The position numbers were made by a program, and so were the translations under genes. A stretch of DNA of 64,000 bases, from contig NZ_CP128399.1 in NCBI RefSeq assembly GCF_030389965.1, forward strand, positions 2,594,934 through 2,658,933, in the 5' to 3' direction. Under the pieces are notes generated by a model. It had not been told where the DNA came from and made no database searches. It saw only the letters and a list, made by a program, of their open reading frames with translations. Source of the stretch: Candidatus Chlorohelix allophototropha. Lineage in GTDB: Bacteria > Chloroflexota > Chloroflexia > Chloroheliales > Chloroheliaceae. Of this stretch, positions 1-64,000 are shown piece by piece (the stretch's first letter is position 1; each line of letters begins with the position of its first letter).

Positions 1-165
1 AGGACCAAGATCGCGGGTGGCGCTGGTGGTAAAAACGCTGGCAGCATAGGCACATATTCCGATATAGATTGCTATTACGCCCAGTACCAACCCTGTCAGC
101 GAAATTTTGAACCGCTTTGTTTTGTAAAAGGCTCTCTTTTGCTTAACACTCGTCTGTATTTTCAT
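1..165 (-). CDS. N-terminal end of a membrane-anchored protein (partial)
   Basis: A reading frame starts at an ATG (163-165, complement) and runs off the left edge of the window, giving 55 residues with no stop. A GGAAG ribosome-binding site lies just upstream. The visible part has a basic N-terminus rich in Lys and Arg, then one hydrophobic segment at about residues 21-43, so the protein is probably anchored in the membrane with the bulk outside. Chloroflexota have alpha/beta hydrolases with this kind of N-terminal anchor, but the catalytic part is off the window and I cannot assign it. CTGTCA direct repeats lie about 120 bases upstream. Confidence 0.6.
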   Translation of the reverse strand, partial: MKIQTSVKQKRAFYKTKRFKISLTGLVLGVIAIYIGICAYAASVFTTSATRDLGP

Positions 166-269
166 AGCAGCTTCCTTTCTTTGCCAGTAAAAATATTCTC
201 CGGTTAGAACTTTACGAACAAACGAGAAATCTTCCTCCAACCTTAGTTTAGCTGTAACCCGACTGCATA

Positions 270-299
270 TTACAGCGTAATTACTGTCAATTACTGTCA
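270..299 (-). promoter_or_regulatory. Phased TTACWG / CTGTCA direct repeats, possible OmpR-family (PhoB/PhoP-like) operator
   Basis: A perfect 10-base tandem repeat (279-288 and 289-298, unit AATTACTGTC) is preceded by a related TTACAG at 270-275, so TTACWG occurs at 270, 281 and 291, about one helical turn apart. An inverted CTGTAA sits at 252-257. The two CTGTCA cores resemble a Pho box, but the period here is 10 rather than 11. The site lies about 120 bases upstream of the truncated minus-strand gene that starts at 165. Function is inferred only. Confidence 0.35.
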
Positions 300-395
300 T
301 TTCGAGCTTGAATCATACATGAGTAGGATTGATTTAGGTGCGGTAGCAAACCATTGGGAAAATTAGCGGTGCTATAGAAAAGAAACTCAGGGGAT

Positions 396-427
396 AAAAA
401 ATCCCCCTTCGCAGTTTGGAAGGGGGA
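396..427 (-). terminator. Rho-independent terminator of rpoD
   Basis: A 9-bp perfect stem (402-410 with 419-427) reads on the minus strand as a G/C-rich hairpin followed by a run of six T. It lies 8 bases beyond the rpoD stop codon. Confidence 0.85.
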
Positions 428-434
428 GCATTTC

Positions 435-1721
435 TTACTCTAAATAATCCTTGAGTTTTTTGCTGCGGCTGGGGTGTCGCAATTTCCTCAAAGCTTTTGC
501 CTCTATCTGGCGAATGCGCTCACGGGTTACCCCGAACTCACGCCCAACTTCCTCTAGTGTGCGGCTACGCCCGTCATCTAGTCCAAAACGAAGTTGCAAT
601 ACCCGACGTTCGCGCTGAGTTAGGCTGTCCAACACATCCTCCACCTGTTCTTTAAGTAACTGGTGGCTGGCGGCATCGGCAGGAGCAAGCGCTTTTTGGT
701 CTTCAATGAAATCGCCTAGATGCGAATCTTCTTCTTCGCCGATTGGCGTTTCAAGCGAAACCGGCTCTTGCGAAATTTTGATAATCTCGCGCACTTTCTC
801 AGCCGGTAAGCCCATCTCGCGAGCAATTTCATCGCTGGTTGGGTCACGACCGAGTTCCTGTACCAACCGGCGGCTGGTGCGAATCAAACGATTGATGGTT
901 TCAACCATATGCACCGGGATACGAATTGTACGTGCTTGGTCAGCAATTGCACGAGTAATCGCTTGGCGAATCCACCAAGTAGCGTAGGTGCTGAACTTAT
1001 AGCCTTTGCGATAATCGAATTTCTCAACTGCACGGATTAGCCCGATATTGCCTTCTTGAATAAGATCCAAGAGTGACATACCGCGCCCGATATACTTTTT
1101 GGCAACGCTAACAACTAACCGCAAGTTAGCCTCGGTTAGATGGCGACGCGCTTCATCATCTCCGGCTTCCATCCGTTTCGCCAAATCTACTTCCTTAGCA
1201 GCAGTTAGCAAAGGAACTCGCCCAATCTCTCGCAGATACATACGAACCGGATCATCAATGCTCATGCCTTCTAGGTCGAAAGCAATATCTAAGTCAGGAT
1301 CAGGCTCATTCGAATCTTCACCCTTACCACGTGGGTTAAATTCTTTAGCATCGTCCAATATTTCAATGCCGAGTTCAATAAGTTCAGCATAAACATCTTC
1401 TATTTGCTCTAGATGTGACTCCGGCTCAGGAACCGCTTGCAGGATCTGATCTTGGGTAACATAGCCCTGTTTTTTGCCCCGTGCCAGCAAATCACTGAGA
1501 TTGCTTACAGGTTCTAAAGCTTCTAAGGCTTTATCGGGGCTAAGGACATCCTCGTCCATCAATACCACATCCTCATCCAGCAAATCAGGTTCCAAAAGAT
1601 CCTCTGGCTCTACTTCTTCCTCGGCAGGTTTTTCAGCCAGACCGAGCAAGCGATCTACATCGTCGACCTCCTCAACAAGAGTATCTCCTTCGTAGTGCCG
1701 CTTGCGCTTTGTATTACCCAT
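435..1721 (-). CDS. rpoD: Primary RNA polymerase sigma factor, sigma-70 family
   Basis: This is the housekeeping sigma factor that directs core RNA polymerase to -10/-35 promoters. The 428-residue protein has an acidic N-terminus, a short region 1.1-like segment (around residues 75-120), region 1.2 with [16 protein letters not shown], region 2 with [16 protein letters not shown] and the -10-binding stretch [21 protein letters not shown], region 3, and region 4 ending in [18 protein letters not shown], the -35-binding helix-turn-helix. It has the short form without the large non-conserved insert of E. coli RpoD. The ATG has a GGGGAG site upstream. It lies 229 bases downstream of dnaG on the same strand, the usual dnaG-rpoD order of the macromolecular synthesis operon, and ends in a strong terminator. 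Confidence 0.97.
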
Positions 1722-1950
1722 TATTTTCGCACTCCCCTATCCCCTAAAAGAATATATTTTTAATCAAGCAGTTTGCGTTTGTAATTATTATTTGATATAT
1801 TGAGCTTGTTTGAAGCATATGTACTCAAACATCATATGCTGGTCTGGTTTTGGCTTCGCAACGTTTGCGCCAATAGAGACCTTTGTTTAAGTTGGTTTGC
1901 TTCCAGACCATAACCACATAAACTATATGATTCTCTAGTATAACCCCTAA

Positions 1951-3975
1951 TTACCGATCACGACTATCTTTAAAAATAACGCTCAAGCTGGGTTGGTTAT
2001 TAAAAATTTCTACCCTAAGCTGGTCGGCTTGCCGGAAAATTTCATCTTCATTTTCCAACATGTTTTCGTTAGCGCCATCCGCATTTTCGCCAGTATTTGC
2101 CAACTCTTCGCAATTGCGTTGCATCTCTACTAATGTTGGTACGAAATCCATTGCCCTAGAGTTACGCAAGCGCCTCAGTTGAAACTGAAAAGCCAAACTT
2201 ACTTCACCATATGGGTCAAGTTCCGGTTGCGCGTTTACATCTTCCATAAGCTGCGCAAAGTAGCTTGCCATCTCCGGAGTAAATGATTCTTCTACTTCAG
2301 TTAATGAAACCCCATGTTGCTTGGCTTCAATCAATGATTCATACAGAAATCGATTTTCGCCTTTTCTAAAATCATCAGAAGAAACCTGTTTATCCTCTTG
2401 CCCGGTATTATCGAGAGCTTTCGAATAACGCCACACGAAAGCAAGGAGCTTGTCCTCGTAATCCAGTTGGCGACGCGCTCCTATTTGGATAACCCGTGGT
2501 GGAGTTTCTTCACTTGTATCTATATCAACGCCAGAAACCGTGTTATCGTTCCTGCTTTTTTCGGCAGAAGGTTTGGAATATTGTGCTCTGGAAACCCGCT
2601 TTAACTCAGCATATAGCAAATCCGCGCCGGTATTGGTTATTCGCGCCAGTTTCTGGATATAATGTTCACGTTCTATACGATCGCGTACTTCCAGAATTAC
2701 CGGAATAAGGATTTCTACTGCTTCACTCTTGCCCCGCGCATTATTTAAGTCCATTGAAGCAGCTACACTAGTAAAAGTGTAATCGACTACCGGAACAGCG
2801 CGCGCGATCATTTCTTTCCAACGATCGGGACTCTCGCGAACCACTTCATCAGGGTCTTTGCCGGTCGGTAAAATCGCTACTCTTATATCGGCATCGAGTT
2901 GCTGTTCGAACTGAATCAGCCCTTTGGGGTTAGGAACCGCAACGCTATAGCTATCAAAACCTCGTTTTAGCACTTCAATGCCTTGCAAAGTTGCTTTCTG
3001 TCCGGCATAATCGGCATCGAGCGCCAACACTATACGTTTGGTAAGTTTCTTTAATGATACAACATGCTTTTCGGTCAAAGCCGTTCCCAAAGGCGCAACC
3101 ACATTACTAAAACCTGCTTCGTGCGCCGCGATAACATCCATGTAGCCTTCAACCACTACCGCACAATCACTGTGGCGGATGCTATCCCGCGCTAAATCAA
3201 ACCCGTAAAGTGTGGCGCTTTTGTCAAACAGAAAAGTTTGAGGCGAGTTCAGATACTTTGGCGCATCGGAAGGTGCGCCTTCAAGCACACGACCCCCGAA
3301 AGCGATAATCTGTCCTTGCCTGTCTTTGATCGGAAAAATCAGCCGACCCCGAAACCGATCGTAATAGCCGTCCCCATTTTCTCTTTCGCCCACCAGCCCG
3401 GCTTGCACCAATTCTTGTGGTGAGAAGCGACCTTTGGCGGTAAGATGTTTAAATAAATTATCCCAACTATCCAGAGCATATCCAAGCCCGAACAGTTCAA
3501 CAGCTTTTGGTGTTACCTCACGTTTCGCCAAATAGTCGCGGGCAGCCTGACCCTCATTGGATTTGAGCAACAAATGGCTAAAATAGATTGCCGCCGCTGC
3601 ATTTATTTCTTTAAGACGTTCTTTAAGCTGCTGTTGAGATTGGATTTCAGGATCGGGGGCGATTTGTGGCTCGCGTTCAGGCAAATCCACTCCCGCCCGC
3701 TTTGCCAGCATTTCCAGCGCTTCGTTAAATTCCAGCCCTTCGGTTTTCATGGTGAAGGTAAATACATCGCCGGATTCATGACAGCCAAAACAGTAATAGC
3801 TCTCAGTTTGGGGAAATACAAAAAAACTTCCGGATTTTTCACCATGAAAAGGGCAAAGACCTTTATAATTTTTCCCGGATTTTTTAAGCGGGACTCGCGC
3901 GGAAATATGATCCACCACGCTCAAGCGTCGCTTAATTTCTTCGATGTAGTTAGGCACAAAGCCATTCATACGCAT
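1951..3975 (-). CDS. dnaG: DNA primase
   Basis: This enzyme makes RNA primers for lagging-strand replication in complex with the DnaB helicase. At 674 residues it is in the family's usual range. The N-terminal CHC2 zinc-binding domain shows C41, H44, C62 and C65. The central TOPRIM domain shows the VVVEGYMDV glutamate motif and the LALDADYAGQKA aspartate motif. The long variable C-terminal part (from about residue 430) is the helicase-interaction region. Two in-frame ATGs compete, at 3975 and two codons later at 3969; the second is better spaced from the AAAGG upstream. rpoD follows on the same strand. Confidence 0.96.
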   Translation of the reverse strand: MRMNGFVPNYIEEIKRRLSVVDHISARVPLKKSGKNYKGLCPFHGEKSGSFFVFPQTESYYCFGCHESGDVFTFTMKTEGLEFNEALEMLAKRAGVDLPEREPQIAPDPEIQSQQQLKERLKEINAAAAIYFSHLLLKSNEGQAARDYLAKREVTPKAVELFGLGYALDSWDNLFKHLTAKGRFSPQELVQAGLVGERENGDGYYDRFRGRLIFPIKDRQGQIIAFGGRVLEGAPSDAPKYLNSPQTFLFDKSATLYGFDLARDSIRHSDCAVVVEGYMDVIAAHEAGFSNVVAPLGTALTEKHVVSLKKLTKRIVLALDADYAGQKATLQGIEVLKRGFDSYSVAVPNPKGLIQFEQQLDADIRVAILPTGKDPDEVVRESPDRWKEMIARAVPVVDYTFTSVAASMDLNNARGKSEAVEILIPVILEVRDRIEREHYIQKLARITNTGADLLYAELKRVSRAQYSKPSAEKSRNDNTVSGVDIDTSEETPPRVIQIGARRQLDYEDKLLAFVWRYSKALDNTGQEDKQVSSDDFRKGENRFLYESLIEAKQHGVSLTEVEESFTPEMASYFAQLMEDVNAQPELDPYGEVSLAFQFQLRRLRNSRAMDFVPTLVEMQRNCEELANTGENADGANENMLENEDEIFRQADQLRVEIFNNQPSLSVIFKDSRDR

Positions 3976-4472
3976 CGCCTTTAGCCGGTAAAACCTCGAT
4001 AACCCTAAACAGTCAGCCCCTATTAATACAAAATAATACTGCCGCCCTTAAATTCAAGGTCGACATATAAAAAGGATTTTGTTTTTTTTATTCGATTCAG
4101 GGCACCGGTAGAATATCGGATATCCCTAAGCAGTAAGTGCCAAGATTCGCACACTATTATGTACGTCTTTTGGGTGACCTTTTATTCTACCCCTTTTTAC
4201 ATTCAATTTTCAAGTGGTTTTTCCACATATATTGTTCCAGTTTGGTGTATAACTATGTGCAAAATTTGTGGGCAAAATGTTTATTAATCAAGCGTCTTGG
4301 AAAAAACAGGGGGTAGCTCGAAGAATTTTTGGGCGATTCAGCCCTTAATACTAGCATTGGAGGGTGAAATTACTAGGATTTCGGGTGGCGCTGACTAGCT
4401 ACCTCTATGAGAAAAGGCAAGTATCCGAAAACTGAACAAAGTTTGAGGAAAATTGCCTCGGGGGAGCTTTGC
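3976..4472. other. Intergenic region without a recognisable gene
   Basis: This AT-rich stretch of about 500 bases separates the start of dnaG from the stop of the metallophosphoesterase, both on the minus strand. I find no coding frame with a ribosome-binding site, no tRNA-like cloverleaf and no clear terminator. It presumably carries the dnaG-rpoD promoter, but I could not pick a convincing -35/-10 pair on the minus strand. Confidence 0.5.
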
Positions 4473-5252
4473 CTAAACCAAATGGATACTGGGCAGTTGC
4501 AACCCGGCACGTCGTAAGACTGGCGCTGACACATTATAAACCGGGATGCCTTTGCGGGTCAGCCCATTATAGCTGCCACGATGGGAGTGCCCATGAAAAC
4601 ATACGGTTGCGCCTTCTTCATCCAAGGGTCTGGCAAGCCATTCCGCCCCCAAAACCCCGTATAGTTCAGGCGATTCACCTTTCAGAGTATCTTTAATCGG
4701 TGAATAGTGCATTATGGCAACTTTAAGCGGCGTATTGAGAGAACGCAGCCCTTTAGCCATCCTACGTACATCCTCAGCGGTTTCCCGCATTACCGCTTTG
4801 CCTTCTTCCTCCCCAAAGGCAGAAATTACGTTGGGATTGAAACCGCCCCAAAAGCCTTTCACCCCTACAAAACCAACTTGGTCATTATAAACAAACAGGT
4901 TGTCATCCCCAAAGAAAACGCGCACCCCTGCTTCTTGCATCAATTGAACCAATTGGCGTTCTTTCCCACTATGGAAATCATGATTACCCAGCACTGAAAG
5001 AACCACTACACCCTTTTGAAGGGCTGGTTTAAGGGCAGCAAGAAATACTTCCATCTCAGTAGTGCGCCCGTTGTCGGTAATATCTCCGCACAGAATTAAT
5101 ACTTCTGCACGTTCATGGACACCCGAAAACAAGTGTTTCATCTGGGAAAATGAGCGTTCGGTACAGTGAATATCACCGATAGCCGCGATACGGATGGGCT
5201 TAGAATGGGCAGGTGCGATCGCTGAACCGATACTCTGTGAAGGCGATTCCAT
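4473..5252 (-). CDS. Calcineurin-like metallophosphoesterase
   Basis: This is a di-metal phosphoesterase of unknown substrate. The 259-residue protein shows the full family signature in order: GDIHC near residue 28, GDITDNG near 57, GNHD near 92, a histidine in MHYSP, and GHSH near the C-terminus. These supply the metal ligands and the catalytic histidine. No signal peptide or membrane segment is visible, so it is probably cytoplasmic. The ATG at 5252 has only a weak ribosome-binding site. It lies alone between dnaG and the divergent acyl-CoA dehydrogenase genes. The reaction is supported; the substrate is unknown. Confidence 0.88.
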   Translation of the reverse strand: MESPSQSIGSAIAPAHSKPIRIAAIGDIHCTERSFSQMKHLFSGVHERAEVLILCGDITDNGRTTEMEVFLAALKPALQKGVVVLSVLGNHDFHSGKERQLVQLMQEAGVRVFFGDDNLFVYNDQVGFVGVKGFWGGFNPNVISAFGEEEGKAVMRETAEDVRRMAKGLRSLNTPLKVAIMHYSPIKDTLKGESPELYGVLGAEWLARPLDEEGATVCFHGHSHRGSYNGLTRKGIPVYNVSAPVLRRAGLQLPSIHLV

Positions 5253-5362
5253 TTATGTAAAGCTGTTTCTACTTGGCTTGAATCTTAACTTCGATCATTT
5301 GTAATGGTTAACATTCTACTATGCTGATCACGATTTGTCATGCAACCGGATTTTAAAAATGG

Positions 5363-5380
5363 TAAAATGACAGCGCTGTC
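5363..5380 (+). promoter_or_regulatory. TAAAAT box followed by a 12-bp palindrome, possible operator of the acyl-CoA dehydrogenase genes
   Basis: A TAAAAT sequence (5363-5368) is followed immediately by a perfect 12-bp palindrome, GACAGCGCTGTC (5369-5380), 62 bases before the first acyl-CoA dehydrogenase gene. A dimeric repressor site in this position would block transcription, as TetR-type regulators of fatty-acid genes do. No good -35 hexamer sits at 16-18 bases. Palindromes of this length also occur by chance in 64 kb, so the call is weak. Confidence 0.25.
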
Positions 5381-5442
5381 GCGGAAGATAAGTACAAAAC
5401 TAGTGCGGAAAGCCACATAGAAGTGGCGGGGAGTGCAAATAT

Positions 5443-6597
5443 ATGGATTTCCAGCTAAGTGAAGAACATCAGCTTTTCCAACGTACTGTTCGTGAGTTTG
5501 CTGATAAAGAAATAGCTCCTAAAGCCCTTTATTATGATAAAAACCACGAATTCCCATGGGAAAATATCAAAAAGATGGCAGCGTTAGGGCTATTGGGAGT
5601 GCCTTATTCCGAAGAATGGGGCGGCGCGGGCGGTGATAGCCTGATGTATGCCATAGCGGTTGAGGAAATCAGCCGTGCCTGTGGTAGCACCGGAATTATT
5701 CTAGCAGCACATACCTCCCTTGGATCTGCTCCCTTCTATCTATTTGGTACGGAAGAGCAAAAACGGAAATATCTGATTCCGCTGGCACGCGGTGAAAAGC
5801 TCGGTGCATTTGGTTTATCAGAAGCTGAAGCTGGTAGCGACGCAGCAGGAACGCGCACAACCGCTGTACTTGATGGTAACGAGTGGGTTATCAACGGCAC
5901 TAAAAACTGGATTACCAGCGGTAGCCTCGCAGATACTGTAATCATTACCGCAATGACCGACAAAAGCAAAGGGGCGCTTGGCATATCGAATTTTATTGTT
6001 GAAAAAGGTACGCCCGGTTTCAGCTATGGTAAAAATGAAGAAAAGATGGGGTTGCGTGCCTCTGTAACCAGCCAACTTTTCTTTGATAACTGCCGTATCC
6101 CCAAAGAGAATATCCTAGGACAACCTAATGATGGCTTCAAGCAATTTATGCAAATTCTGGACGCAGGGCGCATCAGTATCGGCGCGATGGCGCTTGGTAT
6201 AGCGCAAGCCGCCTATGAAGCTGCGATTCGTTACGCCACCCAACGCCACCAATTCGGGCGACCGATCAGCGATTTCCAAGCGATTCAGTTCAAGCTGGCA
6301 GATATGGCGACTCAACTTGAAGCGGCACGTCTCTTAATTTATCGCTCTGCTTGGTTAAAAGATAAAAAATTACCCTTTGGCAAAGAAGCAGCAATGGCAA
6401 AATTGTTTGCCAGCGAAGTAGGCGAACGTGCCTGTCATCAAGCGATTCAGATACATGGAGGCTATGGTTACGTCGAAGAATATCATGTCGAGCGTTACTA
6501 CCGTGATATTCGTCTCTGCGAAATCGGCGAAGGTACTTCTGAAATCCAACGAATAGTCATAGCACGCCATCTGTTGCGCGAATTGAAGCATCAATAG
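5443..6597 (+). CDS. Acyl-CoA dehydrogenase (first of a tandem pair)
   Basis: This FAD flavoenzyme introduces a trans-2 double bond into an acyl-CoA, passing electrons to electron-transfer flavoprotein. Its 384 residues are the normal length for short/medium-chain enzymes. Visible motifs are the substrate/FAD loop GLSEAEAGSDAAGT, the WITSG segment, a C-terminal IQIHGGYGYVEEY block and EGTSEIQR, where E363 is the expected catalytic base of the butyryl-CoA dehydrogenase type. The ATG follows a GGGGAG site. The next gene, 14 bases downstream, is a close paralogue, so the two are probably co-transcribed. The exact chain length or branched-chain specificity cannot be read from the sequence. Confidence 0.93.
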   Translation: MDFQLSEEHQLFQRTVREFADKEIAPKALYYDKNHEFPWENIKKMAALGLLGVPYSEEWGGAGGDSLMYAIAVEEISRACGSTGIILAAHTSLGSAPFYLFGTEEQKRKYLIPLARGEKLGAFGLSEAEAGSDAAGTRTTAVLDGNEWVINGTKNWITSGSLADTVIITAMTDKSKGALGISNFIVEKGTPGFSYGKNEEKMGLRASVTSQLFFDNCRIPKENILGQPNDGFKQFMQILDAGRISIGAMALGIAQAAYEAAIRYATQRHQFGRPISDFQAIQFKLADMATQLEAARLLIYRSAWLKDKKLPFGKEAAMAKLFASEVGERACHQAIQIHGGYGYVEEYHVERYYRDIRLCEIGEGTSEIQRIVIARHLLRELKHQ

Positions 6598-6611
6598 GAT
6601 AAAACAAAACT

Positions 6612-7769
6612 ATGGATTTACATCTTACGTCAGAACAGGAAATGATTCGCCAAGTAGCCCGCGAGTTTGCCGACAAAGAACTATTACCCACTGCTGCCCA
6701 TTTTGACGAATTGCAGGAGTTCCCTACTGCCCTTTGGAAAAAGCTCGGCGAAATGGGCATGATGGGTTTGGTTATCCCTGAAGAATGGGGCGGTGCAGGG
6801 GTGGATACGGTTAGTTATGTGCTGGCATTAGAGGAAATTGCGCGGGGAAATCCTGCGCTCAGTACCGCTATGTCGGTAAACAATTCGCTAACTTGCTATG
6901 GTATCTGGAAATTCGGTACTGCCGAACAGAAGCGCAAGTATCTGATACCGTTGGCACAAGGTCAAAAGCTAGGCGGATATTGCCTTACTGAAGCCGAAAG
7001 CGGAAGCGATGCTGCTAAAATGCGCTCTACAGCGACCCTTCAAGGGGATAAATACCTTCTGAACGGTTCCAAGATATTTATAACCAGTGGCATCTCCGGG
7101 CATATCTATCTGGCTTTTGCCATAACCGACAAAACGAAGGGTTCGAACGGTATTTCCTGCTTCATAGTAGAGAAAAGTTTTCCCGGTTTCAAAGTTGGTA
7201 AAAAACTGGACAAATTGGGGATGCGCGCCAGTGACACCACCGAGATAATTTTCGAGAATTGTGAAGTGCCGGTTGAAAACCTCCTCGGAGAGGAAGGGGC
7301 AGGATTTAAACTTGCCATGCAATTGCTGGACGGTGGCAGAATCGGAATTGCAACCCAAGCGTTGGGTATCGCACAAGCCGCCTACGAGTTTGCCTTACGT
7401 TATGCCAACGAACGGCAACAATTCGGGCATAAAATATATGATTTTCAGGCGATTCAGTTTATGGTGGCGGATATGGCAACCCGTATAGAAGCCGCCCGTT
7501 TGTTGGTATATAAAGCAGCGAGCATGCGAGATCAAGGCAAAAATGTGGGACTTGAAGCCAGCATGGCAAAGCTGTTTGCCAGCGAAACCGCTATGAAAGT
7601 CACTACCGATGCCGTCCAAATATATGGTGGTTACGGGTATATCAAAGAATATCCGGTTGAGCGTTACTTCCGAGACGCAAAGGTTACAGAAATATATGAG
7701 GGTACAAGCCAGATTCAAAGGTTGGTAATTGCCAGAAATCTGCTCAGGTCGCTTGCCGGTTCACACTAG
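6612..7769 (+). CDS. Acyl-CoA dehydrogenase (second of a tandem pair)
   Basis: This 385-residue flavoenzyme is a paralogue of the preceding one, alignable over its whole length. It has CLTEAESGSDAAKM as the FAD/substrate loop, IYGGYGYIKEY, and YEGTSQIQR with E363 as the expected catalytic glutamate. Tandem copies that have diverged this far usually differ in substrate preference; here I cannot say which chains each uses. The start ATG lies 14 bases after the stop of the first copy, and a membrane-protein gene follows 33 bases downstream, so all three could share a transcript. Both enzymes are soluble and would need an electron-transfer flavoprotein encoded elsewhere. Confidence 0.93.
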   Translation: MDLHLTSEQEMIRQVAREFADKELLPTAAHFDELQEFPTALWKKLGEMGMMGLVIPEEWGGAGVDTVSYVLALEEIARGNPALSTAMSVNNSLTCYGIWKFGTAEQKRKYLIPLAQGQKLGGYCLTEAESGSDAAKMRSTATLQGDKYLLNGSKIFITSGISGHIYLAFAITDKTKGSNGISCFIVEKSFPGFKVGKKLDKLGMRASDTTEIIFENCEVPVENLLGEEGAGFKLAMQLLDGGRIGIATQALGIAQAAYEFALRYANERQQFGHKIYDFQAIQFMVADMATRIEAARLLVYKAASMRDQGKNVGLEASMAKLFASETAMKVTTDAVQIYGGYGYIKEYPVERYFRDAKVTEIYEGTSQIQRLVIARNLLRSLAGSH

Positions 7770-7802
7770 CCAGCGACGTGCCCGAATTTAAATGGAGGAT
7801 AT

Positions 7803-10016
7803 TTGTCAACCACTTCTCAGGATAATTTTCAAAACAGGGCGCAAATTATTCCTGCAACCTTGAATCATAGGTTTTCCACTTTATCTATAATTATCTGGCT
7901 GCTGCTAACGGTTTTCTCAGCTGTTTTGCTTTACTCAATTACTCGGCGAGTTACATTCCTCGCCGATGATTATATTTTTCTAGGGCAACTTACGTTTACC
8001 CATCCAACATTTGCCGATAACTTGAGTTGGTTTGGGCGTGATTGGGGAATAGGGGCACAGTTTTATCGTCCGTTGGTAAGGCTTGGTTACTATTTTCAAT
8101 TTCTGATTTTTCAGGATAACCCCACCGGATGGCATTTGGTTTCGGTAGCCTTACATGCCGCTAATGCCGCACTAGTATGTTTGATCGGTTGGCTGATAAG
8201 CAAACGAACAGTGGTAGGCGGGGTAGCCGGGCTGATATTTGCCCTCCAGCCGATTCACAGTGAACCAATCGCTTGGATTAGTGGTCAGGGTGATTTGCTG
8301 GCAACGTTTTTTGCGCTTGGCAGTCTGATATGCTGGATAAAGTATCGGCAACACCCTAAACATGCCTTAAAATGGTACATTGCAACATCAAGTCTATTTG
8401 TATTTGGGCTGTTCAGTAAAGAAGCCGCCATAGCCATTCCATTGGGATTGTTGGCGTATGATTTTGTAACCGGAGGGCTAGATCTCTTTTGGCAACACAA
8501 CAAGTTTTCTAGAGCTGCATTGCAGCGGTTGATTATTGCCTATATCCCGGTTTTATCCATATTTCTTGCTTACCTGATTCTCAGGATTGTGCTTTTTAAG
8601 GGTCTGGGTGGTTATGGTGGCGAGGCAGGACAAAAGCTAGATTTTGGATTGCTTGTGAGCAATTACACAAACTGGCTAATTACACCTTTTCAGTTCTCAG
8701 GCACTACCGGGCTGGTTTTAGTAGGACTTATTATTGCGTTTACAGCGTTAAGCGCGGTTCAAGAATGGGAGCGATTTCGCCTTCAACATGGTTTATCCCT
8801 CGATACCGAACCAACCCGCCCAACCAAAGCTGCCTTGCCTGCTGAGAATGATGAATTAGATGATCCGAATTTTCCTATCTTCCCTCAAATTCAACTTACT
8901 CCCAAACCTGTAGAAGCGCCAGTTATTCCAAAGTTTCCTTCACCGCCCTACTATACAATGCGCACCGCTGGCTTTGGCTTTCTTTGGATAATTCTCTTTC
9001 TTCTATCGGTGCTATTTACCCTACCGGCAGAACGTTTTACCTATCTACCAAGCATTGGTTTTGCGCTTTTTACCGGAGCGATCATAGCTCCTTATTTTGC
9101 CAATACTCAATCAAAAACCCGCACTTTCATGGAATTGGGTTTTTGGCTCAGAGTAATTGCAATAATAGCCTTGCTTGGTTCATATGGCGCAACCAGTTCT
9201 GCCAGAATCCAACAATGGTTGGATGCCGGTAATACCTCACGTCAGATTCTAAATCTGACCAAAGAAGTCATACCGAGCGTGACAAATTATGTCCACATTG
9301 TGAGTGAAGGAGTACCTGATAGTAATGGTGGTGCATTAATTTTCCGAACCGGATACCCTGATGCAATCCGGTTGCTCTACAAAAATCGCACAATTGATGT
9401 GGAAAAGGTTGATAAACTGCCTATTTTGCAAGATCGCCTTAAAAACTCAATCTTCCTCGAATACAAAGGCGAGAATCGGTTGATAAACCATACCGAAATC
9501 GTGGATGCGATGCTAAAGCGCAACGAGGCGTTAAAGCAGAGCAAATCTTTTCTTAGCTGGAGCTTTGAACTTAGCGTTTCCGGCAATGCGGTTTCAGGTA
9601 ACTGGTTTGATCTAAATAATACTGGTTCATTAGTCTCGCAAGATACGGGTTTGTCCGTCAACGCCTCACGAGGTGTTTTGCTGCAAAGCCCCGATTTTAC
9701 ACTTGCGGCTGCGCAAGTGGGTTCGTTGGATATTACAATGAAAGTTGCCTCAAAAGGGCGCGCCTATCAGGGGCAAGTAACTTGGCTAACTAATAGCTCA
9801 CCCGACACTGCCTCCAAAACTACCGTTTTCTTCGACATCATTGCAGACGGGCAATTTCATACTTACCATATATCACCCGAAGTTGCGCGTAATTTTGGCT
9901 ATGCCGAACAGGTAGCGAGGATCAGACTTAGCTTACCAGATGGGCTTGAAGATGTAATAATCAAGAAAATTGAGCAGTTCCAGCTACCGTTCGATTACCA
10001 AACGCTTCAAAAGTAG
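7803..10016 (+). CDS. Multi-membrane-spanning GT-C-like protein
   Basis: The 737-residue protein has an N-terminal half of about ten hydrophobic segments and a soluble C-terminal part (from about residue 480). Just after the first membrane segment is an acidic pair (LADDYIFLG), where GT-C glycosyltransferases carry their catalytic aspartates. It is followed by FYRPLVRLGYYF and PIHSEPIAWISGQGDLLA, which resemble the TMTC / O-mannosyltransferase-like group using lipid-linked sugar donors. A hydrophilic insert of about 80 residues lies between membrane segments. Translation appears to start at a TTG, with GGAGG four bases upstream. The gene ends only 7 bases from the convergent dnaJ-like gene. 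Glycosyl transfer is inferred; donor and acceptor are unknown. Confidence 0.65.
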   Translation: MSTTSQDNFQNRAQIIPATLNHRFSTLSIIIWLLLTVFSAVLLYSITRRVTFLADDYIFLGQLTFTHPTFADNLSWFGRDWGIGAQFYRPLVRLGYYFQFLIFQDNPTGWHLVSVALHAANAALVCLIGWLISKRTVVGGVAGLIFALQPIHSEPIAWISGQGDLLATFFALGSLICWIKYRQHPKHALKWYIATSSLFVFGLFSKEAAIAIPLGLLAYDFVTGGLDLFWQHNKFSRAALQRLIIAYIPVLSIFLAYLILRIVLFKGLGGYGGEAGQKLDFGLLVSNYTNWLITPFQFSGTTGLVLVGLIIAFTALSAVQEWERFRLQHGLSLDTEPTRPTKAALPAENDELDDPNFPIFPQIQLTPKPVEAPVIPKFPSPPYYTMRTAGFGFLWIILFLLSVLFTLPAERFTYLPSIGFALFTGAIIAPYFANTQSKTRTFMELGFWLRVIAIIALLGSYGATSSARIQQWLDAGNTSRQILNLTKEVIPSVTNYVHIVSEGVPDSNGGALIFRTGYPDAIRLLYKNRTIDVEKVDKLPILQDRLKNSIFLEYKGENRLINHTEIVDAMLKRNEALKQSKSFLSWSFELSVSGNAVSGNWFDLNNTGSLVSQDTGLSVNASRGVLLQSPDFTLAAAQVGSLDITMKVASKGRAYQGQVTWLTNSSPDTASKTTVFFDIIADGQFHTYHISPEVARNFGYAEQVARIRLSLPDGLEDVIIKKIEQFQLPFDYQTLQK

Positions 10017-10023
10017 CCGGATT

Positions 10024-10935
10024 TCATTGAGGCTTGGGAATTAGCTTGCAGTACAAGTTCCCACGCCGATGTGAAGAACCTTTCAAAAGCCCATGCCGCC
10101 GAATAGTGATAGTTTCACCGCTAAGGGAATGCGCCGGTATTTTAAATATTAGCTCGCCTCCCTCCGGCGCGGGTAAAGCCCATTCTCCCCCCTTTGCTAA
10201 GACCTCTAAAGGCACTTCAACGGTAGTATATAAATCACGTCCTTCTATCTGGAATTGTGGGTGTGGCAATAGTTCAACCAGAACGTGAATACTGGTTGCA
10301 TAGGGCATATGTAGCGGATGCGGAACATTATCTATCCAATGACGCATTTCTATTCGCATCGACATATCCGGTAACATTCCGGGTGGAATATTTATTTCTA
10401 ATATTTCAAAAGAAACCAGAAATCCGTTACCATCACAACGAGGGCAGGTTTGAGCTTTGTGAGGTAGTACACGTGCCCCTCTGCAACGCCCACAAGTGTG
10501 AGTTTGTCCAACGTTGATAGTACGTTTCGCTCCTCTAAAAAGCTCTTGTAAAGTAATTCTGACCCGGTAACTCAAGTAAGAAGTACGCGGCATATGCGGT
10601 TTGCTCATAGAGCAGCGTTTGGGGGTTGAACGCACTTCCTGTTGATAAGTTTTGGTGGCAGCCGCAGCATAGGCGCCAACCCCAAACCAATCGTCTTCCG
10701 ATTCAACACTATGGGATGTAGCGCTTTTTTGAAGGATGGAATCGTAGGCAAGCCGTTTTTGAGGATCGCCAAGAATTTCGTAAGCCTGTTGTATAGCCAG
10801 AAATTGATCTGCTGCCTTGGGGTTGTCAGGATTCAAGTCAGGGTGAAATTTCTTGGCTAAACGCCGATAGTTTGCCTTTATTTGTTCGGGCTGTGCCCCT
10901 ATATTTACTTCGAGTAATTCATAATAATTTTTCAT
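10024..10935 (-). CDS. DnaJ-like co-chaperone with a shortened zinc finger
   Basis: This J-domain protein would stimulate a DnaK-type chaperone. Of 303 residues, the first 70 form the J domain with the HPD triad in KKFHPDLNPDNPKA. A linker without an obvious Gly/Phe-rich stretch follows, then the first beta-barrel start (LFRGAKRTINVG). Only two CxxCxG motifs are present (CGRCRG and CPRCDG), where classical DnaJ has four, so at most one zinc site can form. The C-terminal substrate-binding barrel follows (IPPGMLPDMSMRIE, VEVPLEVLAKGGEW). It is intermediate between DnaJ and CbpA. The gene runs convergently into the GT-C-like gene. A full-length DnaJ probably exists elsewhere in the genome. Confidence 0.85.
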   Translation of the reverse strand: MKNYYELLEVNIGAQPEQIKANYRRLAKKFHPDLNPDNPKAADQFLAIQQAYEILGDPQKRLAYDSILQKSATSHSVESEDDWFGVGAYAAAATKTYQQEVRSTPKRCSMSKPHMPRTSYLSYRVRITLQELFRGAKRTINVGQTHTCGRCRGARVLPHKAQTCPRCDGNGFLVSFEILEINIPPGMLPDMSMRIEMRHWIDNVPHPLHMPYATSIHVLVELLPHPQFQIEGRDLYTTVEVPLEVLAKGGEWALPAPEGGELIFKIPAHSLSGETITIRRHGLLKGSSHRRGNLYCKLIPKPQ

Positions 10936-11066
10936 ATCTATCGAATCTGTATTTTACTAAAAAAAGGAACTTAAAAAAGGGCTAAAAGGCTGTATTCAAG
11001 CCTTACTACTTTAGGTTATAATATAAAAGAACAAGCATCCATCATTCCTTAATTCAGCTTTTGAAT

Positions 11067-11091
11067 AAAAAAACGCGGGACTGCTCCCGCG
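11067..11091 (-). terminator. Rho-independent terminator of the FAD oxidoreductase
   Basis: A 7-bp G/C stem (11074-11080 with 11085-11091) is followed on the minus strand by seven T. It lies about 25 bases beyond the stop of the oxidoreductase gene and separates it from the dnaJ-like gene. Confidence 0.85.
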
Positions 11092-11116
11092 ACTCGTTTC
11101 TATAGCAGCCTGAACG

Positions 11117-12310
11117 CTAAAGAACATTTCTTTCCCGATTATAATTTCCGGTACGGAATCTTTCGATATTGAGTTCTGCCACCTCCACCGTTTTGATATC
11201 ACCGTCAATTATGAGTTCGGAAATTGAAAGTCCAACCGCAGGGCTTTGCATGAAGCCGTGCCCGCTAAATCCGGTGGCAAGGTAGAAATTATCTAATTCG
11301 GGAACTTTGCCGATAATACCGTTATGATCCGGCGAAGTATCATACAAACCCGCCCAACCGCTCAGGATACGCGCACGCTCAAGCGCCGGGACTCGATACA
11401 TAGCGTGTTCCGCCACCGTATCAAGCCAATTCCAATCCAGTGTTATATCAAAACCGGGTTTTTGAGTAAGGTCGCTTTCTCCCATCAAGAAACCGGGACC
11501 TTCCCGCCGAAAATGAAAGCCGTTTAGCATATCAATGACGAAAGGAATTTGCGCCGGGATTTCTGAAAAAGGCTCAGTAAAGAAAGCCTGCCGCTTGACC
11601 GGCTCAACCGGGATTTCTACATCTAGCATCTCTCCTAAAATGCCACTCCATGCTCCGGCACAACCCACCACTATTCCGGCAGAAATCTCACCCCGATTAG
11701 TTTCAAGGCTAAGCAATTCCCGACCGCGCCGTTTAATAGCGGTAACCTCAGTATTTTCCCAAACTTTGACCCCCATTTTGCGGGCTTGTCTAGCGTAAGC
11801 GAAAACTACATCGGTGGTGCTGGCATAACCATCGGTCGGACAAAAAGTTGCGCCGATGACATCCTCAGTCATTAGAAAATCCCACCTTTTCGAAACTTGT
11901 TCATTTGTCAGAACTTCAACCGGTACACCTAGACCTTGCTGAAGCGCCGCATTTTTCTTGAAGACTTCCATATCTTCAGGTCTGGTAATAAGAAAGAGGT
12001 AGCCAACCTGTTTGAAATTTGCGCCTGTTTCGTCCGGTTCCATCCCAAGCCGCTGGTTAAAATGTTTGAAAAAATCCACCGAGTATATACAAATACGAAT
12101 ATTGGCTTTAGTAGAGAATTGCTGCCGCACTCCCCCTGCCGCTTTCGCGGTTGAACCTGACCCTAACAAATCGCGCTCAAGAATTACTATATTGGTACAG
12201 CCACGTTTTGCCAGATTCCAAGCAATACTAGTTCCCAATACTCCCCCACCGATTATTACGACATCAGCCTTTTGGGGAAATGTTTTAGAACTGGACAGGA
12301 TTTGTGACAT
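11117..12310 (-). CDS. FAD-dependent oxidoreductase of the DadA / sarcosine-oxidase-beta family
   Basis: This enzyme would oxidise an amine or amino acid at a carbon-nitrogen bond. The Rossmann FAD motif VVIIGGGVLGTSIAWNLAKRG is at the N-terminus, followed by an acidic ribose-binding residue in VILERD and the conserved STAKAAGGVRQQ loop. The C-terminal FAD-contact block is YLATGFSGHGFMQSPAVG. The ATG at 12310 has AGAAGG seven bases upstream; a longer frame would begin at a TTG at 12346 without a ribosome-binding site, so I chose 12310 (397 residues). Candidate substrates are D-amino acids, glycine, sarcosine or proline; none is singled out. It is alone, with its own terminator. Confidence 0.86.
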   Translation of the reverse strand: MSQILSSSKTFPQKADVVIIGGGVLGTSIAWNLAKRGCTNIVILERDLLGSGSTAKAAGGVRQQFSTKANIRICIYSVDFFKHFNQRLGMEPDETGANFKQVGYLFLITRPEDMEVFKKNAALQQGLGVPVEVLTNEQVSKRWDFLMTEDVIGATFCPTDGYASTTDVVFAYARQARKMGVKVWENTEVTAIKRRGRELLSLETNRGEISAGIVVGCAGAWSGILGEMLDVEIPVEPVKRQAFFTEPFSEIPAQIPFVIDMLNGFHFRREGPGFLMGESDLTQKPGFDITLDWNWLDTVAEHAMYRVPALERARILSGWAGLYDTSPDHNGIIGKVPELDNFYLATGFSGHGFMQSPAVGLSISELIIDGDIKTVEVAELNIERFRTGNYNRERNVL

Positions 12311-12497
12311 CTTACTACCTTCTAAATACTGAAATAATTCTGGCAAATCATAGTGTGCCTAATGTAACACCGCTAGCTATCTCGGTCAATTGTAAATTGT
12401 TTTAAAATTCTTTCTATTGTATGAATGCACATAATTTCATGAAGAGTTGCTACTTGAAGTTTGTGTTTTAGACTACCGCAAAGTAACACTTGAGTAG

Positions 12498-12537
12498 TAT
12501 AATCTGAATATGAGGTCAGTGGTAAACTCATATTTTT
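12498..12537 (+). promoter_or_regulatory. TATAAT box and leader hairpin upstream of the bacteriochlorophyll synthase operon
   Basis: A perfect TATAAT at 12498-12503 is followed by an 8-bp inverted repeat (12507-12514 with 12527-12534) running into five T (12533-12537). If the TATAAT is the -10 box, the hairpin would sit at the very 5' end of the transcript and look like a weak attenuator or stabilising stem. No -35 match is seen at 16-18 bases. The stem is AT-rich, and repeats of this size occur by chance. Confidence 0.3.
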
Positions 12538-12570
12538 AAAATTATACTGCAAAACAAGAAATTACTGGGA

Positions 12571-13530
12571 ATGAGATCACAAGAAACTTTAACGAAAAAT
12601 AAGCCTAATATGCCAAAACCTGCAAAATCCACCTTGCGAGGTCACTTGGACTTGCTTGATCCGGTAACATGGGTAGCAGGACCACAAGGTTTTATAAGTG
12701 GTGCTGTAGCAAGCGGCGGGATGCAGCTGGATTGGAAAACCCTAGGGCTGATGATTATCGGCTCAATTCTGGTAGGACCACTCCTTATTGGTTTCAGCCA
12801 GTCGATCAACGATTTTTTTGATCGTGAACTGGATGCCATTAATGAACCGACACGCCCGATTCCGGCAGGGTTGGTAACTTTAAGGGGCGCTATTCTAAAC
12901 TTCACGGTTATAGCAATACTTGCAATAATTTCGGCAGTTTTGCTGGGCTTGCTAGGTGGGCAAAACCCCGGGTTTATCATTCTAGTGACTATCCTAGGTC
13001 TAATACTAGGCGCAATGTACAGCATACCGCCCTTCGAGTTCAAACGCAACGGTATAACCGGACCACTTTCAGTAGGAATAGGCTATAACCTGATGACCTG
13101 GATGACAGGTAATATGGTATTTAGCGATTTCAAGATCGAAATATTTGTGGTCGCGTTAGTAAATGCTTTTGTGGCAGCCGGTTTGCTAGTACTGAACGAC
13201 CTGAAGAGTATAGAAGGGGATAAGAAACTTGGCTTACGCACCTTGCCCGTGATGCTAGGCGTGAAAAAAGCCTTGTGGGTCTCATATATCTATATTGACT
13301 TGTCACAAGCAGCATATGCGGTGTATCTTGCTGCTATTGGGCATTACTGGATAGCATTAATACAAGTGGTGGCATTGGTATTCCAGTTTTTAGCGCAACG
13401 CCCGTTATACCTGAACCCCACTCACAAACAATACAAAAAATATTTGCTTACAGGCAACGGCTTAATTGCAGTAGTAGTATTTATTTCTGCCCTTAGTTTT
13501 GGTGGTTACGACCCGTTTAGAACTTGGTAA
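12571..13530 (+). CDS. bchG/bchK: (Bacterio)chlorophyll synthase, UbiA prenyltransferase family
   Basis: This membrane enzyme esterifies the C-17 propionate of a (bacterio)chlorophyllide with a geranylgeranyl, phytyl or farnesyl tail. The 319-residue protein has about eight membrane segments. The first prenyl-diphosphate motif, NDFFDRELDAINEPTRPIP (N80, D81, D84, D88), is the form specific to the ChlG/BchG/BchK branch. The second is NDLKSIEGDKKLGLRTLPV (D210, D217), and a GPLSVGIGYN block lies between them. It heads a set with an alpha/beta hydrolase 4 bases downstream and a DXS-like gene. Whether it makes bacteriochlorophyll a, bacteriochlorophyll c (BchK) or chlorophyll a cannot be decided without a tree. 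The presence of BchU in the window makes BchK worth testing. Confidence 0.9.
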   Translation: MRSQETLTKNKPNMPKPAKSTLRGHLDLLDPVTWVAGPQGFISGAVASGGMQLDWKTLGLMIIGSILVGPLLIGFSQSINDFFDRELDAINEPTRPIPAGLVTLRGAILNFTVIAILAIISAVLLGLLGGQNPGFIILVTILGLILGAMYSIPPFEFKRNGITGPLSVGIGYNLMTWMTGNMVFSDFKIEIFVVALVNAFVAAGLLVLNDLKSIEGDKKLGLRTLPVMLGVKKALWVSYIYIDLSQAAYAVYLAAIGHYWIALIQVVALVFQFLAQRPLYLNPTHKQYKKYLLTGNGLIAVVVFISALSFGGYDPFRTW

Positions 13531-13534
13531 AGAA

Positions 13535-14398
13535 ATGGCTTACGTTAAAATTGGACAATCCAATAGCCCTATTTTTTATGAATTAAGCACACCTGCCGAA
13601 CCAGAGGGCACTGTTATATTCATTAATGCGTGGTGTTCATCAGCACGGTATTGGAAAGAAACAGTAAAAAGGATTTCGTCCCGTTTTCAAACCCTGACTT
13701 ATGATCAACCGGGTATCGGACGTAGCCTTTCAAAAGAAAAACCATTACCAGCCACATATAAAGGCACAATTGATAATGGCAGTAACGAAGTGCTTGAATT
13801 AATCGAACACCTTCAACTGCTAGATAAACCTGTACATGTGGTGGGACATTCATTGGGCGTCGTTATAGCAACGCATCTCGCTACTGTTTTGGAGTCACGT
13901 GGCAAACTGGCAAGCTTAACTATCATCAATTGCGGTAGTTTTGAAATCGAGGATCGCAAGGGCGAAATACTTATACCCTTTATCAAATTAGTGGTAAACG
14001 TAAAACGTATCCTTGAACTGCCGGGTTTGCGACAATTAACTATCCGTAAGTTGACCGCACGCCCAATCGAAAGCATCTACGAGCAATTCATTATTAGCGA
14101 TATGGTAGCTTCAGATATACGTATAGCACGTGAACTAGCGCTTTCTTCACTTACTCCTGTCAATCTAGAACGCTACCATCACGAAGTTGATGCGCTTAAA
14201 GCGCCGCTTTTGCTAGTAGTGGGTGATCGAGATGGAACGATTCCACCTAAGGGAATGTACAACATTAAACGTTTCAAACCAACAGCTAATCTTGTACCAT
14301 TTCCCGACTGTGGTCATTTTCTTATGCTTGAACGACCTAACCGTTTCGCCGAAGTGTTGTTGCAACATCTAAGCCTTAATGTTATATCTTTTCGTTGA
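13535..14398 (+). CDS. Alpha/beta hydrolase coupled to the bacteriochlorophyll synthase gene
   Basis: This soluble alpha/beta-hydrolase has a complete catalytic triad: the nucleophile serine in VGHSLGV, an aspartate in VVGDRDGTIP and a histidine in PDCGHFLMLERP. The oxyanion region is FINAWCSS and the YDQPGIGRS strand follows. The ATG at 13535 lies 4 bases after the synthase stop, so the two genes are almost certainly translated from one message. A TTG 36 bases further upstream would overlap the synthase and lacks a ribosome-binding site. Some bch clusters contain the alpha/beta-fold protein BchO, and chlorophyllases share this fold, but nothing in the sequence fixes the substrate. A role in pigment or prenyl-ester turnover is an inference from position. 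Confidence 0.8.
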   Translation: MAYVKIGQSNSPIFYELSTPAEPEGTVIFINAWCSSARYWKETVKRISSRFQTLTYDQPGIGRSLSKEKPLPATYKGTIDNGSNEVLELIEHLQLLDKPVHVVGHSLGVVIATHLATVLESRGKLASLTIINCGSFEIEDRKGEILIPFIKLVVNVKRILELPGLRQLTIRKLTARPIESIYEQFIISDMVASDIRIARELALSSLTPVNLERYHHEVDALKAPLLLVVGDRDGTIPPKGMYNIKRFKPTANLVPFPDCGHFLMLERPNRFAEVLLQHLSLNVISFR

Positions 14399-14470
14399 AA
14401 ACCATTTAGTTAGTCAGTACATTTTAATCGACAATAAGAACAATAATATAAACTGGTAGCCCAACAAAAT

Positions 14471-14530
14471 AATCTGGAGAATCCCAGCATAATGTTTCGG
14501 TATTAATTCGCAAGAATATATCTCCAGATT
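14471..14530 (+). repeat. 10-bp inverted repeat in the leader of the DXS-like gene
   Basis: AATCTGGAGA at 14471-14480 is the exact reverse complement of TCTCCAGATT at 14521-14530, with 40 bases between. In RNA this would be a 10-bp stem ending 36 bases before the start codon. Inverted repeats of this size are expected a few times by chance in the window, so a regulatory role is only a possibility. Confidence 0.3.
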
Positions 14531-14566
14531 TCGGGTAATCACCTGGCTCGAAAGGAGAAATTTGCC

Positions 14567-15598
14567 TTGAGCCGAAATGCAAACAAACAAACTGTACCAC
14601 GTAAACTCCCCCATGTCGTCACTTATGAGGGTGATGGTTTACGACATTGCCTGTTTGACCTACTCAAGTCTAATAGAAACGTGATGTTTCTAGCTTCAGG
14701 ACAGGCAACTCATAGTTTTCCCACACCGGGAAACCTACTGGCACAAATAGCGTGGGAAGTAGGGAACAGGTATCCACCTCGCCTGTTTGGACTTGGGGAA
14801 TTTTTACAAGACCTTGTACCCACTTCTATTAATTTAATCGCGCAAGGTTACCATCCATTGGTAATAATGAACACCACCGACCTTGCTCGCAATTATGCCG
14901 GATTATCGGCTGCCTGCGCGGCTAATATACCGATTACTTTTATACTCATCGCCGGTAAAGAAAACGGTCAAACTTGGCAACCGGCTGGCGTAAATGAGTT
15001 GTCGGTGCTTTTGACTCTTCCAAGTTTAAATATCGGTGAGCCATCCGACACGGTTGAGCTACGCCAGATGATTAAAACTGCGCTCTCCCATGAAGAGGGA
15101 CCAACCGTTATTCGTTATATCCCGTTCGAGTTTGGCAAATCTATCGTCAAACCAAATCTCGGACCTATTCCCGGTCTTGGTAAAGGGCATATGCTCAGAC
15201 AAGGCAAAGAAGTAGCATTAGTTGCTCTTGGGGATAGCGTCGAAGTCGGGTTGCGAATTGTGGAAGAACTTGAAAAGCAAGGACACGATGCAGCACTGTT
15301 AGAAGCACGATGGGCACGTCCGCTTGACCAACCACTCCTGAATGCAGTAGCGCACCACTTCAGACGCTTAATAACGCTAGAGCGCGGCGAATTAAACGGC
15401 GGATTTGGCACAGCAATTCTTGAGCATTTTGAACGGCGTAATGAGCAAGAAATTGTGGTACATCGGGTAGGGCTGGGAAGTCGAGAAAGCGATGATGTGT
15501 TTGCTTTGTGCGCTGAAGTTATTCGCTTTATCGATATTTACAATGAAAAGCAAGGATTTCAGCTACCTGTCGCTTTAAAAAGAAAATTTAGCAATTAA
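14567..15598 (+). CDS. DXS/transketolase-like protein containing only the pyrimidine-binding and C-terminal domains
   Basis: The 343 residues align with the second half of 1-deoxy-D-xylulose-5-phosphate synthase (its domains II and III). They include GKENGQTWQPAGVNELSVLLTLP in place of the DXS GxxGxTHxGxxD block, the ligand-face strand GPTVIRYIP, and the C-terminal domain with LEARWARPLD and ITLERGELNGGFGTAI. The N-terminal thiamine-diphosphate-binding domain is absent, both here and in the neighbours. The AEQHA helix is altered to LGEFLQD, possibly keeping the glutamate. Translation begins at a TTG with AGGAGA about nine bases upstream. It follows the synthase and hydrolase genes and is followed by a terminator. 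It may act with a separate N-terminal subunit or be non-catalytic; its place suggests isoprenoid-tail supply. Confidence 0.72.
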   Translation: MSRNANKQTVPRKLPHVVTYEGDGLRHCLFDLLKSNRNVMFLASGQATHSFPTPGNLLAQIAWEVGNRYPPRLFGLGEFLQDLVPTSINLIAQGYHPLVIMNTTDLARNYAGLSAACAANIPITFILIAGKENGQTWQPAGVNELSVLLTLPSLNIGEPSDTVELRQMIKTALSHEEGPTVIRYIPFEFGKSIVKPNLGPIPGLGKGHMLRQGKEVALVALGDSVEVGLRIVEELEKQGHDAALLEARWARPLDQPLLNAVAHHFRRLITLERGELNGGFGTAILEHFERRNEQEIVVHRVGLGSRESDDVFALCAEVIRFIDIYNEKQGFQLPVALKRKFSN

Positions 15599-15633
15599 GT
15601 CTTTATTTCTTTTATCTAATAATCTAAGCAAAG

Positions 15634-15665
15634 CCGGGAGGGAACATTTCCACCCCCGGTTTTTT
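15634..15665 (+). terminator. Rho-independent terminator after the DXS-like gene
   Basis: A C/G-rich stem (CCGGG at 15634 pairing with the CCCGG ending at 15659, with internal mismatches) is followed by six T at 15660-15665. It closes the unit containing the synthase, hydrolase and DXS-like genes. Confidence 0.8.
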
Positions 15666-15726
15666 ATTAATCGAGATATTATATAATACCTCGCGATATG
15701 CTATAAATTAAAGGAGATTTGAATTT

Positions 15727-16938
15727 ATGCAACTGAGTCGCGACTCGGTGCGATTGATTATGCTGGCTACCCAAAACTTGCTAGAACCTCCCAAGGCTAC
15801 CTCGGACAAAGAAGGTGTACTTAACACCATTCGACAAATGGGGGTTTTACAAATAGATACCATTAATGTTATAGCACGTAGCCCGTATTTGGTGCTGTGG
15901 AGCAGAGTGGGTGAGTATAATGCTACATTGCTGGAAAGCCTGCTGGCGGAAGGTAACCTTTTTGAATATTGGTCGCACGAAGCCTGTTTTTTACCAATTG
16001 AAGACTACCCCCTATACCGCCGGCTGATGCTGGATAAGCGCAAAGGATGGCATCCCGATTCTGCATGGGTTGAAGAAAATAAAGCTGAAATAGAGTATGT
16101 GATAGAGCGAATTCGCAATAATGGGGCGGCACGTTCGGCTGATTTTTTACGAAAAGATGGCTTAAAGGCAAGCGGTTGGTGGGATTGGAAACCGGAAAAA
16201 ATTATACTCGAATATCTCTTTAATTCAGGAGAACTAATGATCGCGGCTCGTCCAAATTTCCACCGTGTATATGAGCTAAGGGAACGGATTTTACCCCATT
16301 GGGAAGATTCTTCCACACCCGCTTATTCCGAAGTAATTGAAGGATTGGTACTTAAAACCGTGCAAGCGCTCGGTATTACGCATCCCCGCTGGATTGCAGA
16401 TTATTTCAGGCTAAAAAAGAAGGAGATTCCGCCCTTACTCGAAAAGCTGGTTTCAGAAAACCGTCTTAAATTGATCGAGGTAGAAGGTTGGGATAGTTCC
16501 GGCTATTACCACCCTGATAATCACCCGCTAATTCAGCAAGCGACAGAAGGTAGTCTAGACGCAACCCATACTACCTTGCTTTCACCGTTTGACCCGCTGG
16601 TGTGGGACAGAAACAGAGCACGGGAATTATTTGACTTTAACTATACTATTGAATGTTATACGCCTGCTCCCAAGCGTCAATATGGCTATTTCTCTTTGCC
16701 GATATTATGGCGAGGAAAATTGATCGGACGGCTCGATCCCAAAGCGCACCGACGTGAACGACTCTTTGAAATTAAGAGCTTGCATTTTGAACCACAAGTA
16801 CAGATAACCGATGAAATAGTAAAAGACGTTACAACCGCAATAAAACAACTGGCAATTTGGCATAAGACTCCAGAGGTGATTATTCGGCATTCCAACCCAC
16901 CTGAACTGGTAGAATTATTCTCAAAAGAGATTAATTAG
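15727..16938 (+). CDS. YcaQ/AlkX-type winged-helix DNA glycosylase (HTH_42)
   Basis: This family excises alkylated bases and unhooks interstrand crosslinks in DNA. The 403-residue protein has an N-terminal winged-helix region (RDSVRLIMLATQNLL) followed by the signature VLQIDTINVIARSPYLVLWSR. Its Q-I-D corresponds to the QxD catalytic motif of the AlkX/YcaQ branch, as opposed to the QxQ of AlkZ. Further matches are YWSHEACFLPI, the repeated winged-helix element near 215-240 and LLSPFDPLVWDRNRA. A ribosome-binding site AAAGGAG stands before the ATG. The gene starts about 60 bases after a terminator, with a GNAT gene following 32 bases downstream. Damage repair is known for the family; the actual lesion handled here is unknown. 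Confidence 0.85.
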   Translation: MQLSRDSVRLIMLATQNLLEPPKATSDKEGVLNTIRQMGVLQIDTINVIARSPYLVLWSRVGEYNATLLESLLAEGNLFEYWSHEACFLPIEDYPLYRRLMLDKRKGWHPDSAWVEENKAEIEYVIERIRNNGAARSADFLRKDGLKASGWWDWKPEKIILEYLFNSGELMIAARPNFHRVYELRERILPHWEDSSTPAYSEVIEGLVLKTVQALGITHPRWIADYFRLKKKEIPPLLEKLVSENRLKLIEVEGWDSSGYYHPDNHPLIQQATEGSLDATHTTLLSPFDPLVWDRNRARELFDFNYTIECYTPAPKRQYGYFSLPILWRGKLIGRLDPKAHRRERLFEIKSLHFEPQVQITDEIVKDVTTAIKQLAIWHKTPEVIIRHSNPPELVELFSKEIN

Positions 16939-16970
16939 AATCAAAGCCTATTTCTTTTAGATAGTTGGAT

Positions 16971-17468
16971 ATGATGATTACTACGCCTGAAATAATAATT
17001 AAAGAGGCTACATTGGAAGATGCTCCACTGGTCTATGGCATAATGATGCAAGCCTTTGAAGCTTATAATACCAAGCTCGCAGTACCTTCATCTGCGAATA
17101 GAGAAACCGTTGAGGATGTCGTTGAAGTAATGAAACAAGGCGGAGCGTTACTTGCCTTTGATAAAACAACAGCGATAGGCAGCGCGCGCTATATTCTCAA
17201 GCCAGATCATTTGTACGTGGGAAGAGTTTCAGTGTTACCAGCCTATCGCAAACGTGGAATTGGCTTGGCTTTAATGCGCTATTTTGAGCACATTGCATTT
17301 TATAATGGACATCGCGAAATAAGATTGGGAGTGCGGCAATCCCTTCCTGAAAACCGACAATTTTATTTAAAATTAGGCTATCAAATCACCTCCATTGAGC
17401 CGCACCCCAAAGGGAACGACACAATTCTCTGGATGAGTCTTAAGTTAGCTGACTCCTCACCTCAATAA
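16971..17468 (+). CDS. GNAT family N-acetyltransferase
   Basis: This acetyl-CoA-dependent N-acetyltransferase has an unknown acceptor. The acetyl-CoA-binding motif A is clear: LYVGRVSVLPAYRKRGIGLAL, with the R-K-R-G-I-G phosphate-binding turn. Motif B follows (REIRLGVRQSLPENRQFYLKLGY), where N and Y are typical of the family. About 165 residues is the usual length of a single-domain enzyme. Two adjacent ATGs (16971, 16974) and a TTG at 16965 compete as starts, and none has a good ribosome-binding site. It follows the DNA glycosylase gene by 32 bases and may be co-transcribed. Confidence 0.85.
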   Translation: MMITTPEIIIKEATLEDAPLVYGIMMQAFEAYNTKLAVPSSANRETVEDVVEVMKQGGALLAFDKTTAIGSARYILKPDHLYVGRVSVLPAYRKRGIGLALMRYFEHIAFYNGHREIRLGVRQSLPENRQFYLKLGYQITSIEPHPKGNDTILWMSLKLADSSPQ

Positions 17469-17530
17469 ATGTTTAGTCTAAATTACAACTCAATCTGAAT
17501 AAAACGTAATGTTTAGCTATTGATTTAACA

Positions 17531-17557
17531 TTGCATTTTTGATAGATTGGGTATAAT
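17531..17557 (+). promoter_or_regulatory. Possible promoter of the histidine kinase-response regulator operon
   Basis: A perfect TATAAT (17552-17557) lies about 90 bases before the kinase start. The nearest -35-like sequence, TTGCAT (17531-17536), is 15 bases away, shorter than ideal, so the -10 box is the better supported half. Confidence 0.35.
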
Positions 17558-17649
17558 GTGCTGAGTTTTCTGGAGATATATGTGGGCTATGCCTAACATA
17601 TAGGTCGTTATTGCGATCAAAAACCTTGCAAATTGCAGAAAGAATCCCT

Positions 17650-19611
17650 ATGAAAAGGGTCCTCTTAACTAAAAGTGCGCTTCATGACCTTTTAATACTC
17701 TTCACAATAGCATTTTTCGCGTTTGTACTGGCTCTAATATTTGATGTCTGCGAAACTCTAATAGAATTCACGTTGCGCTACAAAGCGTGGCATATGGATG
17801 AAATCTGGAGTGTCTTGATATTATTAGGTTTTACCTCAAGTATTTATTTCCTTAGACGCGGTAAGCAACTGAGAAAAGAAATAAATCAGCGTAAATTTAC
17901 CGAAAATCTTTTAGAAGGGCAAAACCGGATACTAGAAATGGTAGCCTCCGGTGTTGAATTACCCAACATACTTGCAAAAGTAGTTGGGGTGATTCGAGAC
18001 CACTCCAGCGAAGCGGCATGTTGCATTATGCTGTGGGAACACGAACGTAATATATTGCGTATAGGAGCTTCTTCAGGGTTACTGCCAAGCTTTGTGAAAG
18101 GTATTGATGGGATACCGATTAATCCGAGTGGGAATTTATGCTGGAGTGTTTGTACCTCTGGAAAACCCATATTTGTAGCGGATATATCTAATAACGCGCA
18201 ATGGAGCAATCATTGTGAAGTAGCGCGCAACCATAATTTGCGTGCATGCTGGTGTATCCCAATATATTCTTCCGCTGGAAATGTAGTAGGCATACTTTCC
18301 ATATATTTTGAAACACCAAAAAGCCCTGAATCTCGGGATATTAACTTGATAGAAACTACCGCTCGTTTGGCGGGAATTGCGATAGAACGCTGTAAAGCGG
18401 AAGAATCGTTGCGCCAATATGCTGGGCGACTCGAAATTTTACGTGAGATTGATCAAGCGATTCTTTCTGTGAATACACTTGAAGATATTTTGAGTGAAAG
18501 CCTTTTCCAAATCCGAACATTATTACCCGTAGATTGGGCTGGAGTAGCTCTTTTCAATCAGGATACGACCCAGATACAATTGTTCGCTTCGAGTGACAAT
18601 AAAATTTCTGGCATGACTGAGCTTTACGATTTACCTTATGACCAAAACATTTTATACGAATACAATAACCCGATTGAAGACTTGGAGCAGTATCCGGAAA
18701 ATAATGAGTTTCTTCAAATACTTCGAGAGCAGGGATTGCGTTCATTGCTATATGTGCCGTTGATCTCTGGAGTTAAAGTGGTGGGTTCTTTGTTATTAGC
18801 AAATCGAGAACCGGGTATCTTCAATGTTGAACAAAAAGAAATAGCCCGTGAAGTAAGTATACAGTTAGCAGTAGCCATACAACACGCCCGACTTTTTGAT
18901 CAATTACAGAATACCCATCAACGCTTACAGAGTATGTCGCACAAATTAGTAGAAACCCAAGAATTAGAGCGACGCCATATTGCCCGTGAGTTGCACGACC
19001 AAATCGGTCAGGCTCTAACTGCCCTTAAAATTAATCTGCAAATCTCACAAAAACACACACCCGATCAAACCCTTCAACCCTATTTTGAAGATAACATCGG
19101 CATTATAGAACAAACTTTGCAACAGGTAAGAAACCTTTCGCTGGATTTGCGCCCTTCGATTCTTGATGATTTGGGTTTGGTAGCGGCTTTACGTTGGTAT
19201 ATTAACCGCTTTGCGCAGCGCAGTGGTGTAAATACACAACTTGAATCAGATCATTTTGAATTCCGCTTGCAACCGGAATTGGAAACGACTTGTTTCCGTA
19301 TTGTACAAGAGGCTCTGACAAATATCGCCAGACACGCAGAAGCCACCACCTCAAAAGTATCAATTCATTTAAATGGCACGAAAATTGAACTGAAAATTAT
19401 AGATAATGGCAAAGGCTTTGAAGTTAAAGAAGCTATCTCACGTGCCGAACAGGGAATGAGTTTGGGAGTGCTAGGGATGGAGGAACGCGCTACCTTATTG
19501 GGCGGAAGTCTAAAAATAGAATCGACTCCTAATAAGGGAACTTGTATTCTAGCTGAATTTCCCTTGCAGAATCTCAAGCCGATTTACCACAAAATGGGAA
19601 GAGTAGCATAA
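17650..19611 (+). CDS. Membrane sensor histidine kinase with two GAF domains (NarL/DegS type)
   Basis: This kinase would phosphorylate the response regulator encoded next. Two membrane segments lie in the first 75 residues, with little outside the membrane, followed by a short coil. Two GAF domains follow (about residues 95-255 and 265-420 of 654). The HisKA_3 dimerisation helix contains RRHIARELHDQIGQALTALK with the phospho-accepting histidine in ELHDQIGQ. The ATPase domain has EALTNIARHAEA (N box), DNGKGFE (G1) and LGVLGMEERATLLGG (G2). Start: the ATG at 17650; a TTG 39 bases upstream (17611) is the alternative. The regulator begins 2 bases after its stop. The GAF ligand is not identifiable; light, redox or small molecules are possible. 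Confidence 0.92.
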   Translation: MKRVLLTKSALHDLLILFTIAFFAFVLALIFDVCETLIEFTLRYKAWHMDEIWSVLILLGFTSSIYFLRRGKQLRKEINQRKFTENLLEGQNRILEMVASGVELPNILAKVVGVIRDHSSEAACCIMLWEHERNILRIGASSGLLPSFVKGIDGIPINPSGNLCWSVCTSGKPIFVADISNNAQWSNHCEVARNHNLRACWCIPIYSSAGNVVGILSIYFETPKSPESRDINLIETTARLAGIAIERCKAEESLRQYAGRLEILREIDQAILSVNTLEDILSESLFQIRTLLPVDWAGVALFNQDTTQIQLFASSDNKISGMTELYDLPYDQNILYEYNNPIEDLEQYPENNEFLQILREQGLRSLLYVPLISGVKVVGSLLLANREPGIFNVEQKEIAREVSIQLAVAIQHARLFDQLQNTHQRLQSMSHKLVETQELERRHIARELHDQIGQALTALKINLQISQKHTPDQTLQPYFEDNIGIIEQTLQQVRNLSLDLRPSILDDLGLVAALRWYINRFAQRSGVNTQLESDHFEFRLQPELETTCFRIVQEALTNIARHAEATTSKVSIHLNGTKIELKIIDNGKGFEVKEAISRAEQGMSLGVLGMEERATLLGGSLKIESTPNKGTCILAEFPLQNLKPIYHKMGRVA

Positions 19612-19613
19612 CG

Positions 19614-20258
19614 ATGAGTACTCTGAAAATAATTCTAGCTGAAGACCATAATCTCGTAAGAGCCGGTTTGATTGCCCTATTACATAATATCCCCGGTGTA
19701 ACCGTTCTGGCTGAGGCTGCTAATGGCAAAGAAGCATTGAATCTTGTTGAGAAGCATAAACCAGATGTATTATTAACCGATATAACGATGCCTGAAATCA
19801 ACGGGCTGGAATTGGTTAGAAAGTTAAAACAACGCTCGAATGTAAAAATAATTATACTGTCTATGCATTCAAGTGAAGAATATGTCTGGGAAGCCCTTGA
19901 TGCCGGAGCAAACGGTTATCTGCTAAAAGATGCCGGTATCAGTGAACTAGAATTGGCAATTAAATCGGTAGCGATAGGGCAATCCTATTTAAGCCCGGCT
20001 GTTTCCAAACATGTAATAGGCAACTATATCCGTCGAGTGAACTGTGAGAGCAGTTTATTTGAGAAACTTACGCCCCGTCAGCTTCAGACTTTGCAATTAG
20101 TTGCCGAAGGTTGTACTACAAAGCAAATCGCTGAGAAACTAAATATCAGTGTAAAAACAGTAGAAACACACCGTACTCAGTTAATGGAGCAATTGAGTAT
20201 CCACGATATAACCGGATTAGTGCGCTACGCAGTAAAAATGGGACTCGTTTCTGCCTGA
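19614..20258 (+). CDS. NarL/FixJ-type response regulator
   Basis: This transcription factor would be the partner of the kinase just upstream. Of 214 residues, the receiver domain has the acidic pair E10-D11, phospho-acceptor D56 in VLLTDITMP and the conserved lysine in YLLKDAG. The C-terminal LuxR-type helix-turn-helix reads LTPRQLQTLQLVAEGCTTKQIAEKLNISVKTVETHR. All residues for phosphorylation and DNA binding are present. The start codon lies 2 bases after the kinase stop, so the pair is translationally coupled. Targets cannot be seen; the downstream hydrolase or the pigment operon are possible. Confidence 0.94.
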   Translation: MSTLKIILAEDHNLVRAGLIALLHNIPGVTVLAEAANGKEALNLVEKHKPDVLLTDITMPEINGLELVRKLKQRSNVKIIILSMHSSEEYVWEALDAGANGYLLKDAGISELELAIKSVAIGQSYLSPAVSKHVIGNYIRRVNCESSLFEKLTPRQLQTLQLVAEGCTTKQIAEKLNISVKTVETHRTQLMEQLSIHDITGLVRYAVKMGLVSA

Positions 20259-20323
20259 TTTTATTTGTTCTTTTACTTATATTTACCCTTTGTTTTATAT
20301 TCACCTATTATGATAAGAAATAA

Positions 20324-20352
20324 AGGCAGGTGCTAATATATTATACTTGCCT
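20324..20352. repeat. Inverted repeat between the response regulator and the hydrolase gene
   Basis: AGGCAGGT (20324-20331) pairs with ACTTGCCT (20345-20352) over 8 bases with one G-T pair and a 13-base AT loop. No T-run follows, so it is at best a weak terminator of the two-component operon or an operator for the next gene. Confidence 0.25.
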
Positions 20353-20421
20353 ATTCTTCCCTCGGCTTGTCCTATGTTGAGCAGAGGATACCCGTAACTA
20401 CTCAACAGGAGGCATAATCAT

Positions 20422-21792
20422 ATGGCTACCCTTACACTGCAACCTGAACCAGATACTGCTCCAGATAATCCAGATAATTATAATTACACTACCTTAACCC
20501 CAGATGACCTCTTAAAAGCAATAGATAAGTTCAATTACAGTCAACCCGTTAAAAGCAGCCTTCGCAATCTGAAGAGCAATATTCTGGTAGATGATCCGGT
20601 AATCGAAACAGACGAAGCAGGCTCTCTAACATTGACCGGTACAATCGGGAAATCGAGATTTTTACTGAAGTTTCCGCCAAAGTGGAATCATGAGTTGGTT
20701 TTATTGGTGCATGGCTATATAGACCCAGGCACTCCAATTAGCTTAGAGCAAATTGGGCTAGATCAAATTGATTTAGGAGTATTAAATAGCGCTTTTGAAC
20801 AAGGCTTTGCCTATGGATACTCTACTTTTGGAAAAGTTGGTTACGCAGTAGAAGAAGGCACCAAACATACTTTATATATCAAGAAGTTGACCGAAGTCTT
20901 GGGGTTGGAACGCGCTTATCTTTCCGGTCGTTCAATGGGCGGTAACATTACTATCGCTTTGCTGGAAAAATACCCGCGTGAGTTTGCAGGGGCGCTTACT
21001 TATTGTGGAGTAATGTCCGGTTGGTACGAACAGATAAAATATCTGTCCGATTTCAGGGTAATTTATGATTATTTCACCAAACCGCTTGGCGCACCAATCA
21101 CTCTCGCGGGTTGTGGCGACGTATTGACTGTGGTGACATTGCCCAATCGCCAAGAAGTGATCAATTCGGTAAGCGCCCTGTTCTCTATGGCAGAAATAAA
21201 TATGAACACCAGCCCGGCAAACTCTACAATGATAAACATTATCAAACGCATTTCATTGATAACAGGGGTTAATCCCGATCCCATATCATATATGACTGTG
21301 TTACTCACCAATACAGTAGGTCTGAGTGATTATCTTGAGACTGCCAGCGCTAACGGCTATTCCAACGAAAACAAGGTGTATAAGTATCCGCCAGAATATA
21401 TACCCGCGTCAGAAGATATAAAAGCGCTAGAAACCTTGAATGATTGTGTGCAGCGATTACCCTGCAAGCGGGTTGCTACTGCTTACCTTAAACGCTGGTA
21501 TACACCTACAGGGAAATTCAGAGCTAAATTGCTAGCTCTACATAACCTCAAAGACCCCTCTGTTCCTTTCATCCACGAGCTAAAGCTGGATGAAATGGCA
21601 AGGAAATTTGGAAGCAAACTGGTGGTCTGGATAGCACCTGATAAGCCAACTGTACCCGGTGACCCTGAATCAGGTCCCGGACATTGCTTTTTTACGCCAG
21701 AGCAAATGAGTTTTGCCTGGAAAGAGTTGAGAAATTGGGTTGAGACTGGCAACCTGCCCACCGGGGGCTTTCCAAACGAATTAATGAGTTGA
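20422..21792 (+). CDS. Large alpha/beta hydrolase of unknown substrate
   Basis: The 456-residue protein has an alpha/beta-hydrolase core: LVLLVHGYIDPG (oxyanion strand), the nucleophile elbow LSGRSMGGNITIALLEKYP, a likely acid in LHNLKDPSVPF and a histidine in GPGHCFFTPEQM. A lid-like insertion of about 150 residues lies between the nucleophile and the acid. No signal peptide is visible, and the first 20 residues are Pro/Asp/Asn-rich. A strong AGGAGG stands 10 bases before the ATG, suggesting high expression. It follows the two-component pair by 163 bases and is closed by a very strong terminator. Esterase, lipase or peptidase activity is possible. Confidence 0.75.
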   Translation: MATLTLQPEPDTAPDNPDNYNYTTLTPDDLLKAIDKFNYSQPVKSSLRNLKSNILVDDPVIETDEAGSLTLTGTIGKSRFLLKFPPKWNHELVLLVHGYIDPGTPISLEQIGLDQIDLGVLNSAFEQGFAYGYSTFGKVGYAVEEGTKHTLYIKKLTEVLGLERAYLSGRSMGGNITIALLEKYPREFAGALTYCGVMSGWYEQIKYLSDFRVIYDYFTKPLGAPITLAGCGDVLTVVTLPNRQEVINSVSALFSMAEINMNTSPANSTMINIIKRISLITGVNPDPISYMTVLLTNTVGLSDYLETASANGYSNENKVYKYPPEYIPASEDIKALETLNDCVQRLPCKRVATAYLKRWYTPTGKFRAKLLALHNLKDPSVPFIHELKLDEMARKFGSKLVVWIAPDKPTVPGDPESGPGHCFFTPEQMSFAWKELRNWVETGNLPTGGFPNELMS

Positions 21793-21802
21793 GTTTGATT
21801 AT

Positions 21803-21834
21803 AAGCCCTCCGGCTTGAACCGGAGGGCTTTTTT
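21803..21834 (+). terminator. Strong Rho-independent terminator
   Basis: An 11-bp perfect stem (21803-21813 with 21820-21830) with a 6-base loop runs into six T (21829-21834). It ends the transcript of the large hydrolase. Confidence 0.93.
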
Positions 21835-21913
21835 AAGATTCATTATTGGCACAAAGAATACCCAGTTTCTTTTAGACTTCTTTCAATAGCTTTACAAAGT
21901 GTCATTGTACTTG

Positions 21914-21942
21914 TTGACAAATGGTTAAAATCGGGTTAATAT
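21914..21942 (+). promoter_or_regulatory. Near-consensus sigma-70 promoter of the glucanase gene
   Basis: A perfect TTGACA (21914-21919), a spacer of exactly 17 bases and TAATAT (21937-21942) form the best promoter match in the window. It points at the glucanase gene. Transcription would start near 21949. Confidence 0.72.
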
Positions 21943-22277
21943 TTATTTGCGATTTCTTTACATTCCCTCTCATTTCACTCATCTGTAAGTTTGTTGCCAG
22001 CTAAATATCAAGCATCATTACACTTTGTTCTAGTTCTACACTAAGTTTGAGCTAATTACTCTCAAAATGAGCGGGAAGTGTTGAATAGGAAAGTTTTAAA
22101 TTAAAGCCAGTTTCGTGTTTTCGCTGATACCTTTTTAGTCCACTTCAAACCTTTTTTAACTCACGCCAGCTAGGAACTGCTTAGGCATAAGTTTGTTGTG
22201 GCTATTTTCTCATCTCAGGCTCAAGGAAGAGAGCCTCGCATAAATCAAAATCGCAGATTTATAACAAGGAGAGGTTG
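21943..22277 (+). other. Long untranslated leader of the glucanase gene
   Basis: About 325 bases separate the predicted transcription start from the ATG. No coding frame with a ribosome-binding site was seen. A small stem (about 22216-22236, AGGCTC pairing with GAGCCT) lies 40 bases before the start codon, and AAGGAGAGG is a strong ribosome-binding site at its end. I do not recognise any known riboswitch class. Confidence 0.45.
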
Positions 22278-25200
22278 ATGAGAACTAACCAAAAACGGCG
22301 GGCTAGCCATACGCTAGTAATGCTGTGTATGCTACTTTCGAGTGTTTTAACTACTTTCAGTGGCGCAATTTCATTTGTACAAGCTGCCAACACGCCCAAC
22401 CCAACAAGTGTTACTATTGCGGGAAGTTTGCAAACTGCAATAGGTTGCCCCGGCAATTGGGATCCTACCTGTGCATCTGCCCATTTGGATTACAATACAA
22501 ATAATGATGTTTGGGCGAAAAGCTGGGCAGTTCCTACCGGAAACTATGAGTATAAAGCGGCGCTCAATAATAGTTGGAACGAAAACTATGGGCTTAATGC
22601 TGCCTCGGGTGGCGCTAATATTCCCCTCAATCTTACCGCTAACACCTCGGTAAAATTCTATTATGATCACAAAACCAACTGGATTACCGATAATGTTAAT
22701 TCGATAATTGCTACCGTTCCCGGCGATTTCCAGCAACAACTGGGTTGCTCTGGCAATTGGGATCCTTCTTGCTTACGCACATGGTTAGAAGACCCTTCGG
22801 GTAGTGGCACTTACAGCTTCGAGACTAAGAGTCTTTTGAAAGGCTCATATCAAGGCAAAGTAGCTATCGGCGAAAGCTGGAACGAAAATTACGGGCAAGG
22901 TGGTCTACCCGGTGGCGCTAATATTAGCTTTGTCGTCGTGGCTGACCATGCCAAAGTAACTTTCAAATATGATCCGAAATCCCATATCTTATCAATCAGT
23001 TCAGGTCACCAACTTGATAATAACGTCGAATACGATGGGCTATCCCATAACTCACGCGACACCCTCTATCGGACACCGAGCGGAGCAGTAAACCCCGGCA
23101 CTCCGGTATCGCTTCGTTTCCGCACTTTCCACAATGATGCGGCTAATGTAACCATTCGCTTATATGATACTGCTATTGGGCATGAAGACAAAGAGCCAAT
23201 GACTATAGCCGCCAGCAATGTAGATTGCTATGACCCGGCGTTAACCAGTAATGGGGATACCTGTGATTTCTGGGAATATACCTATACCCCTAGCGCATTA
23301 GGCACAGTGTACTATCGATTTATTATCACCGATGGCACTGCCACCGCTTATTATTCGGATAATTTGCCACGCTACGGCGGTTTGGGCGAAGCTACCCCGA
23401 ACGAACGCGATAACGGCTTCCGCCTTAATATAGTTGATCCCAAATTTAAGGTTATTCCTTGGGTAGAGAACGGGGTCATGTATCAAATCTTCCCCGACCG
23501 TTTCCGCAACGGCGAAAATGGCAACGACCCTAAACCCACCGATCCCCGTTATGATTACCCTGCACCCGCCAACGCCACTCCACAGCAAATTCAGGCTGCT
23601 AACGACGCTCAAATAATGCTCAAAAACTGGAGTGACCTACCCGAAGGTTATTGCCGCGCCTACACCAATCTAACTACACCTTGTAATGAATCTGCTAAAG
23701 GGCGCGACTATTTCGGTGGTGACTTGAAAGGTATTATAGAAAAACTCAATTATCTAAAAAATCTGGGTATTACGATTATCTATCTAAACCCGATTTTCGA
23801 ATCAGGTTCTAATCATGGCTATGATACCCGCGACTATACCAAAATTAGCCAGTATTTCGGTACCAACAGCGATTTCAAGGATTTAGTTAAAGAAGCAGAT
23901 GCTCGTGGCATCCAAATCGTACTGGATGGCGTGTTCAACCACATGTCTTCGGATAGCCCCTTCTTTGACCGCTACCATCACTACTCCACCGTTGGCGCAT
24001 GCGAGGATGTTAATTCACAATACCGTTCTTGGTTTGTATTCCACGATGTCACGCCGGGTACTGGAGTTTGTGTAGATAGTCAAAATCGACAGAATTCGGC
24101 TACATACGATGGTTGGGCAGGCTTCGATTCAATTCCGGTAATCGTCAAGCGCGATGCAACCAATCCTAACAAACCTTACGCACCAGTGGCAAAATACTTC
24201 TATTCTGACTCTAAAACCAGTATTGCAAATATTTGGTTGAAAAGAGGGGCAGCCGGTTGGCGGTTTGATGTCATGACCGACCCGTCATTCCCCGATTCGT
24301 ACTGGCAACAATTACGTACAATTACCAAAGGCATTGACCCCGATGAAATTATCATTGCCGAAGCATGGCACTGGTACGATAATTTACCCTTAACGCATGG
24401 TAATGAAGCTGATACTGCAATGGGCTATCGGTTCCGCAACGCCGTATTAGGTCTGCTTGGCGCAGTTGATAACAAGGGGTTTGATGAAGAGGGTAATCCT
24501 AACTTACCTCCTTCAACCTTCGCCAAACGTATGGATTCTATGCGTGAGGATTATGCCGACGCTACTTATTACACCTTCCAGAACTTGCTCGATAGTCACG
24601 ATACCAAGCGATTGCTCTGGAGTCTTACCCCCGGCAACGAAAATCGCCAGGATAAAGAATTCAACGCTGCTAACCTAGCATTGGGCGAGCAACGTCAACG
24701 TATTGCGGCGCTGGTGCAAATGACCGTACCCGGTACTCCAACTATCTACTACGGCGATGAAATCGGGCTTACCGGAGCAGATGATCCGGATGACCGCCGC
24801 ACCTTCCCTTGGAGCGACCTTGAAAACGGGCTGGTTGATACTCGTTGTACAACTGCTGCTTCTACCTCAGCTAAAGGTAAGAAAGATCCCTACTTTGGGG
24901 CTTGTGGCGACCATAGCCTGTTCGACTGGTATCAGAATTTAATTCAGGTTCGCAAGTCTAATCCGGTATTGCGTAATGGTAAACTTACTTTCCTGCTTAC
25001 CGATGATACCAACAAAACGTTGGCTTACGCTATGCGAAACGGTAACAACCTTGCGATTATAGTCGTCAATCGGAACGAGTCTGCCACCCAAACTATCACA
25101 GTACCTACCGGCTCGTACCTACGCGATGGCGTAAACTTGACCGACAGTATCGGTGGTGGAAGCATCACCACAACTGCTGGAAAATTCAGTGTAAATCTTG

Positions 25201-26882
25201 CGCCATTAGGTGCAGCGATATTCCTAATGAAATCGGGCACTGATATTACCGGTCCCGCTCCTTCTACAAAGCTAACGGCTACTCCAATTAACGGAGTAAC
25301 CAGCAGTGTAACCCTGAGTTGGAAAGGAAACGCCGATTCAGCCAGCTACAATGTATATCGCAGCGTAGTACATGGGGGCGGCTACGTCCTGATTGGCAAT
25401 AGCACCGTTACTTCTTTTACCGACACCAAAGTTACCAACGGTACAAGCTATTATTATGTGATACGTGGTGTGGATAGCCTCGGCAACGAAGGCAATAATT
25501 CCAACGAGGCAAATGCTACTCCCGCTTTCCCAATCGGCTATGCGGTGGTGCAGTGGCCCAAAACCATCACTCAAAATATCACCTCAAATTACGTGACTGT
25601 TTACGGACAGGTATGGATTAACGGTTTGACTGACGCAAACCTTGATCCTAGCCTCGTTAAAGCTCAACTGGGTTATGGTGTTTCCGGTAGCAATTCCGCC
25701 ACGTGGAGTTGGGCACCAATGAGTTTCAACGTTAAAGCGGGGAACAATTATGAGTATATGACCGGGCTTCGTGCAGATAAGGTTGGTATTTACAATTATC
25801 TAGTGCGTTTCTCGGACGATGGTGGTAGAACATGGGTTTATGGTGATCAAAATGGGATTGGTACGACTACTCCGGGCGTACTTACCCTGAATCCAAGTTC
25901 TGATACAACAGCCCCTAGCACTCCAGTGGCTTCAATTGATTACGGCGCTGCAAGCCTGACGGTAAGTTGGACAGCCTCAACCGACCCAGATAGTCCGGTG
26001 GCAGAATACCGTATCTATCGGGGTACTTCGCCCGGAGCAGAAGCGGCTACTGCCCTTGCGATAGTTTCGGGTAGCACGTTATCTTATCAGGATAATTCGG
26101 TTGCAGCAGGCGTAACCTACTATTATGCCGTTAAAGCTTTTGATACTTCTTTAAATGCCTCAGCCCCATCTAACGAAGTGTCGCACATCGTTACGCCAAA
26201 GATAGTCCAAGTCACTTTCCGGGTAAAAGTTCCCGCCTTCACCCCGTCTAGTGATCAGATTTATATAACAGGTCAGGCAGGGGGAGTATCTCCCGACCCA
26301 TTGTGTGGCTATTGCGGTGGCAACTCATCAACAGTAATGACCGAAACTGCGCCCGGTTCGCATATCTGGCAGATAACGCTGGGTATCCCCGAAGGCACGG
26401 CGATTAATTACAAGTACACTCGCGGAAACTACAACTTTGTAGAAGAGTGGGGTACAATTGTTGGTTTTACCAACCGGGATGGCGGGCTACACGTTCAAGC
26501 GGTCAGTCCGACCAATCTAACTCAGTTAGTGGATGATACCAGTGATACAAACCCTGATGACAATCATAAAGCGGTACAGAACTGGCGCGATGCGTTGGTA
26601 ACCGGCACAACCGCTTCTACAACCGCAATTGGGGTTACTTTCAATTGGGATGTAAAACCTACCGGAACTGATTTCTCCAATGCAATTTCAGTTACAGGCT
26701 CCGGTGGGGCTGTTGCGGGAACGATTACCCACGATAGCGCAAACAATAAGCTGGTTTTCACACCCACAACGCCACTTGCAGCGGGTACTTATACTGTCAC
26801 AGTGAACAATGTGGTTTCTTTGACGGTTCAAAATGACGGTGTATCAATTAGAACACCTTACACTTTCACCTTTACTGTATAG
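22278..26882 (+). CDS. Secreted multidomain GH13 alpha-glucanase (amylopullulanase-like)
   Basis: This extracellular enzyme would cleave starch, glycogen or pullulan. Of 1534 residues, the first 37 or so are a signal peptide (cleavage likely after FVQA). Two X25-type modules with GNWDP and SWNENYG motifs follow, then an N-terminal beta domain and the GH13 barrel. GH13 markers are GGDLKGIIEKLNYLKNLGI, DGVFNH, the nucleophile D664 in GWRFDV, acid/base E695 in IIAEAW and D775 in LLDSHDT. The C-terminal part has two fibronectin-III-like domains separated by another beta module, a CBM20-like starch-binding module and a Big_5-like Ig domain. ATG 22278 sits at ideal distance from AAGGAGAGG; a TTG directly before it is not needed. 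The gene stands alone between strong terminators. Confidence 0.92.
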   Translation: MRTNQKRRASHTLVMLCMLLSSVLTTFSGAISFVQAANTPNPTSVTIAGSLQTAIGCPGNWDPTCASAHLDYNTNNDVWAKSWAVPTGNYEYKAALNNSWNENYGLNAASGGANIPLNLTANTSVKFYYDHKTNWITDNVNSIIATVPGDFQQQLGCSGNWDPSCLRTWLEDPSGSGTYSFETKSLLKGSYQGKVAIGESWNENYGQGGLPGGANISFVVVADHAKVTFKYDPKSHILSISSGHQLDNNVEYDGLSHNSRDTLYRTPSGAVNPGTPVSLRFRTFHNDAANVTIRLYDTAIGHEDKEPMTIAASNVDCYDPALTSNGDTCDFWEYTYTPSALGTVYYRFIITDGTATAYYSDNLPRYGGLGEATPNERDNGFRLNIVDPKFKVIPWVENGVMYQIFPDRFRNGENGNDPKPTDPRYDYPAPANATPQQIQAANDAQIMLKNWSDLPEGYCRAYTNLTTPCNESAKGRDYFGGDLKGIIEKLNYLKNLGITIIYLNPIFESGSNHGYDTRDYTKISQYFGTNSDFKDLVKEADARGIQIVLDGVFNHMSSDSPFFDRYHHYSTVGACEDVNSQYRSWFVFHDVTPGTGVCVDSQNRQNSATYDGWAGFDSIPVIVKRDATNPNKPYAPVAKYFYSDSKTSIANIWLKRGAAGWRFDVMTDPSFPDSYWQQLRTITKGIDPDEIIIAEAWHWYDNLPLTHGNEADTAMGYRFRNAVLGLLGAVDNKGFDEEGNPNLPPSTFAKRMDSMREDYADATYYTFQNLLDSHDTKRLLWSLTPGNENRQDKEFNAANLALGEQRQRIAALVQMTVPGTPTIYYGDEIGLTGADDPDDRRTFPWSDLENGLVDTRCTTAASTSAKGKKDPYFGACGDHSLFDWYQNLIQVRKSNPVLRNGKLTFLLTDDTNKTLAYAMRNGNNLAIIVVNRNESATQTITVPTGSYLRDGVNLTDSIGGGSITTTAGKFSVNLAPLGAAIFLMKSGTDITGPAPSTKLTATPINGVTSSVTLSWKGNADSASYNVYRSVVHGGGYVLIGNSTVTSFTDTKVTNGTSYYYVIRGVDSLGNEGNNSNEANATPAFPIGYAVVQWPKTITQNITSNYVTVYGQVWINGLTDANLDPSLVKAQLGYGVSGSNSATWSWAPMSFNVKAGNNYEYMTGLRADKVGIYNYLVRFSDDGGRTWVYGDQNGIGTTTPGVLTLNPSSDTTAPSTPVASIDYGAASLTVSWTASTDPDSPVAEYRIYRGTSPGAEAATALAIVSGSTLSYQDNSVAAGVTYYYAVKAFDTSLNASAPSNEVSHIVTPKIVQVTFRVKVPAFTPSSDQIYITGQAGGVSPDPLCGYCGGNSSTVMTETAPGSHIWQITLGIPEGTAINYKYTRGNYNFVEEWGTIVGFTNRDGGLHVQAVSPTNLTQLVDDTSDTNPDDNHKAVQNWRDALVTGTTASTTAIGVTFNWDVKPTGTDFSNAISVTGSGGAVAGTITHDSANNKLVFTPTTPLAAGTYTVTVNNVVSLTVQNDGVSIRTPYTFTFTV

Positions 26883-26895
26883 GTGATATATAGAG

Positions 26896-26926
26896 GAACC
26901 GACCTCGAAAGGGTCGGTTCTTTTTT
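26896..26926 (+). terminator. Rho-independent terminator of the glucanase gene
   Basis: A 9-bp stem (GAACCGACC at 26896-26904 with GGTCGGTTC at 26912-26920) is followed by six T. Confidence 0.92.
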
Positions 26927-27022
26927 ATTTAGCAAATTTCAAATTGCTTTGTAGCAAAACTAACAAGGGCAATTAAGGATATAATATTATGACGATACTA
27001 AAACAAATAGAAAGCTAGATCA

Positions 27023-28153
27023 ATGGCAACAAATATTCGCGTAAAACAATATCGTGAAAACTGGCAGTCAGAGATGGATAATGTGACGTTATATCGCGCC
27101 CTCTCCGACATCGAAAAACAACCGCAGCTAAAAGAAGTATACAAACGTATGGCTGACGTAGAAGAAGTTCATGCCAAGTTGTGGGAGAGCAAACTTAAAG
27201 AATTCAATCCGGTGTTTCCCGCACATAACCCGGGTTGGCGAGCGCGAGCGCTTATCTGGCTGGCACAGAAATTCGGCACTCAATTTGTTCTTCCAACCAT
27301 CGCTAATCGTGAGCAGGTTGATAGCCACGCATATGATAAACAGCCTGAAGCACAAGCCGCCAATCTCCCCCGCGACGAGCAGACACATGCGCTGTTATTA
27401 CGTACTATCACCGGAGCATCTCCCGAAGGAATGGTGGGCAGCCAAGTAGCCCAACTGGAAGGACGGCATCGTGGCTCAGGCGGTAACGCTCTAAGAGCCG
27501 CGGTGTTAGGCTCCAATGACGGGCTGGTATCCAATTTGAGCCTTGTTATGGGTGTGGCTGGCGCGGATTTGGCAGGGCATACCATTCTCATTACCGGAAT
27601 TGCCGGGTTACTGGCAGGAGCATGCTCAATGGCGTTAGGGGAATGGCTATCCGTGCAAAGCGCTCGCGAACTGTACGAGCGACAGATTAGTATTGAAAAA
27701 CAAGAGTTGACGGAAGCCCCTGAAGTGGAAACCGAAGAACTAGCATTAATCTATCAAGCTAAAGGATTGCCAAAAGAAGAAGCGCAGGCGCTAGCTCAAA
27801 AATTGATTGGCGATAATAGTACCGCGCTGGATACACTCTCTCGCGAAGAACTGGGTATAGACCCTGACGAATTAGGCGGTTCGGCTTGGGTTGCGGCTGG
27901 AACTTCATTTTTATTATTCGCGCTTGGCGCAATAATTCCGGTATTACCCTATTTCTTTGTTTCGGGACTAATGGGCGCAGCAATAAGTGGGGCGTTGAGC
28001 GCAGTTGCGCTATTCTTGATAGGGGCAGGTATAACACTGCTAACCGGACGCAACACCCTGTATTCCGGCTTCCGGCAAGTGCTATTCGGTTTACTGGCAG
28101 CAGGTGTAACGTTTGGTGTTGGCAAACTTATCGGTGTAGCATTAGCAGGATGA
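27023..28153 (+). CDS. VIT1/CCC1-family iron/manganese transporter with N-terminal ferritin-like domain
   Basis: The protein is a fusion. The first 150 or so residues are a rubrerythrin/ferritin-like helical domain with Glu and His metal ligands (MADVEEVHAKLWESKL and DEQTHALLL). The remaining 220 are a CCC1/VIT1 transporter with the GSNDGLVSNLSLVMGVAGA signature and five predicted membrane segments. Family members move Fe2+ or Mn2+ out of the cytoplasm, and the ferritin-like part may bind or oxidise iron on delivery. A cytoplasmic helical region (EAPEVETEELALIYQ) between membrane segments is the usual metal-binding domain. The ATG has a poor ribosome-binding site. It stands alone. Confidence 0.88.
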   Translation: MATNIRVKQYRENWQSEMDNVTLYRALSDIEKQPQLKEVYKRMADVEEVHAKLWESKLKEFNPVFPAHNPGWRARALIWLAQKFGTQFVLPTIANREQVDSHAYDKQPEAQAANLPRDEQTHALLLRTITGASPEGMVGSQVAQLEGRHRGSGGNALRAAVLGSNDGLVSNLSLVMGVAGADLAGHTILITGIAGLLAGACSMALGEWLSVQSARELYERQISIEKQELTEAPEVETEELALIYQAKGLPKEEAQALAQKLIGDNSTALDTLSREELGIDPDELGGSAWVAAGTSFLLFALGAIIPVLPYFFVSGLMGAAISGALSAVALFLIGAGITLLTGRNTLYSGFRQVLFGLLAAGVTFGVGKLIGVALAG

Positions 28154-28256
28154 GCCTTGCTCTCTTAAAATTCACGCAAAAGGAATTTACATAGGCTTAG
28201 CTATGCTCTATAATAAGTAATGTATCACTTGCCACTGTCATATTAACTGTACCGGC

Positions 28257-28309
28257 AAATAAAAAAAATAATACTAGCCCGTTAAGCTGGCAAGCAAATA
28301 GTACGGGCT
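28257..28309 (-). terminator. Terminator-like hairpin facing the minus strand, with no minus-strand gene to terminate
   Basis: AGCCCGT (28276-28282) pairs with ACGGGCT (28303-28309). On the minus strand the stem is followed by a long T-rich tail (complement of the A-run at 28257-28268). All flanking genes are on the plus strand, where the stem has no T-run. It may end an antisense or small RNA, or be chance. Confidence 0.3.
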
Positions 28310-28348
28310 GGAATAGTGGTCTAGCAAATATTTTGCAGGAGGGCAAAT

Positions 28349-28591
28349 ATGGGCATTGGCTGGTTGGCTATGATACCCGCAATAATACTGGCGGTTGTTC
28401 CTTATCTTATTATTAAAAAAGGGCGCTGGTGGCCGGGCGCATTTGGTTGGATGCTAATAATTTTAGCCATAGGTGTTCTGGCATCGGAAGGTTTCCGCAA
28501 TCTAGGACCTGTTGGTTTAGCCGGGATTTTTTTTGGAACTGTTCTGGGATTCGCTGGACTTTTAGGCGGACCAAGCAGTCCGGCTAGATAG
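28349..28591 (+). CDS. Small membrane protein, unknown function
   Basis: The 80-residue protein is almost entirely hydrophobic, with two or three membrane segments (about residues 4-20, 28-45 and 52-73) separated by a basic turn KKGRWW. An AGGAGG ribosome-binding site lies 6 bases before the ATG, so it is well supported as a translated gene. I recognise no family. It is preceded by a 195-base gap and followed by a terminator and the PAC2 gene. Confidence 0.7.
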   Translation: MGIGWLAMIPAIILAVVPYLIIKKGRWWPGAFGWMLIILAIGVLASEGFRNLGPVGLAGIFFGTVLGFAGLLGGPSSPAR

Positions 28592-28617
28592 AATCAGGTC
28601 TGCGCCGAGCAGCTGAG

Positions 28618-28651
28618 GCGGGCCTGCAATAAGGCCCGCAATTTTATTTTT
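28618..28651 (+). terminator. Rho-independent terminator between the small membrane protein and the PAC2 gene
   Basis: An 8-bp G/C stem (28618-28625 with 28632-28639) is followed by a T-rich tail up to 28651. It ends just 14 bases before the start codon of the PAC2 gene, leaving no room for a promoter between. Confidence 0.8.
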
Positions 28652-28665
28652 GGGGGCAAAACTTT

Positions 28666-29628
28666 ATGGGTTTTATCCAGACTATCAGCGAGAATTGGCC
28701 AGAGCTTGAGAATACTCTGCTTGTTGGCGCATTCTCTGGCTGGAATGATGCTGCTGCAGGCGCAACAACTACAATTCGGCTACTTTCAGAAAAATCTCAG
28801 GTGGAAGCTTTTGCTTCAATTGATCCCGAAGAATTTTACATGTTTTCCGATACCCGCCCTGAAATTAGCATTACCAAGGAAGGCTTGCGCGAGCTAACCT
28901 GGCCCACTATCGAATTTTCGGCTGCTAAATACGTACCGGGCATAAATCGTTCCCTCGTTACTGTGACAGGAATAGAACCCGATCTAAAATGGCGAACTTT
29001 CACCGATACGTTTATTGAGATATGCAAACGCTGTAACGTCACTGAGGTGATATTGCTTGGCGCAATGGTTGCGACAGTACCGCATACCCGCCCTGTTCCA
29101 CTCAGTGGTTGGAGTACCATTCCAGAACGCCAAGTTTTACTTGAGCAATTAGGTGTGACCCGCTCTCGCTATGAAGGTCCCACCGGAATGGTAGGCACGC
29201 TACTCACACGCTTTCAAGCTGAAAATATTCCATATTCTTCTATCTGGGGCGTATCGCCGAGTTACCTATCGGTCAGCCCTAACTGGAAAGTAGCCGAGCG
29301 GTTGTTGGGTGCATTAAATCGTATTTATAACTTTAGCATGGATTTGAGCGAGTTGAGTACGCTTTCCCTGCGTTTTGAAGCGCAAGTCGCCGAAGCAGTA
29401 GCCCGGCAAGCAGACATCGCTACCTTTGTACAAGCATTGGAAGAAAATTACGATAGGGGCTTTAAAGACATATCGGGGGATGATGACGAGGGTGATGAAG
29501 GTTGGGGCGATGGCAGCCACGAAGAAGAAGGGGAGTTACCTAGCGCCGACATCCTAATACAGGAATTGGAGCGACAGCTTCGCAAACAGCGCGAGAATAA
29601 CAACGATAGAGGTTCTTCAAATACCTAA
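28666..29628 (+). CDS. PAC2 family protein
   Basis: This belongs to the PAC2 superfamily, named after the eukaryotic proteasome-assembly chaperone and widespread in archaea and actinobacteria, where its function is largely unknown. The 320-residue protein has the typical N-terminal LLVGAFSGWNDAAAGATTTI and the VILLGAMVATVPHTRPVPL strand, then SRYEGPTGMVGTL, all conserved in bacterial members. The last 60 residues are a highly acidic linker (SGDDDEGDEGWGDG) followed by an amphipathic basic helix, an addition to the core. A GGGGG ribosome-binding site stands before the ATG. No proteasome gene is in the window. Confidence 0.85.
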   Translation: MGFIQTISENWPELENTLLVGAFSGWNDAAAGATTTIRLLSEKSQVEAFASIDPEEFYMFSDTRPEISITKEGLRELTWPTIEFSAAKYVPGINRSLVTVTGIEPDLKWRTFTDTFIEICKRCNVTEVILLGAMVATVPHTRPVPLSGWSTIPERQVLLEQLGVTRSRYEGPTGMVGTLLTRFQAENIPYSSIWGVSPSYLSVSPNWKVAERLLGALNRIYNFSMDLSELSTLSLRFEAQVAEAVARQADIATFVQALEENYDRGFKDISGDDDEGDEGWGDGSHEEEGELPSADILIQELERQLRKQRENNNDRGSSNT

Positions 29629-29646
29629 TACCTCTGGCATCTGTTT

Positions 29647-29690
29647 ATCGCCTTGCATCCGGTTAGCTATAACGGGGCAGGCGATTTTTT
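29647..29690 (+). terminator. Rho-independent terminator of the PAC2 gene
   Basis: ATCGCCT (29647-29653) pairs with AGGCGAT (29679-29685), followed by six T. The 25-base loop can itself fold on CCG/CGG. Confidence 0.75.
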
Positions 29691-29826
29691 ATTGGCTAAT
29701 TCTCATTATTAAACCTCTCTACTCCTTTTAATGTTCATAATTGGAAAAGCGAGAAATCCCCACCTGATTTATAATATAACAGCATGAAATCCTAAAGCTC
29801 TGATGTAAAATATAGAGAGGTTAGAG

Positions 29827-30405
29827 ATGAACGTACTGGAAGCTATCAAATCAAGGAAAAGCGTCGGCAAGGTCACTGAGAAAAAGCCTACCCGCGCACA
29901 AATAGAAATCTTGTTGGACGCGGCTTGCCAAGCGCCAAACCACCATATGGTTGAACCGTGGCGTTATTTTGTAGTTGCAGGTGAGACGCGGGCAGAATTG
30001 AGCAAAATCATGGGCGAATCGCTTAAGGCAAAGCTGGGAAATACGACAGACGATAAAGCGCAAGCATTGATTGAAAAAGAATGCCACAAACTATTGCGCG
30101 CCCCAGTGGTGATTATCGCAGCTTCGCTAAAGCCTTCTTCCCCTAAAGTTGTTGATATTGAAAACGTGGAAGCTGTAGCAGCAGCCGTTCAAAATATGCT
30201 ACTGGCAGCGCAAGAAATCGGGCTTGGCGCTATCTGGCGAACGGGTGACCCGGCATACGATCCGGCAATTAAGGCTTTTCTAGGTCTAGAACCGGAAGAA
30301 CACATTGTAGCTTTTGTTTATTTAGGCTATCCGGCTATGCCAAATACCGAGCGCACCTCTAATCAATTCGAAAATAAAACCCGGTGGTTGGGTTGGGAAG
30401 ATTAG
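29827..30405 (+). CDS. Nitroreductase family protein
   Basis: This is an FMN-dependent NAD(P)H oxidoreductase of the nitroreductase fold. Of 192 residues, the N-terminal AIKSRKSVGKVTEKKPT matches the family's phosphate-binding RRSxR-type segment with the arginines partly replaced by lysine. APNHHMVEPWRYFVV is the FMN-contact block, AAVQNMLLAAQEIGLGAIW the dimer helix and GLEPEEHIVAFVYLGYP the C-terminal signature. GAGAGG stands before the ATG. A kinase-like gene follows 20 bases downstream. The physiological substrate of such enzymes is usually a quinone, flavin or nitro compound; it cannot be told here. Confidence 0.88.
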   Translation: MNVLEAIKSRKSVGKVTEKKPTRAQIEILLDAACQAPNHHMVEPWRYFVVAGETRAELSKIMGESLKAKLGNTTDDKAQALIEKECHKLLRAPVVIIAASLKPSSPKVVDIENVEAVAAAVQNMLLAAQEIGLGAIWRTGDPAYDPAIKAFLGLEPEEHIVAFVYLGYPAMPNTERTSNQFENKTRWLGWED

Positions 30406-30425
30406 AAGCGTGTAGCGTTAAATAA

Positions 30426-31328
30426 ATGTCGGATTATAGACTTAGAAAATATCGTGCCGCTATCAAAGAACATTTCCCAGATTTTGAGGTAAAGCGAGTT
30501 GCTTACCTTGCGGAAGGTTGGGATAGCGTCGCCTGTCAGGTAAATGGGCAGTATATTTTTCGCTTTCCGAAACGCCCGGAGGTTGAGCTAGAACTAAGCA
30601 AAGAAATAGCCTTATTACCTGAACTCGCACCACATTTGCCTTTGCCGATACCGCATTTCGAATTTGTAGCAAAGAGTGGTGGGAGGTTTTTTCCTTTTGT
30701 TTTTGCTGGATACCGCAAGTTGGTAGGAATACCGCTGGAAGATTGCCCGATTGGAACCGAAAAAGAAGAATGGTGGAAACAGTCGCTCGGTCATTTTTTA
30801 AGTGCCCTACACCGCTTTCCGGTGGAAAGAGCGCGCGAATTGGGCGTTAGAGATATGGCGCTGGTATCGCAACCGACTAAGCCTTATAATTGGCGCGATA
30901 ATGTTTTGGCTTATTATCATTTGGTGCAAAATCAGGTTTTGGGGTTACTAAGCCAAAGCGAACGGGAAAAATTGATGGGTCTTTTCGAGAGTTACCTGCA
31001 ATATGAACCCGGTTTTTCCTTTGAGCCAAAGCTGATACACGCCGATATTAATCCCGAACATATTCTGTTAGACCTAAAGAAAAAGACGGTTAGTGGCATT
31101 ATTGACTTCGGAGATTGCTGTATTGGCGACCCGGCGCTGGATATACCGGAGGGAGTCGAACTGTATTACGGTGGTACATTAGGGGAAGGGTGGCAAAAGC
31201 GTCGTGAATTTTATCGACACTTATCACCTTTAGATAGTATTATTTTCGGCATTGAACACGATAGCCCTGCGCTGATTGAATTGGGCATAAACCTATTGCG
31301 CGATATATTAATTGAGGAGAACCAATGA
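30426..31328 (+). CDS. Aminoglycoside phosphotransferase-family kinase
   Basis: This small-molecule kinase has the eukaryotic-kinase-like APH fold. The 300-residue protein shows the nucleotide-binding start (VAYLAEGWDSVACQV with a following lysine in FRFPKR), the catalytic loop LIHADINPEHILLD (catalytic Asp in HAD) and the metal motif IIDFGDCCIGDPALD. The usual catalytic-loop Asn is His (PEH), a variant seen in some macrolide-kinase-like branches. It need not confer resistance; many members act on sugars or amines. Its stop overlaps the aroA start by four bases (ATGA), so the two genes are translated together. Confidence 0.85.
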   Translation: MSDYRLRKYRAAIKEHFPDFEVKRVAYLAEGWDSVACQVNGQYIFRFPKRPEVELELSKEIALLPELAPHLPLPIPHFEFVAKSGGRFFPFVFAGYRKLVGIPLEDCPIGTEKEEWWKQSLGHFLSALHRFPVERARELGVRDMALVSQPTKPYNWRDNVLAYYHLVQNQVLGLLSQSEREKLMGLFESYLQYEPGFSFEPKLIHADINPEHILLDLKKKTVSGIIDFGDCCIGDPALDIPEGVELYYGGTLGEGWQKRREFYRHLSPLDSIIFGIEHDSPALIELGINLLRDILIEENQ

Positions 31329-32665
31329 GCCGGAATCAAGCGGTACTGGAAGCAATTGATCAACATAGAATAAAATTAAGAGGGGCTGCCCAATTACGAG
31401 GCGAACTAACCGTACCGGGGGATAAATCCATCAGCCACCGTTCGGTTATTTTTAATGCTATAGCAAGTGGCGAAGCTTTTATCACCAACTTCCTGCCCGG
31501 TGAGGATTGCCTAAGCAGCATCGAATGTATGCGCGCGATGGGAGTTGAAATAGAGCTAGATGATACAGCCCGCACCGTCCGAGTCAAGGGCAAAAGCATC
31601 AGAGGCTTAACCGAAAGCGCCGAAGTGCTGAACGCCGGAAATAGTGGTACAACTACGCGCCTGCTCACCGGTTTACTGTCAGGACAAAACTTCTACAGCG
31701 TGATAACCGGAGATAGCTCATTACGTAGCCGCCCAATGGGGCGAGTGATAAACCCAATGCGACAGATGGGAGCGCAAATCTGGGGACGCAAAGGTGATAC
31801 CCTTGCGCCGCTCAGTATCAAGGGAACAACGCTTAAGGGTATAAATTATAGTTTGCCGGTAGCCAGCGCGCAACTTAAAAGCGCGATTCTGCTGGCGGCG
31901 TTATATGCCGAGGGAGAAACCCATCTTAGCGGTTTAATTGACAGCCGGGATCATACCGAGCGCATGCTCAAAGCAATGGGTGCGCCTTTGCTGGTAAGCG
32001 CAGAAGAATTGGTGATGAAAGGGCCTGCTACCGAATTAATCGCGCAAAATGTAAGCGTTCCCGGCGACATCAGCAGTGCAGCTTTCTGGTTAGTAGCGGC
32101 AAGTGTTCACCCCGATGCCGACCTGACTCTAAAAAATGTTGGGGTCAATCCCACTCGTACCGGTATAATTGATGTATTAGGTGAGATGGGCGCAAATATC
32201 ACCCTGATTAATGAGCGAGAAGTTGCCGGCGAACCGGTAGCCGACATTCGAGTTGTATCGGCTGAATTGCGGGGTACAAGTGTAAGCGGCAACCTGATTC
32301 CCCGCTTGGTTGACGAGATTCCTGCTCTGGCAGTCGCTGCGATTCTAGCGCGTAGCAATACCTGTATCAGTGATGCCGCAGAGCTTAGAGTAAAAGAGAC
32401 CGACCGAATTGCTACTATTTGCAGCGAGTTAGGACAGTTAGGAGCAATCCTTGAAGCTCATCCGGATGGTATGACGATTCAAGCAGGCGCAAAATTGCGA
32501 GGCGCAACTGTGCAGAGTCATGGAGACCACCGAATGGCAATGTCGCTGGCAATTGCCGGGCTATTACTCCCTGAAGGTGAGGAGCTAGAAATAGCTGATT
32601 ATCGCTGTGCAGATGTATCCTACCCCGGCTTTTGGAGTGATTTGGAAAAAATCATTATAATATAA
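31325..32665 (+). CDS. aroA: 3-phosphoshikimate 1-carboxyvinyltransferase (EPSP synthase)
   Basis: This enzyme joins phosphoenolpyruvate to shikimate 3-phosphate, the sixth step of the shikimate pathway. The 446-residue protein has all family signatures: PGDKSISHRSVIFNAIASG, NAGNSGTTTRLLTGLLSGQ, SLRSRPMGRVINPMRQMGA, the catalytic-region DEIPALAVAAI, LRVKETDRIATICSELGQLG and HGDHRMAMSLAIAGL. The LNAGNSGTTTR loop has the Gly-Asn-Ser-Gly-Thr-Thr order rather than the GNAGTA of class I plant-type enzymes. GAGGAG stands before the ATG, which overlaps the stop of the upstream kinase gene. Confidence 0.97.
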   Translation: MSRNQAVLEAIDQHRIKLRGAAQLRGELTVPGDKSISHRSVIFNAIASGEAFITNFLPGEDCLSSIECMRAMGVEIELDDTARTVRVKGKSIRGLTESAEVLNAGNSGTTTRLLTGLLSGQNFYSVITGDSSLRSRPMGRVINPMRQMGAQIWGRKGDTLAPLSIKGTTLKGINYSLPVASAQLKSAILLAALYAEGETHLSGLIDSRDHTERMLKAMGAPLLVSAEELVMKGPATELIAQNVSVPGDISSAAFWLVAASVHPDADLTLKNVGVNPTRTGIIDVLGEMGANITLINEREVAGEPVADIRVVSAELRGTSVSGNLIPRLVDEIPALAVAAILARSNTCISDAAELRVKETDRIATICSELGQLGAILEAHPDGMTIQAGAKLRGATVQSHGDHRMAMSLAIAGLLLPEGEELEIADYRCADVSYPGFWSDLEKIIII

Positions 32666-32694
32666 GAATTGCAAAGAATTTGTTAAGAAAAGTC

Positions 32695-32723
32695 TTGAAT
32701 ATTTATTTTTAATAAGGTAAAAT
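32695..32723 (+). promoter_or_regulatory. Possible sigma-70 promoter of the kinase-receiver hybrid gene
   Basis: TTGAAT (32695-32700), a 17-base spacer and TAAAAT (32718-32723) lie 85 bases before the start codon and point at the next gene. Confidence 0.5.
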
Positions 32724-32807
32724 CGTATCAAATTATTCCAATTCTGTTTGGGTGAAATGTTTCAAATTACTATATAAATAGATTTAGCCACAAGTTGGGA
32801 TAACCAG

Positions 32808-33722
32808 ATGAGACTTAAAGTTGGTCTGTTAGATCTGGGAGAGATGTTGCGCGATGTTTCCAAGCAAGCAACGGTAATAAACCCACTTTGCCGCATCAAA
32901 GTTAAGGGCTTGAACGGAGCAGTAATAAGAGGTGATCGAGTTCATCTTGAAAGCGCTTTGCTCCGGTTAATTGAAATAAGTGCATCCTACTCACCCGGAA
33001 AATGTGAATTAGCCTTAAATCTGTCGCTTGTTGATGAAGGACTGGTGGTAGATATTTGCAACACCACTTTCAAGCTTTCTAATGAGCAACAAAGAAACCT
33101 CCACGATTCTTTCCATTTTTACCGACCCACCAATAAACACATTGGTAATTTTGCCAGCATTCGAGATGCAATCGAAGAGCATGGGGGCAAAATTTGGATT
33201 AGTGGCACCGATAAAAATTTCTCCATATTTTTCAGTCTCCCTTTTCGAGAAATGGAAACCCCTTTAGCCGAATTCGGAGAGGATCCTACTCCCTATAAAC
33301 TTCCACCTTCGATAGCCTTAGATTTCGAATTGAAGCGCTCATCGATATTGCTTATCGGCGATAATCGAGATGTGCTTTCACTTCTAAAAGTATCATTAAA
33401 CGAGGCGGGTTGGCGCGTTAACATTGCCCGCAACGGGGTGGAAGCAGTGGAAAGCATAGCAAAACAGCGTCCTGATCTAATATTGCTCGAATGGAAGTCG
33501 ACCAGTCGCGATGCTCACAAAATACTTGATCGATTGAGAACTTACCTAAATATTCGACCCGGACAACTGATAAAGCCGCCTGTTGTATTGATGTCTTCCG
33601 ATAACCTTTCCCCAATGGATTGGTCAAAGATTAAAGATATGGGTATAGCCGGATTCTTGAATAAACCGCTCGATTTTGAAGAGGTCAAACGGGTACTGGC
33701 GAATATCTGGAATAATAATTAA
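32808..33722 (+). CDS. Degenerate histidine-kinase ATPase domain fused to a pseudo-receiver domain
   Basis: The 304-residue protein resembles the ATPase part of a histidine kinase (residues 1-147) joined to a receiver domain (178-304), with no dimerisation helix. Both halves lack key residues. In the N box, HLESALLRLIEISASYSP, the two expected asparagines are R53 and I57; only the later NFASIRDAIEEHGGKIW region still looks typical. In the receiver the phospho-acceptor aspartate is E228 (LILLEWKS), and the acidic pair is reduced to D185-N186, while the lysine in FLNKPLDF is kept. It is therefore probably neither a kinase nor a phosphorylatable regulator; glutamate at that position can mimic phosphorylation. 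It has its own promoter and terminator. Confidence 0.75.
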   Translation: MRLKVGLLDLGEMLRDVSKQATVINPLCRIKVKGLNGAVIRGDRVHLESALLRLIEISASYSPGKCELALNLSLVDEGLVVDICNTTFKLSNEQQRNLHDSFHFYRPTNKHIGNFASIRDAIEEHGGKIWISGTDKNFSIFFSLPFREMETPLAEFGEDPTPYKLPPSIALDFELKRSSILLIGDNRDVLSLLKVSLNEAGWRVNIARNGVEAVESIAKQRPDLILLEWKSTSRDAHKILDRLRTYLNIRPGQLIKPPVVLMSSDNLSPMDWSKIKDMGIAGFLNKPLDFEEVKRVLANIWNNN

Positions 33723-33758
33723 AAAAAGCCCTTGTCCTTCAATTAGACAAGGGCTTTT
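33721..33758. terminator. Bidirectional terminator between convergent genes
   Basis: An 11-bp stem (33726-33736 with 33746-33756) is flanked by A-run and T-run, so it can end transcripts from both the kinase-receiver hybrid (plus) and the DUF4097 operon (minus). Confidence 0.9.
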
Positions 33759-33767
33759 CTTGAGAAG

Positions 33768-35042
33768 CTAATTGCTAACTTGTACGCTTCCGAGGTTGCT
33801 ACCTGCTTGTATCATTGCCCCGCCTGCGCCAATTAATCCTCTGAAACTATTTTTAGTCTGCATATAAACAGTGCCAATCGGTAAGCCTACCGAAACAGTG
33901 CCTACACTGCTACTTGCTTCTAACGCAAAGGATGAACCGGGCGCAAGCCGCAATTGCACGCTACCAAGGTTACTATGTGCTTCACTATTAATCGAGGGTG
34001 TACTGCCCTGATAAAAAACCGAACCCGCATCAGTAGTTAGTTGGAAACCGGGGGCAGTAACATTATTAGCGTAAACGCGCCCTACATTAGTACGTAGCTC
34101 AATTACTCCATCGGAGTTGAGGTCGTACACTTCTACGCTGCCAGCATTGGTTCGAGCTTTATAAATCCCACAATTCACACCACGCGCCCTGACATTTCCT
34201 GCACTCGATTCAAGGTAAAACATCTCTGCGCCGCCGCCAGTCAACTCAACTTTGCCAAGATTAGTTGTAGCGCGTACCTGACCTGCCGCTATTTGCTGTA
34301 GCGTGATACTCCCACTTTGGCTAGTCAAATTTAGATTCTTGCCCGAACTGAAATTCTCTAAAAAAATATTCCCAAGATTTGAACGAGCCGCTAATTCAGC
34401 TTGGATGTTTTTTAAGCTCAGTTCGCCGCTTTGTACATTATAAACACCCGGTATATTCTCTGGGACATTTATTTCCAAATCAACCCTGCTTACTTGACCC
34501 AACGCGAAATTAATTTTTTCTCTGGTTCCGGCGTATATTCGCAAAACGCCGCCTTCTTGTATTCCGGTAACTTGCATATTTTCAAATTCGCTACGCCCTT
34601 GCAACGGGTCTTTAACCCACACTCGTTTATAGCCACTAACGGTTATTTTTTCCAAACCGGGCTTGCCGATAACCTTTACATTTCCAACTTGCACATCTAA
34701 CTGGATACTATTTAATTGACTGTTTATTTCAAATGCTAAATTCACCGGCTCGGTTTGTTCCAAACCACCCCAATTAAATTTAACTCCCGGTATTGTGACT
34801 TGCATTGTATTTCCTTGTACACCTCTTTGCCTATAAGGACGTTGGTACGTCCTATTATAATTATTTGAATTGAAAATGCCTGATTTTATGCCCCAATATC
34901 CCAATCCTCCCAGAATTGCGATATTAGCCATGAAATTCAACAGAGTTAACCAGTGCCCGGTTAGTATTAACAGAATTGCTGCAATTCCCACTTCCAGTGC
35001 CAGTGCAACCACTAGCCATTTGATTGTCAATTTCGGGTTCAT
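33768..35042 (-). CDS. Membrane-anchored DUF4097-type beta-helix protein
   Basis: The 424-residue protein has two membrane segments in the first 55 residues, an Arg/Tyr/Gln-rich linker (about 60-75) and then a long repetitive beta region. From about residue 230 to the end, a strand-turn unit recurs every 18-21 residues with the core N-(L/A/V)-G-(S/N/K/R)-V, for example NLGKVEL, NAGSVEV, NVGRVYA, NLGSVQL, ending in NLGSVQVSN. This is the pattern of DUF4097/DUF4098 'putative adhesin' right-handed beta-helices. The function of the family is unknown. It follows a paralogous gene by 21 bases in the same operon, with AGAGG before the ATG. Confidence 0.75.
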   Translation of the reverse strand: MNPKLTIKWLVVALALEVGIAAILLILTGHWLTLLNFMANIAILGGLGYWGIKSGIFNSNNYNRTYQRPYRQRGVQGNTMQVTIPGVKFNWGGLEQTEPVNLAFEINSQLNSIQLDVQVGNVKVIGKPGLEKITVSGYKRVWVKDPLQGRSEFENMQVTGIQEGGVLRIYAGTREKINFALGQVSRVDLEINVPENIPGVYNVQSGELSLKNIQAELAARSNLGNIFLENFSSGKNLNLTSQSGSITLQQIAAGQVRATTNLGKVELTGGGAEMFYLESSAGNVRARGVNCGIYKARTNAGSVEVYDLNSDGVIELRTNVGRVYANNVTAPGFQLTTDAGSVFYQGSTPSINSEAHSNLGSVQLRLAPGSSFALEASSSVGTVSVGLPIGTVYMQTKNSFRGLIGAGGAMIQAGSNLGSVQVSN

Positions 35043-35063
35043 GGTCTGTAACCTCTGTCCCTG

Positions 35064-35999
35064 TTACTCGACAGTAACACTGCCATTGTTAGTTTTAATC
35101 TTGATGTTTGGTGCATTGTTATTTGAAAAAAGCGTTTTGTTATTGTTCTCGCGACGCACAGATAAGCCCGGTATATTAAAGTTAATGCTGCCATTATCGG
35201 TACGGATTTCATAGCTGGCTTTATCGGACGTGCCTTTGAAGCTAAATCGAACCGAACCATTGCTACTTTGCACGCTACCACTATTGACCTGACTTAAAGC
35301 ACCGGAAAGACTTATAGAGCCATTATCACTATTAACCTGTTCGATACCTAAAGTACTGTTGATTGCCTCTATCCTGCCATTATTGGTTTGAGCCGAAAGA
35401 GTAGCAGTTACCCCATCCAGATTTATAGAACCATTACTGCTGGTAAGCTCTAGCCTTTGTGCTACTAAATTCTTGACAGTAATGCGCCCATTATCAGTTC
35501 CCAGAGACTGATTTCCAGTCGCTGTATTGAAATTAGTCACTAGTATCGCACCATTATTTGTTTTTATTCGATTTAGTAGATTAGAAGGCGCCGTTATAGC
35601 TAAATCCACTCGGCTTTCACCGAAACTGATTCCAAAAGTAAAGGTAGAACCAGGATTAGCCCGAATAACCAGATTATTACCCTCAATCTTGGCGCTATAA
35701 GAGATGCGGTCAAACGCATCTTCACCCAAGCTACGGGTAACTTTTGTCGCATGTACTGTTACCTGAGTAGCAGTAGAATCCCCGGTTACCTGAACAGTGC
35801 CATTGCCACTCTGAATGTCCAGCGTAGCGCCGGGGTTAATGTTAAAGGTTTCATCAGGTAAAATCACTCGTCTTTCGTCACCAATATCGAGGGTGACTAG
35901 CCCTTTGAATCCGCCCGGTGCAGTCATCACAATTGCAACTGCGCCGGAGATTTCGGCTAACAGAAAGAGCAATAATATCGGAACTACTACCCTGTGCAT
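35064..35999 (-). CDS. DUF4097-type beta-helix protein, secreted or anchored
   Basis: The 311-residue protein has one hydrophobic N-terminal segment (about residues 4-27), a signal peptide or anchor, then a beta-rich region. The repeat core is (N/D)-N-G-(S/R/T)-(I/V): TDNGRITV, SSNGSINL, TNNGRIEA, SDNGSISL, SSNGSVRF, TDNGSINF, TNNGSVTVE, spaced about 18-22 residues. It is a paralogue of the next gene in the operon but with an 'NNG' rather than 'NLG' turn. Such proteins are thought to form beta-helices on the outer face of the cell; no activity is known. It starts 120 bases from the serA stop, with a terminator between. Confidence 0.72.
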   Translation of the reverse strand: MHRVVVPILLLFLLAEISGAVAIVMTAPGGFKGLVTLDIGDERRVILPDETFNINPGATLDIQSGNGTVQVTGDSTATQVTVHATKVTRSLGEDAFDRISYSAKIEGNNLVIRANPGSTFTFGISFGESRVDLAITAPSNLLNRIKTNNGAILVTNFNTATGNQSLGTDNGRITVKNLVAQRLELTSSNGSINLDGVTATLSAQTNNGRIEAINSTLGIEQVNSDNGSISLSGALSQVNSGSVQSSNGSVRFSFKGTSDKASYEIRTDNGSINFNIPGLSVRRENNNKTLFSNNNAPNIKIKTNNGSVTVE

Positions 36000-36076
36000 A
36001 CTACCTGCCTTTCAGTTCAAAATCAGTTTTTCCTTAACTGCATTATTTGACACTGCCTAGCACTTATTTGTTTCAA

Positions 36077-36106
36077 CAAAAAAGCCCTCCCCTAAAAGGA
36101 GGGCTT
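36077..36106 (-). terminator. Rho-independent terminator of serA
   Basis: A 9-bp stem (AAGCCCTCC at 36082-36090 with GGAGGGCTT at 36098-36106) is followed on the minus strand by a T-run (complement of A at 36077-36083). It lies 13 bases beyond the serA stop. Confidence 0.9.
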
Positions 36107-36118
36107 CTTTGTTTACTT

Positions 36119-37720
36119 TTATCCCAAATTTACAAAGCGCAGGTTTTGCATACCATCCACTTTGCTGAGCGATTCAACTACAGTCGCCGGAACTTGATCG
36201 TCGATACTCAAAATCATGACAGCTTCACCAGAACGAGAGCGCCGTCCTACATCCATAGAGGCGATATTTATATCGTGCTCTCCTAGCATTGTGCCAACTT
36301 TGCCGATTATACCGGGACGGTCGTTGTGACGACTCACCAACAAATAGCCCAGTGGCGCAACTTCTAATGGAAAGCCGTTTATACGCACAATGCGCGGTTC
36401 TCCGTTTATCACTGACCCCTCAAAATTGTTGGCGATACCGTTACCATCACTTTGCACTTTAAGGCTAATAGTTCGCCCGCTATACTGCCCTTCAAGCTCG
36501 GTACAACTGTCAATAATCTCCAACCCTCGCCGTTCTGCTACATAGCCGGCATTTACTAGATTGAGAGGCTCATCGCTTTTTTCATCTTTTAACAAGCCCA
36601 TTAAAGTAGCTGCGGTAAGCAAGTGGGCATTATTCGGGCTTTTCTCCCCATGCACCGTAATTTCTAGTTTGCGCAATATTCCATCTGAAAGAGCGGTAGC
36701 AAGTCTGCCCAGTTTCTCGGCTAGAAGCATATAAGGGCGCAATTCCAAAAGGGTTTCCTTACTCATTCCGGGTAAATTTACCGCATTGGGAACCAACTCT
36801 CCATTAAGAGCCGCTATCACCGACTCTGCCGCATCTACTGCTACCTTGACTTGGGCTTCTTCGCTGCTTGCGCCTAGATGTGGCGTGACTATCACATTAT
36901 CGAGACGTGACAACTTATAGTCCGATGGGGGAGGCTCTTGCTCGAACACATCCAGACCTGCCGCCGCTACTTTGCCACTGTTCAAAGCATCATACAAAGC
37001 ATCTTCATCAATGATGCCGCCGCGTGCCGCATTAATGATGCGCACACCGTCTTTCATCTTTGCGAATGCTTCCTTACCGACCATATGGTGAGTTTCTGGA
37101 GTTAAGGGAGTATGGACTGTTATAAAATCGGCGCGACTATATATTTCTTCCAGAGGAACCATTTCTATACCGATTTTTTCGGCATAAGCAGGTAAAACAA
37201 AGGGGTCAAAACTGAGCGGCTTCATACCAAAAGCGATGGCGCGACGCGCAATTTCCGTACCGATGCGCCCTAGCCCTACAATACCGAGGGTTTTCCCCAT
37301 CAGTTCCACACCAACAAATTGTTTGCGTTCCCATTTCCCACCCTTAAGGGTATTATTTGCCAACGCCAGTTTGCGGGAAATTGCTAGCATCAGGGTGAAA
37401 GCCAATTCAGCCGCTGCGATAGTATTACCCCCCGGGGTGTTGACCACAATCACACCCCGTTCGGTGGCTATTTCTACATCTACATTATCAATACCCACTC
37501 CAGCGCGGGCAACCACTTTCAAACGAGTAGCAGCTTTTAAAACCTCGGCGGTCACTTTGGTTTCGCTTCTCACAATCAAACCGTCATATTGTGAGATTAT
37601 TTTCAGTAGTTCTTCCTTGGGTAATCCGGTTTTTACATCCACCTGAATATTACCCGCTTCTGTCTGAAGTCGGGCAATACCCTCTTTGGCGATAGGGTCG
37701 CTTACCAATACCTTAAACAT
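36119..37720 (-). CDS. serA: D-3-phosphoglycerate dehydrogenase
   Basis: This enzyme oxidises 3-phosphoglycerate to 3-phosphohydroxypyruvate with NAD+, the first step of serine synthesis. The 533-residue protein is the long form. The substrate-binding domain has LIVRSETKVTAEVL, the Rossmann domain has LGIVGLGRIGTEIARRA, the catalytic Arg is in NAARGGIIDEDAL, Glu in DVFEQEPPP and His in VTPHLGASSEEAQ. An intervening ASB domain follows, then a C-terminal ACT domain (DRPGIIGKVGTMLGEHDINIASMDVGR), normally the serine-feedback site. The ATG at 37720 has GGAGGAGAA at ideal distance; a TTG at 37738 lies in that site. Two small membrane ORFs precede it by 33 bases. Confidence 0.96.
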   Translation of the reverse strand: MFKVLVSDPIAKEGIARLQTEAGNIQVDVKTGLPKEELLKIISQYDGLIVRSETKVTAEVLKAATRLKVVARAGVGIDNVDVEIATERGVIVVNTPGGNTIAAAELAFTLMLAISRKLALANNTLKGGKWERKQFVGVELMGKTLGIVGLGRIGTEIARRAIAFGMKPLSFDPFVLPAYAEKIGIEMVPLEEIYSRADFITVHTPLTPETHHMVGKEAFAKMKDGVRIINAARGGIIDEDALYDALNSGKVAAAGLDVFEQEPPPSDYKLSRLDNVIVTPHLGASSEEAQVKVAVDAAESVIAALNGELVPNAVNLPGMSKETLLELRPYMLLAEKLGRLATALSDGILRKLEITVHGEKSPNNAHLLTAATLMGLLKDEKSDEPLNLVNAGYVAERRGLEIIDSCTELEGQYSGRTISLKVQSDGNGIANNFEGSVINGEPRIVRINGFPLEVAPLGYLLVSRHNDRPGIIGKVGTMLGEHDINIASMDVGRRSRSGEAVMILSIDDQVPATVVESLSKVDGMQNLRFVNLG

Positions 37721-37753
37721 TAACCAGTTCTCCTCCAAAAGTGCGGGTGCGGT

Positions 37754-37915
37754 TTAACCCTCAAGCCCTCGAACCCGCTTGTAAAATTTTAGTTGCGACC
37801 GGTTAGCCGGGAAAAGCCCGGCGCGCCAGTAAACATAGCAAAGGTAGACTACGCCCAATGGTAAGCCCGCCAGGAAACCGCGTAAATAAGCCTTAAATAA
37901 CCGTTTTTCTCTCAT
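37754..37915 (-). CDS. Small membrane protein of 53 residues, second ORF of an overlapping pair before serA
   Basis: The frame begins at the ATG at 37915 and ends at TAA (37754-37756). Its start overlaps the stop of the preceding small ORF by four bases (ATGA), a classical coupling signal. The protein has a basic N-terminus (MREKRLFKAYLRGF), one membrane segment LAGLPLGVVYLCYVYW and a basic C-terminal tail (QLKFYKRVRGLEG). Basic flanks on both sides of one hydrophobic helix, and the coupled start, argue that it is real. It ends 33 bases before the serA start. No family recognised. Confidence 0.55.
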   Translation of the reverse strand: MREKRLFKAYLRGFLAGLPLGVVYLCYVYWRAGLFPANRSQLKFYKRVRGLEG

Positions 37916-38058
37916 TTTACTGACCGGATTCTTACATCGCTATGGGGCCATAATCCTAAACGCCGAAAAAGCAGGGCTGCCAAAGCCGCCCCTGTCACAA
38001 ACCCAAGCGTCCCACCCCAGAAAGAGGCAAACTGCCTTGTCATATCCCGACGTTTCAT
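37912..38058 (-). CDS. Small membrane protein of 48 residues, first ORF of an overlapping pair before serA
   Basis: The frame starts at an ATG (38058) and ends at a TGA (37912-37914) that overlaps the ATG of the next small ORF. Sequence features are a basic start (MKRRDMTRQF), one membrane helix (WGGTLGFVTGAALAALLF) and a basic tail with an RIRSVK end. No strong ribosome-binding site is seen. The Gly-rich helix resembles short YtxH- or glycine-zipper-like proteins, but this is too short to assign. With the following ORF and serA it may form one transcript. No family recognised. Confidence 0.5.
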   Translation of the reverse strand: MKRRDMTRQFASFWGGTLGFVTGAALAALLFRRLGLWPHSDVRIRSVK

Positions 38059-38145
38059 TGCTGTAATTTCTGTCAATACAATCTACTGCACTCTCTTGAA
38101 CTTAAACGATAGAATAGCACATCCCAAACTTTCGGGCAAAACCAG

Positions 38146-38454
38146 CTAAGATTGATAATGGTCGTAGTAAAAGGTATCCAGCAGCGTCTTTCCAATAAAA
38201 ACAATGGTAACGAAAACAACCAAGGGGTTTTTCCAACTATAGAAGGGTAACGAAATTGAGTCTGGCAAGATCAGCAGGATATAAGCCACCATCCCGGCTA
38301 ACACAATTCTGAATACAGCGCCCAGAATCCGTCTGCCGATTCTCACTACCCGACGTGAGCGAAAGCTCGTAACCGATTCGGCTTCAATCACTAGCTCATC
38401 AGGTAAAGGATGCCATTCGCTGGGAGCGTTTTCATCAAATTTATCCAGACTCAT
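38146..38454 (-). CDS. Small membrane protein of 102 residues, unknown function
   Basis: An acidic N-terminal 30 residues (MSLDKFDENAPSEWHPLPDE) is followed by an Arg-rich stretch (SFRSRRVVRIGRR) and two membrane segments (about residues 44-64 and 76-93), ending in a short Tyr/His-rich tail (DTFYYDHYQS). By the positive-inside rule, the N-terminus is cytoplasmic. AGGGGTG stands before the ATG, and a TATAAT lies 36-50 bases upstream on the same strand. It is divergent from bchU. I recognise no family. Confidence 0.65.
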   Translation of the reverse strand: MSLDKFDENAPSEWHPLPDELVIEAESVTSFRSRRVVRIGRRILGAVFRIVLAGMVAYILLILPDSISLPFYSWKNPLVVFVTIVFIGKTLLDTFYYDHYQS

Positions 38455-38739
38455 GATATTTCACCCCTGACAATTAATTATTAGAATACCATTATACAGC
38501 CTGACGCAAAATAGCCTCGCCCATATCTACAATGCTACTTGTATTCGATTTTATTCTGATAAGTAGTAAGGTTGAACATGGTAGTGCAGACTGAGTGTTG
38601 TATAAGCTACACTTAATAAGGTTTTGGAATGATAAGATATTGCCATATGAGAACATAACAAAGGAAATATTACCGTCTTTAACACCACCTGAAAATGCTT
38701 TTATTCTGGCGCATTCGGGTAAGGAGGAGCTTAACTGAT

Positions 38740-39753
38740 ATGGATGACTCATCTCTTTTTGATGCTAACCAAAAAGTTTATGATATGGTTTTCAAAAGCA
38801 CTGTAGACTTTTTTTGTCTCAAAGGCGCTTTGGATCTCAATCTATTTGAGGCACTAGCGAGTGAGCCTTTGTCTATTGAAGACTTGGCAAAAGCTACAAA
38901 GTCAGTGCCACTTCGCTTGAACAAATTTCTAATGTCTTTGGATCAAATCGGGTTAGTTGAACAAAAAGATGGAAAATGGGGGTTAACTCCTTTCTCAGTA
39001 CAGTTCTTCACTGCCCCAGAACAACACCGAAATTTGACCTTTGTGCCATTTATGGATTATCTAGGCAAAATGATTGAACCGTATTATCTGCGTATGGCAG
39101 ATGTAGTACGGGGAGAGCGGAATTTCACCAGCTTCACACCATATCCGCCTCGCACCAGAGAAGACAGCGATTTCTACGAAACCCTGCATCGCAGCAATAC
39201 CTTTTATCCAACCAAGCTGTTGGTGGAACGAGGCAATCTTAAAGGGGTAAAGCATCTGGTAGATATGGGCGGCGGTATCGGTGATATTGCTATTGCGCTT
39301 TGCCGAGCGAATCCAGACCTCACTGTGACTCTCATCAACCTGCCTAGCGCAATTGATCTGGTCAAAGAAAATGTAGCTGATAAGGGATTCTCCGACCGAA
39401 TTACTCCGGTAGCAATTGATATGTACCGCGAACCACTTCCCAAGTGCGACGCAGTATTGATAAGCCGGATTCTCTATCCTTTTGGCGAACAATTCAGCCG
39501 GATGCTGTGCCAGAAAGCCTATGATACGCTAGAACCGGACGGGCGTTTATTGCTGCTTGATATGAATATCAGCGACGACCATAGCCCTAATTACGATTAT
39601 CTAACTCACTACTTGAGTTCGGTCGGTACTGATTTCGTCCAGATGGAGTTCAAGCATCACAACACCTATAGCAAAATAATGGGTGAAATCGGATTCAAGG
39701 ATATCAAGTTTGACGATGCATGGGATAATATTTTGTTCCAAGCAGTAAAATAG
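38740..39753 (+). CDS. bchU: Bacteriochlorophyllide C-20 methyltransferase
   Basis: BchU transfers a methyl group from S-adenosylmethionine to C-20 of the chlorin ring, turning the bacteriochlorophyll d series into the c series used in chlorosomes. The 337-residue protein has the BchU layout and length. An N-terminal dimerisation/winged-helix part (residues 10-90, ending WGLTPFSVQFF) is followed by the typical TPYPPRTREDSDFYETLHRS block at 133-152, the SAM site LVDMGGGIGDIA at 173-184, INLPSAIDLVKENVADKG at 199-216 and ISRILYPFGEQFS at 241-253. Of homologues, CrtF and plant O-methyltransferases share the fold but not these blocks. The ATG 38740 has AAGGAGG 12 bases upstream; an earlier ATG at 38695 has none. 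It is a lone gene with a strong terminator. Confidence 0.9.
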   Translation: MDDSSLFDANQKVYDMVFKSTVDFFCLKGALDLNLFEALASEPLSIEDLAKATKSVPLRLNKFLMSLDQIGLVEQKDGKWGLTPFSVQFFTAPEQHRNLTFVPFMDYLGKMIEPYYLRMADVVRGERNFTSFTPYPPRTREDSDFYETLHRSNTFYPTKLLVERGNLKGVKHLVDMGGGIGDIAIALCRANPDLTVTLINLPSAIDLVKENVADKGFSDRITPVAIDMYREPLPKCDAVLISRILYPFGEQFSRMLCQKAYDTLEPDGRLLLLDMNISDDHSPNYDYLTHYLSSVGTDFVQMEFKHHNTYSKIMGEIGFKDIKFDDAWDNILFQAVK

Positions 39754-39765
39754 TGCTATAAACCG

Positions 39766-39802
39766 AAACCGTCGCCCTGTATCAAAAAGGCGACGGTTTT
39801 TT
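39766..39802 (+). terminator. Rho-independent terminator of bchU
   Basis: An 11-bp stem (AAACCGTCGCC ending at 39776 with GGCGACGGTTT at 39789-39799) is followed by six T. It lies 13 bases after the bchU stop. Confidence 0.92.
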
Positions 39803-39830
39803 CTTGCCAATTTTGCGGTAGTCGGCGTTT

Positions 39831-40643
39831 CTAGAGCGGTACGGTAGTAGAAAACATTATCACGCGCGAGACTATTTCTCCTGCCAACACCAACGCCAGC
39901 GCAACATACAAGAATCCGGTACTAGACATGTGCGCCTTAAGTTTACAGGTTTGCCACGTCATTACTGCCAACACCAGCGGAAAGGCAATTCCTACCAGCA
40001 CTCTCACCCAGAAAAAGATGCCGAATTTATCCCATAACTCGGTTGTACCGCTGTTAGCCCAAGGACCAATATTAATTATTACCAGAAGTGCCTGTGTGAC
40101 TAGCCCCCAGAAAAAGAGCGTATTAATCCGCGACAGGGGAGCTACCGCCATAGTAGGGCTTACTAAATACCAATGCCCTAGCAACATTCCATCCATTACT
40201 GCCCCTAAACTGGCAGCACCCGCAAAAAGGCTTAACGGCGCTACCCAACCACCCAGATAATCACCCCTATATAGCATCGCATATGTCAATAAGGTGATTA
40301 TACACGCCAAAGCAGCTATTACTCCCACTACCCGCCTAGCTTTAACTGTACCTACTAATACCATGAGATTGTAAATTACCAACGCCCCAATCGAAATATT
40401 CAAAAAAAGGGATTGCGCCCCTGACCATGAACTATCGGTGGGATAAAGGGCTTCGCCGGATTTGAAAGAAACCGAGCTTTGCACCCAACGCGCCACGATA
40501 GCTGCGCCGAGAGAAGTTAAAGCGCCGGTTATCAAAAAACTACCGCCAATCTCACCTTTGAAATCGGTAATTACCATCACCACAAACGAACCGACTGCCA
40601 GTTCAAGCATCAGGGTGTATATGACCAGAGGAAGAGTTTCCAT
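39831..40643 (-). CDS. Multi-membrane-spanning protein, possibly DmsC-like anchor subunit
   Basis: The 270-residue protein has about eight hydrophobic segments and very short loops. The last segment reads FLYVALALVLAGEIVSRVIMF, and two central ones carry LGAVMDGMLLGHWYLVSP with a conserved-looking His. DmsC-type anchor subunits of molybdenum oxidoreductases have similar layout and an Arg/Glu pair near the end, but I cannot confirm it. No catalytic partner is adjacent, though a molybdopterin oxidoreductase gene lies 3 kb away on the same strand. It is convergent with bchU. Confidence 0.5.
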   Translation of the reverse strand: METLPLVIYTLMLELAVGSFVVMVITDFKGEIGGSFLITGALTSLGAAIVARWVQSSVSFKSGEALYPTDSSWSGAQSLFLNISIGALVIYNLMVLVGTVKARRVVGVIAALACIITLLTYAMLYRGDYLGGWVAPLSLFAGAASLGAVMDGMLLGHWYLVSPTMAVAPLSRINTLFFWGLVTQALLVIINIGPWANSGTTELWDKFGIFFWVRVLVGIAFPLVLAVMTWQTCKLKAHMSSTGFLYVALALVLAGEIVSRVIMFSTTVPL

Positions 40644-40722
40644 ATTAATGAACCCGCTATTTATCTTTTGTCAGCACCAATAACCACTTCAACGGGTTTA
40701 TTTTAGCATAAAGTGGTTAAGT

Positions 40723-41367
40723 TCAAATATCCTGTAGTGATGCGGAGGTATTAACAGGGCGGTGTATTTTAACCCCAAAAAGATGATAGCTCAATTCAAC
40801 TACCGGACCGATTCCAAAGGCAATTGCCAGAGTACCGATTCCGACCACACCGCCCAATAGCCAACCCGCCAGAACAGCCAAGATTTCCAGCATTGTTCTG
40901 ATGAGCGCAACCCTATATCCGGTTTTACGAACCAGTGCCACCATCAAGCTATCACGCGGACCGATTCCCAGAGCAGGGCGAGTATATAAGCCCGCGCCTA
41001 TCCCTGCAAACAGGAGGCATGCCAAAACCAACAAATATTGCGCCCATAAGCCAAGTGCGCTAAAAGTAGCCAATATCTCGCTTTTCAGGATTATATCTAT
41101 CCAGAATCCAATGAAAAATATGTTGAAGAGAGAACCGATGCCCGGTTTTTCTCCCAGCCAAAAGGCTATAAGAAGAATCACCACTCCAGATACTTGGATG
41201 ACCTGACCAAGAGTTAGAGGAATATGGAAGCTGATACCCTGATGTAACACGTCCCATGCAGGTAATCCTAAATTAGAAGCTACCGAACATGAAATTCCCA
41301 CCGCAAAAATGAACAAACCACCATTCAAGACTAACAGTCGCCAAAGTAAATTCAGTAAGCTTTTCAA
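40723..41367 (-). CDS. YczE/YyaS-family integral membrane protein
   Basis: The 214-residue protein has five or six membrane segments. The N-terminal LLVLNGGLFIFAVGISCSVASNLGLPAWDVLHQGIS and the GLYTRPALGIGPRDSLMVALVRKTG block are typical of the YczE family (related to YitT), whose function is not established. The start is a TTG at 41367 with a weak ribosome-binding site. It lies between the DmsC-like membrane gene and the lipoate-ligase gene, all on the minus strand. Confidence 0.78.
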   Translation of the reverse strand: MKSLLNLLWRLLVLNGGLFIFAVGISCSVASNLGLPAWDVLHQGISFHIPLTLGQVIQVSGVVILLIAFWLGEKPGIGSLFNIFFIGFWIDIILKSEILATFSALGLWAQYLLVLACLLFAGIGAGLYTRPALGIGPRDSLMVALVRKTGYRVALIRTMLEILAVLAGWLLGGVVGIGTLAIAFGIGPVVELSYHLFGVKIHRPVNTSASLQDI

Positions 41368-41437
41368 GAGGAAACCTTGTCACAAAATTTAGAAGGAGCT
41401 ATAACCCGATAAGTGAATTATAACAGATAGACAAGCT

Positions 41438-42289
41438 CTACATAAGGCGTTGATATTTGGCTGTTTCCAATTCGTGCGCTTGTGCCAGTTCTGCTTCAGT
41501 CCAGACTGATTCGGTGAGGATTATATTATATTTTTGTGCCAGTGTTGCCTCAAAAGCTGAGATTATCTCGGTCGGTTTAAACTTACGCTCGTCAGCGGCA
41601 GACTCAAGAGTGGTCATGCGGGTGTCTAGCAAATTCACTAATCGAGTTTTTTCAGATTTCTCCAGCGCGAGTGACCCCACCAACCTGTCCGCTTGCTTTT
41701 GCAAAGGCAACCCACATTGTAAAAGCGTGCCGACGCGCCGCCTTATCTGGGACAACCCTACCAGTTTCAAGCCTTCTGCGCTAACCACTTCGTAAGGGGA
41801 AAGCGTTCCGAAGCAAATCAGGTTGGCAAGGCGGTAATCTTCGCGTTCCTGTTCAATTTCGCTGTCACGAGCGGTTCTTTGCTCACGCACTTCTGTAACT
41901 TTAGCGAGGCGCCCCCCCTCCAAACCCAATTTAGAGAGGCTTTCAAGCCACACTTCACCTAACCAACGATAGGTTTCCACCACATCGGTTGGAGCAAGCG
42001 GATGCTCTGGAGGAAGCGCCACATCCAAACTCAGGAATGACGGTTCTGCCAAAACCAACGCGCCACCGGAAGCACGTTTATAGATTTCCAAGCCCTGAGC
42101 AACACAAGCCCTACTATTAAGAATTTCAAGCTTTTGTGCCGTTCCTAGTATTAACGCCGGAACATGCGCGCTATACCACCATAGTGTCGGTTGCTGCACC
42201 TTCTGCAAAAGGCTCTCGCTCAGAGCCAACTCGCGACTTACCCCATAAGCAGCCAAAGCAGGGGAAAGCCGTCGCCAGAACTCAGCCAT
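41438..42289 (-). CDS. Lipoate/biotin protein ligase-family protein
   Basis: This belongs to the LplA/LipB/LipM superfamily that attaches or moves lipoyl or octanoyl groups. Of 283 residues, the ligand-binding motif is KRASGGALVLAEP, matching the RRxSGGGAV loop. LILGTAQKLEILN matches the first strand, and the lysine in GLKLVGLSQIRRR fits the adenylate-binding lysine of the family, although the typical HGSIL is replaced by QCGLPL. About 25 extra hydrophilic residues lie in the middle (VREQRTARDSEIEQEREDY). The start overlaps the end of the upstream LysR gene by 8 bases, so they are translated together. Ligase or transferase activity is uncertain. Confidence 0.8.
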   Translation of the reverse strand: MAEFWRRLSPALAAYGVSRELALSESLLQKVQQPTLWWYSAHVPALILGTAQKLEILNSRACVAQGLEIYKRASGGALVLAEPSFLSLDVALPPEHPLAPTDVVETYRWLGEVWLESLSKLGLEGGRLAKVTEVREQRTARDSEIEQEREDYRLANLICFGTLSPYEVVSAEGLKLVGLSQIRRRVGTLLQCGLPLQKQADRLVGSLALEKSEKTRLVNLLDTRMTTLESAADERKFKPTEIISAFEATLAQKYNIILTESVWTEAELAQAHELETAKYQRLM

Positions 42290-43238
42290 TTGCTTGAACC
42301 TGATCAGGATTTTGGAGCCTGCATACTCGTTGGATAACTTCTACCATACGGCGGCAAGCAGGGGGCAAATAAGCATCACGCCGAAATAGTAAGCCGGTAC
42401 GCATAATCAGGTCTGGTTCTTCCACCGTCAGGCAAACCAGTTCACCAAGCCGCACTTCGTCCGCCACCAGCAGTTCTGGCAAGAAGGTTATGCCTAACCC
42501 GCGCCGCGCCAATTGCACTGCTACACCAATGCCCATCAACTCAATCGAAGTTTGTACCTTCATTCCGAACAAATTGTAGGCATGCTCTATTTGCTGGCGA
42601 ATACCATATTGGCGATAGGGCAACACCAGCGGTTCTCCTAAAAGCTCTGGTAGCTTCACTTTTTCGCCTCGACTTGCTCTATCGGCTAGGCGATGGCGAC
42701 TGGAAACAATCAGGCGCAGATTTTCGCTATAAAGATGCTCTACCTCGAGTTCTTCTACTTCTACGGGCAAAACCGATAAAGTGAGGTCGAGCAAGCCCAT
42801 TCGAACACTTTCTACCAGCGTTTCGGTAGGTAACTCTACGATTTGAAGTTGAACACGAGGGTACAGCCTGCGATATTCCTCAATTATGGCAGCGAGATGC
42901 GAGAAAGTCGAGGCGGAAGTAACACCTAATATTACGTGTCCAGTCGTCACCTCCCGAATCTCATCCATACTGCGTTCTGCCAATTTTAATTCGTTCAGAA
43001 TACGTTGTGCATAAGCCAGCAATTGTTGCCCCGCTTCGGTAGGCTTGACTCCCTTGGCGGTGCGCTCCAGCAATATAATACCAACCGCATCTTCCAGTTT
43101 CTTGATCTGCCCGCTCAAACCGGGTTGCCCCATATTCAGCACTTCGGCGGCACGGCTGAAACTATGTTCCTTTACAACGGTGACAAAGTAGAGCAACTGG
43201 CGTAACTCTATTCGCTGTGCCAACTCACGCTCCAACAT
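42282..43238 (-). CDS. LysR-type transcriptional regulator
   Basis: The 318-residue protein has an N-terminal winged helix-turn-helix (LRQLLYFVTVVKEHSFSRAAEVLNMGQPGLSGQIKKLE), linker helix and a periplasmic-binding-like effector domain (from about residue 100) in the CbbR/CynR style. It stands first in a unit with the lipoate-ligase gene, overlapping it by 8 bases. LysR genes usually control a divergent target; the divergent side here (43239-43455) holds only the tail of the molybdopterin oxidoreductase gene on the same strand. The likely effector is unknown. A GAAGGG element lies 10-15 bases before the ATG. Confidence 0.93.
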   Translation of the reverse strand: MLERELAQRIELRQLLYFVTVVKEHSFSRAAEVLNMGQPGLSGQIKKLEDAVGIILLERTAKGVKPTEAGQQLLAYAQRILNELKLAERSMDEIREVTTGHVILGVTSASTFSHLAAIIEEYRRLYPRVQLQIVELPTETLVESVRMGLLDLTLSVLPVEVEELEVEHLYSENLRLIVSSRHRLADRASRGEKVKLPELLGEPLVLPYRQYGIRQQIEHAYNLFGMKVQTSIELMGIGVAVQLARRGLGITFLPELLVADEVRLGELVCLTVEEPDLIMRTGLLFRRDAYLPPACRRMVEVIQRVCRLQNPDQVQANG

Positions 43239-43412
43239 TGCATTTTTCCCTTCTCAATCATTCATCGCTATTTTACCAGCAAATCACCCCTGTTTCAGTG
43301 ATTGACGTGATTTGGGTTTCCGCTTAAGAGAAGATTTCGGGCAATGGATTTAAGCCTCTTAGCTCTATTCCGAATTCGTTTTTACTGTTCTAGTTGCTAT
43401 AAAATAAACAGA

Positions 43413-43442
43413 GCGTAAGCAATTTTTCTCAATCGCTTACGC
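43413..43442 (-). terminator. Probable terminator of the molybdopterin oxidoreductase gene
   Basis: GCGTAAGC (43413-43420) pairs with GCTTACGC (43435-43442). On the minus strand it is followed by a T-rich but interrupted tail. It lies 13 bases beyond the oxidoreductase stop. Confidence 0.6.
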
Positions 43443-43455
43443 CATCGTCGTTAAG

Positions 43456-45084
43456 CTAAATAATATGTACGTTTACACTATGATAACCGCTAGAGCCACT
43501 GGGGAAAGGCGCAGCATTATCTTTAAGCTGTGGCGCACCCGTACCATCAGTAGCACGCACCGTTAGGGTCACAGTCTTGCCTGCTCCCACCGGAGTCCAA
43601 TCAAACTGCCAGAGTTGCCAGCTATTCTGATTTATAGCTTCTTTAATTCGCGCCTCTTGCCATGTTTTTCCGCCATCGCTACTTACCTCTACTTTTTTGA
43701 TACCACGCGCCCCGGCAAAGGCAAAGCCATGCACAGTGACAGGTTCGCCACTGCGCAAATCCTCATCGGCTTGGAGAGAAGTAATGGTAGATTCGGTTTT
43801 TATTATAGCAAGGTTATCCCAACCCTCCTGCTGCCAGTAGCCTTCATATTCGGTATTAATCAGTGTTATTGAACGAATCCATTTGGCATTTTTCATACCA
43901 TAGATATCAGGGATCAAGGCGCGCACCGGGAAACCATGCGCTTGGGGCAAAGGCACGCCGTCCATCTCCCACACTAAAAGGGTATTGGGGTCTTGAGCTT
44001 TATCTAGCGTAATACTATCAGTATAGCCGTCCGCACAGGTAAACACCAATTTCTTTGCGCCCGACTTTACCCCCACTTGCGCCAGAATATCCTTTAGTGG
44101 AGTACCTTTCCACTCGCCATTCCCGATTAGTTGCCCCCCAACCGGATTGCTGATACAAGTGAGGGTATGGGTACGGGTTACTGCGGGTAATTTGCTTATA
44201 GAAGCATAATCAAAAGCAATGGGCTTATCTACCATACCGTTTATTTCGAGCTTCCAATCCGTAGCGTTTACATTCGGGTCAATCACATTTTTGCTAACAC
44301 CGTAGAAAGTATCAACCGGAGTGATTTCCCCCTTGAGTTTGTCACCTTCGTATCCAGCGCCCAGATTAACCCAATAGCCCGGGTTTTTGACTTTGAATGC
44401 GCCTACTCCAATTCCGGCGGCAAGGGCAACCACAAAGAATGCAGTCAAACCGAGGATGAAACGGCGACGACCCGGCACATTCCCAATTTCTTCATCGCTC
44501 TCGTCTTCTGCGCGCCGGACAGATACATCTTCAGAAGATTCAGGCATGAGCTTCAGGAAAAAATAACCTAAAGCTAAACCGTAAAGCTGAAATAGTAGGA
44601 ATGAGCTAAGCAGGATAATAACTTGATCCTGACCCAGATCAGCGCCGACAAAGCCTGCGCCCATCAACGGCAGACCAATAAGTACCGTCACCACCCAAAT
44701 ACTGACGCTAAGAATGAAGCTATTGCGCCAGAGCATTTGGCTGTTCTCAATTCGCGGCACAAACCAGATCAAAAAAAGCGCCAATAAACCACCCGCTACA
44801 ATTTGTCCCAGTAATACGCCATAAAACAGCAGAGTCTTACCCATTGGACCTATGGACTGAATGAAAAACTCCTGAATTTGCGCGGGAAAGAGGGTTGCAA
44901 GCTTATCCGAGAGAATATTAGCAAGGCTTCGAGGGACTAATCCTGCAATCTGCGCCAAGAGCATCGTTAAGGTCATAGTGGCAGAGGCAAACGCGCCTGC
45001 CCCAAAAACTGTCCATCTATGTTTTTTATTCTCGAAATTGTAAAGACCGGGGTCACTTCCGATTCTATTTTTTGTTAATGCCAT
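43456..45084 (-). CDS. Membrane-anchored molybdopterin oxidoreductase, sulfite-oxidase family
   Basis: The 542-residue protein combines four membrane segments in the first 180 residues with a fifth led by RRRFILGL (about 204-225), then an extracytoplasmic sulfite-oxidase-type domain. The likely molybdenum-ligating cysteine is in THTLTCISNPVGG. VRALIPDIYGMKNAKWIRSI is the conserved core block, and a C-terminal Ig-like Mo-co dimerisation domain follows (VEVSSDGGKTWQEA, near 450-540). The RR-F segment resembles a Tat signal placed internally. It may oxidise sulfite or reduce sulfoxides; the electron partner is not adjacent. GGAG stands 9 bases before the ATG. Confidence 0.88.
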   Translation of the reverse strand: MALTKNRIGSDPGLYNFENKKHRWTVFGAGAFASATMTLTMLLAQIAGLVPRSLANILSDKLATLFPAQIQEFFIQSIGPMGKTLLFYGVLLGQIVAGGLLALFLIWFVPRIENSQMLWRNSFILSVSIWVVTVLIGLPLMGAGFVGADLGQDQVIILLSSFLLFQLYGLALGYFFLKLMPESSEDVSVRRAEDESDEEIGNVPGRRRFILGLTAFFVVALAAGIGVGAFKVKNPGYWVNLGAGYEGDKLKGEITPVDTFYGVSKNVIDPNVNATDWKLEINGMVDKPIAFDYASISKLPAVTRTHTLTCISNPVGGQLIGNGEWKGTPLKDILAQVGVKSGAKKLVFTCADGYTDSITLDKAQDPNTLLVWEMDGVPLPQAHGFPVRALIPDIYGMKNAKWIRSITLINTEYEGYWQQEGWDNLAIIKTESTITSLQADEDLRSGEPVTVHGFAFAGARGIKKVEVSSDGGKTWQEARIKEAINQNSWQLWQFDWTPVGAGKTVTLTVRATDGTGAPQLKDNAAPFPSGSSGYHSVNVHII

Positions 45085-45234
45085 CTCTATATCTCCAGAT
45101 TATTTGCTTTTAATAGCCAAATTTATACGATAATTGTACAACATGCCGAATATTTAGTAAGCTGTAAAAACTTAACAAAGTATTACAAAATAACCTTTGG
45201 CTTTCTTATAGCTCTCGTCTATTCCTTTGAATGC

Positions 45235-45272
45235 AAAAAAAGAAGCCTATAGATATAACAGGTGTTATAGGC
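45235..45272 (-). terminator. Terminator of the large membrane-protein gene
   Basis: GCCTATA (45245-45251) pairs with TATAGGC (45266-45272), and an alternative inner stem pairs TATAACA (45254-45260) with TGTTATA (45263-45269). On the minus strand a run of seven T follows (complement of 45235-45241). It lies 44 bases beyond the stop. Confidence 0.7.
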
Positions 45273-45315
45273 GTATGCATAATGTGGAAATATCAGCAGA
45301 AAAGAAAGTTATCTT

Positions 45316-48291
45316 TTACTTGAGCGGTGGCAGAAAGAACAAAGGGCGGTCAGGCAGCATAGTAATGTCACTAAGTCGCTGACCTTCAAGGCTAAACTCG
45401 TAGAGACGCGCCACGCCTACCTGCGTATTCAAGGTAGGATTCTGGGGGTCGTTGCGCCACAGAGCAATGAATACTGCCCAATCGCCGTCTCCGGGGCGTA
45501 TCACTTCTGCGCCCATATCCACCCGATTACCGTCCACTGTAACGGAAGTTTCCTGACGCTTGGGGTCAAAAGTAAATTCAACCTTACGAGCAGTCTGCGA
45601 ACCTGGCAGGGCAATAGACCAGTTACCAAAATGTCCGGAGGGATGGGTACCCCAGGGACGGCGATACACGTCCAGCGTCAAGGTGTATTTACCGGGAGTC
45701 TCCGCGCTCAACGAAGGAGTCAAAATCTCAAAATTGCTAATAAATTTATCGCCATCCTGTCGGCTGGTAGTATTCAAAATAGCAGGGTTACCGCTGGCAG
45801 GAGATAGAGCTTCAGTATTCTGAGAGGTTGCGTCAAGCAACTCTACGCGACTCAATTGTAAGCTCTGTCCGGGTGAAGGCTCAAGCGAAATTTTCTCACC
45901 CGCATTGAGATTGGAACTTCGCCAGTTCGTCAGCCCGGTTGCTAAATTCAAAGTAATCTCGCGGTTGCCTTGTCGGATAATAGCCTTTTGTGGGTAAAAA
46001 GTTGCCAGTGTCAGGTTCAAGTAACTACTAGCCCCACTCGCGGTTTTACCCTTACCAACGCTATTGCCATTAAATTTGACCTCGTTTTTCCCGATTTCAA
46101 GCTCAAGTTGCCCTTTTAAAGTGGCATAATCTCTTAAAGAGGCAGCGCGCCCAACATCATAGGCGACAAGTGAGGGTTCTTTGCGCTTGTAAAATTTTAG
46201 CCCATTACCACTCCAAACTTCATCGGTTGCGCTAAAACCATAGGGGGAAGGGTCTTCGTCTGCACCAAACAAACCATAATCCACCGCAGTTCCGGTGGGT
46301 GGAGAAGACGGGAAACGATAGCCCACGCGGTCATTGCCGTACAGCTTATGCCCGAAACGCTGGAAAATGGTCTGGGTAAATTCAATTGTAGCGGGTTGGG
46401 TACGACGGTAATCGCTGGTTATAACATTTGAGCCAGTTGGAATACTACGCGCCAGATTCAACATCCAAGGGTCAGCTGCGAGTTCATAAACCTTGATTTT
46501 ATCAGTCGAGAAATCTGCTGCCTGCATCAATTCTTTGGTACTCTTGATTCGCGACTCGATTTTATCCCATGCGCCCGAAGGCAACGGCGTATTCTCATCA
46601 TTAAGGTGGTACACCACCCAGCGAATACCCATACCCTGTAACAGCGCAAGCGATTCTTTTGAGGGGAAATTATCGGTTATATCGCGCATATCACCATAGA
46701 CAGGAGGTACATAACCGCTCATACCACCCACTAACGGTTGGAAATTCGACAAGCTGTAAAAATTGCGGATGGCAGGGCTATTGCGAGGGTCGCGTGGGAA
46801 GGGTAATTCTATTACTGCCCCAGAATTTTCAGGTTGTGCCAACCAGCTATAAACCCGTGGCGGGTTGGGCAGGATTTTAGGGTTAATATAAGTAATTTCG
46901 CTATGATATTCCCAGAACGCGCCGAATAATAGGATTGCCATAAGCCCAAACGGGGAAAACCTACGAACATTGCGGGAAAAACGCTGCCAGAGTGTAACGC
47001 CCGCTGCCAGAAAAGCAACTCCCATACCCGCCAGCACTGCCACCACCAACGTAACAAACAAACCGTAGCGCATAACCGCCCGCAAGCCCTTCCAACCCGG
47101 CACATAATCGAAGAAAAACCCGTAAGGCATGGGTATTTCTGCGCCCCATGCCTTCAACGCAGGACCGAAGCTCATCAGCAGGGCAAATAATGCCACCCCA
47201 AACCAAACCCACCCTTCGCGCCGTAGCTGCTTTATTGGTGTAGGTTCGTCAACCACGCTAAATTCTTTCTTACGGCGGCGCAAGAACCCATAAACGAGCG
47301 GACATACTAGCCCAATCGTGCCAAATACCAGCCCCAATGCACCCGGAAAGAGTTTGCGCTCACCTCCAGTACCCCCGAAACGGCTCAGGGTATTACCCCA
47401 GAACAGGTTATTATCGGTGGTTGCTAGATAAAAACGATAGTTGGCTGAAAATTGCTGCGCTTCGCTGCGGGTACGTTCCGCCGATTGGAGAGAAGTAACC
47501 TCGAAGTAAGGGAACGCTACCGGCAATACAAGCAAACCCACCAACCCAAGTCCTAAGACCAATTTTAGCAACAAGGCTGGAGAGGGTAGCCGTTTGGTAG
47601 AAAGTTGCAATAACATCACGAAAACGGCAAACACAGGGGCGGTATAGAGCAGATAATAGAAAGTGGAATAAGCCGTTAAGGTGTAGAAAAAGACAAACCC
47701 TGCTACCAACCACCAGTCGCGTTTTATCGCCAATTTGAAAGAGCCTGAATCCTGTAGTACCAACCGTCGTAACAGCAAAAAACACAGGGGTAACCACTGC
47801 GTTGAAAGTACATTTAGCTGGCTGATACGCCCGATTCGATAAGGCGCAAAAGCAAACACCATGCCAGCTACCAGCCCGCCCAATCTACTCCCGCTAATAT
47901 CTTTCACCAGCAGATACATAGCCCAACCGCTCAGGGCAAAACTGAACCAGGTTAGAACATTATAAGACAACACAATATTGCCGCTCAGGAAGAAAATCGG
48001 CATTGCCTGAAGCGCGGGCGCAATCATGGCATCGGCAAACGCCAGCGAATTGGTATAGGGATAAAACAGATTAGCATTGAACAGATTGGCAGGGTCGATG
48101 GTCAAGCTGTGAATCGTCCAGCGCATTGACCACATCTGAAGCAGACTATCGCCTTCGGTGACGGTGGAAACTGCCATGTAAGCCGAGAGCGGGTACATTA
48201 TAAAGAAGGAAACAAACAGGAAAAAATAAAAAGAAAGCGCATCCGGATGTAGTAAGAAATTCTTAGTTTTTATTGCGAATGACCTTGCCAT
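45316..48291 (-). CDS. Large GT-C/YfhO-like membrane protein
   Basis: The 991-residue protein has about 12 membrane segments in the first 500 residues and a long extracytoplasmic C-terminal part with beta-rich segments. After the first membrane helix, TEGDSLLQMWSMRWTIH carries the acidic residue expected in GT-C or YfhO-type glycosyltransferases, followed by LFYPYTNSLAFAD. The same arrangement is common in large Chloroflexota membrane proteins of unknown donor. Its ATG abuts the murJ stop with no gap, so the two are co-translated, which suggests a part in cell-envelope glycan building or export. Function beyond that is unknown. Confidence 0.65.
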   Translation of the reverse strand: MARSFAIKTKNFLLHPDALSFYFFLFVSFFIMYPLSAYMAVSTVTEGDSLLQMWSMRWTIHSLTIDPANLFNANLFYPYTNSLAFADAMIAPALQAMPIFFLSGNIVLSYNVLTWFSFALSGWAMYLLVKDISGSRLGGLVAGMVFAFAPYRIGRISQLNVLSTQWLPLCFLLLRRLVLQDSGSFKLAIKRDWWLVAGFVFFYTLTAYSTFYYLLYTAPVFAVFVMLLQLSTKRLPSPALLLKLVLGLGLVGLLVLPVAFPYFEVTSLQSAERTRSEAQQFSANYRFYLATTDNNLFWGNTLSRFGGTGGERKLFPGALGLVFGTIGLVCPLVYGFLRRRKKEFSVVDEPTPIKQLRREGWVWFGVALFALLMSFGPALKAWGAEIPMPYGFFFDYVPGWKGLRAVMRYGLFVTLVVAVLAGMGVAFLAAGVTLWQRFSRNVRRFSPFGLMAILLFGAFWEYHSEITYINPKILPNPPRVYSWLAQPENSGAVIELPFPRDPRNSPAIRNFYSLSNFQPLVGGMSGYVPPVYGDMRDITDNFPSKESLALLQGMGIRWVVYHLNDENTPLPSGAWDKIESRIKSTKELMQAADFSTDKIKVYELAADPWMLNLARSIPTGSNVITSDYRRTQPATIEFTQTIFQRFGHKLYGNDRVGYRFPSSPPTGTAVDYGLFGADEDPSPYGFSATDEVWSGNGLKFYKRKEPSLVAYDVGRAASLRDYATLKGQLELEIGKNEVKFNGNSVGKGKTASGASSYLNLTLATFYPQKAIIRQGNREITLNLATGLTNWRSSNLNAGEKISLEPSPGQSLQLSRVELLDATSQNTEALSPASGNPAILNTTSRQDGDKFISNFEILTPSLSAETPGKYTLTLDVYRRPWGTHPSGHFGNWSIALPGSQTARKVEFTFDPKRQETSVTVDGNRVDMGAEVIRPGDGDWAVFIALWRNDPQNPTLNTQVGVARLYEFSLEGQRLSDITMLPDRPLFFLPPLK

Positions 48292-49890
48292 TTAGCCCTT
48301 TAATTTACGGCGCACTGCCCCAACCACCAGATTCAATTCTTCCACTTTCAAAAGGCGTAGCGTCAGCAAGTACACCACCGCCCCGCTAGTTGTTCCTACC
48401 GCCAACCCTAACAAGTTGGGTAAAAAACCGCTCGCATTAAACCCATTCGTTAGAAATCCAGCCACCAGAAAAGCTACCGCCGCCATCAGCAACGCACCTA
48501 ACCCACTTTTTAGAAGAGTGTAGAATAAGCCATTGCCCCGCAAAGTGCCGAACAAACGGCGTAAAAGCACGAACATCACCAGCATATGCACCAGTTGTTG
48601 CAAACTATTCGCCAGCACCAAACCAAGTATGCGTAATGCGCCCACCGGCAGTAACCATGTGCAAAGCAAAGCAACTGTGAGGTAAACCAGATTGGAGAAT
48701 ACCCCCACCAGTACCGGGGTGAGGGTGTTCTTGCGGGCGTAAAACGAGAAAATGAGCATTTGGTCAAGCGCGGCAGCAGGCACACCGGGCAAATAGCCCA
48801 GCAAAGCCACTAGCGTAAACCACTTACTCTCATCGTTGAAAGCGGCGCGCTGGTAAATTACGGTGATAGTAGGCAAGGCTAAAGCCAGCAACCCTAGCGT
48901 AGCCGGAATGACCAGTACCAATAACAAGCGTAAACCACTCATAAGGGTAAAGCGGAAATTCTCCTTATTCTCATCATCTGCCAACCGTGAGAGAGTGGGC
49001 AAAATCGCCAGCGAAATGGCGCTTCCCACCAGACCTAGCGCAAATTGCTGGAGATTGGTGGCGTAGCGCATCGCCGGAATCGCCTCTGAACCGGCTTGGT
49101 TAGCCAAATTGCGGTCAACCACCAACGCAAGGCTGGTTATAAGCAGTCCTAGAAATATGGGCAAATAGAGCTTTAGAATTTGTCTTACCGCCGGATGATT
49201 CCATTCAAGCGAAGGCTTTAAGGGGATATCGCGTAAACCGGGCGCTTGCAGTACAATCAACAGGAAAGTGCCGAATAATACACCTAGCACCATACTCCAT
49301 ACGCCAAGCAACCAGCCCAACGAAACAGCCACAATGATAATACCCAGATTGCGTGCCGCCAGCGAAATTGCCGACCAGACGAAACGTTGCAAGGCTTGTA
49401 ACGCCGCCGTCATTATCGAGCTTACCCCTAAGAATACAATCGCCAGCAGGATTATGCGGGTTAAACCAACTGTAAGGTCTTTTATATCGTCTGTTTCTTT
49501 GGTAGCCATAAAGCGGGCTAAGGGGTCGGCAACAAGTTGCAACAGCGCTACTACTCCAATGAGGAAAAGCAAGCCCAGCGTAAGCAACACATTGACCACT
49601 CGCCAGAACTCAGCGCGATCTTCGGCGCGGGCGGCGTAGCGACTAAGAACCGGAACAAGGGCGGAACTTATCGCCCCGCTCACCAGCAAATCGAAAAAGA
49701 TGCTCAGGGTATTATCGGCTATGACAAAGGCAGTGGCAAAAGCAGTAGTACCAAACAATGCCGCCAACACCGCATCTCGCAAAAGTCCGAAGATGCGGGT
49801 TAGAATATTACCCAAAGAGATGATTATTGCCGCGCGGATGATTCCTCCGCTAAAGCGGCGTGGGGATGGCGTTACTTTGACTTGTGACAT
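48292..49890 (-). CDS. murJ: Lipid II flippase MurJ (MviN family)
   Basis: MurJ moves lipid II across the membrane for peptidoglycan synthesis. The 532-residue protein has 14 predicted membrane segments and the family's N-terminal GNILTRIFGLLRDAVLAALFG, LLVSGAISSALVPVLSRYA and the central ALVVDRNLANQAG with the essential-type arginines. It belongs to the MATE/MOP superfamily, where O-antigen flippases also lie, so a glycan other than lipid II is possible given the neighbouring glycosyltransferase-like gene. The TAA directly adjoins the ATG of that gene. Confidence 0.9.
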   Translation of the reverse strand: MSQVKVTPSPRRFSGGIIRAAIIISLGNILTRIFGLLRDAVLAALFGTTAFATAFVIADNTLSIFFDLLVSGAISSALVPVLSRYAARAEDRAEFWRVVNVLLTLGLLFLIGVVALLQLVADPLARFMATKETDDIKDLTVGLTRIILLAIVFLGVSSIMTAALQALQRFVWSAISLAARNLGIIIVAVSLGWLLGVWSMVLGVLFGTFLLIVLQAPGLRDIPLKPSLEWNHPAVRQILKLYLPIFLGLLITSLALVVDRNLANQAGSEAIPAMRYATNLQQFALGLVGSAISLAILPTLSRLADDENKENFRFTLMSGLRLLLVLVIPATLGLLALALPTITVIYQRAAFNDESKWFTLVALLGYLPGVPAAALDQMLIFSFYARKNTLTPVLVGVFSNLVYLTVALLCTWLLPVGALRILGLVLANSLQQLVHMLVMFVLLRRLFGTLRGNGLFYTLLKSGLGALLMAAVAFLVAGFLTNGFNASGFLPNLLGLAVGTTSGAVVYLLTLRLLKVEELNLVVGAVRRKLKG

Positions 49891-49975
49891 TAATCCAGTC
49901 TGATAGCTATAACAATATCAAAAATACTCAATGATTATGGGTCACAAGCCTTGTATCGTCAAGTTTGGGATATAA

Positions 49976-51355
49976 TCAGTCTTCGTTACCGAAGAAATGT
50001 TCCTGTTCCTGTACAACCACCGAAAAACCAGAACCGCGTAGGGTATGCGCGGTTGGCTCATCTTCCCCTACGAAAAATGCCACATCAAGTTTGCGCGTGG
50101 CTCTTAGTTGCTGGATATGGGTAAGGACTTCAGGTTTGCGCAATACTTCGCTTTTTGCACCGACAAGTAACAAGCGGGAACCGGATTCATAACGATCTAG
50201 CGTCTCTAGAAGTTCGTCACTATCCGTGCCGGGTTTCAGGATAATTTTTTGGCGATCGGCATCTACTAATTTGTAATAGAGATAACCAATCACGATTTTC
50301 AGAACCGCCACTACCGGAACTGATAATAATAAACCCATCGGTCCTAATAATGCCGCGCCTGCTATGGTTGAGAAAATCACCAGAAGCGGGGGAAGTTCCA
50401 GAATTTTGCCGACCAAATTCGGAATTACCAGATAATCCTCTATCTGACGCAATATAAATAGTGCAATCGCAACTACTATTGCCAGCATCACACCGTCCAA
50501 ACCAAAGGATAGGTTTGCCCCATGTGGCTGAAAATATGCTACTAAACAGCTAATGCCGATTGCAAGATAAGGTCCTACAAACGGTATAAGCTCCAAAACC
50601 CCTACCATGATTGCCAGTAAGATAGCATAACGAATGCCAAGAATTTCCATTATGATAAATGAACTAACGCTCATAATCAGCACTAGGAAAAACTGCGCCT
50701 TGATATAGGCACCTAGAACCCGGTCGGCGCGCTCAAACAAGTCCAACATTTCATTGCGCGCCATTAGTGGAAGAGTATCCAAAAAATGCAGAAGTGGGCG
50801 AGCGCCCATTAACAGAAAGTAGAAAGTTGCAATCAAATATAATAGGAAATCAATAAGAAACCGGAAAGTGCCGGAAAGTAATTTTGGTCCGATTTCCTGC
50901 GCTATTTCAGGGAGACGATTTACCACCCCATCAACTGCACTGATTACGGTATCCGATTGTACTTCTATACCAGCAATATTTACGGTAGGGTTTGCCCCTA
51001 GATTATCCTTAACGGATTGCTGAATTTTTGGCACATCTTCGGACAGTATTTTTGCTTCCTGCCTTACCGCTGGAACTAACCAAGCTATTACCAGCACCAA
51101 CACCACAAAAAATATCAAATAAAGAACTGCCGACCAAACCCAACGAGGTTTTCCGGTACGCCAAGTAAGATATTTAATAGGGTCATTAAAGATAAAAGCG
51201 GTTACCAATGCCCAGATAAAGGGCGGTAATATTTCACCTATTTTTAAAAAGAAAGCCACCAGCAACCCTACCACTATAAAAACTATCAGACGCTTCATTG
51301 TGGGTGAAAACTTTAATTCCTGTACAGATGGCAGCTTTTCGGTGTTATTTTGCAT
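49976..51355 (-). CDS. AI-2E-type transporter with an added C-terminal domain
   Basis: The 459-residue protein is a PerM/AI-2E family membrane protein. It has two N-terminal hydrophobic helices, a cytoplasmic helical stretch (around 100-150), then membrane segments containing LELIPFVGPYLAIGIS, the conserved proline-rich family motif, and GKILELPPLLVIFSTIAGAALLGPMGLLLSVPV. Family members are linked to export of small molecules, or to cation/proton exchange. The last 90 residues form a soluble alpha/beta-looking domain (LLLVGAKSEVLRKPEVLTHIQQLRA) beyond the usual end. GGAGA stands before the ATG. It has no close partner. Confidence 0.83.
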   Translation of the reverse strand: MQNNTEKLPSVQELKFSPTMKRLIVFIVVGLLVAFFLKIGEILPPFIWALVTAFIFNDPIKYLTWRTGKPRWVWSAVLYLIFFVVLVLVIAWLVPAVRQEAKILSEDVPKIQQSVKDNLGANPTVNIAGIEVQSDTVISAVDGVVNRLPEIAQEIGPKLLSGTFRFLIDFLLYLIATFYFLLMGARPLLHFLDTLPLMARNEMLDLFERADRVLGAYIKAQFFLVLIMSVSSFIIMEILGIRYAILLAIMVGVLELIPFVGPYLAIGISCLVAYFQPHGANLSFGLDGVMLAIVVAIALFILRQIEDYLVIPNLVGKILELPPLLVIFSTIAGAALLGPMGLLLSVPVVAVLKIVIGYLYYKLVDADRQKIILKPGTDSDELLETLDRYESGSRLLLVGAKSEVLRKPEVLTHIQQLRATRKLDVAFFVGEDEPTAHTLRGSGFSVVVQEQEHFFGNED

Positions 51356-51453
51356 TGATTTTTCTCCAAAAAAGACGCGAATGAGAACGAAGTTTTACTT
51401 TCATCTTTTGATGATGAGACAAGCTTGATAAAATTAATGCGAATACAAATTTT

Positions 51454-51483
51454 TTGCGAACAAGTTACAAATTAGAGTAAAAT
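51454..51483 (+). promoter_or_regulatory. Possible promoter of the lipoprotein protease operon
   Basis: TTGCGA (51454-51459), an 18-base spacer and TAAAAT (51478-51483) lie about 145 bases before the protease start. Match to the consensus is moderate. Confidence 0.3.
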
Positions 51484-51629
51484 TAAATCGAATTATACTC
51501 TAGCCCTTTATTCACAGCAATGAAACCGCATATCAAACCTTTTCAGACGGACATATTATCTTTATAATAAGGGGACAGTATTTCTAATTCTCAGCAAATA
51601 TTAACCACAGACAATGGAGAAACCAAAGT

Positions 51630-54140
51630 ATGCCCATCCGCAAGTTCAAGGTAGTATTTCTGCTTTTGATTACTTTGCTCGTAGGCTTGCTGATGCAGGC
51701 GTGTGGACCGGAGCCAACTCCTGCCCCGACTCCAGAACCTGTCCCCAAGGAAAGTAAAATTGATACTGTGCTGCTCGGCGTGCTGGTTAAATATGCCACC
51801 GCTGAAGGTACAAAAGAGCAGAAATTGCAATTGGCGATCGACTATGCCCGCCAGCAAAATATTATTGACAACCAAGATGAAGTTAACTTTGAACTGGAAC
51901 TGAACGACCCAACTGCCCAGAAACCTGTAACCGAAAAGGTTACAACGATGGGTGGGAGAGTTACTAACTCTGCCAGTGAAGGCAATATTGTAAAACTACG
52001 GGTCAAAGTCCCGGTCAAAGTGTTTGTGGACTACGTAAATTCATCCAGTCAGGATAATTACCTTTCCGATTTGGCTGGCTTCAAGGGCGTAATTGGCATC
52101 AACCTTTTATATCCGCGCACTATCCAAGAATTTAACGGGTTACCTCAAACCCTTGAGGCACTCCAACAAGTGGGAAATCTGGCAAAGAATGAAGGCGTTA
52201 AAATAATGCAAACCGATAAGTGGCAGCAAGCCGGTTTTACCGGTAAAGGCGTGCGTGTTGGCATTATTGATGGTGGGTTTAAATTCTTTCAAGATTTACA
52301 AGGCAGCTATTTACCCCGCGACTTCAATCCGGTAGATATTGATAAAGAGGTCGGCGGAGATGGCATGCTGGAAGATGATGTGCATGGCAGCGCCGTATCA
52401 GAAATTATCTACTCGCACGCGCCGGATGCTCAGTATTTTGCCGCCGCAATTGACGGTAGCGATGATCAATTTTCGCGGGCTATCAGTTATATGGTTAGCC
52501 AGAAGGTCAATATTATCTCGATTTCTATGGGTGGACACGGCACTGCCGGAGACGGTAGCAGCTTTCTGGAGAAACAAATAGAGCGGGTCAGGCAGGAAAA
52601 TGGGATTCTATTTGTGTTTTCAGCCGGAAACGAAGGCTCATCGCACTATACCGCTTATTATGAGCCTGACTCCAGTGGTTGCCATCAATTTGCGCCGGGC
52701 GTTACCCGCATGGCTCTAGGAAACCCATCAAGCGCTCCCTTTCCCGGTTATGTGATGCTAAACTGGGAACAGTGGCTAAACGGGGGTATCAATCCCAATG
52801 CTACCGACCTTGACCTATTTATTACCGATATAAACGGAACCACTTTGATAAGTAGCACCGGCGACCAACGTTCCCGTACACCCAAAGAATACGTACCCTT
52901 AAAATTAAATCCGGGGCAATTAGTTTATATCAAAGCGTGTGCCAAACGTACCGGGGGGAAAGTAGAACGTTTCAGGCTGCATATCTTTAGTCACGATTTG
53001 CCCCTCCAGTTTGTTGTCCCACGCATTGCTGTCGCTGATCCGGCTTCGTCTAAGGGCGCGCTGGCAGTAGGAGCTACTAATTATAAAACAGATGCAATCG
53101 AATACTACAGCAGCCAAGGACCATTAACAAACGGTGTATTTAAGCCTGAAATCTCAGCCCCTGCCAGTGTAAGCAGTGGGGCTTATGAGGAAGAAGGCAG
53201 CAGTAATTTCCCAGGCACCAGTGCAGCCTGCCCGCAGGTTTCAGGCATGGCAGCAGTATTGAAAAGCGCCAATCCCAATCTGTCTATAGACGATTTTACG
53301 ACAGTAGTGCTGGAACACGTAAAAGACCTAGGACCGGTAGGTCCTGATGTTGCCTTTGGATACGGACGCGCCGATGCCGGAAGCAATCCGGGGGCTGCCA
53401 ACGCCAAACCGCAAGGTAAATTACCTCCCGCTCCCGCTCCCAATAAGGAACCGGATATAAATCCAATCGTGATTGTAACTTTAAATTCGCGTTTTGCTTA
53501 CCCAACCCCTGTGGCAACTCCCCGTAAAGTTGTTGCAACTACTTCTGCGGGTACAGCTAACACTACCTCTGCGCCAATTACCGATGCGCCAATAACGCCC
53601 CAGCCGGTGGGCAATGTCGCCTTTGAAGACCTTTTCAAGGATACCAACAGTGGATTGCCAAATGGGGGTGCAACTCTCTATCAAAATGGGCGTTACAGTG
53701 TGAAAGCAACCACTAGCCAGTTGGTGTGGGGCGTTTATCCCAATAACAAAATTCAGCCTCAGTCCTTTAGCGCGGAAGTGTCGGTACAGGGAATTAATAG
53801 CGATGCCGGACTATATGGGCTTGTATTCTGGTATCAGAATCCTAGCAGCTATTATCTCGCCAGCGTAACCGGAAGCGGTCAGGTGCAGGTCAGCCAATTT
53901 AACAACGGCAACTGGAAAGAAATTCTGCCATGGACGAAGATTGGAGCATGGAAAGCGGGTGCTTCAAACCGTTTCACTATCCAAACCACCGATGGGGGCT
54001 TGAAAATTTTCGTGAATAACCAAGCGGTAAATGCACAACCGCTTAAAGCTTCAGGTTCAGGTTCAATTGGTTTTGCAGCAGGTAGCTACGGTGGCGCAGT
54101 GGAAGCGAGTTTTACCCAATTCCGCTTGACTACGCGCTAA
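51630..54140 (+). CDS. Lipoprotein subtilisin-like (S8) serine protease with C-terminal concanavalin-like domain
   Basis: The protein is anchored by lipid: the first 25 residues form a lipoprotein signal with LMQAC as lipobox, followed by a Pro-rich spacer. After a propeptide-like region (about 45-190), the S8 domain shows D214 in RVGIIDGGF, H252 in DVHGSAV, an oxyanion Asn in VFSAGNEG and S531 in FPGTSAACPQ. All triad residues are present. A Pro/Thr-rich linker (about 600-660) leads to a C-terminal beta-sandwich resembling DUF1080/LamG-type sugar or protein-binding domains. GGAGA stands 10 bases before the ATG. Another lipoprotein gene starts 26 bases downstream. Confidence 0.9.
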   Translation: MPIRKFKVVFLLLITLLVGLLMQACGPEPTPAPTPEPVPKESKIDTVLLGVLVKYATAEGTKEQKLQLAIDYARQQNIIDNQDEVNFELELNDPTAQKPVTEKVTTMGGRVTNSASEGNIVKLRVKVPVKVFVDYVNSSSQDNYLSDLAGFKGVIGINLLYPRTIQEFNGLPQTLEALQQVGNLAKNEGVKIMQTDKWQQAGFTGKGVRVGIIDGGFKFFQDLQGSYLPRDFNPVDIDKEVGGDGMLEDDVHGSAVSEIIYSHAPDAQYFAAAIDGSDDQFSRAISYMVSQKVNIISISMGGHGTAGDGSSFLEKQIERVRQENGILFVFSAGNEGSSHYTAYYEPDSSGCHQFAPGVTRMALGNPSSAPFPGYVMLNWEQWLNGGINPNATDLDLFITDINGTTLISSTGDQRSRTPKEYVPLKLNPGQLVYIKACAKRTGGKVERFRLHIFSHDLPLQFVVPRIAVADPASSKGALAVGATNYKTDAIEYYSSQGPLTNGVFKPEISAPASVSSGAYEEEGSSNFPGTSAACPQVSGMAAVLKSANPNLSIDDFTTVVLEHVKDLGPVGPDVAFGYGRADAGSNPGAANAKPQGKLPPAPAPNKEPDINPIVIVTLNSRFAYPTPVATPRKVVATTSAGTANTTSAPITDAPITPQPVGNVAFEDLFKDTNSGLPNGGATLYQNGRYSVKATTSQLVWGVYPNNKIQPQSFSAEVSVQGINSDAGLYGLVFWYQNPSSYYLASVTGSGQVQVSQFNNGNWKEILPWTKIGAWKAGASNRFTIQTTDGGLKIFVNNQAVNAQPLKASGSGSIGFAAGSYGGAVEASFTQFRLTTR

Positions 54141-54165
54141 GTTAGCATAGCAAGGAGTTAACAAA

Positions 54166-54903
54166 ATGAAGACTGTCCGCGTACTGCTTTTAATTTGTGT
54201 GCTTGAGGCATTATTAGTAAGCTGCACAGATAGTAGTGGACAGTCTTCAGTTGCAGTTGAAAACTCTGAAAGGGACAACAGCTACGAGTGGCAATATCGC
54301 TGGTTAAAAGGAATCCCCTGCCGCGCGCCTTGCTGGGAAAACATCGTGCCAGAGCAAACAACGGCTGAGCAAGCTTTAACAGTTATGCGAAATAACCCAC
54401 TTGTTAGCAACCCTGATAATACCCTGCATCGTGCAACTCCTGACTTGGGATTCCTTGATTGGGATTGGACAGGTAATCCACGCACTTCAAATGCTACCGA
54501 AGGAACCGGGGGCATTTTGCTGTATCACAAAGATTTACCCATAAACACAGTTATACTGATTAGTCCCCTATTTCCACACCCCTTTACCTTTAGCGAAGTA
54601 ATCCAAGCCTATGGAGAACCCAGCCATATAGCAATTTTACCTGTTAAACAGCAAGACAAAATTTATTACAATACCTATATCATCTATCTATATAACGGGT
54701 TTGTACTCAATACACGCACTTCTTTTGAACCCGATATTTCAATAGACATGGCGCTAGAAGGTCTTGCATTTTTTGAACCGGGTGTAAACGGGTTAAGTAC
54801 CTATAGTGAAAAATTACCCGACCAAATGGTTGAATGGAATGGCTTCAGGAATTTCATGTATTACTGCCGATCGGACAACGATGGTGAGTGTGGGGTGAAT
54901 TAG
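54166..54903 (+). CDS. Lipoprotein with PCxxPCW motif, unknown function
   Basis: The 245-residue protein has a lipoprotein signal (VLLLICVLEALLVSC, Cys at about residue 20). Right after follows WLKGIPCRAPCWENIVPEQTTAEQAL, where GxPCxxPCWxxI...TxxEAL is a pattern of small lipoproteins seen in Chloroflexota; their function is unknown. Further conserved-looking elements are FSEVIQAYGEPSHI and YLYNGFVL. AAGGAGT stands before the ATG. It is 26 bases from the S8 protease gene, so a shared role at the cell surface is plausible. Its stop overlaps that of the convergent GAF-protein gene by 4 bases. Confidence 0.75.
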   Translation: MKTVRVLLLICVLEALLVSCTDSSGQSSVAVENSERDNSYEWQYRWLKGIPCRAPCWENIVPEQTTAEQALTVMRNNPLVSNPDNTLHRATPDLGFLDWDWTGNPRTSNATEGTGGILLYHKDLPINTVILISPLFPHPFTFSEVIQAYGEPSHIAILPVKQQDKIYYNTYIIYLYNGFVLNTRTSFEPDISIDMALEGLAFFEPGVNGLSTYSEKLPDQMVEWNGFRNFMYYCRSDNDGECGVN

Positions 54904-56819
54904 GGCTTACTGAGATGCGGGTTTATTACCCGAATACCCGGTACAGGCTCGGTAGTAGCCAACCGAACAATTTGCTGGTAAGCACGAATACGTGAGGTCA
55001 TTTCGAAAATCGCTTTTTTCATCTCTTCAAAAACTTCGGGGGTGGGTTCTTCCCCAAAATCGGTAATCAACTCTATTTCTGCTTGGAGCAAAGTGAGTGG
55101 CTGGCTAAGCTCATGTGCGGCGGTTCGTGCCATTATCAGAGCCGCTTGTAGTTGTTCTTGCTTATGTTGGTTTTCAATTTGTCGGGCATATTGAACTGCA
55201 TAAGATATTTGGGCTGTTAACATTTCAGCATAACGTTCGTCATCTTTAAAGAAAATTTTGCTCTCATAAGAGAGCAGGCTTAATACTCCTAAAAACTGGT
55301 CTGCCGCAAACATTGGTATGAAAATCCCGGATTTCCATTTTGGATTGGGGTCAATGGATACGCCATGTAGATGCTGCCGGAGTGAGGTTAAATCTGGAAT
55401 CATCAAGGTTTGCCTTCGAAGCGCCACATTGCCGGTAATACCAACCCCGACTTGCATTTCCTTGAGCCAGTCGGGTGCATTAGCATCGTCTCTGGTATAG
55501 CGTGAAGTAGAGGTATTCTTAGCAGCTTGAGAGATGTCAAGGAAGATCTCTAAATTGAGGAGCTGTGGATTATTCTGATTTACCAAATGAATCGAACCCC
55601 GCTCAGCCCCTAGAACCTTCATTGCGACTTTAAGAGCATATTCGGTAGTTTTATCAATTTCGGTGTTAACGCGCAAACTACGATTAATCTCCTCAAGAGT
55701 TTCGAGTTCGTGATTGCGGCGTTCAAGCTTTTCATTTAACTTGGCAAGGTCACGATAAAGGCGAGCATTATGGATTGCTAAAGAGGCGAGTGACGTAAAT
55801 TCTTTTGCCAAGGCAATATCATGCTCAGTCCAGTTATATGCCTTGAAGTTACTAGCCCACATTAAAGCTATCATATCATCTTTGAGGTAAATCGGAGCCG
55901 CCAGCGAAGCAATTATACCGCTAGTTCGAATCATATCATCAATATCAGGGGAATGTTCAAAAGATTGGTCATTGAAATAATCGTTGGTATAAGCAACTTG
56001 TCCGGTGGAATATGCCCGCCCACCTACCCCTTTGCCGGATAAATAACTTGGTAGAACCGGAGCATAATTAAAAGTTAAGTTGGGGCTTTGATTATCACCT
56101 ACAAGTATATTATTTTCTATCAGCCCGATTGTAACTGAATCAACCTCCAGTAATTCCTTAGCACGTTCGCTAAGGAGATCTAGCATTTCATTTAGATCAA
56201 GCGTAAATAGCACTTTACGGCATAATTCCAACAAAACTGATTTACTATCGTTAAGGAATTTTATTTGTTTAATAGAACGAGCATTCTTTATAGCTGCACC
56301 GCCAATATGGGAAAGCTCACTCGCACGAATGAAATCTACTTCCTGCCATTGATAAACTTCTGGTTTGAATATTGCAAGCAGTGCAATCACTTGATTGTCA
56401 GCAAGCAGTGGCACAATCAGCAGAGCCTTACAATCAGCATGCTTCATCATCTGGTTGATAGTTTCGCTATGCTCAAAACTGGTATCCTCCCAATAGTTGG
56501 GGATAGCAATTATACTTTTACTATCAAAAGCTTTGTTAAACAAGCCAGTTTTCATAATGAAAGGGCATGCTTTACAATCGCAATTGACGATGAAATCGCC
56601 TTTTAAACAATATATATCAGCTAATTCTTGCGGACTATATACAACTATAGGGGCGGTTTTTGCTTGGTATGTTTTGATGGCAAAATTGGAAAGAATCTCA
56701 AGGGTACTAGGTAGGCTAGTTTCAGTTAGTAATAATCTGGATAATTCGTAAATTTCCAGTTTAATTTCATTGTGGAGTTGGGATTTGATTAATTGGTAAT
56801 AGTTAACAGGAATATCCAT
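54900..56819 (-). CDS. Multi-GAF protein with a histidine-kinase H-box but no ATPase domain
   Basis: The 639-residue soluble protein has three GAF domains (about 30-175, 195-350, 385-545) and ends with a dimerisation-type helical pair containing TAAHELSQPLTLLQAEIELI. This has the His of the histidine-kinase H-box. Only about 60 residues follow it, far short of the HATPase_c domain, and the stop is clean. The first GAF has a Cys cluster CDCKACPF (C-x-C-x-x-C) that could bind metal or iron-sulfur. It may act as a phospho-acceptor or as a sensor paired with a separate ATPase protein. No ribosome-binding site is clear; no response regulator is adjacent. Confidence 0.8.
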   Translation of the reverse strand: MDIPVNYYQLIKSQLHNEIKLEIYELSRLLLTETSLPSTLEILSNFAIKTYQAKTAPIVVYSPQELADIYCLKGDFIVNCDCKACPFIMKTGLFNKAFDSKSIIAIPNYWEDTSFEHSETINQMMKHADCKALLIVPLLADNQVIALLAIFKPEVYQWQEVDFIRASELSHIGGAAIKNARSIKQIKFLNDSKSVLLELCRKVLFTLDLNEMLDLLSERAKELLEVDSVTIGLIENNILVGDNQSPNLTFNYAPVLPSYLSGKGVGGRAYSTGQVAYTNDYFNDQSFEHSPDIDDMIRTSGIIASLAAPIYLKDDMIALMWASNFKAYNWTEHDIALAKEFTSLASLAIHNARLYRDLAKLNEKLERRNHELETLEEINRSLRVNTEIDKTTEYALKVAMKVLGAERGSIHLVNQNNPQLLNLEIFLDISQAAKNTSTSRYTRDDANAPDWLKEMQVGVGITGNVALRRQTLMIPDLTSLRQHLHGVSIDPNPKWKSGIFIPMFAADQFLGVLSLLSYESKIFFKDDERYAEMLTAQISYAVQYARQIENQHKQEQLQAALIMARTAAHELSQPLTLLQAEIELITDFGEEPTPEVFEEMKKAIFEMTSRIRAYQQIVRLATTEPVPGIRVINPHLSKP

Positions 56820-56865
56820 ATCGCTAAATTTGAGTTATAACTTAACCAGAATATACTAACGATTA

Positions 56866-56885
56866 TTAATTTAATTTAATTTAAT
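56866..56885. repeat. Short tandem repeat (TTAAT)x4
   Basis: Four exact copies of TTAAT lie between the divergent GAF-protein and MFS genes, in their shared upstream region. Confidence 0.6.
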
Positions 56886-57024
56886 GCGTTTTACTTAATT
56901 ATAAAGCCCTCTGTAACTTATAGCAACCTCAGTTAATAAAAATAGGCAATAAGTAGCATAAAAAGCTGGGGAAATATGGCTATACTAATTAGAAATTCAA
57001 ATTTAAAGTTGCTGAGGAGAGGTG

Positions 57025-58380
57025 ATGGGTAGGGGGCAAATTTTAGCAGAAAGAGCCATTAGACGCGCCGGATTCAGAGTTGAGGGCTTACCTCGTGGAG
57101 TCTACAACAATTTCTTCTTCGAGTTTTTCAATGCAGTCTTCTGGCAAAGTCTCGGCGCACCGATGGTACTTTTCATCCGGCAAAGTGGTGGAAGCGCCTT
57201 TGCGGTAGGGCTAATTTCTGCGATGCCGCTTATTCTTATGCCCATAACGCTGGCTTCAGCCCGGTTCGTCGAGAGATTCGGATACAGGCGTACCGCGCTA
57301 ACTTTCTGGACTCTACGTTGGGTGCTCAGTTCTTCAGTAATCTTGATTGCTCTAGTGAATATTCCGGGGTTCGATAGCCTACGCGCCGGTTTAGCGCTGG
57401 GAATTCTAGGAATCTACCACCTGTGCCGCAACTTTGGTATATCGGGCTGGATGCCTTGGCTTACCCTAATAATCTCTCGTGAAAAGCGTGGTCTTTACCT
57501 AAGTCGCGCCACTCTATTCTCAAACCTCGGTAGCGTATTAACCTTCTTGCTGGTAGGAGCAATACTTGGTCCAAACCCGGCGCTGGCTACCTTTGCAATA
57601 GTATTTGGGTTGGGAACTCTAGGCGGGTTTATAAGTTCTTTTTTTATGATACGGGTTGCCAAAATACCGCCCGAAGCGATTACTACTACTTCCCAAAGCG
57701 CGCGCCTGAGTTTCTCGCAGAGCATGAAAAGTTGCTTTGCCCAACCGGGCTTTAAAACCTTTGTGACAGTACAGAGCTTCTATGGGGTCGCATTTTTTGG
57801 GATACCTTCGCTCAGCTTGATTTATCTACGCGAAAAAGTTGGCATTAACCCTAGCTTGATTCTGTATTTTTCTACCGCAGGAGTAGTAGGTGCTTCGATT
57901 GCTTCGGTGGTTTGGGGTCGTTGGATAGACCGCCGACAGAGTGTAATGTCATTGCAATTACTGGCATTTTCAGGGTTGTGTTTTAACTCTTTACTTTGGT
58001 TAGCCTTGCAATTACTCCCGGCAGGCTTTAACTATTTAATGGCAGCCACGCTATTGTTTCTCAGCGCAATCTGGATTGCCGCCCTAAATATGAGCCAATC
58101 GCACAGCATTATGACCCTTGCTCCGGAGCAAGATCGGGTAATGTTCCAGAATATCGCCACTTTTATTACTTATATCTCACAAGCACTTGCGCCTATGCTA
58201 TGGGGCTTACTACTGGATTATCTCGATCATAACACGATTGAACTGAATATTGGCTTACTAAAACTGAGCGCGTACCAGATTTTTTTTGCCGCCACGCTAG
58301 TTATCGGCATAGGAGGCGTGGCTATCGTCGCTCGTTTCCTGCTGCAAAGCCGGAAATTCGCGCAGAGTACGCAGCGGTGA
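57025..58380 (+). CDS. MFS transporter
   Basis: A membrane transporter of the major facilitator superfamily, 451 residues, with about 12 hydrophobic segments. The loop between segments 2 and 3 holds SARFVERFGYRRTAL, the MFS motif A position. The middle loop is long (after IRVAKIPPEAITTT). The start is the ATG at 57025 (a GTG three bases before is not needed), with GAGGAG in front. Its last 84 bases overlap the end of the next MFS gene on the other strand. Substrate is not readable from the sequence. Confidence 0.83.
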   Translation: MGRGQILAERAIRRAGFRVEGLPRGVYNNFFFEFFNAVFWQSLGAPMVLFIRQSGGSAFAVGLISAMPLILMPITLASARFVERFGYRRTALTFWTLRWVLSSSVILIALVNIPGFDSLRAGLALGILGIYHLCRNFGISGWMPWLTLIISREKRGLYLSRATLFSNLGSVLTFLLVGAILGPNPALATFAIVFGLGTLGGFISSFFMIRVAKIPPEAITTTSQSARLSFSQSMKSCFAQPGFKTFVTVQSFYGVAFFGIPSLSLIYLREKVGINPSLILYFSTAGVVGASIASVVWGRWIDRRQSVMSLQLLAFSGLCFNSLLWLALQLLPAGFNYLMAATLLFLSAIWIAALNMSQSHSIMTLAPEQDRVMFQNIATFITYISQALAPMLWGLLLDYLDHNTIELNIGLLKLSAYQIFFAATLVIGIGGVAIVARFLLQSRKFAQSTQR

Positions 58381-59586
58381 AAATATTACTGCTAAACTGC
58401 CTAACAACATGCCAACTAAGGCTATCAGCAAGGTCAGCCTGACACCTAACCAGCTTCCCAAAAATCCGGCTACTAGTGGGCCTATGGGGCTGATTGCGCC
58501 GATCAAAAACTGCATACTGGCATTTGCCCGCCCTAGCAACCTATCCGGTACTACCGACTGGCACAAACTGGTGGAATGAATCAAAAAGACCATCAGGGTA
58601 GCATCACCCAACAGTTGGGGCAAAGCCATACATACTATTACCAACCAAGGCGAACCACCTGCCAGAGGTATCAGAAACGGTACCAACTTGCCAAGAAATA
58701 ACGCCACCAATAGAGAGTTGCCCAAGCCCAATCTTTTCAGCATTGGTGTAGCCAGTAATGTACCGAGTAATGCGCCAATCCCACCTAGCCCGATTATAAA
58801 CCCCAGTATTCCCGGCTCTAATTTTAAATCGTTTACGGCGTAATATACATAGAAAGTGCCGATGAAGCTGCCAAAAAAATTGGAAATTGCGCTATTTATC
58901 GCTAACGGGCGCAAGTAGGGGTTTGACAGCACAATGGCTAACCCTTCTCTTACTTCTCTCCAAAAGTTAAATTCGTGATGAGCAGAAATAGATTTGGTTT
59001 CGGGCTTACGAATTAAGCCTACACCTAACGCCGAAAAAAGATACGAGATTGCGTCAAATGCTATTGCGAGGGGTGCAGTTAACGTTTGTACCAGCACTCC
59101 CGCCAAAGGAGGCCCGCCTATTTCCGCCAGCGAACTACTAGCTCCTAGCTTGCTATTGCCCTCCACAATGTTTTCGCGCTCTACCAGCGATGGAAGGTAG
59201 GATTGGCTTGCCACCTCGAAAAAGATGGTAAATACCCCTACAAGCAACGCCACTACATAGAGTTGCCACATGGTAAGCAACCCGAATAGAGCGGCTACCG
59301 GAATCGAGCCTACCAGCAAAAATCTGCCTATATCGCACCAAATCATAACGGGGCGACGCTTTACGCGATCTACGAGGACTCCGGCGATTAATCCCACCAA
59401 CAAAACTGGTAAAGCCGCCAGCGCAGTAAGAAATCCAAGTTCAGCCGGACTTGCTGCCAACACCAGCACCGCTGCATAGGGCAAACCTTCGCGAGTAATG
59501 CGGGAGCCAAACTCCGAAATCATTTGCCCTGTCCACAACTTCATAAAATCCGGCTTACGCCATAAGCCGCCCAAATGTATTTTCAA
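58297..59586 (-). CDS. MFS transporter, MFS_3/enterobactin-exporter-like
   Basis: The 429-residue membrane protein has 12 hydrophobic segments. Motifs are FMKLWTGQMISEFGSRITREGLPYAAVLVLAASPAELG at the N-terminus, typical of the MFS_3/EntS-like group, and GLIAGVLVDRVKRRPVMIWCD, the motif A. Such proteins often export siderophores, macrolides or drugs; the cargo here is unknown. The start is a TTG (59586) with GGAAGG nine bases upstream. The C-terminal 27 codons overlap the convergent MFS gene tail to tail; the two proteins are not close copies. Confidence 0.85.
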   Translation of the reverse strand: MKIHLGGLWRKPDFMKLWTGQMISEFGSRITREGLPYAAVLVLAASPAELGFLTALAALPVLLVGLIAGVLVDRVKRRPVMIWCDIGRFLLVGSIPVAALFGLLTMWQLYVVALLVGVFTIFFEVASQSYLPSLVERENIVEGNSKLGASSSLAEIGGPPLAGVLVQTLTAPLAIAFDAISYLFSALGVGLIRKPETKSISAHHEFNFWREVREGLAIVLSNPYLRPLAINSAISNFFGSFIGTFYVYYAVNDLKLEPGILGFIIGLGGIGALLGTLLATPMLKRLGLGNSLLVALFLGKLVPFLIPLAGGSPWLVIVCMALPQLLGDATLMVFLIHSTSLCQSVVPDRLLGRANASMQFLIGAISPIGPLVAGFLGSWLGVRLTLLIALVGMLLGSLAVIFSPLRTLREFPALQQETSDDSHASYADN

Positions 59587-59689
59587 GAAACAATCCTTCC
59601 AGAGGGTTAGCCATTCCTATACATGTGTGCTAAAATTCTAACGCTTTTTGGTAATTTTTGTTCTTTATTTCTTGGGGAGTTTTTTTCAA

Positions 59690-62062
59690 GTGGCGGCAGG
59701 TATTCTTGATGGGTTAAACCCGGCGCAACGTGACGCAGCAGCAACAATTGAAGGTCCTGTCTTGATTTTGGCAGGACCGGGCAGCGGAAAAACCCGCGTG
59801 CTGACTCAGCGTATTGCCTACATGCTGAGTGAGGCACAACCGCGAATTGATGCCTATAATATCCTGTCGGTAACCTTTACTAATAAAGCGGCGCGTGAGA
59901 TGAAAGAGCGCACCGAGAAATTGCTTGTAAAATATCTGGGGCAGGAAAATTCTGCTGCCAAACGTCTCACGCTCGGCACTTTCCACTCTTTTTGCGTACG
60001 GGTATTGCGCCAAGATGCCAATTATATCGGGCTTGATCGCAATTTTGCCATCTATGATGACGATGACCAGACCGCGCTGGTTAAAAGCTCTCTCAATAGC
60101 CTCGGTTTGAGCGACAAGCAATATAGCCCCCGCGCTTGTTTGAGCATGATTAGCTCCGCAAAGAATACACTACAAGAGCCACGCCAATTTCGCGAAGTGG
60201 CACAGACCTATTTTGAAGAAATAGCGGCGCGGGTTTACGAACGTTATCAGGAATTGCTACGCACTAACCGCGCTTTGGATTTCGATGATTTAATCGGGCA
60301 GACAATCCGGCTATTGCGCGAAAACAAAGAAGTGCTGGAACGCTATCAAGAACGTTATCGCTATATCATGGTGGACGAATACCAAGATACTAACCACGCC
60401 CAATATCAGTTAATCCACGCCCTTGCCGACAAATACCAGAATCTATGTGTGGTGGGCGACGAAAACCAGTCTATCTACGGCTGGCGGGCTGCCGATATTC
60501 GCAATATCTTGAATTTTGAAAGCGATTACCCACAGGCAAAAGTTATTGCCCTTGAGCAAAACTACCGTAGCACCCAGACGATTCTGGATGCTGCCACCGC
60601 TATTATTGCCGCCAATACGCAACGCAAGGATAAAGCCCTTTGGACTGAAAACGAATCGGGTCGCCCTATCCAAGTATTTGAAGCATACAACGAAATGGAA
60701 GAAGCCAATTATGTAGTAGGCGAAATTGACCGATTGCAGGTTCGAGGCGAATTTAAGCCTAAAGATGTAGCGGTATTATATCGTACCAATGCCCAAAGTC
60801 GCGCGCTGGAAGAAATGTTCATTCGGCGGGGCATCCCGTATCAGTTAATCGGCGGCACGCGCTTTTACGAACGCAAAGAAGTAAAAGATGCCTTAGCATT
60901 CTTGCGCCTGATTCAGAATCCCTACGACAGCATCAGCTTTACTCGCATCATTACCAATACGCCCGCCGGAAAGGGTATTGGTCCGCGCACTCTGATTGAT
61001 CTTAGCCAATGGGCTAATCAAATGAGCTTGCCGATTTACGTAGCCTTGCAACTGTTACAAAGCCAAGAGGCGGATAAACAAACCCGCCGAAATGCGGGCG
61101 AACCGGAAGAAAGTAACGAAGAGGATTTACTACCGCCACTCAACGTTGCGCCAAAAATCAGGAATGCGCTGCTGGATTTTGTGAACTTGCTGGAAGCCTT
61201 TATTCGGGCGCGTGGCGAAATGACCTTGCTCGAATTGTTCGATTACGTAATGGAAAAATCGGGTTATGAATTAAGCCTGCGGGACGGCAGCGAAGAGGGC
61301 GAAGAACGCTGGCATAACGTTCAGGAACTTCGCACCGTTTGCCAAGAATACAACCATATGCCGGGTAACGACGCTTTGCCCGCTTTTATGGAAGATGTGG
61401 CGCTAGTAGCGGACGTGGACAAGTTTAATCCAGACGCCGATGCCGCAACGCTGATTACCTTGCATGCTGCCAAAGGGCTGGAATTTCCGGTGGTTTTCAT
61501 CGTGGGCTTGGAAGAAGGCATCTTACCCCATAGCCGTTCCCTCGAAAACGAAAACCAGCTTGAGGAAGAACGCCGCTTGCTTTATGTGGGTATCACCCGC
61601 GCCAAAAATCGGCTCTATCTGGTGTATGCTTTCCGACGCTCACTCTACGGTGGACAAAACATCCCAACCAAACCTTCGCGTTTCTTGCTGGACCTACCTT
61701 CCCAACTAGTTAAAGGTTACCAACAAGCCCCCACCGGTAGCCCTCATGGTGGGCGTGGCACGGGTAGTCGTGATACGTTGTGGGGTACGGATGTAAACCG
61801 CACCAATTGGGGCAATACCACCAAACCTGCACCCGCCAAACCTGCCGCCCTTTCAAAACCAGCTACACCGACCCGCCCTGCCGCCACCGGCAATATCAGC
61901 TTGAAGTTTAAAGCAGGCGAAAAAGTGCTGCACCCCAAGTTTGGCAAGGGTATGGTGGTATCGAGTCGTATCAGTGGTAACGATGAAGAGGCTACAGTTG
62001 CCTTTGAGGGGCAAGGTATTAAAAAATTGATGGTCAGCCTCGCTAACCTTCAGAAAATTTAA
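59690..62062 (+). CDS. pcrA: PcrA/UvrD-type ATP-dependent DNA helicase
   Basis: This superfamily 1A 3'-5' helicase unwinds DNA in repair and replication-fork restart. It has motif I GPGSGKT, the Q-like GLNPAQRDA at the start, motif II VDEYQDT, motif III GDENQSIYGWRAADI, motif IV-like LEQNYRST, motif V TLHAAKGLEFPVVFIVGLEEGILPH and motif VI YVGITRAKNRLYL. The C-terminal linker is Pro/Ala/Thr-rich, and a final KVLHPKFGKGMV tudor-like module binds RNA polymerase in PcrA. GTG at 59690 has GGGGAG ten bases upstream; an upstream TTG (59648) would add a non-homologous hydrophobic stretch, so 59690 is chosen (790 residues). Confidence 0.95.
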   Translation: MAAGILDGLNPAQRDAAATIEGPVLILAGPGSGKTRVLTQRIAYMLSEAQPRIDAYNILSVTFTNKAAREMKERTEKLLVKYLGQENSAAKRLTLGTFHSFCVRVLRQDANYIGLDRNFAIYDDDDQTALVKSSLNSLGLSDKQYSPRACLSMISSAKNTLQEPRQFREVAQTYFEEIAARVYERYQELLRTNRALDFDDLIGQTIRLLRENKEVLERYQERYRYIMVDEYQDTNHAQYQLIHALADKYQNLCVVGDENQSIYGWRAADIRNILNFESDYPQAKVIALEQNYRSTQTILDAATAIIAANTQRKDKALWTENESGRPIQVFEAYNEMEEANYVVGEIDRLQVRGEFKPKDVAVLYRTNAQSRALEEMFIRRGIPYQLIGGTRFYERKEVKDALAFLRLIQNPYDSISFTRIITNTPAGKGIGPRTLIDLSQWANQMSLPIYVALQLLQSQEADKQTRRNAGEPEESNEEDLLPPLNVAPKIRNALLDFVNLLEAFIRARGEMTLLELFDYVMEKSGYELSLRDGSEEGEERWHNVQELRTVCQEYNHMPGNDALPAFMEDVALVADVDKFNPDADAATLITLHAAKGLEFPVVFIVGLEEGILPHSRSLENENQLEEERRLLYVGITRAKNRLYLVYAFRRSLYGGQNIPTKPSRFLLDLPSQLVKGYQQAPTGSPHGGRGTGSRDTLWGTDVNRTNWGNTTKPAPAKPAALSKPATPTRPAATGNISLKFKAGEKVLHPKFGKGMVVSSRISGNDEEATVAFEGQGIKKLMVSLANLQKI

Positions 62063-62096
62063 TTGTAATGGGTTTTCTGAGGAGTAATAGTAATTT

Positions 62097-62879
62097 ATGT
62101 CAAACCAAATAACTGACTCTAGCAATATTAGCCTGATATTGGTACATGATGCTTGGCACGGGGCATGGGCGTGGAAGGGAGTTATCGCTTATTTAGGAGA
62201 GCGGGAATGGCGCGGACTTGCGCTGGATTTGCCGGGGCGTGGAAACCAAGCGCGTTCCCCTAAGCCTAGCCTGCAAAGCTACGCCGAAGCGGTAGCTGCT
62301 TTTGCCGAATCCGCCCCTACTAAAAATTATATTTTGGTAGGATATGGCACGGCAGGCGCTATAATTCAATTAGCCTCTGAAATGCTTTATAAGGGCGAAG
62401 GTTCGAGGTTGTCCGGTCTTATCTTCGCCGCTGCTTATGTTTTACAAGATGGGGAAAGCGTTACGGACAATATGCCACCCCAAATGGCAGACTATTTCCG
62501 GCAACTTGCAAGACAGCACCCGGAGCAGGCAATTGATATGGCAGCGATGAAAGATTACTGGTTAAACAGCGTTATAAATGACGACAATCGTTATGCTGAT
62601 AGGATACTGGCACGACTTGCGCCTGAACCGCTTGCACCGCTTGAAGATAAAATCAGCCTACCCGGTTTTTTCAAAAATCATCCACCCTGCGGCTATTTAA
62701 GCTTGAATGATGACCTTACGCTTCCACCGGGTTTATATCATCCGCTTATGTCAAGTAGATTAGGAGCGCATCGCCTGTTCACAGTAAACGCCGGACATGA
62801 AGCGGTTATCATCAAACCGCGTGAAGTTGCCGAGGCGATAACCTTTCTAGCTACCGCCTTGCTCAAAGACCCACACTAG
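62097..62879 (+). CDS. Alpha/beta-hydrolase-fold protein lacking the nucleophile serine
   Basis: The 260-residue protein resembles the plant methylesterase/hydroxynitrile-lyase-like branch of the alpha/beta hydrolases: LILVHDAWHGAWAWKGVIAYL at the start, LALDLPGRG, and NAGHEAVIIKP for the histidine. The nucleophile elbow, expected as G-H-S-x-G, reads VGYGTAG: glycine 84 replaces the serine and A86 the final glycine. It is thus unlikely to work as an esterase; other members use the same cavity for non-hydrolytic chemistry or for binding. GAGGAG stands 12 bases before the ATG. It follows pcrA by 34 bases and overlaps the convergent aldo/keto reductase stop by 4. Confidence 0.75.
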   Translation: MSNQITDSSNISLILVHDAWHGAWAWKGVIAYLGEREWRGLALDLPGRGNQARSPKPSLQSYAEAVAAFAESAPTKNYILVGYGTAGAIIQLASEMLYKGEGSRLSGLIFAAAYVLQDGESVTDNMPPQMADYFRQLARQHPEQAIDMAAMKDYWLNSVINDDNRYADRILARLAPEPLAPLEDKISLPGFFKNHPPCGYLSLNDDLTLPPGLYHPLMSSRLGAHRLFTVNAGHEAVIIKPREVAEAITFLATALLKDPH

Positions 62880-63895
62880 CGACGATATTCTGCGCCACAA
62901 TCCCCGATCAATTGATATAGGTCATTGGATTTTGACAATACTTCCTGTAACGCAGCCTCATCCTCACCATCCAATTTAAGCTTAAATACACGCGCATTAT
63001 CTTCAATATGCTCGGTAATACCCAAACGCGCGCCTACTATTACGCCGCCTACCGCCGTTTGGTTCAGGATATAGCGCATAGCTACGTTGGAAATACTCAC
63101 ATTGTGTTTGACAGCAATACGCTTAAGAGTTTGCAAAAGTTGTTGGAAAAGCTTCCAACCGCCCCAACCATCCACCATCTGTTTATATTTACGTAGGCTG
63201 ACCGTATTTAATGCCGCTCCACTCGGTTCAGGCTGATTCAAATAGCGATCTGAAAGCAATCCCCCACATACAGTTCCATATGTAAGCAGCTTTATATCAT
63301 GCTCGTCGCAGAGTTGTGCCATTTCCACCAATGGGCGCATATCAACCGGAGAAAATTGCACCTGATTGGTCGCTATTTTTATCCCCTTGTCGAGAATAAT
63401 CTGCAAATGTGCTGTGTCGAAATTTGTCAGGGAAACGAGATGGATTTTGCCTTCATTTTGTAGCTCTGCCAGATACTTTAGGGCTTCAAGGTAGTTAGTA
63501 TCACTGTAATCCCACCAGTGAAATTGCAACATATCCAACGCTTGCACACCCATGCGGCGCAAGGAAATGTTGATATTATCTTCGACAATTTTACGGGTCA
63601 TTTGTCCGGGACTCGGCACCCACTTGGTAAAGGCTAGTGTCTCCCAAACCGCCTTCTCACCCTTGTTTATGGCTAACTGTCGCCGGAATTGTCCTATGAA
63701 ATCTTCAGCCGGACCATAATGATCGGCTAAATCCCAAGTGGTGAACCCGGCTTCATAATAGGCGAACATGCTATAAACCGCACTTCGTAAGTTAATCACC
63801 CCATGTCCGCCCGATACTTGCCACATTCCGTTTAAAATTCGGCACATTTTAATTCCGGGCGCAAGTTGTAGGTAAGCATCATAATCAAGCGACAT
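62876..63895 (-). CDS. Aldo/keto reductase
   Basis: An NADPH-dependent carbonyl reductase of the AKR superfamily, 339 residues. The catalytic tetrad is visible: D55 in TTWDLADHYG, Y60 in the same segment, a lysine in LAFTKWVPS and a histidine in LQFHWWDYSD. The C-terminal SNVAMRYILNQTAVGGVIVGAR is the NADPH-binding block. The loops differ from sugar-reductase classes, so a substrate cannot be assigned. GGAG stands before the ATG. Upstream there is no gene up to the window end. Confidence 0.9.
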   Translation of the reverse strand: MSLDYDAYLQLAPGIKMCRILNGMWQVSGGHGVINLRSAVYSMFAYYEAGFTTWDLADHYGPAEDFIGQFRRQLAINKGEKAVWETLAFTKWVPSPGQMTRKIVEDNINISLRRMGVQALDMLQFHWWDYSDTNYLEALKYLAELQNEGKIHLVSLTNFDTAHLQIILDKGIKIATNQVQFSPVDMRPLVEMAQLCDEHDIKLLTYGTVCGGLLSDRYLNQPEPSGAALNTVSLRKYKQMVDGWGGWKLFQQLLQTLKRIAVKHNVSISNVAMRYILNQTAVGGVIVGARLGITEHIEDNARVFKLKLDGEDEAALQEVLSKSNDLYQLIGDCGAEYRR

Positions 63896-64000
63896 CTTTT
63901 ATCTCCATACCTGAGTTGGGTTATAGTACCTGAACAGCGCGATAATCTTAACAGTGTAACACGTCCATTGAAATCTCACTAGGGTGGTGAAATAGCGAAG

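Follow-up and report, generated by a model that had tools for sequence, protein, structure and literature searches.

Why would a phototroph keep a chlorophyll-synthase family gene, an alpha/beta hydrolase gene and a gene resembling the C-terminal half of DXS side by side on one strand? The question is raised by a locus of Candidatus Chlorohelix allophototropha, whose lineage within Chloroflexota reportedly combines chlorosomes with a type I reaction centre. BchG, BchK and ChlG join isoprenoid tails to pigment, and DXS is the first enzyme in the synthesis of the isoprenoid precursor of the tail. A first-pass annotation of the locus had proposed that tail supply, tail attachment and pigment-ester editing might be coupled here in one transcript. 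What the present analysis adds is the assignment of those among the four Chlorohelix synthases that belong to bacteriochlorophyll c, together with two unstudied proteins that accompany one bchK copy. If confirmed, the arrangement would reveal how the tails on chlorosome pigments are altered or reused in green bacteria, and would provide a case of a pseudoenzyme derived from DXS.

Layout and boundaries of the unit

The genome consists of 5 contigs totalling 6.09 Mb, the largest two being 2,961,161 and 2,453,413 bases; the published genome of strain L227-S17 has two chromosomes (2.96 and 2.45 Mb), two plasmids and one chromid (PMC10972752). The window, the whole 64-kb stretch that we analyzed, is C1:2594934-2658933 on chromosome 1, and positions are counted from its first base. 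Three open reading frames lie on its plus strand. The synthase gene (gene 1, 319 aa) occupies 12571-13530. The ATG of the hydrolase gene (gene 2, 287 aa, 13535-14398) lies 4 bases past the synthase stop. The DXS-like gene (gene 3, 343 aa, 14567-15598) begins 168 bases past the end of the hydrolase gene with a TTG start, and reading of the sequence places a Shine-Dalgarno-like AAAGGAG at 14551-14557 on the same strand, 9 nt 5' of that start. Folding of the region behind gene 3 gave an intrinsic terminator on the plus strand, a hairpin at 15630-15663 with a T run behind it, with an energy of -17.2 kcal/mol and a z of -3.4; 0 shuffles were as good. The three genes, both spacings and the closing terminator are thus as first annotated. 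The hairpin is missing from the list of a simple consensus terminator scan, probably due to the loop limit of that scan. Within the unit, the plus strand gave 1 terminator match, at 14192 inside the hydrolase gene, which is chance level only.

On the ORF map, the region upstream of the three genes (12347-12570) is intergenic, and a divergent gene for an FAD-dependent oxidoreductase lies beyond it. If the three genes form one transcript, the promoter must sit in this region, where promoter-like matches show no excess over chance. The gap before gene 3 is 168 bp here but 42 bp in the related genome L227-5C, which favours co-transcription; a second promoter could lie inside the 168-bp gap.

Identity of the synthase

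Gene 1 belongs to the chlorophyll-synthase family, as had been read from the locus at first, with 278 bits against TIGR01476, the (bacterio)chlorophyll synthase model (cut-off 212). The generic BchG or ChlG identity is ruled out by the tree and the AU tests described below, which refine it to BchK. Four chlorophyll-synthase-like genes are present in the Chlorohelix genome: the window copy, a chromosome-2 copy 64% identical to it, and two others at 34-36%. On PRK12392, the model for bacteriochlorophyll c synthase, the window copy scored 253 bits and the window and chromosome-2 copies together span 228-253, as against 118-136 for the other two, which are bchG-type and chlG-like. The reference scores on this model were 233 bits for Chloroflexus BchK and 218 for a Chloracidobacterium sequence. 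Gene 1 stays below the curated cut-off of 494 bits; since Chloroflexus-type BchK itself reaches only 233, that cut-off excludes accepted Chloroflexota BchK and does not define the family. Gene 1 also fell short of PRK07566 (ChlG/BchG; 260 against 313 bits), which L056 (bchG-type) and L055 (chlG-like) both passed, and of TIGR02056 (189 against 436). Because a cyanobacterial ChlG reaches 193 bits on PRK12392, the score on that model alone is not decisive and a tree was built.

In tree 1, which like tree 2 left out Chlorobia BchK, both Chlorohelix copies and their L227-5C orthologues join Chloroflexales BchK and the Chloracidobacterium-type sequences with a support of 100/99. Tree 2, from which the Chloracidobacterium-type sequences, the outgroup and one long-branch sequence were taken out, joined the Chloroheliales copies with Chloroflexales BchK at 100/100. 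The AU test rejected a grouping with BchG (p-AU 3.7e-6) and with the chlG-like sequences (p-AU 2.8e-9). The UbiA motifs NDxxDxxxD (N80, D81, D84 and D88) and NDxKSxxGD (N209, D210, K212, S213, G216 and D217) are invariant in the alignment. Judged by these phylogenetic comparisons, gene 1 is BchK, a bacteriochlorophyll c synthase of the UbiA prenyltransferase family, and one of two bchK paralogues in the genome. The four Chloroheliales copies fall into a pair linked to the three-gene unit and a pair linked to phytochrome (97/82 and 99/95 in tree 1), a split that is not among the starred sets of tree 2.

Gene 1 shares the UbiA fold and both aspartate-rich motifs with BchK of Chlorobaculum tepidum and with Caur_0138 of Chloroflexus aurantiacus, and it falls in one clade with Chloroflexales BchK at about 39-44% identity. 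Unlike known BchK systems, Chlorohelix has two copies, which arose by duplication within Chloroheliales, and the genes adjoining the window copy are new. The presumed Roseiflexus relatives gave only a more distant synthase match (36%), and Roseiflexus relatives have no chlorosomes. The established reaction of BchK is the addition of prenyl tails to bacteriochlorophyllide c (PMC9066304). Chlorohelix makes bacteriochlorophyll c, and the two bchK copies found by phylogeny agree with the two possible homologues already published (PMC10972752).

The alpha/beta hydrolase

The product of gene 2 matched Pfam Abhydrolase_6/_1 with 64-65 bits (cut-off 26). Its catalytic triad is intact, with S106 in the GHSLG elbow (residues 104-108), D233 and H261, and is conserved in the L227-5C orthologue and in relatives. 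The AlphaFold model (pLDDT 90.8) has the alpha/beta hydrolase fold with a multi-helix lid at about residues 142-220, and the closest solved folds are aryl and carboxyl esterases, with E values of about 1e-16, and lipases. With the GxSxG elbow, the Asp, the His and the canonical fold, gene 2 has what defines the alpha/beta hydrolase superfamily. An identity as BchO was rejected, the score on TIGR03056 being 52 bits against a cut-off of 172.55.

Outside L227-5C, the best Chloroflexota matches of the hydrolase reach no more than about 30% identity, and no orthologue beyond L227-5C was found in a sample of 400 Chloroflexota genomes. Cyanobacterial hydrolases outscore the other Chloroflexota relatives, with up to 117 bits. 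All relatives compared, the orthologue excepted, share 30% identity with gene 2 at most. The hydrolase tree showed no supported grouping with the cyanobacterial relatives or with any family of known substrate, and we therefore claim no family membership. CLD1 and PPH are alpha/beta hydrolases that remove the tail of chlorophyll. Gene 2 resembles these two enzymes, chlorophyll dephytylase and pheophytinase, in the alpha/beta fold, the Ser-Asp-His triad and the extended lid, a likeness drawn without a sequence-clade comparison. A description of PPH is given in PMC5853334. From the partner gene bchK and the known dephytylase chemistry, we infer that the substrate would be a pigment ester, and editing of pigment esters may reasonably be inferred from the intact triad. 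In the literature on the subject we met no bacterial hydrolase acting on the tail of bacteriochlorophyll c.

The DXS-like protein

Gene 3 matched Transketolase_C with 62 bits, and Transket_pyr weakly and below its cut-off. The best DXS model, TIGR00204, reached 116 bits (cut-off 466), and its match spans profile positions 346-583 only. Because this match is partial and below the cut-off, the description of gene 3 as a DXS C-terminal half holds as a statement of homology, and the function that the first-pass annotation had attached to it does not. The N-terminal TPP domain (DXP_synthase_N) is missing from gene 3, whereas the complete DXS of Chlorohelix (C2:150880-152727 on chromosome 2, 830 bits) carries it with 379 bits. 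L227-5C also has a complete DXS elsewhere. In DXS, the Glu of the IAEQ motif, the Phe of STFLQR, and the DRAG and TH residues are catalytic or active-site residues. An alignment of both gene 3 orthologues to complete DXS showed Leu80 in place of the IAEQ Glu and Asp105 in place of the STFLQR Phe, and the DRAG and TH motifs were lost. Lacking both the catalytic Glu and a TPP domain at the N terminus, gene 3 should be unable to make 1-deoxyxylulose 5-phosphate or supply tails. A search of the Chlorohelix genome with the DXS model found no separate DXS N-half.

The AlphaFold model of gene 3 (pLDDT 75.8) has the fold that the pyrimidine and C-terminal domains take in DXS; its best PDB matches are DXS and 6yaj. 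It superposes on the C-chain of 6yaj, a split transketolase (inactive beta4 tetramer), with a TMt of 0.77. The fold is common to 6yaj, DXS and gene 3, but in gene 3 the catalytic Glu and the cofactor contacts are gone. Like the C-chain of the split transketolase, gene 3 is a stand-alone Pyr plus C unit, but neither neighbouring gene encodes an N-chain. The motifs GLGExLxDLVPT, LIAQGxxPLV and TDLARxYAGLSA are conserved in the gene 3 pair. We take gene 3 to be a DXS-fold pseudoenzyme, with a non-catalytic role that would be regulatory or scaffolding; literature searches on DXS pseudoenzymes gave nothing on point.

In a search of 400 Chloroflexota genomes, we recognised no further stand-alone DXS half with a comparable score. 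One fragmented genome (G062) has a 429-aa DXS-like frame with 159 bits, which is probably a cut DXS. Nine further genomes reached through synthase loci also had no stand-alone DXS half comparable to the two; their best match other than full-length ones was a 321-aa frame with 60.6 bits in G432.

Conservation of the three genes

L227-5C belongs to another genus of Chloroheliaceae, and its genome has the three genes in identical order and strand, with gaps of 9 and 42 bp. This finding supports the earlier proposal of a single co-oriented, pigment-related unit. Protein identity between the two genera is 61% for the synthase, 48% for the hydrolase and 43% for the DXS half, as compared with 71% for the complete DXS pair. 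When a 12-kb stretch of L227-5C was compared with the 64-kb window, only the three open reading frames matched and the flanks were non-syntenic. Second codon positions are 67-79% identical in all three genes versus 28-41% at third positions, a contrast that indicates coding constraint on each of them. The open reading frames of the DXS half are 343 and 368 aa long in the two genera.

The order and strand are kept in an independent genome of another genus, in which the three genes alone match, and this is more than chance would give. Sequence comparison thus makes the linkage well supported, and by gene order the three genes are kept as a block in both type-I-reaction-centre Chloroflexota genera compared. 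With only two genomes carrying the block, the linkage could reflect shared ancestry and weak selection. Three other Chloroheliaceae genomes contain neither the synthase nor the hydrolase, and no close stand-alone DXS half either, and among the Chloroflexota sampled the hydrolase and the DXS half were found only in Chlorohelix and L227-5C.

Neighbourhoods of bchK and chlG in other phototrophs

The first-pass annotation knew of no such arrangement in other phototrophs, and the comparison bears this out within its range, which took in Chloroflexota, Chloracidobacterium and cyanobacteria. No gene 3 match was found among the neighbours in 80 phototroph loci, these being bchK loci of Chloroflexales and Chloracidobacterium and chlG loci of cyanobacteria. 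Gene 2 found distant hydrolases in these loci in Chloroflexales only. At least 11 Chloroflexales loci carry an alpha/beta hydrolase gene of another, separate family a few kb upstream of bchK, 5' of bchU-bchK. The Chloroflexales csm/bchU-bchK cluster (the Caur_0137-0138 region) likewise combines co-oriented bchK and alpha/beta hydrolase genes. It has no DXS half and its hydrolase is not orthologous to gene 2, whereas the Chlorohelix unit lacks bchU and known chlorosome genes. Chlorosome-protein genes have been described in the Chloroflexales bchK region (PMC3150298).

Functional interpretation

The reading that we put forward, with confidence about evenly divided for and against, is an operon particular to this lineage that serves the final step of bacteriochlorophyll c synthesis and is made up of BchK, an esterase and a non-catalytic DXS-fold protein. 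BchK would use a prenyl diphosphate to esterify bacteriochlorophyllide c. The hydrolase would cleave an ester, either that of the pigment itself or that of a product with the wrong tail, allowing the pigment to be re-esterified or recycled. The pseudo-DXS would have a non-catalytic part; most likely it would bind or regulate BchK, the hydrolase or full-length DXS, and might in this way tie esterification to isoprenoid status. The operon reading draws on the BchK tree and AU tests, the tight block with non-syntenic flanks in L227-5C and the coding constraint. It also draws on the triad and esterase fold of the hydrolase, the active-site loss of gene 3 beside a complete DXS elsewhere in both genomes, and a terminator after gene 3 with none above chance inside the unit. 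The 36% synthase match in the presumed Roseiflexus relatives and the bchK-upstream hydrolases of Chloroflexales are in line with it.

The main competitor, which we consider unlikely though it deserves serious weight, makes gene 2 a general esterase or lipase that works on lipids of the chlorosome or envelope, or on wax esters, and treats gene 3 as an unrelated passenger, with nothing in common but a position beside bchK. The nearest folds of gene 2 are indeed generic arylesterases and lipases, and lipase-like genes also occur in the Chloroflexales bchK clusters, a region of chlorosome-protein genes (PMC3150298). Such a pairing by position alone, however, sits poorly with the 9-bp/4-bp junction and the three-gene block that are kept while all flanking genes differ, and with the confinement of the hydrolase and the DXS half to two phototrophs among the Chloroflexota sampled, to the exclusion of the family's other genomes. 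Gene 3 might instead be a functionless, decaying duplicate of DXS, as its 43% identity between genera against 71% for complete DXS would allow; the open frames (343 and 368 aa) kept in both genera, the codon-position constraint and the conserved motifs make this improbable.

Two further readings give gene 3 a catalytic part, and both seem to us very improbable indeed. The one closest to the original proposal is a tail-supply operon, in which gene 3 is a working DXS component raising the isoprenoid precursor for BchK. The clear homology to the DXS C-terminal half and the existence of split transketolases whose N and C parts are separate chains (6yaj) are compatible with it, but both orthologues have lost the catalytic Glu, the Phe at the cofactor ring and the Asp/His substrate motifs, the DXS model detected no separate N-half in the genome, and a complete DXS is encoded there; the tail-supply part of the proposal is abandoned on these grounds. 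In the other, gene 3 pairs with a split transketolase-like N-chain encoded elsewhere to yield a different TPP-dependent product. The superposition on the 6yaj C-chain is what recommends this pairing, yet the catalytic Glu of the whole superfamily is Leu in both orthologues and Transket_pyr stays below its cut-off.

Within the operon reading, a more specific version, to which we give only tentative and rather slight credence, would turn the dead DXS half into a sensor or regulatory subunit connecting the pathway of isoprenoid precursors with a pair of enzymes for bacteriochlorophyll c esterification and de-esterification, specific to type-I-reaction-centre Chloroflexota. Multiple bacteriochlorophyll c species were found in the Chlorohelix culture (PMC10972752), which leaves room for tail editing and is not a demonstration of it.

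The hydrolase linked to bchK in Chloroflexales has its own counterpart in Chlorohelix. The window hydrolase was rejected as its orthologue with 26% identity, as compared with 40% for the true orthologue at C2:1374884, which lies near fmoA.

Neighbourhoods of the other synthase and hydrolase genes

The second bchK copy lies on chromosome 2 of Chlorohelix (locus L054, 724000-737000; region 1010-8264 within the locus) and in L227-5C, the second Chloroheliales genome, at 5426-11999 of locus L053. In both genomes its neighbours encode response regulators, a DUF1997 protein and a histidine kinase resembling bacteriophytochromes, a setting that suggests light control over the expression of one bchK copy. 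Both genomes also carry a deep-branching chlG-like synthase (chromosome 1, locus L055, 2712000-2723000, at 5185-6186; also L058), which probably corresponds to the gene described as chlG-like in the published report (PMC10972752). A separate second BchK clade is present in Oscillochloridaceae-type genomes (loci L071, L074, L077, L078 and L148-L150), where it is 56-59% identical to the main copy and its loci lack the bchU cluster.

At least 11 Chloroflexales bchK loci (among L062-L076 and L087) share an upstream run in which a 344-aa-type hydrolase is followed by two small uncharacterised proteins, then by one or two hydrolases of lipase-like type and, in most loci, by bchU, with bchK after these. 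In Chlorohelix, the orthologue of the Chloroflexales bchK-cluster hydrolase has fmoA (PF02327 match, 163 bits) and a gene for cytochrome c beside it (locus L157, chromosome 2, 1368000-1382000; 6831-7862, minus strand, and 8857-9978, plus strand; also L158 for this hydrolase). It is a conserved, photosynthesis-linked and uncharacterised hydrolase. In L227-5C, the hydrolase orthologue, cytochrome c gene and fmoA all fall within about 5 kb of a single contig.
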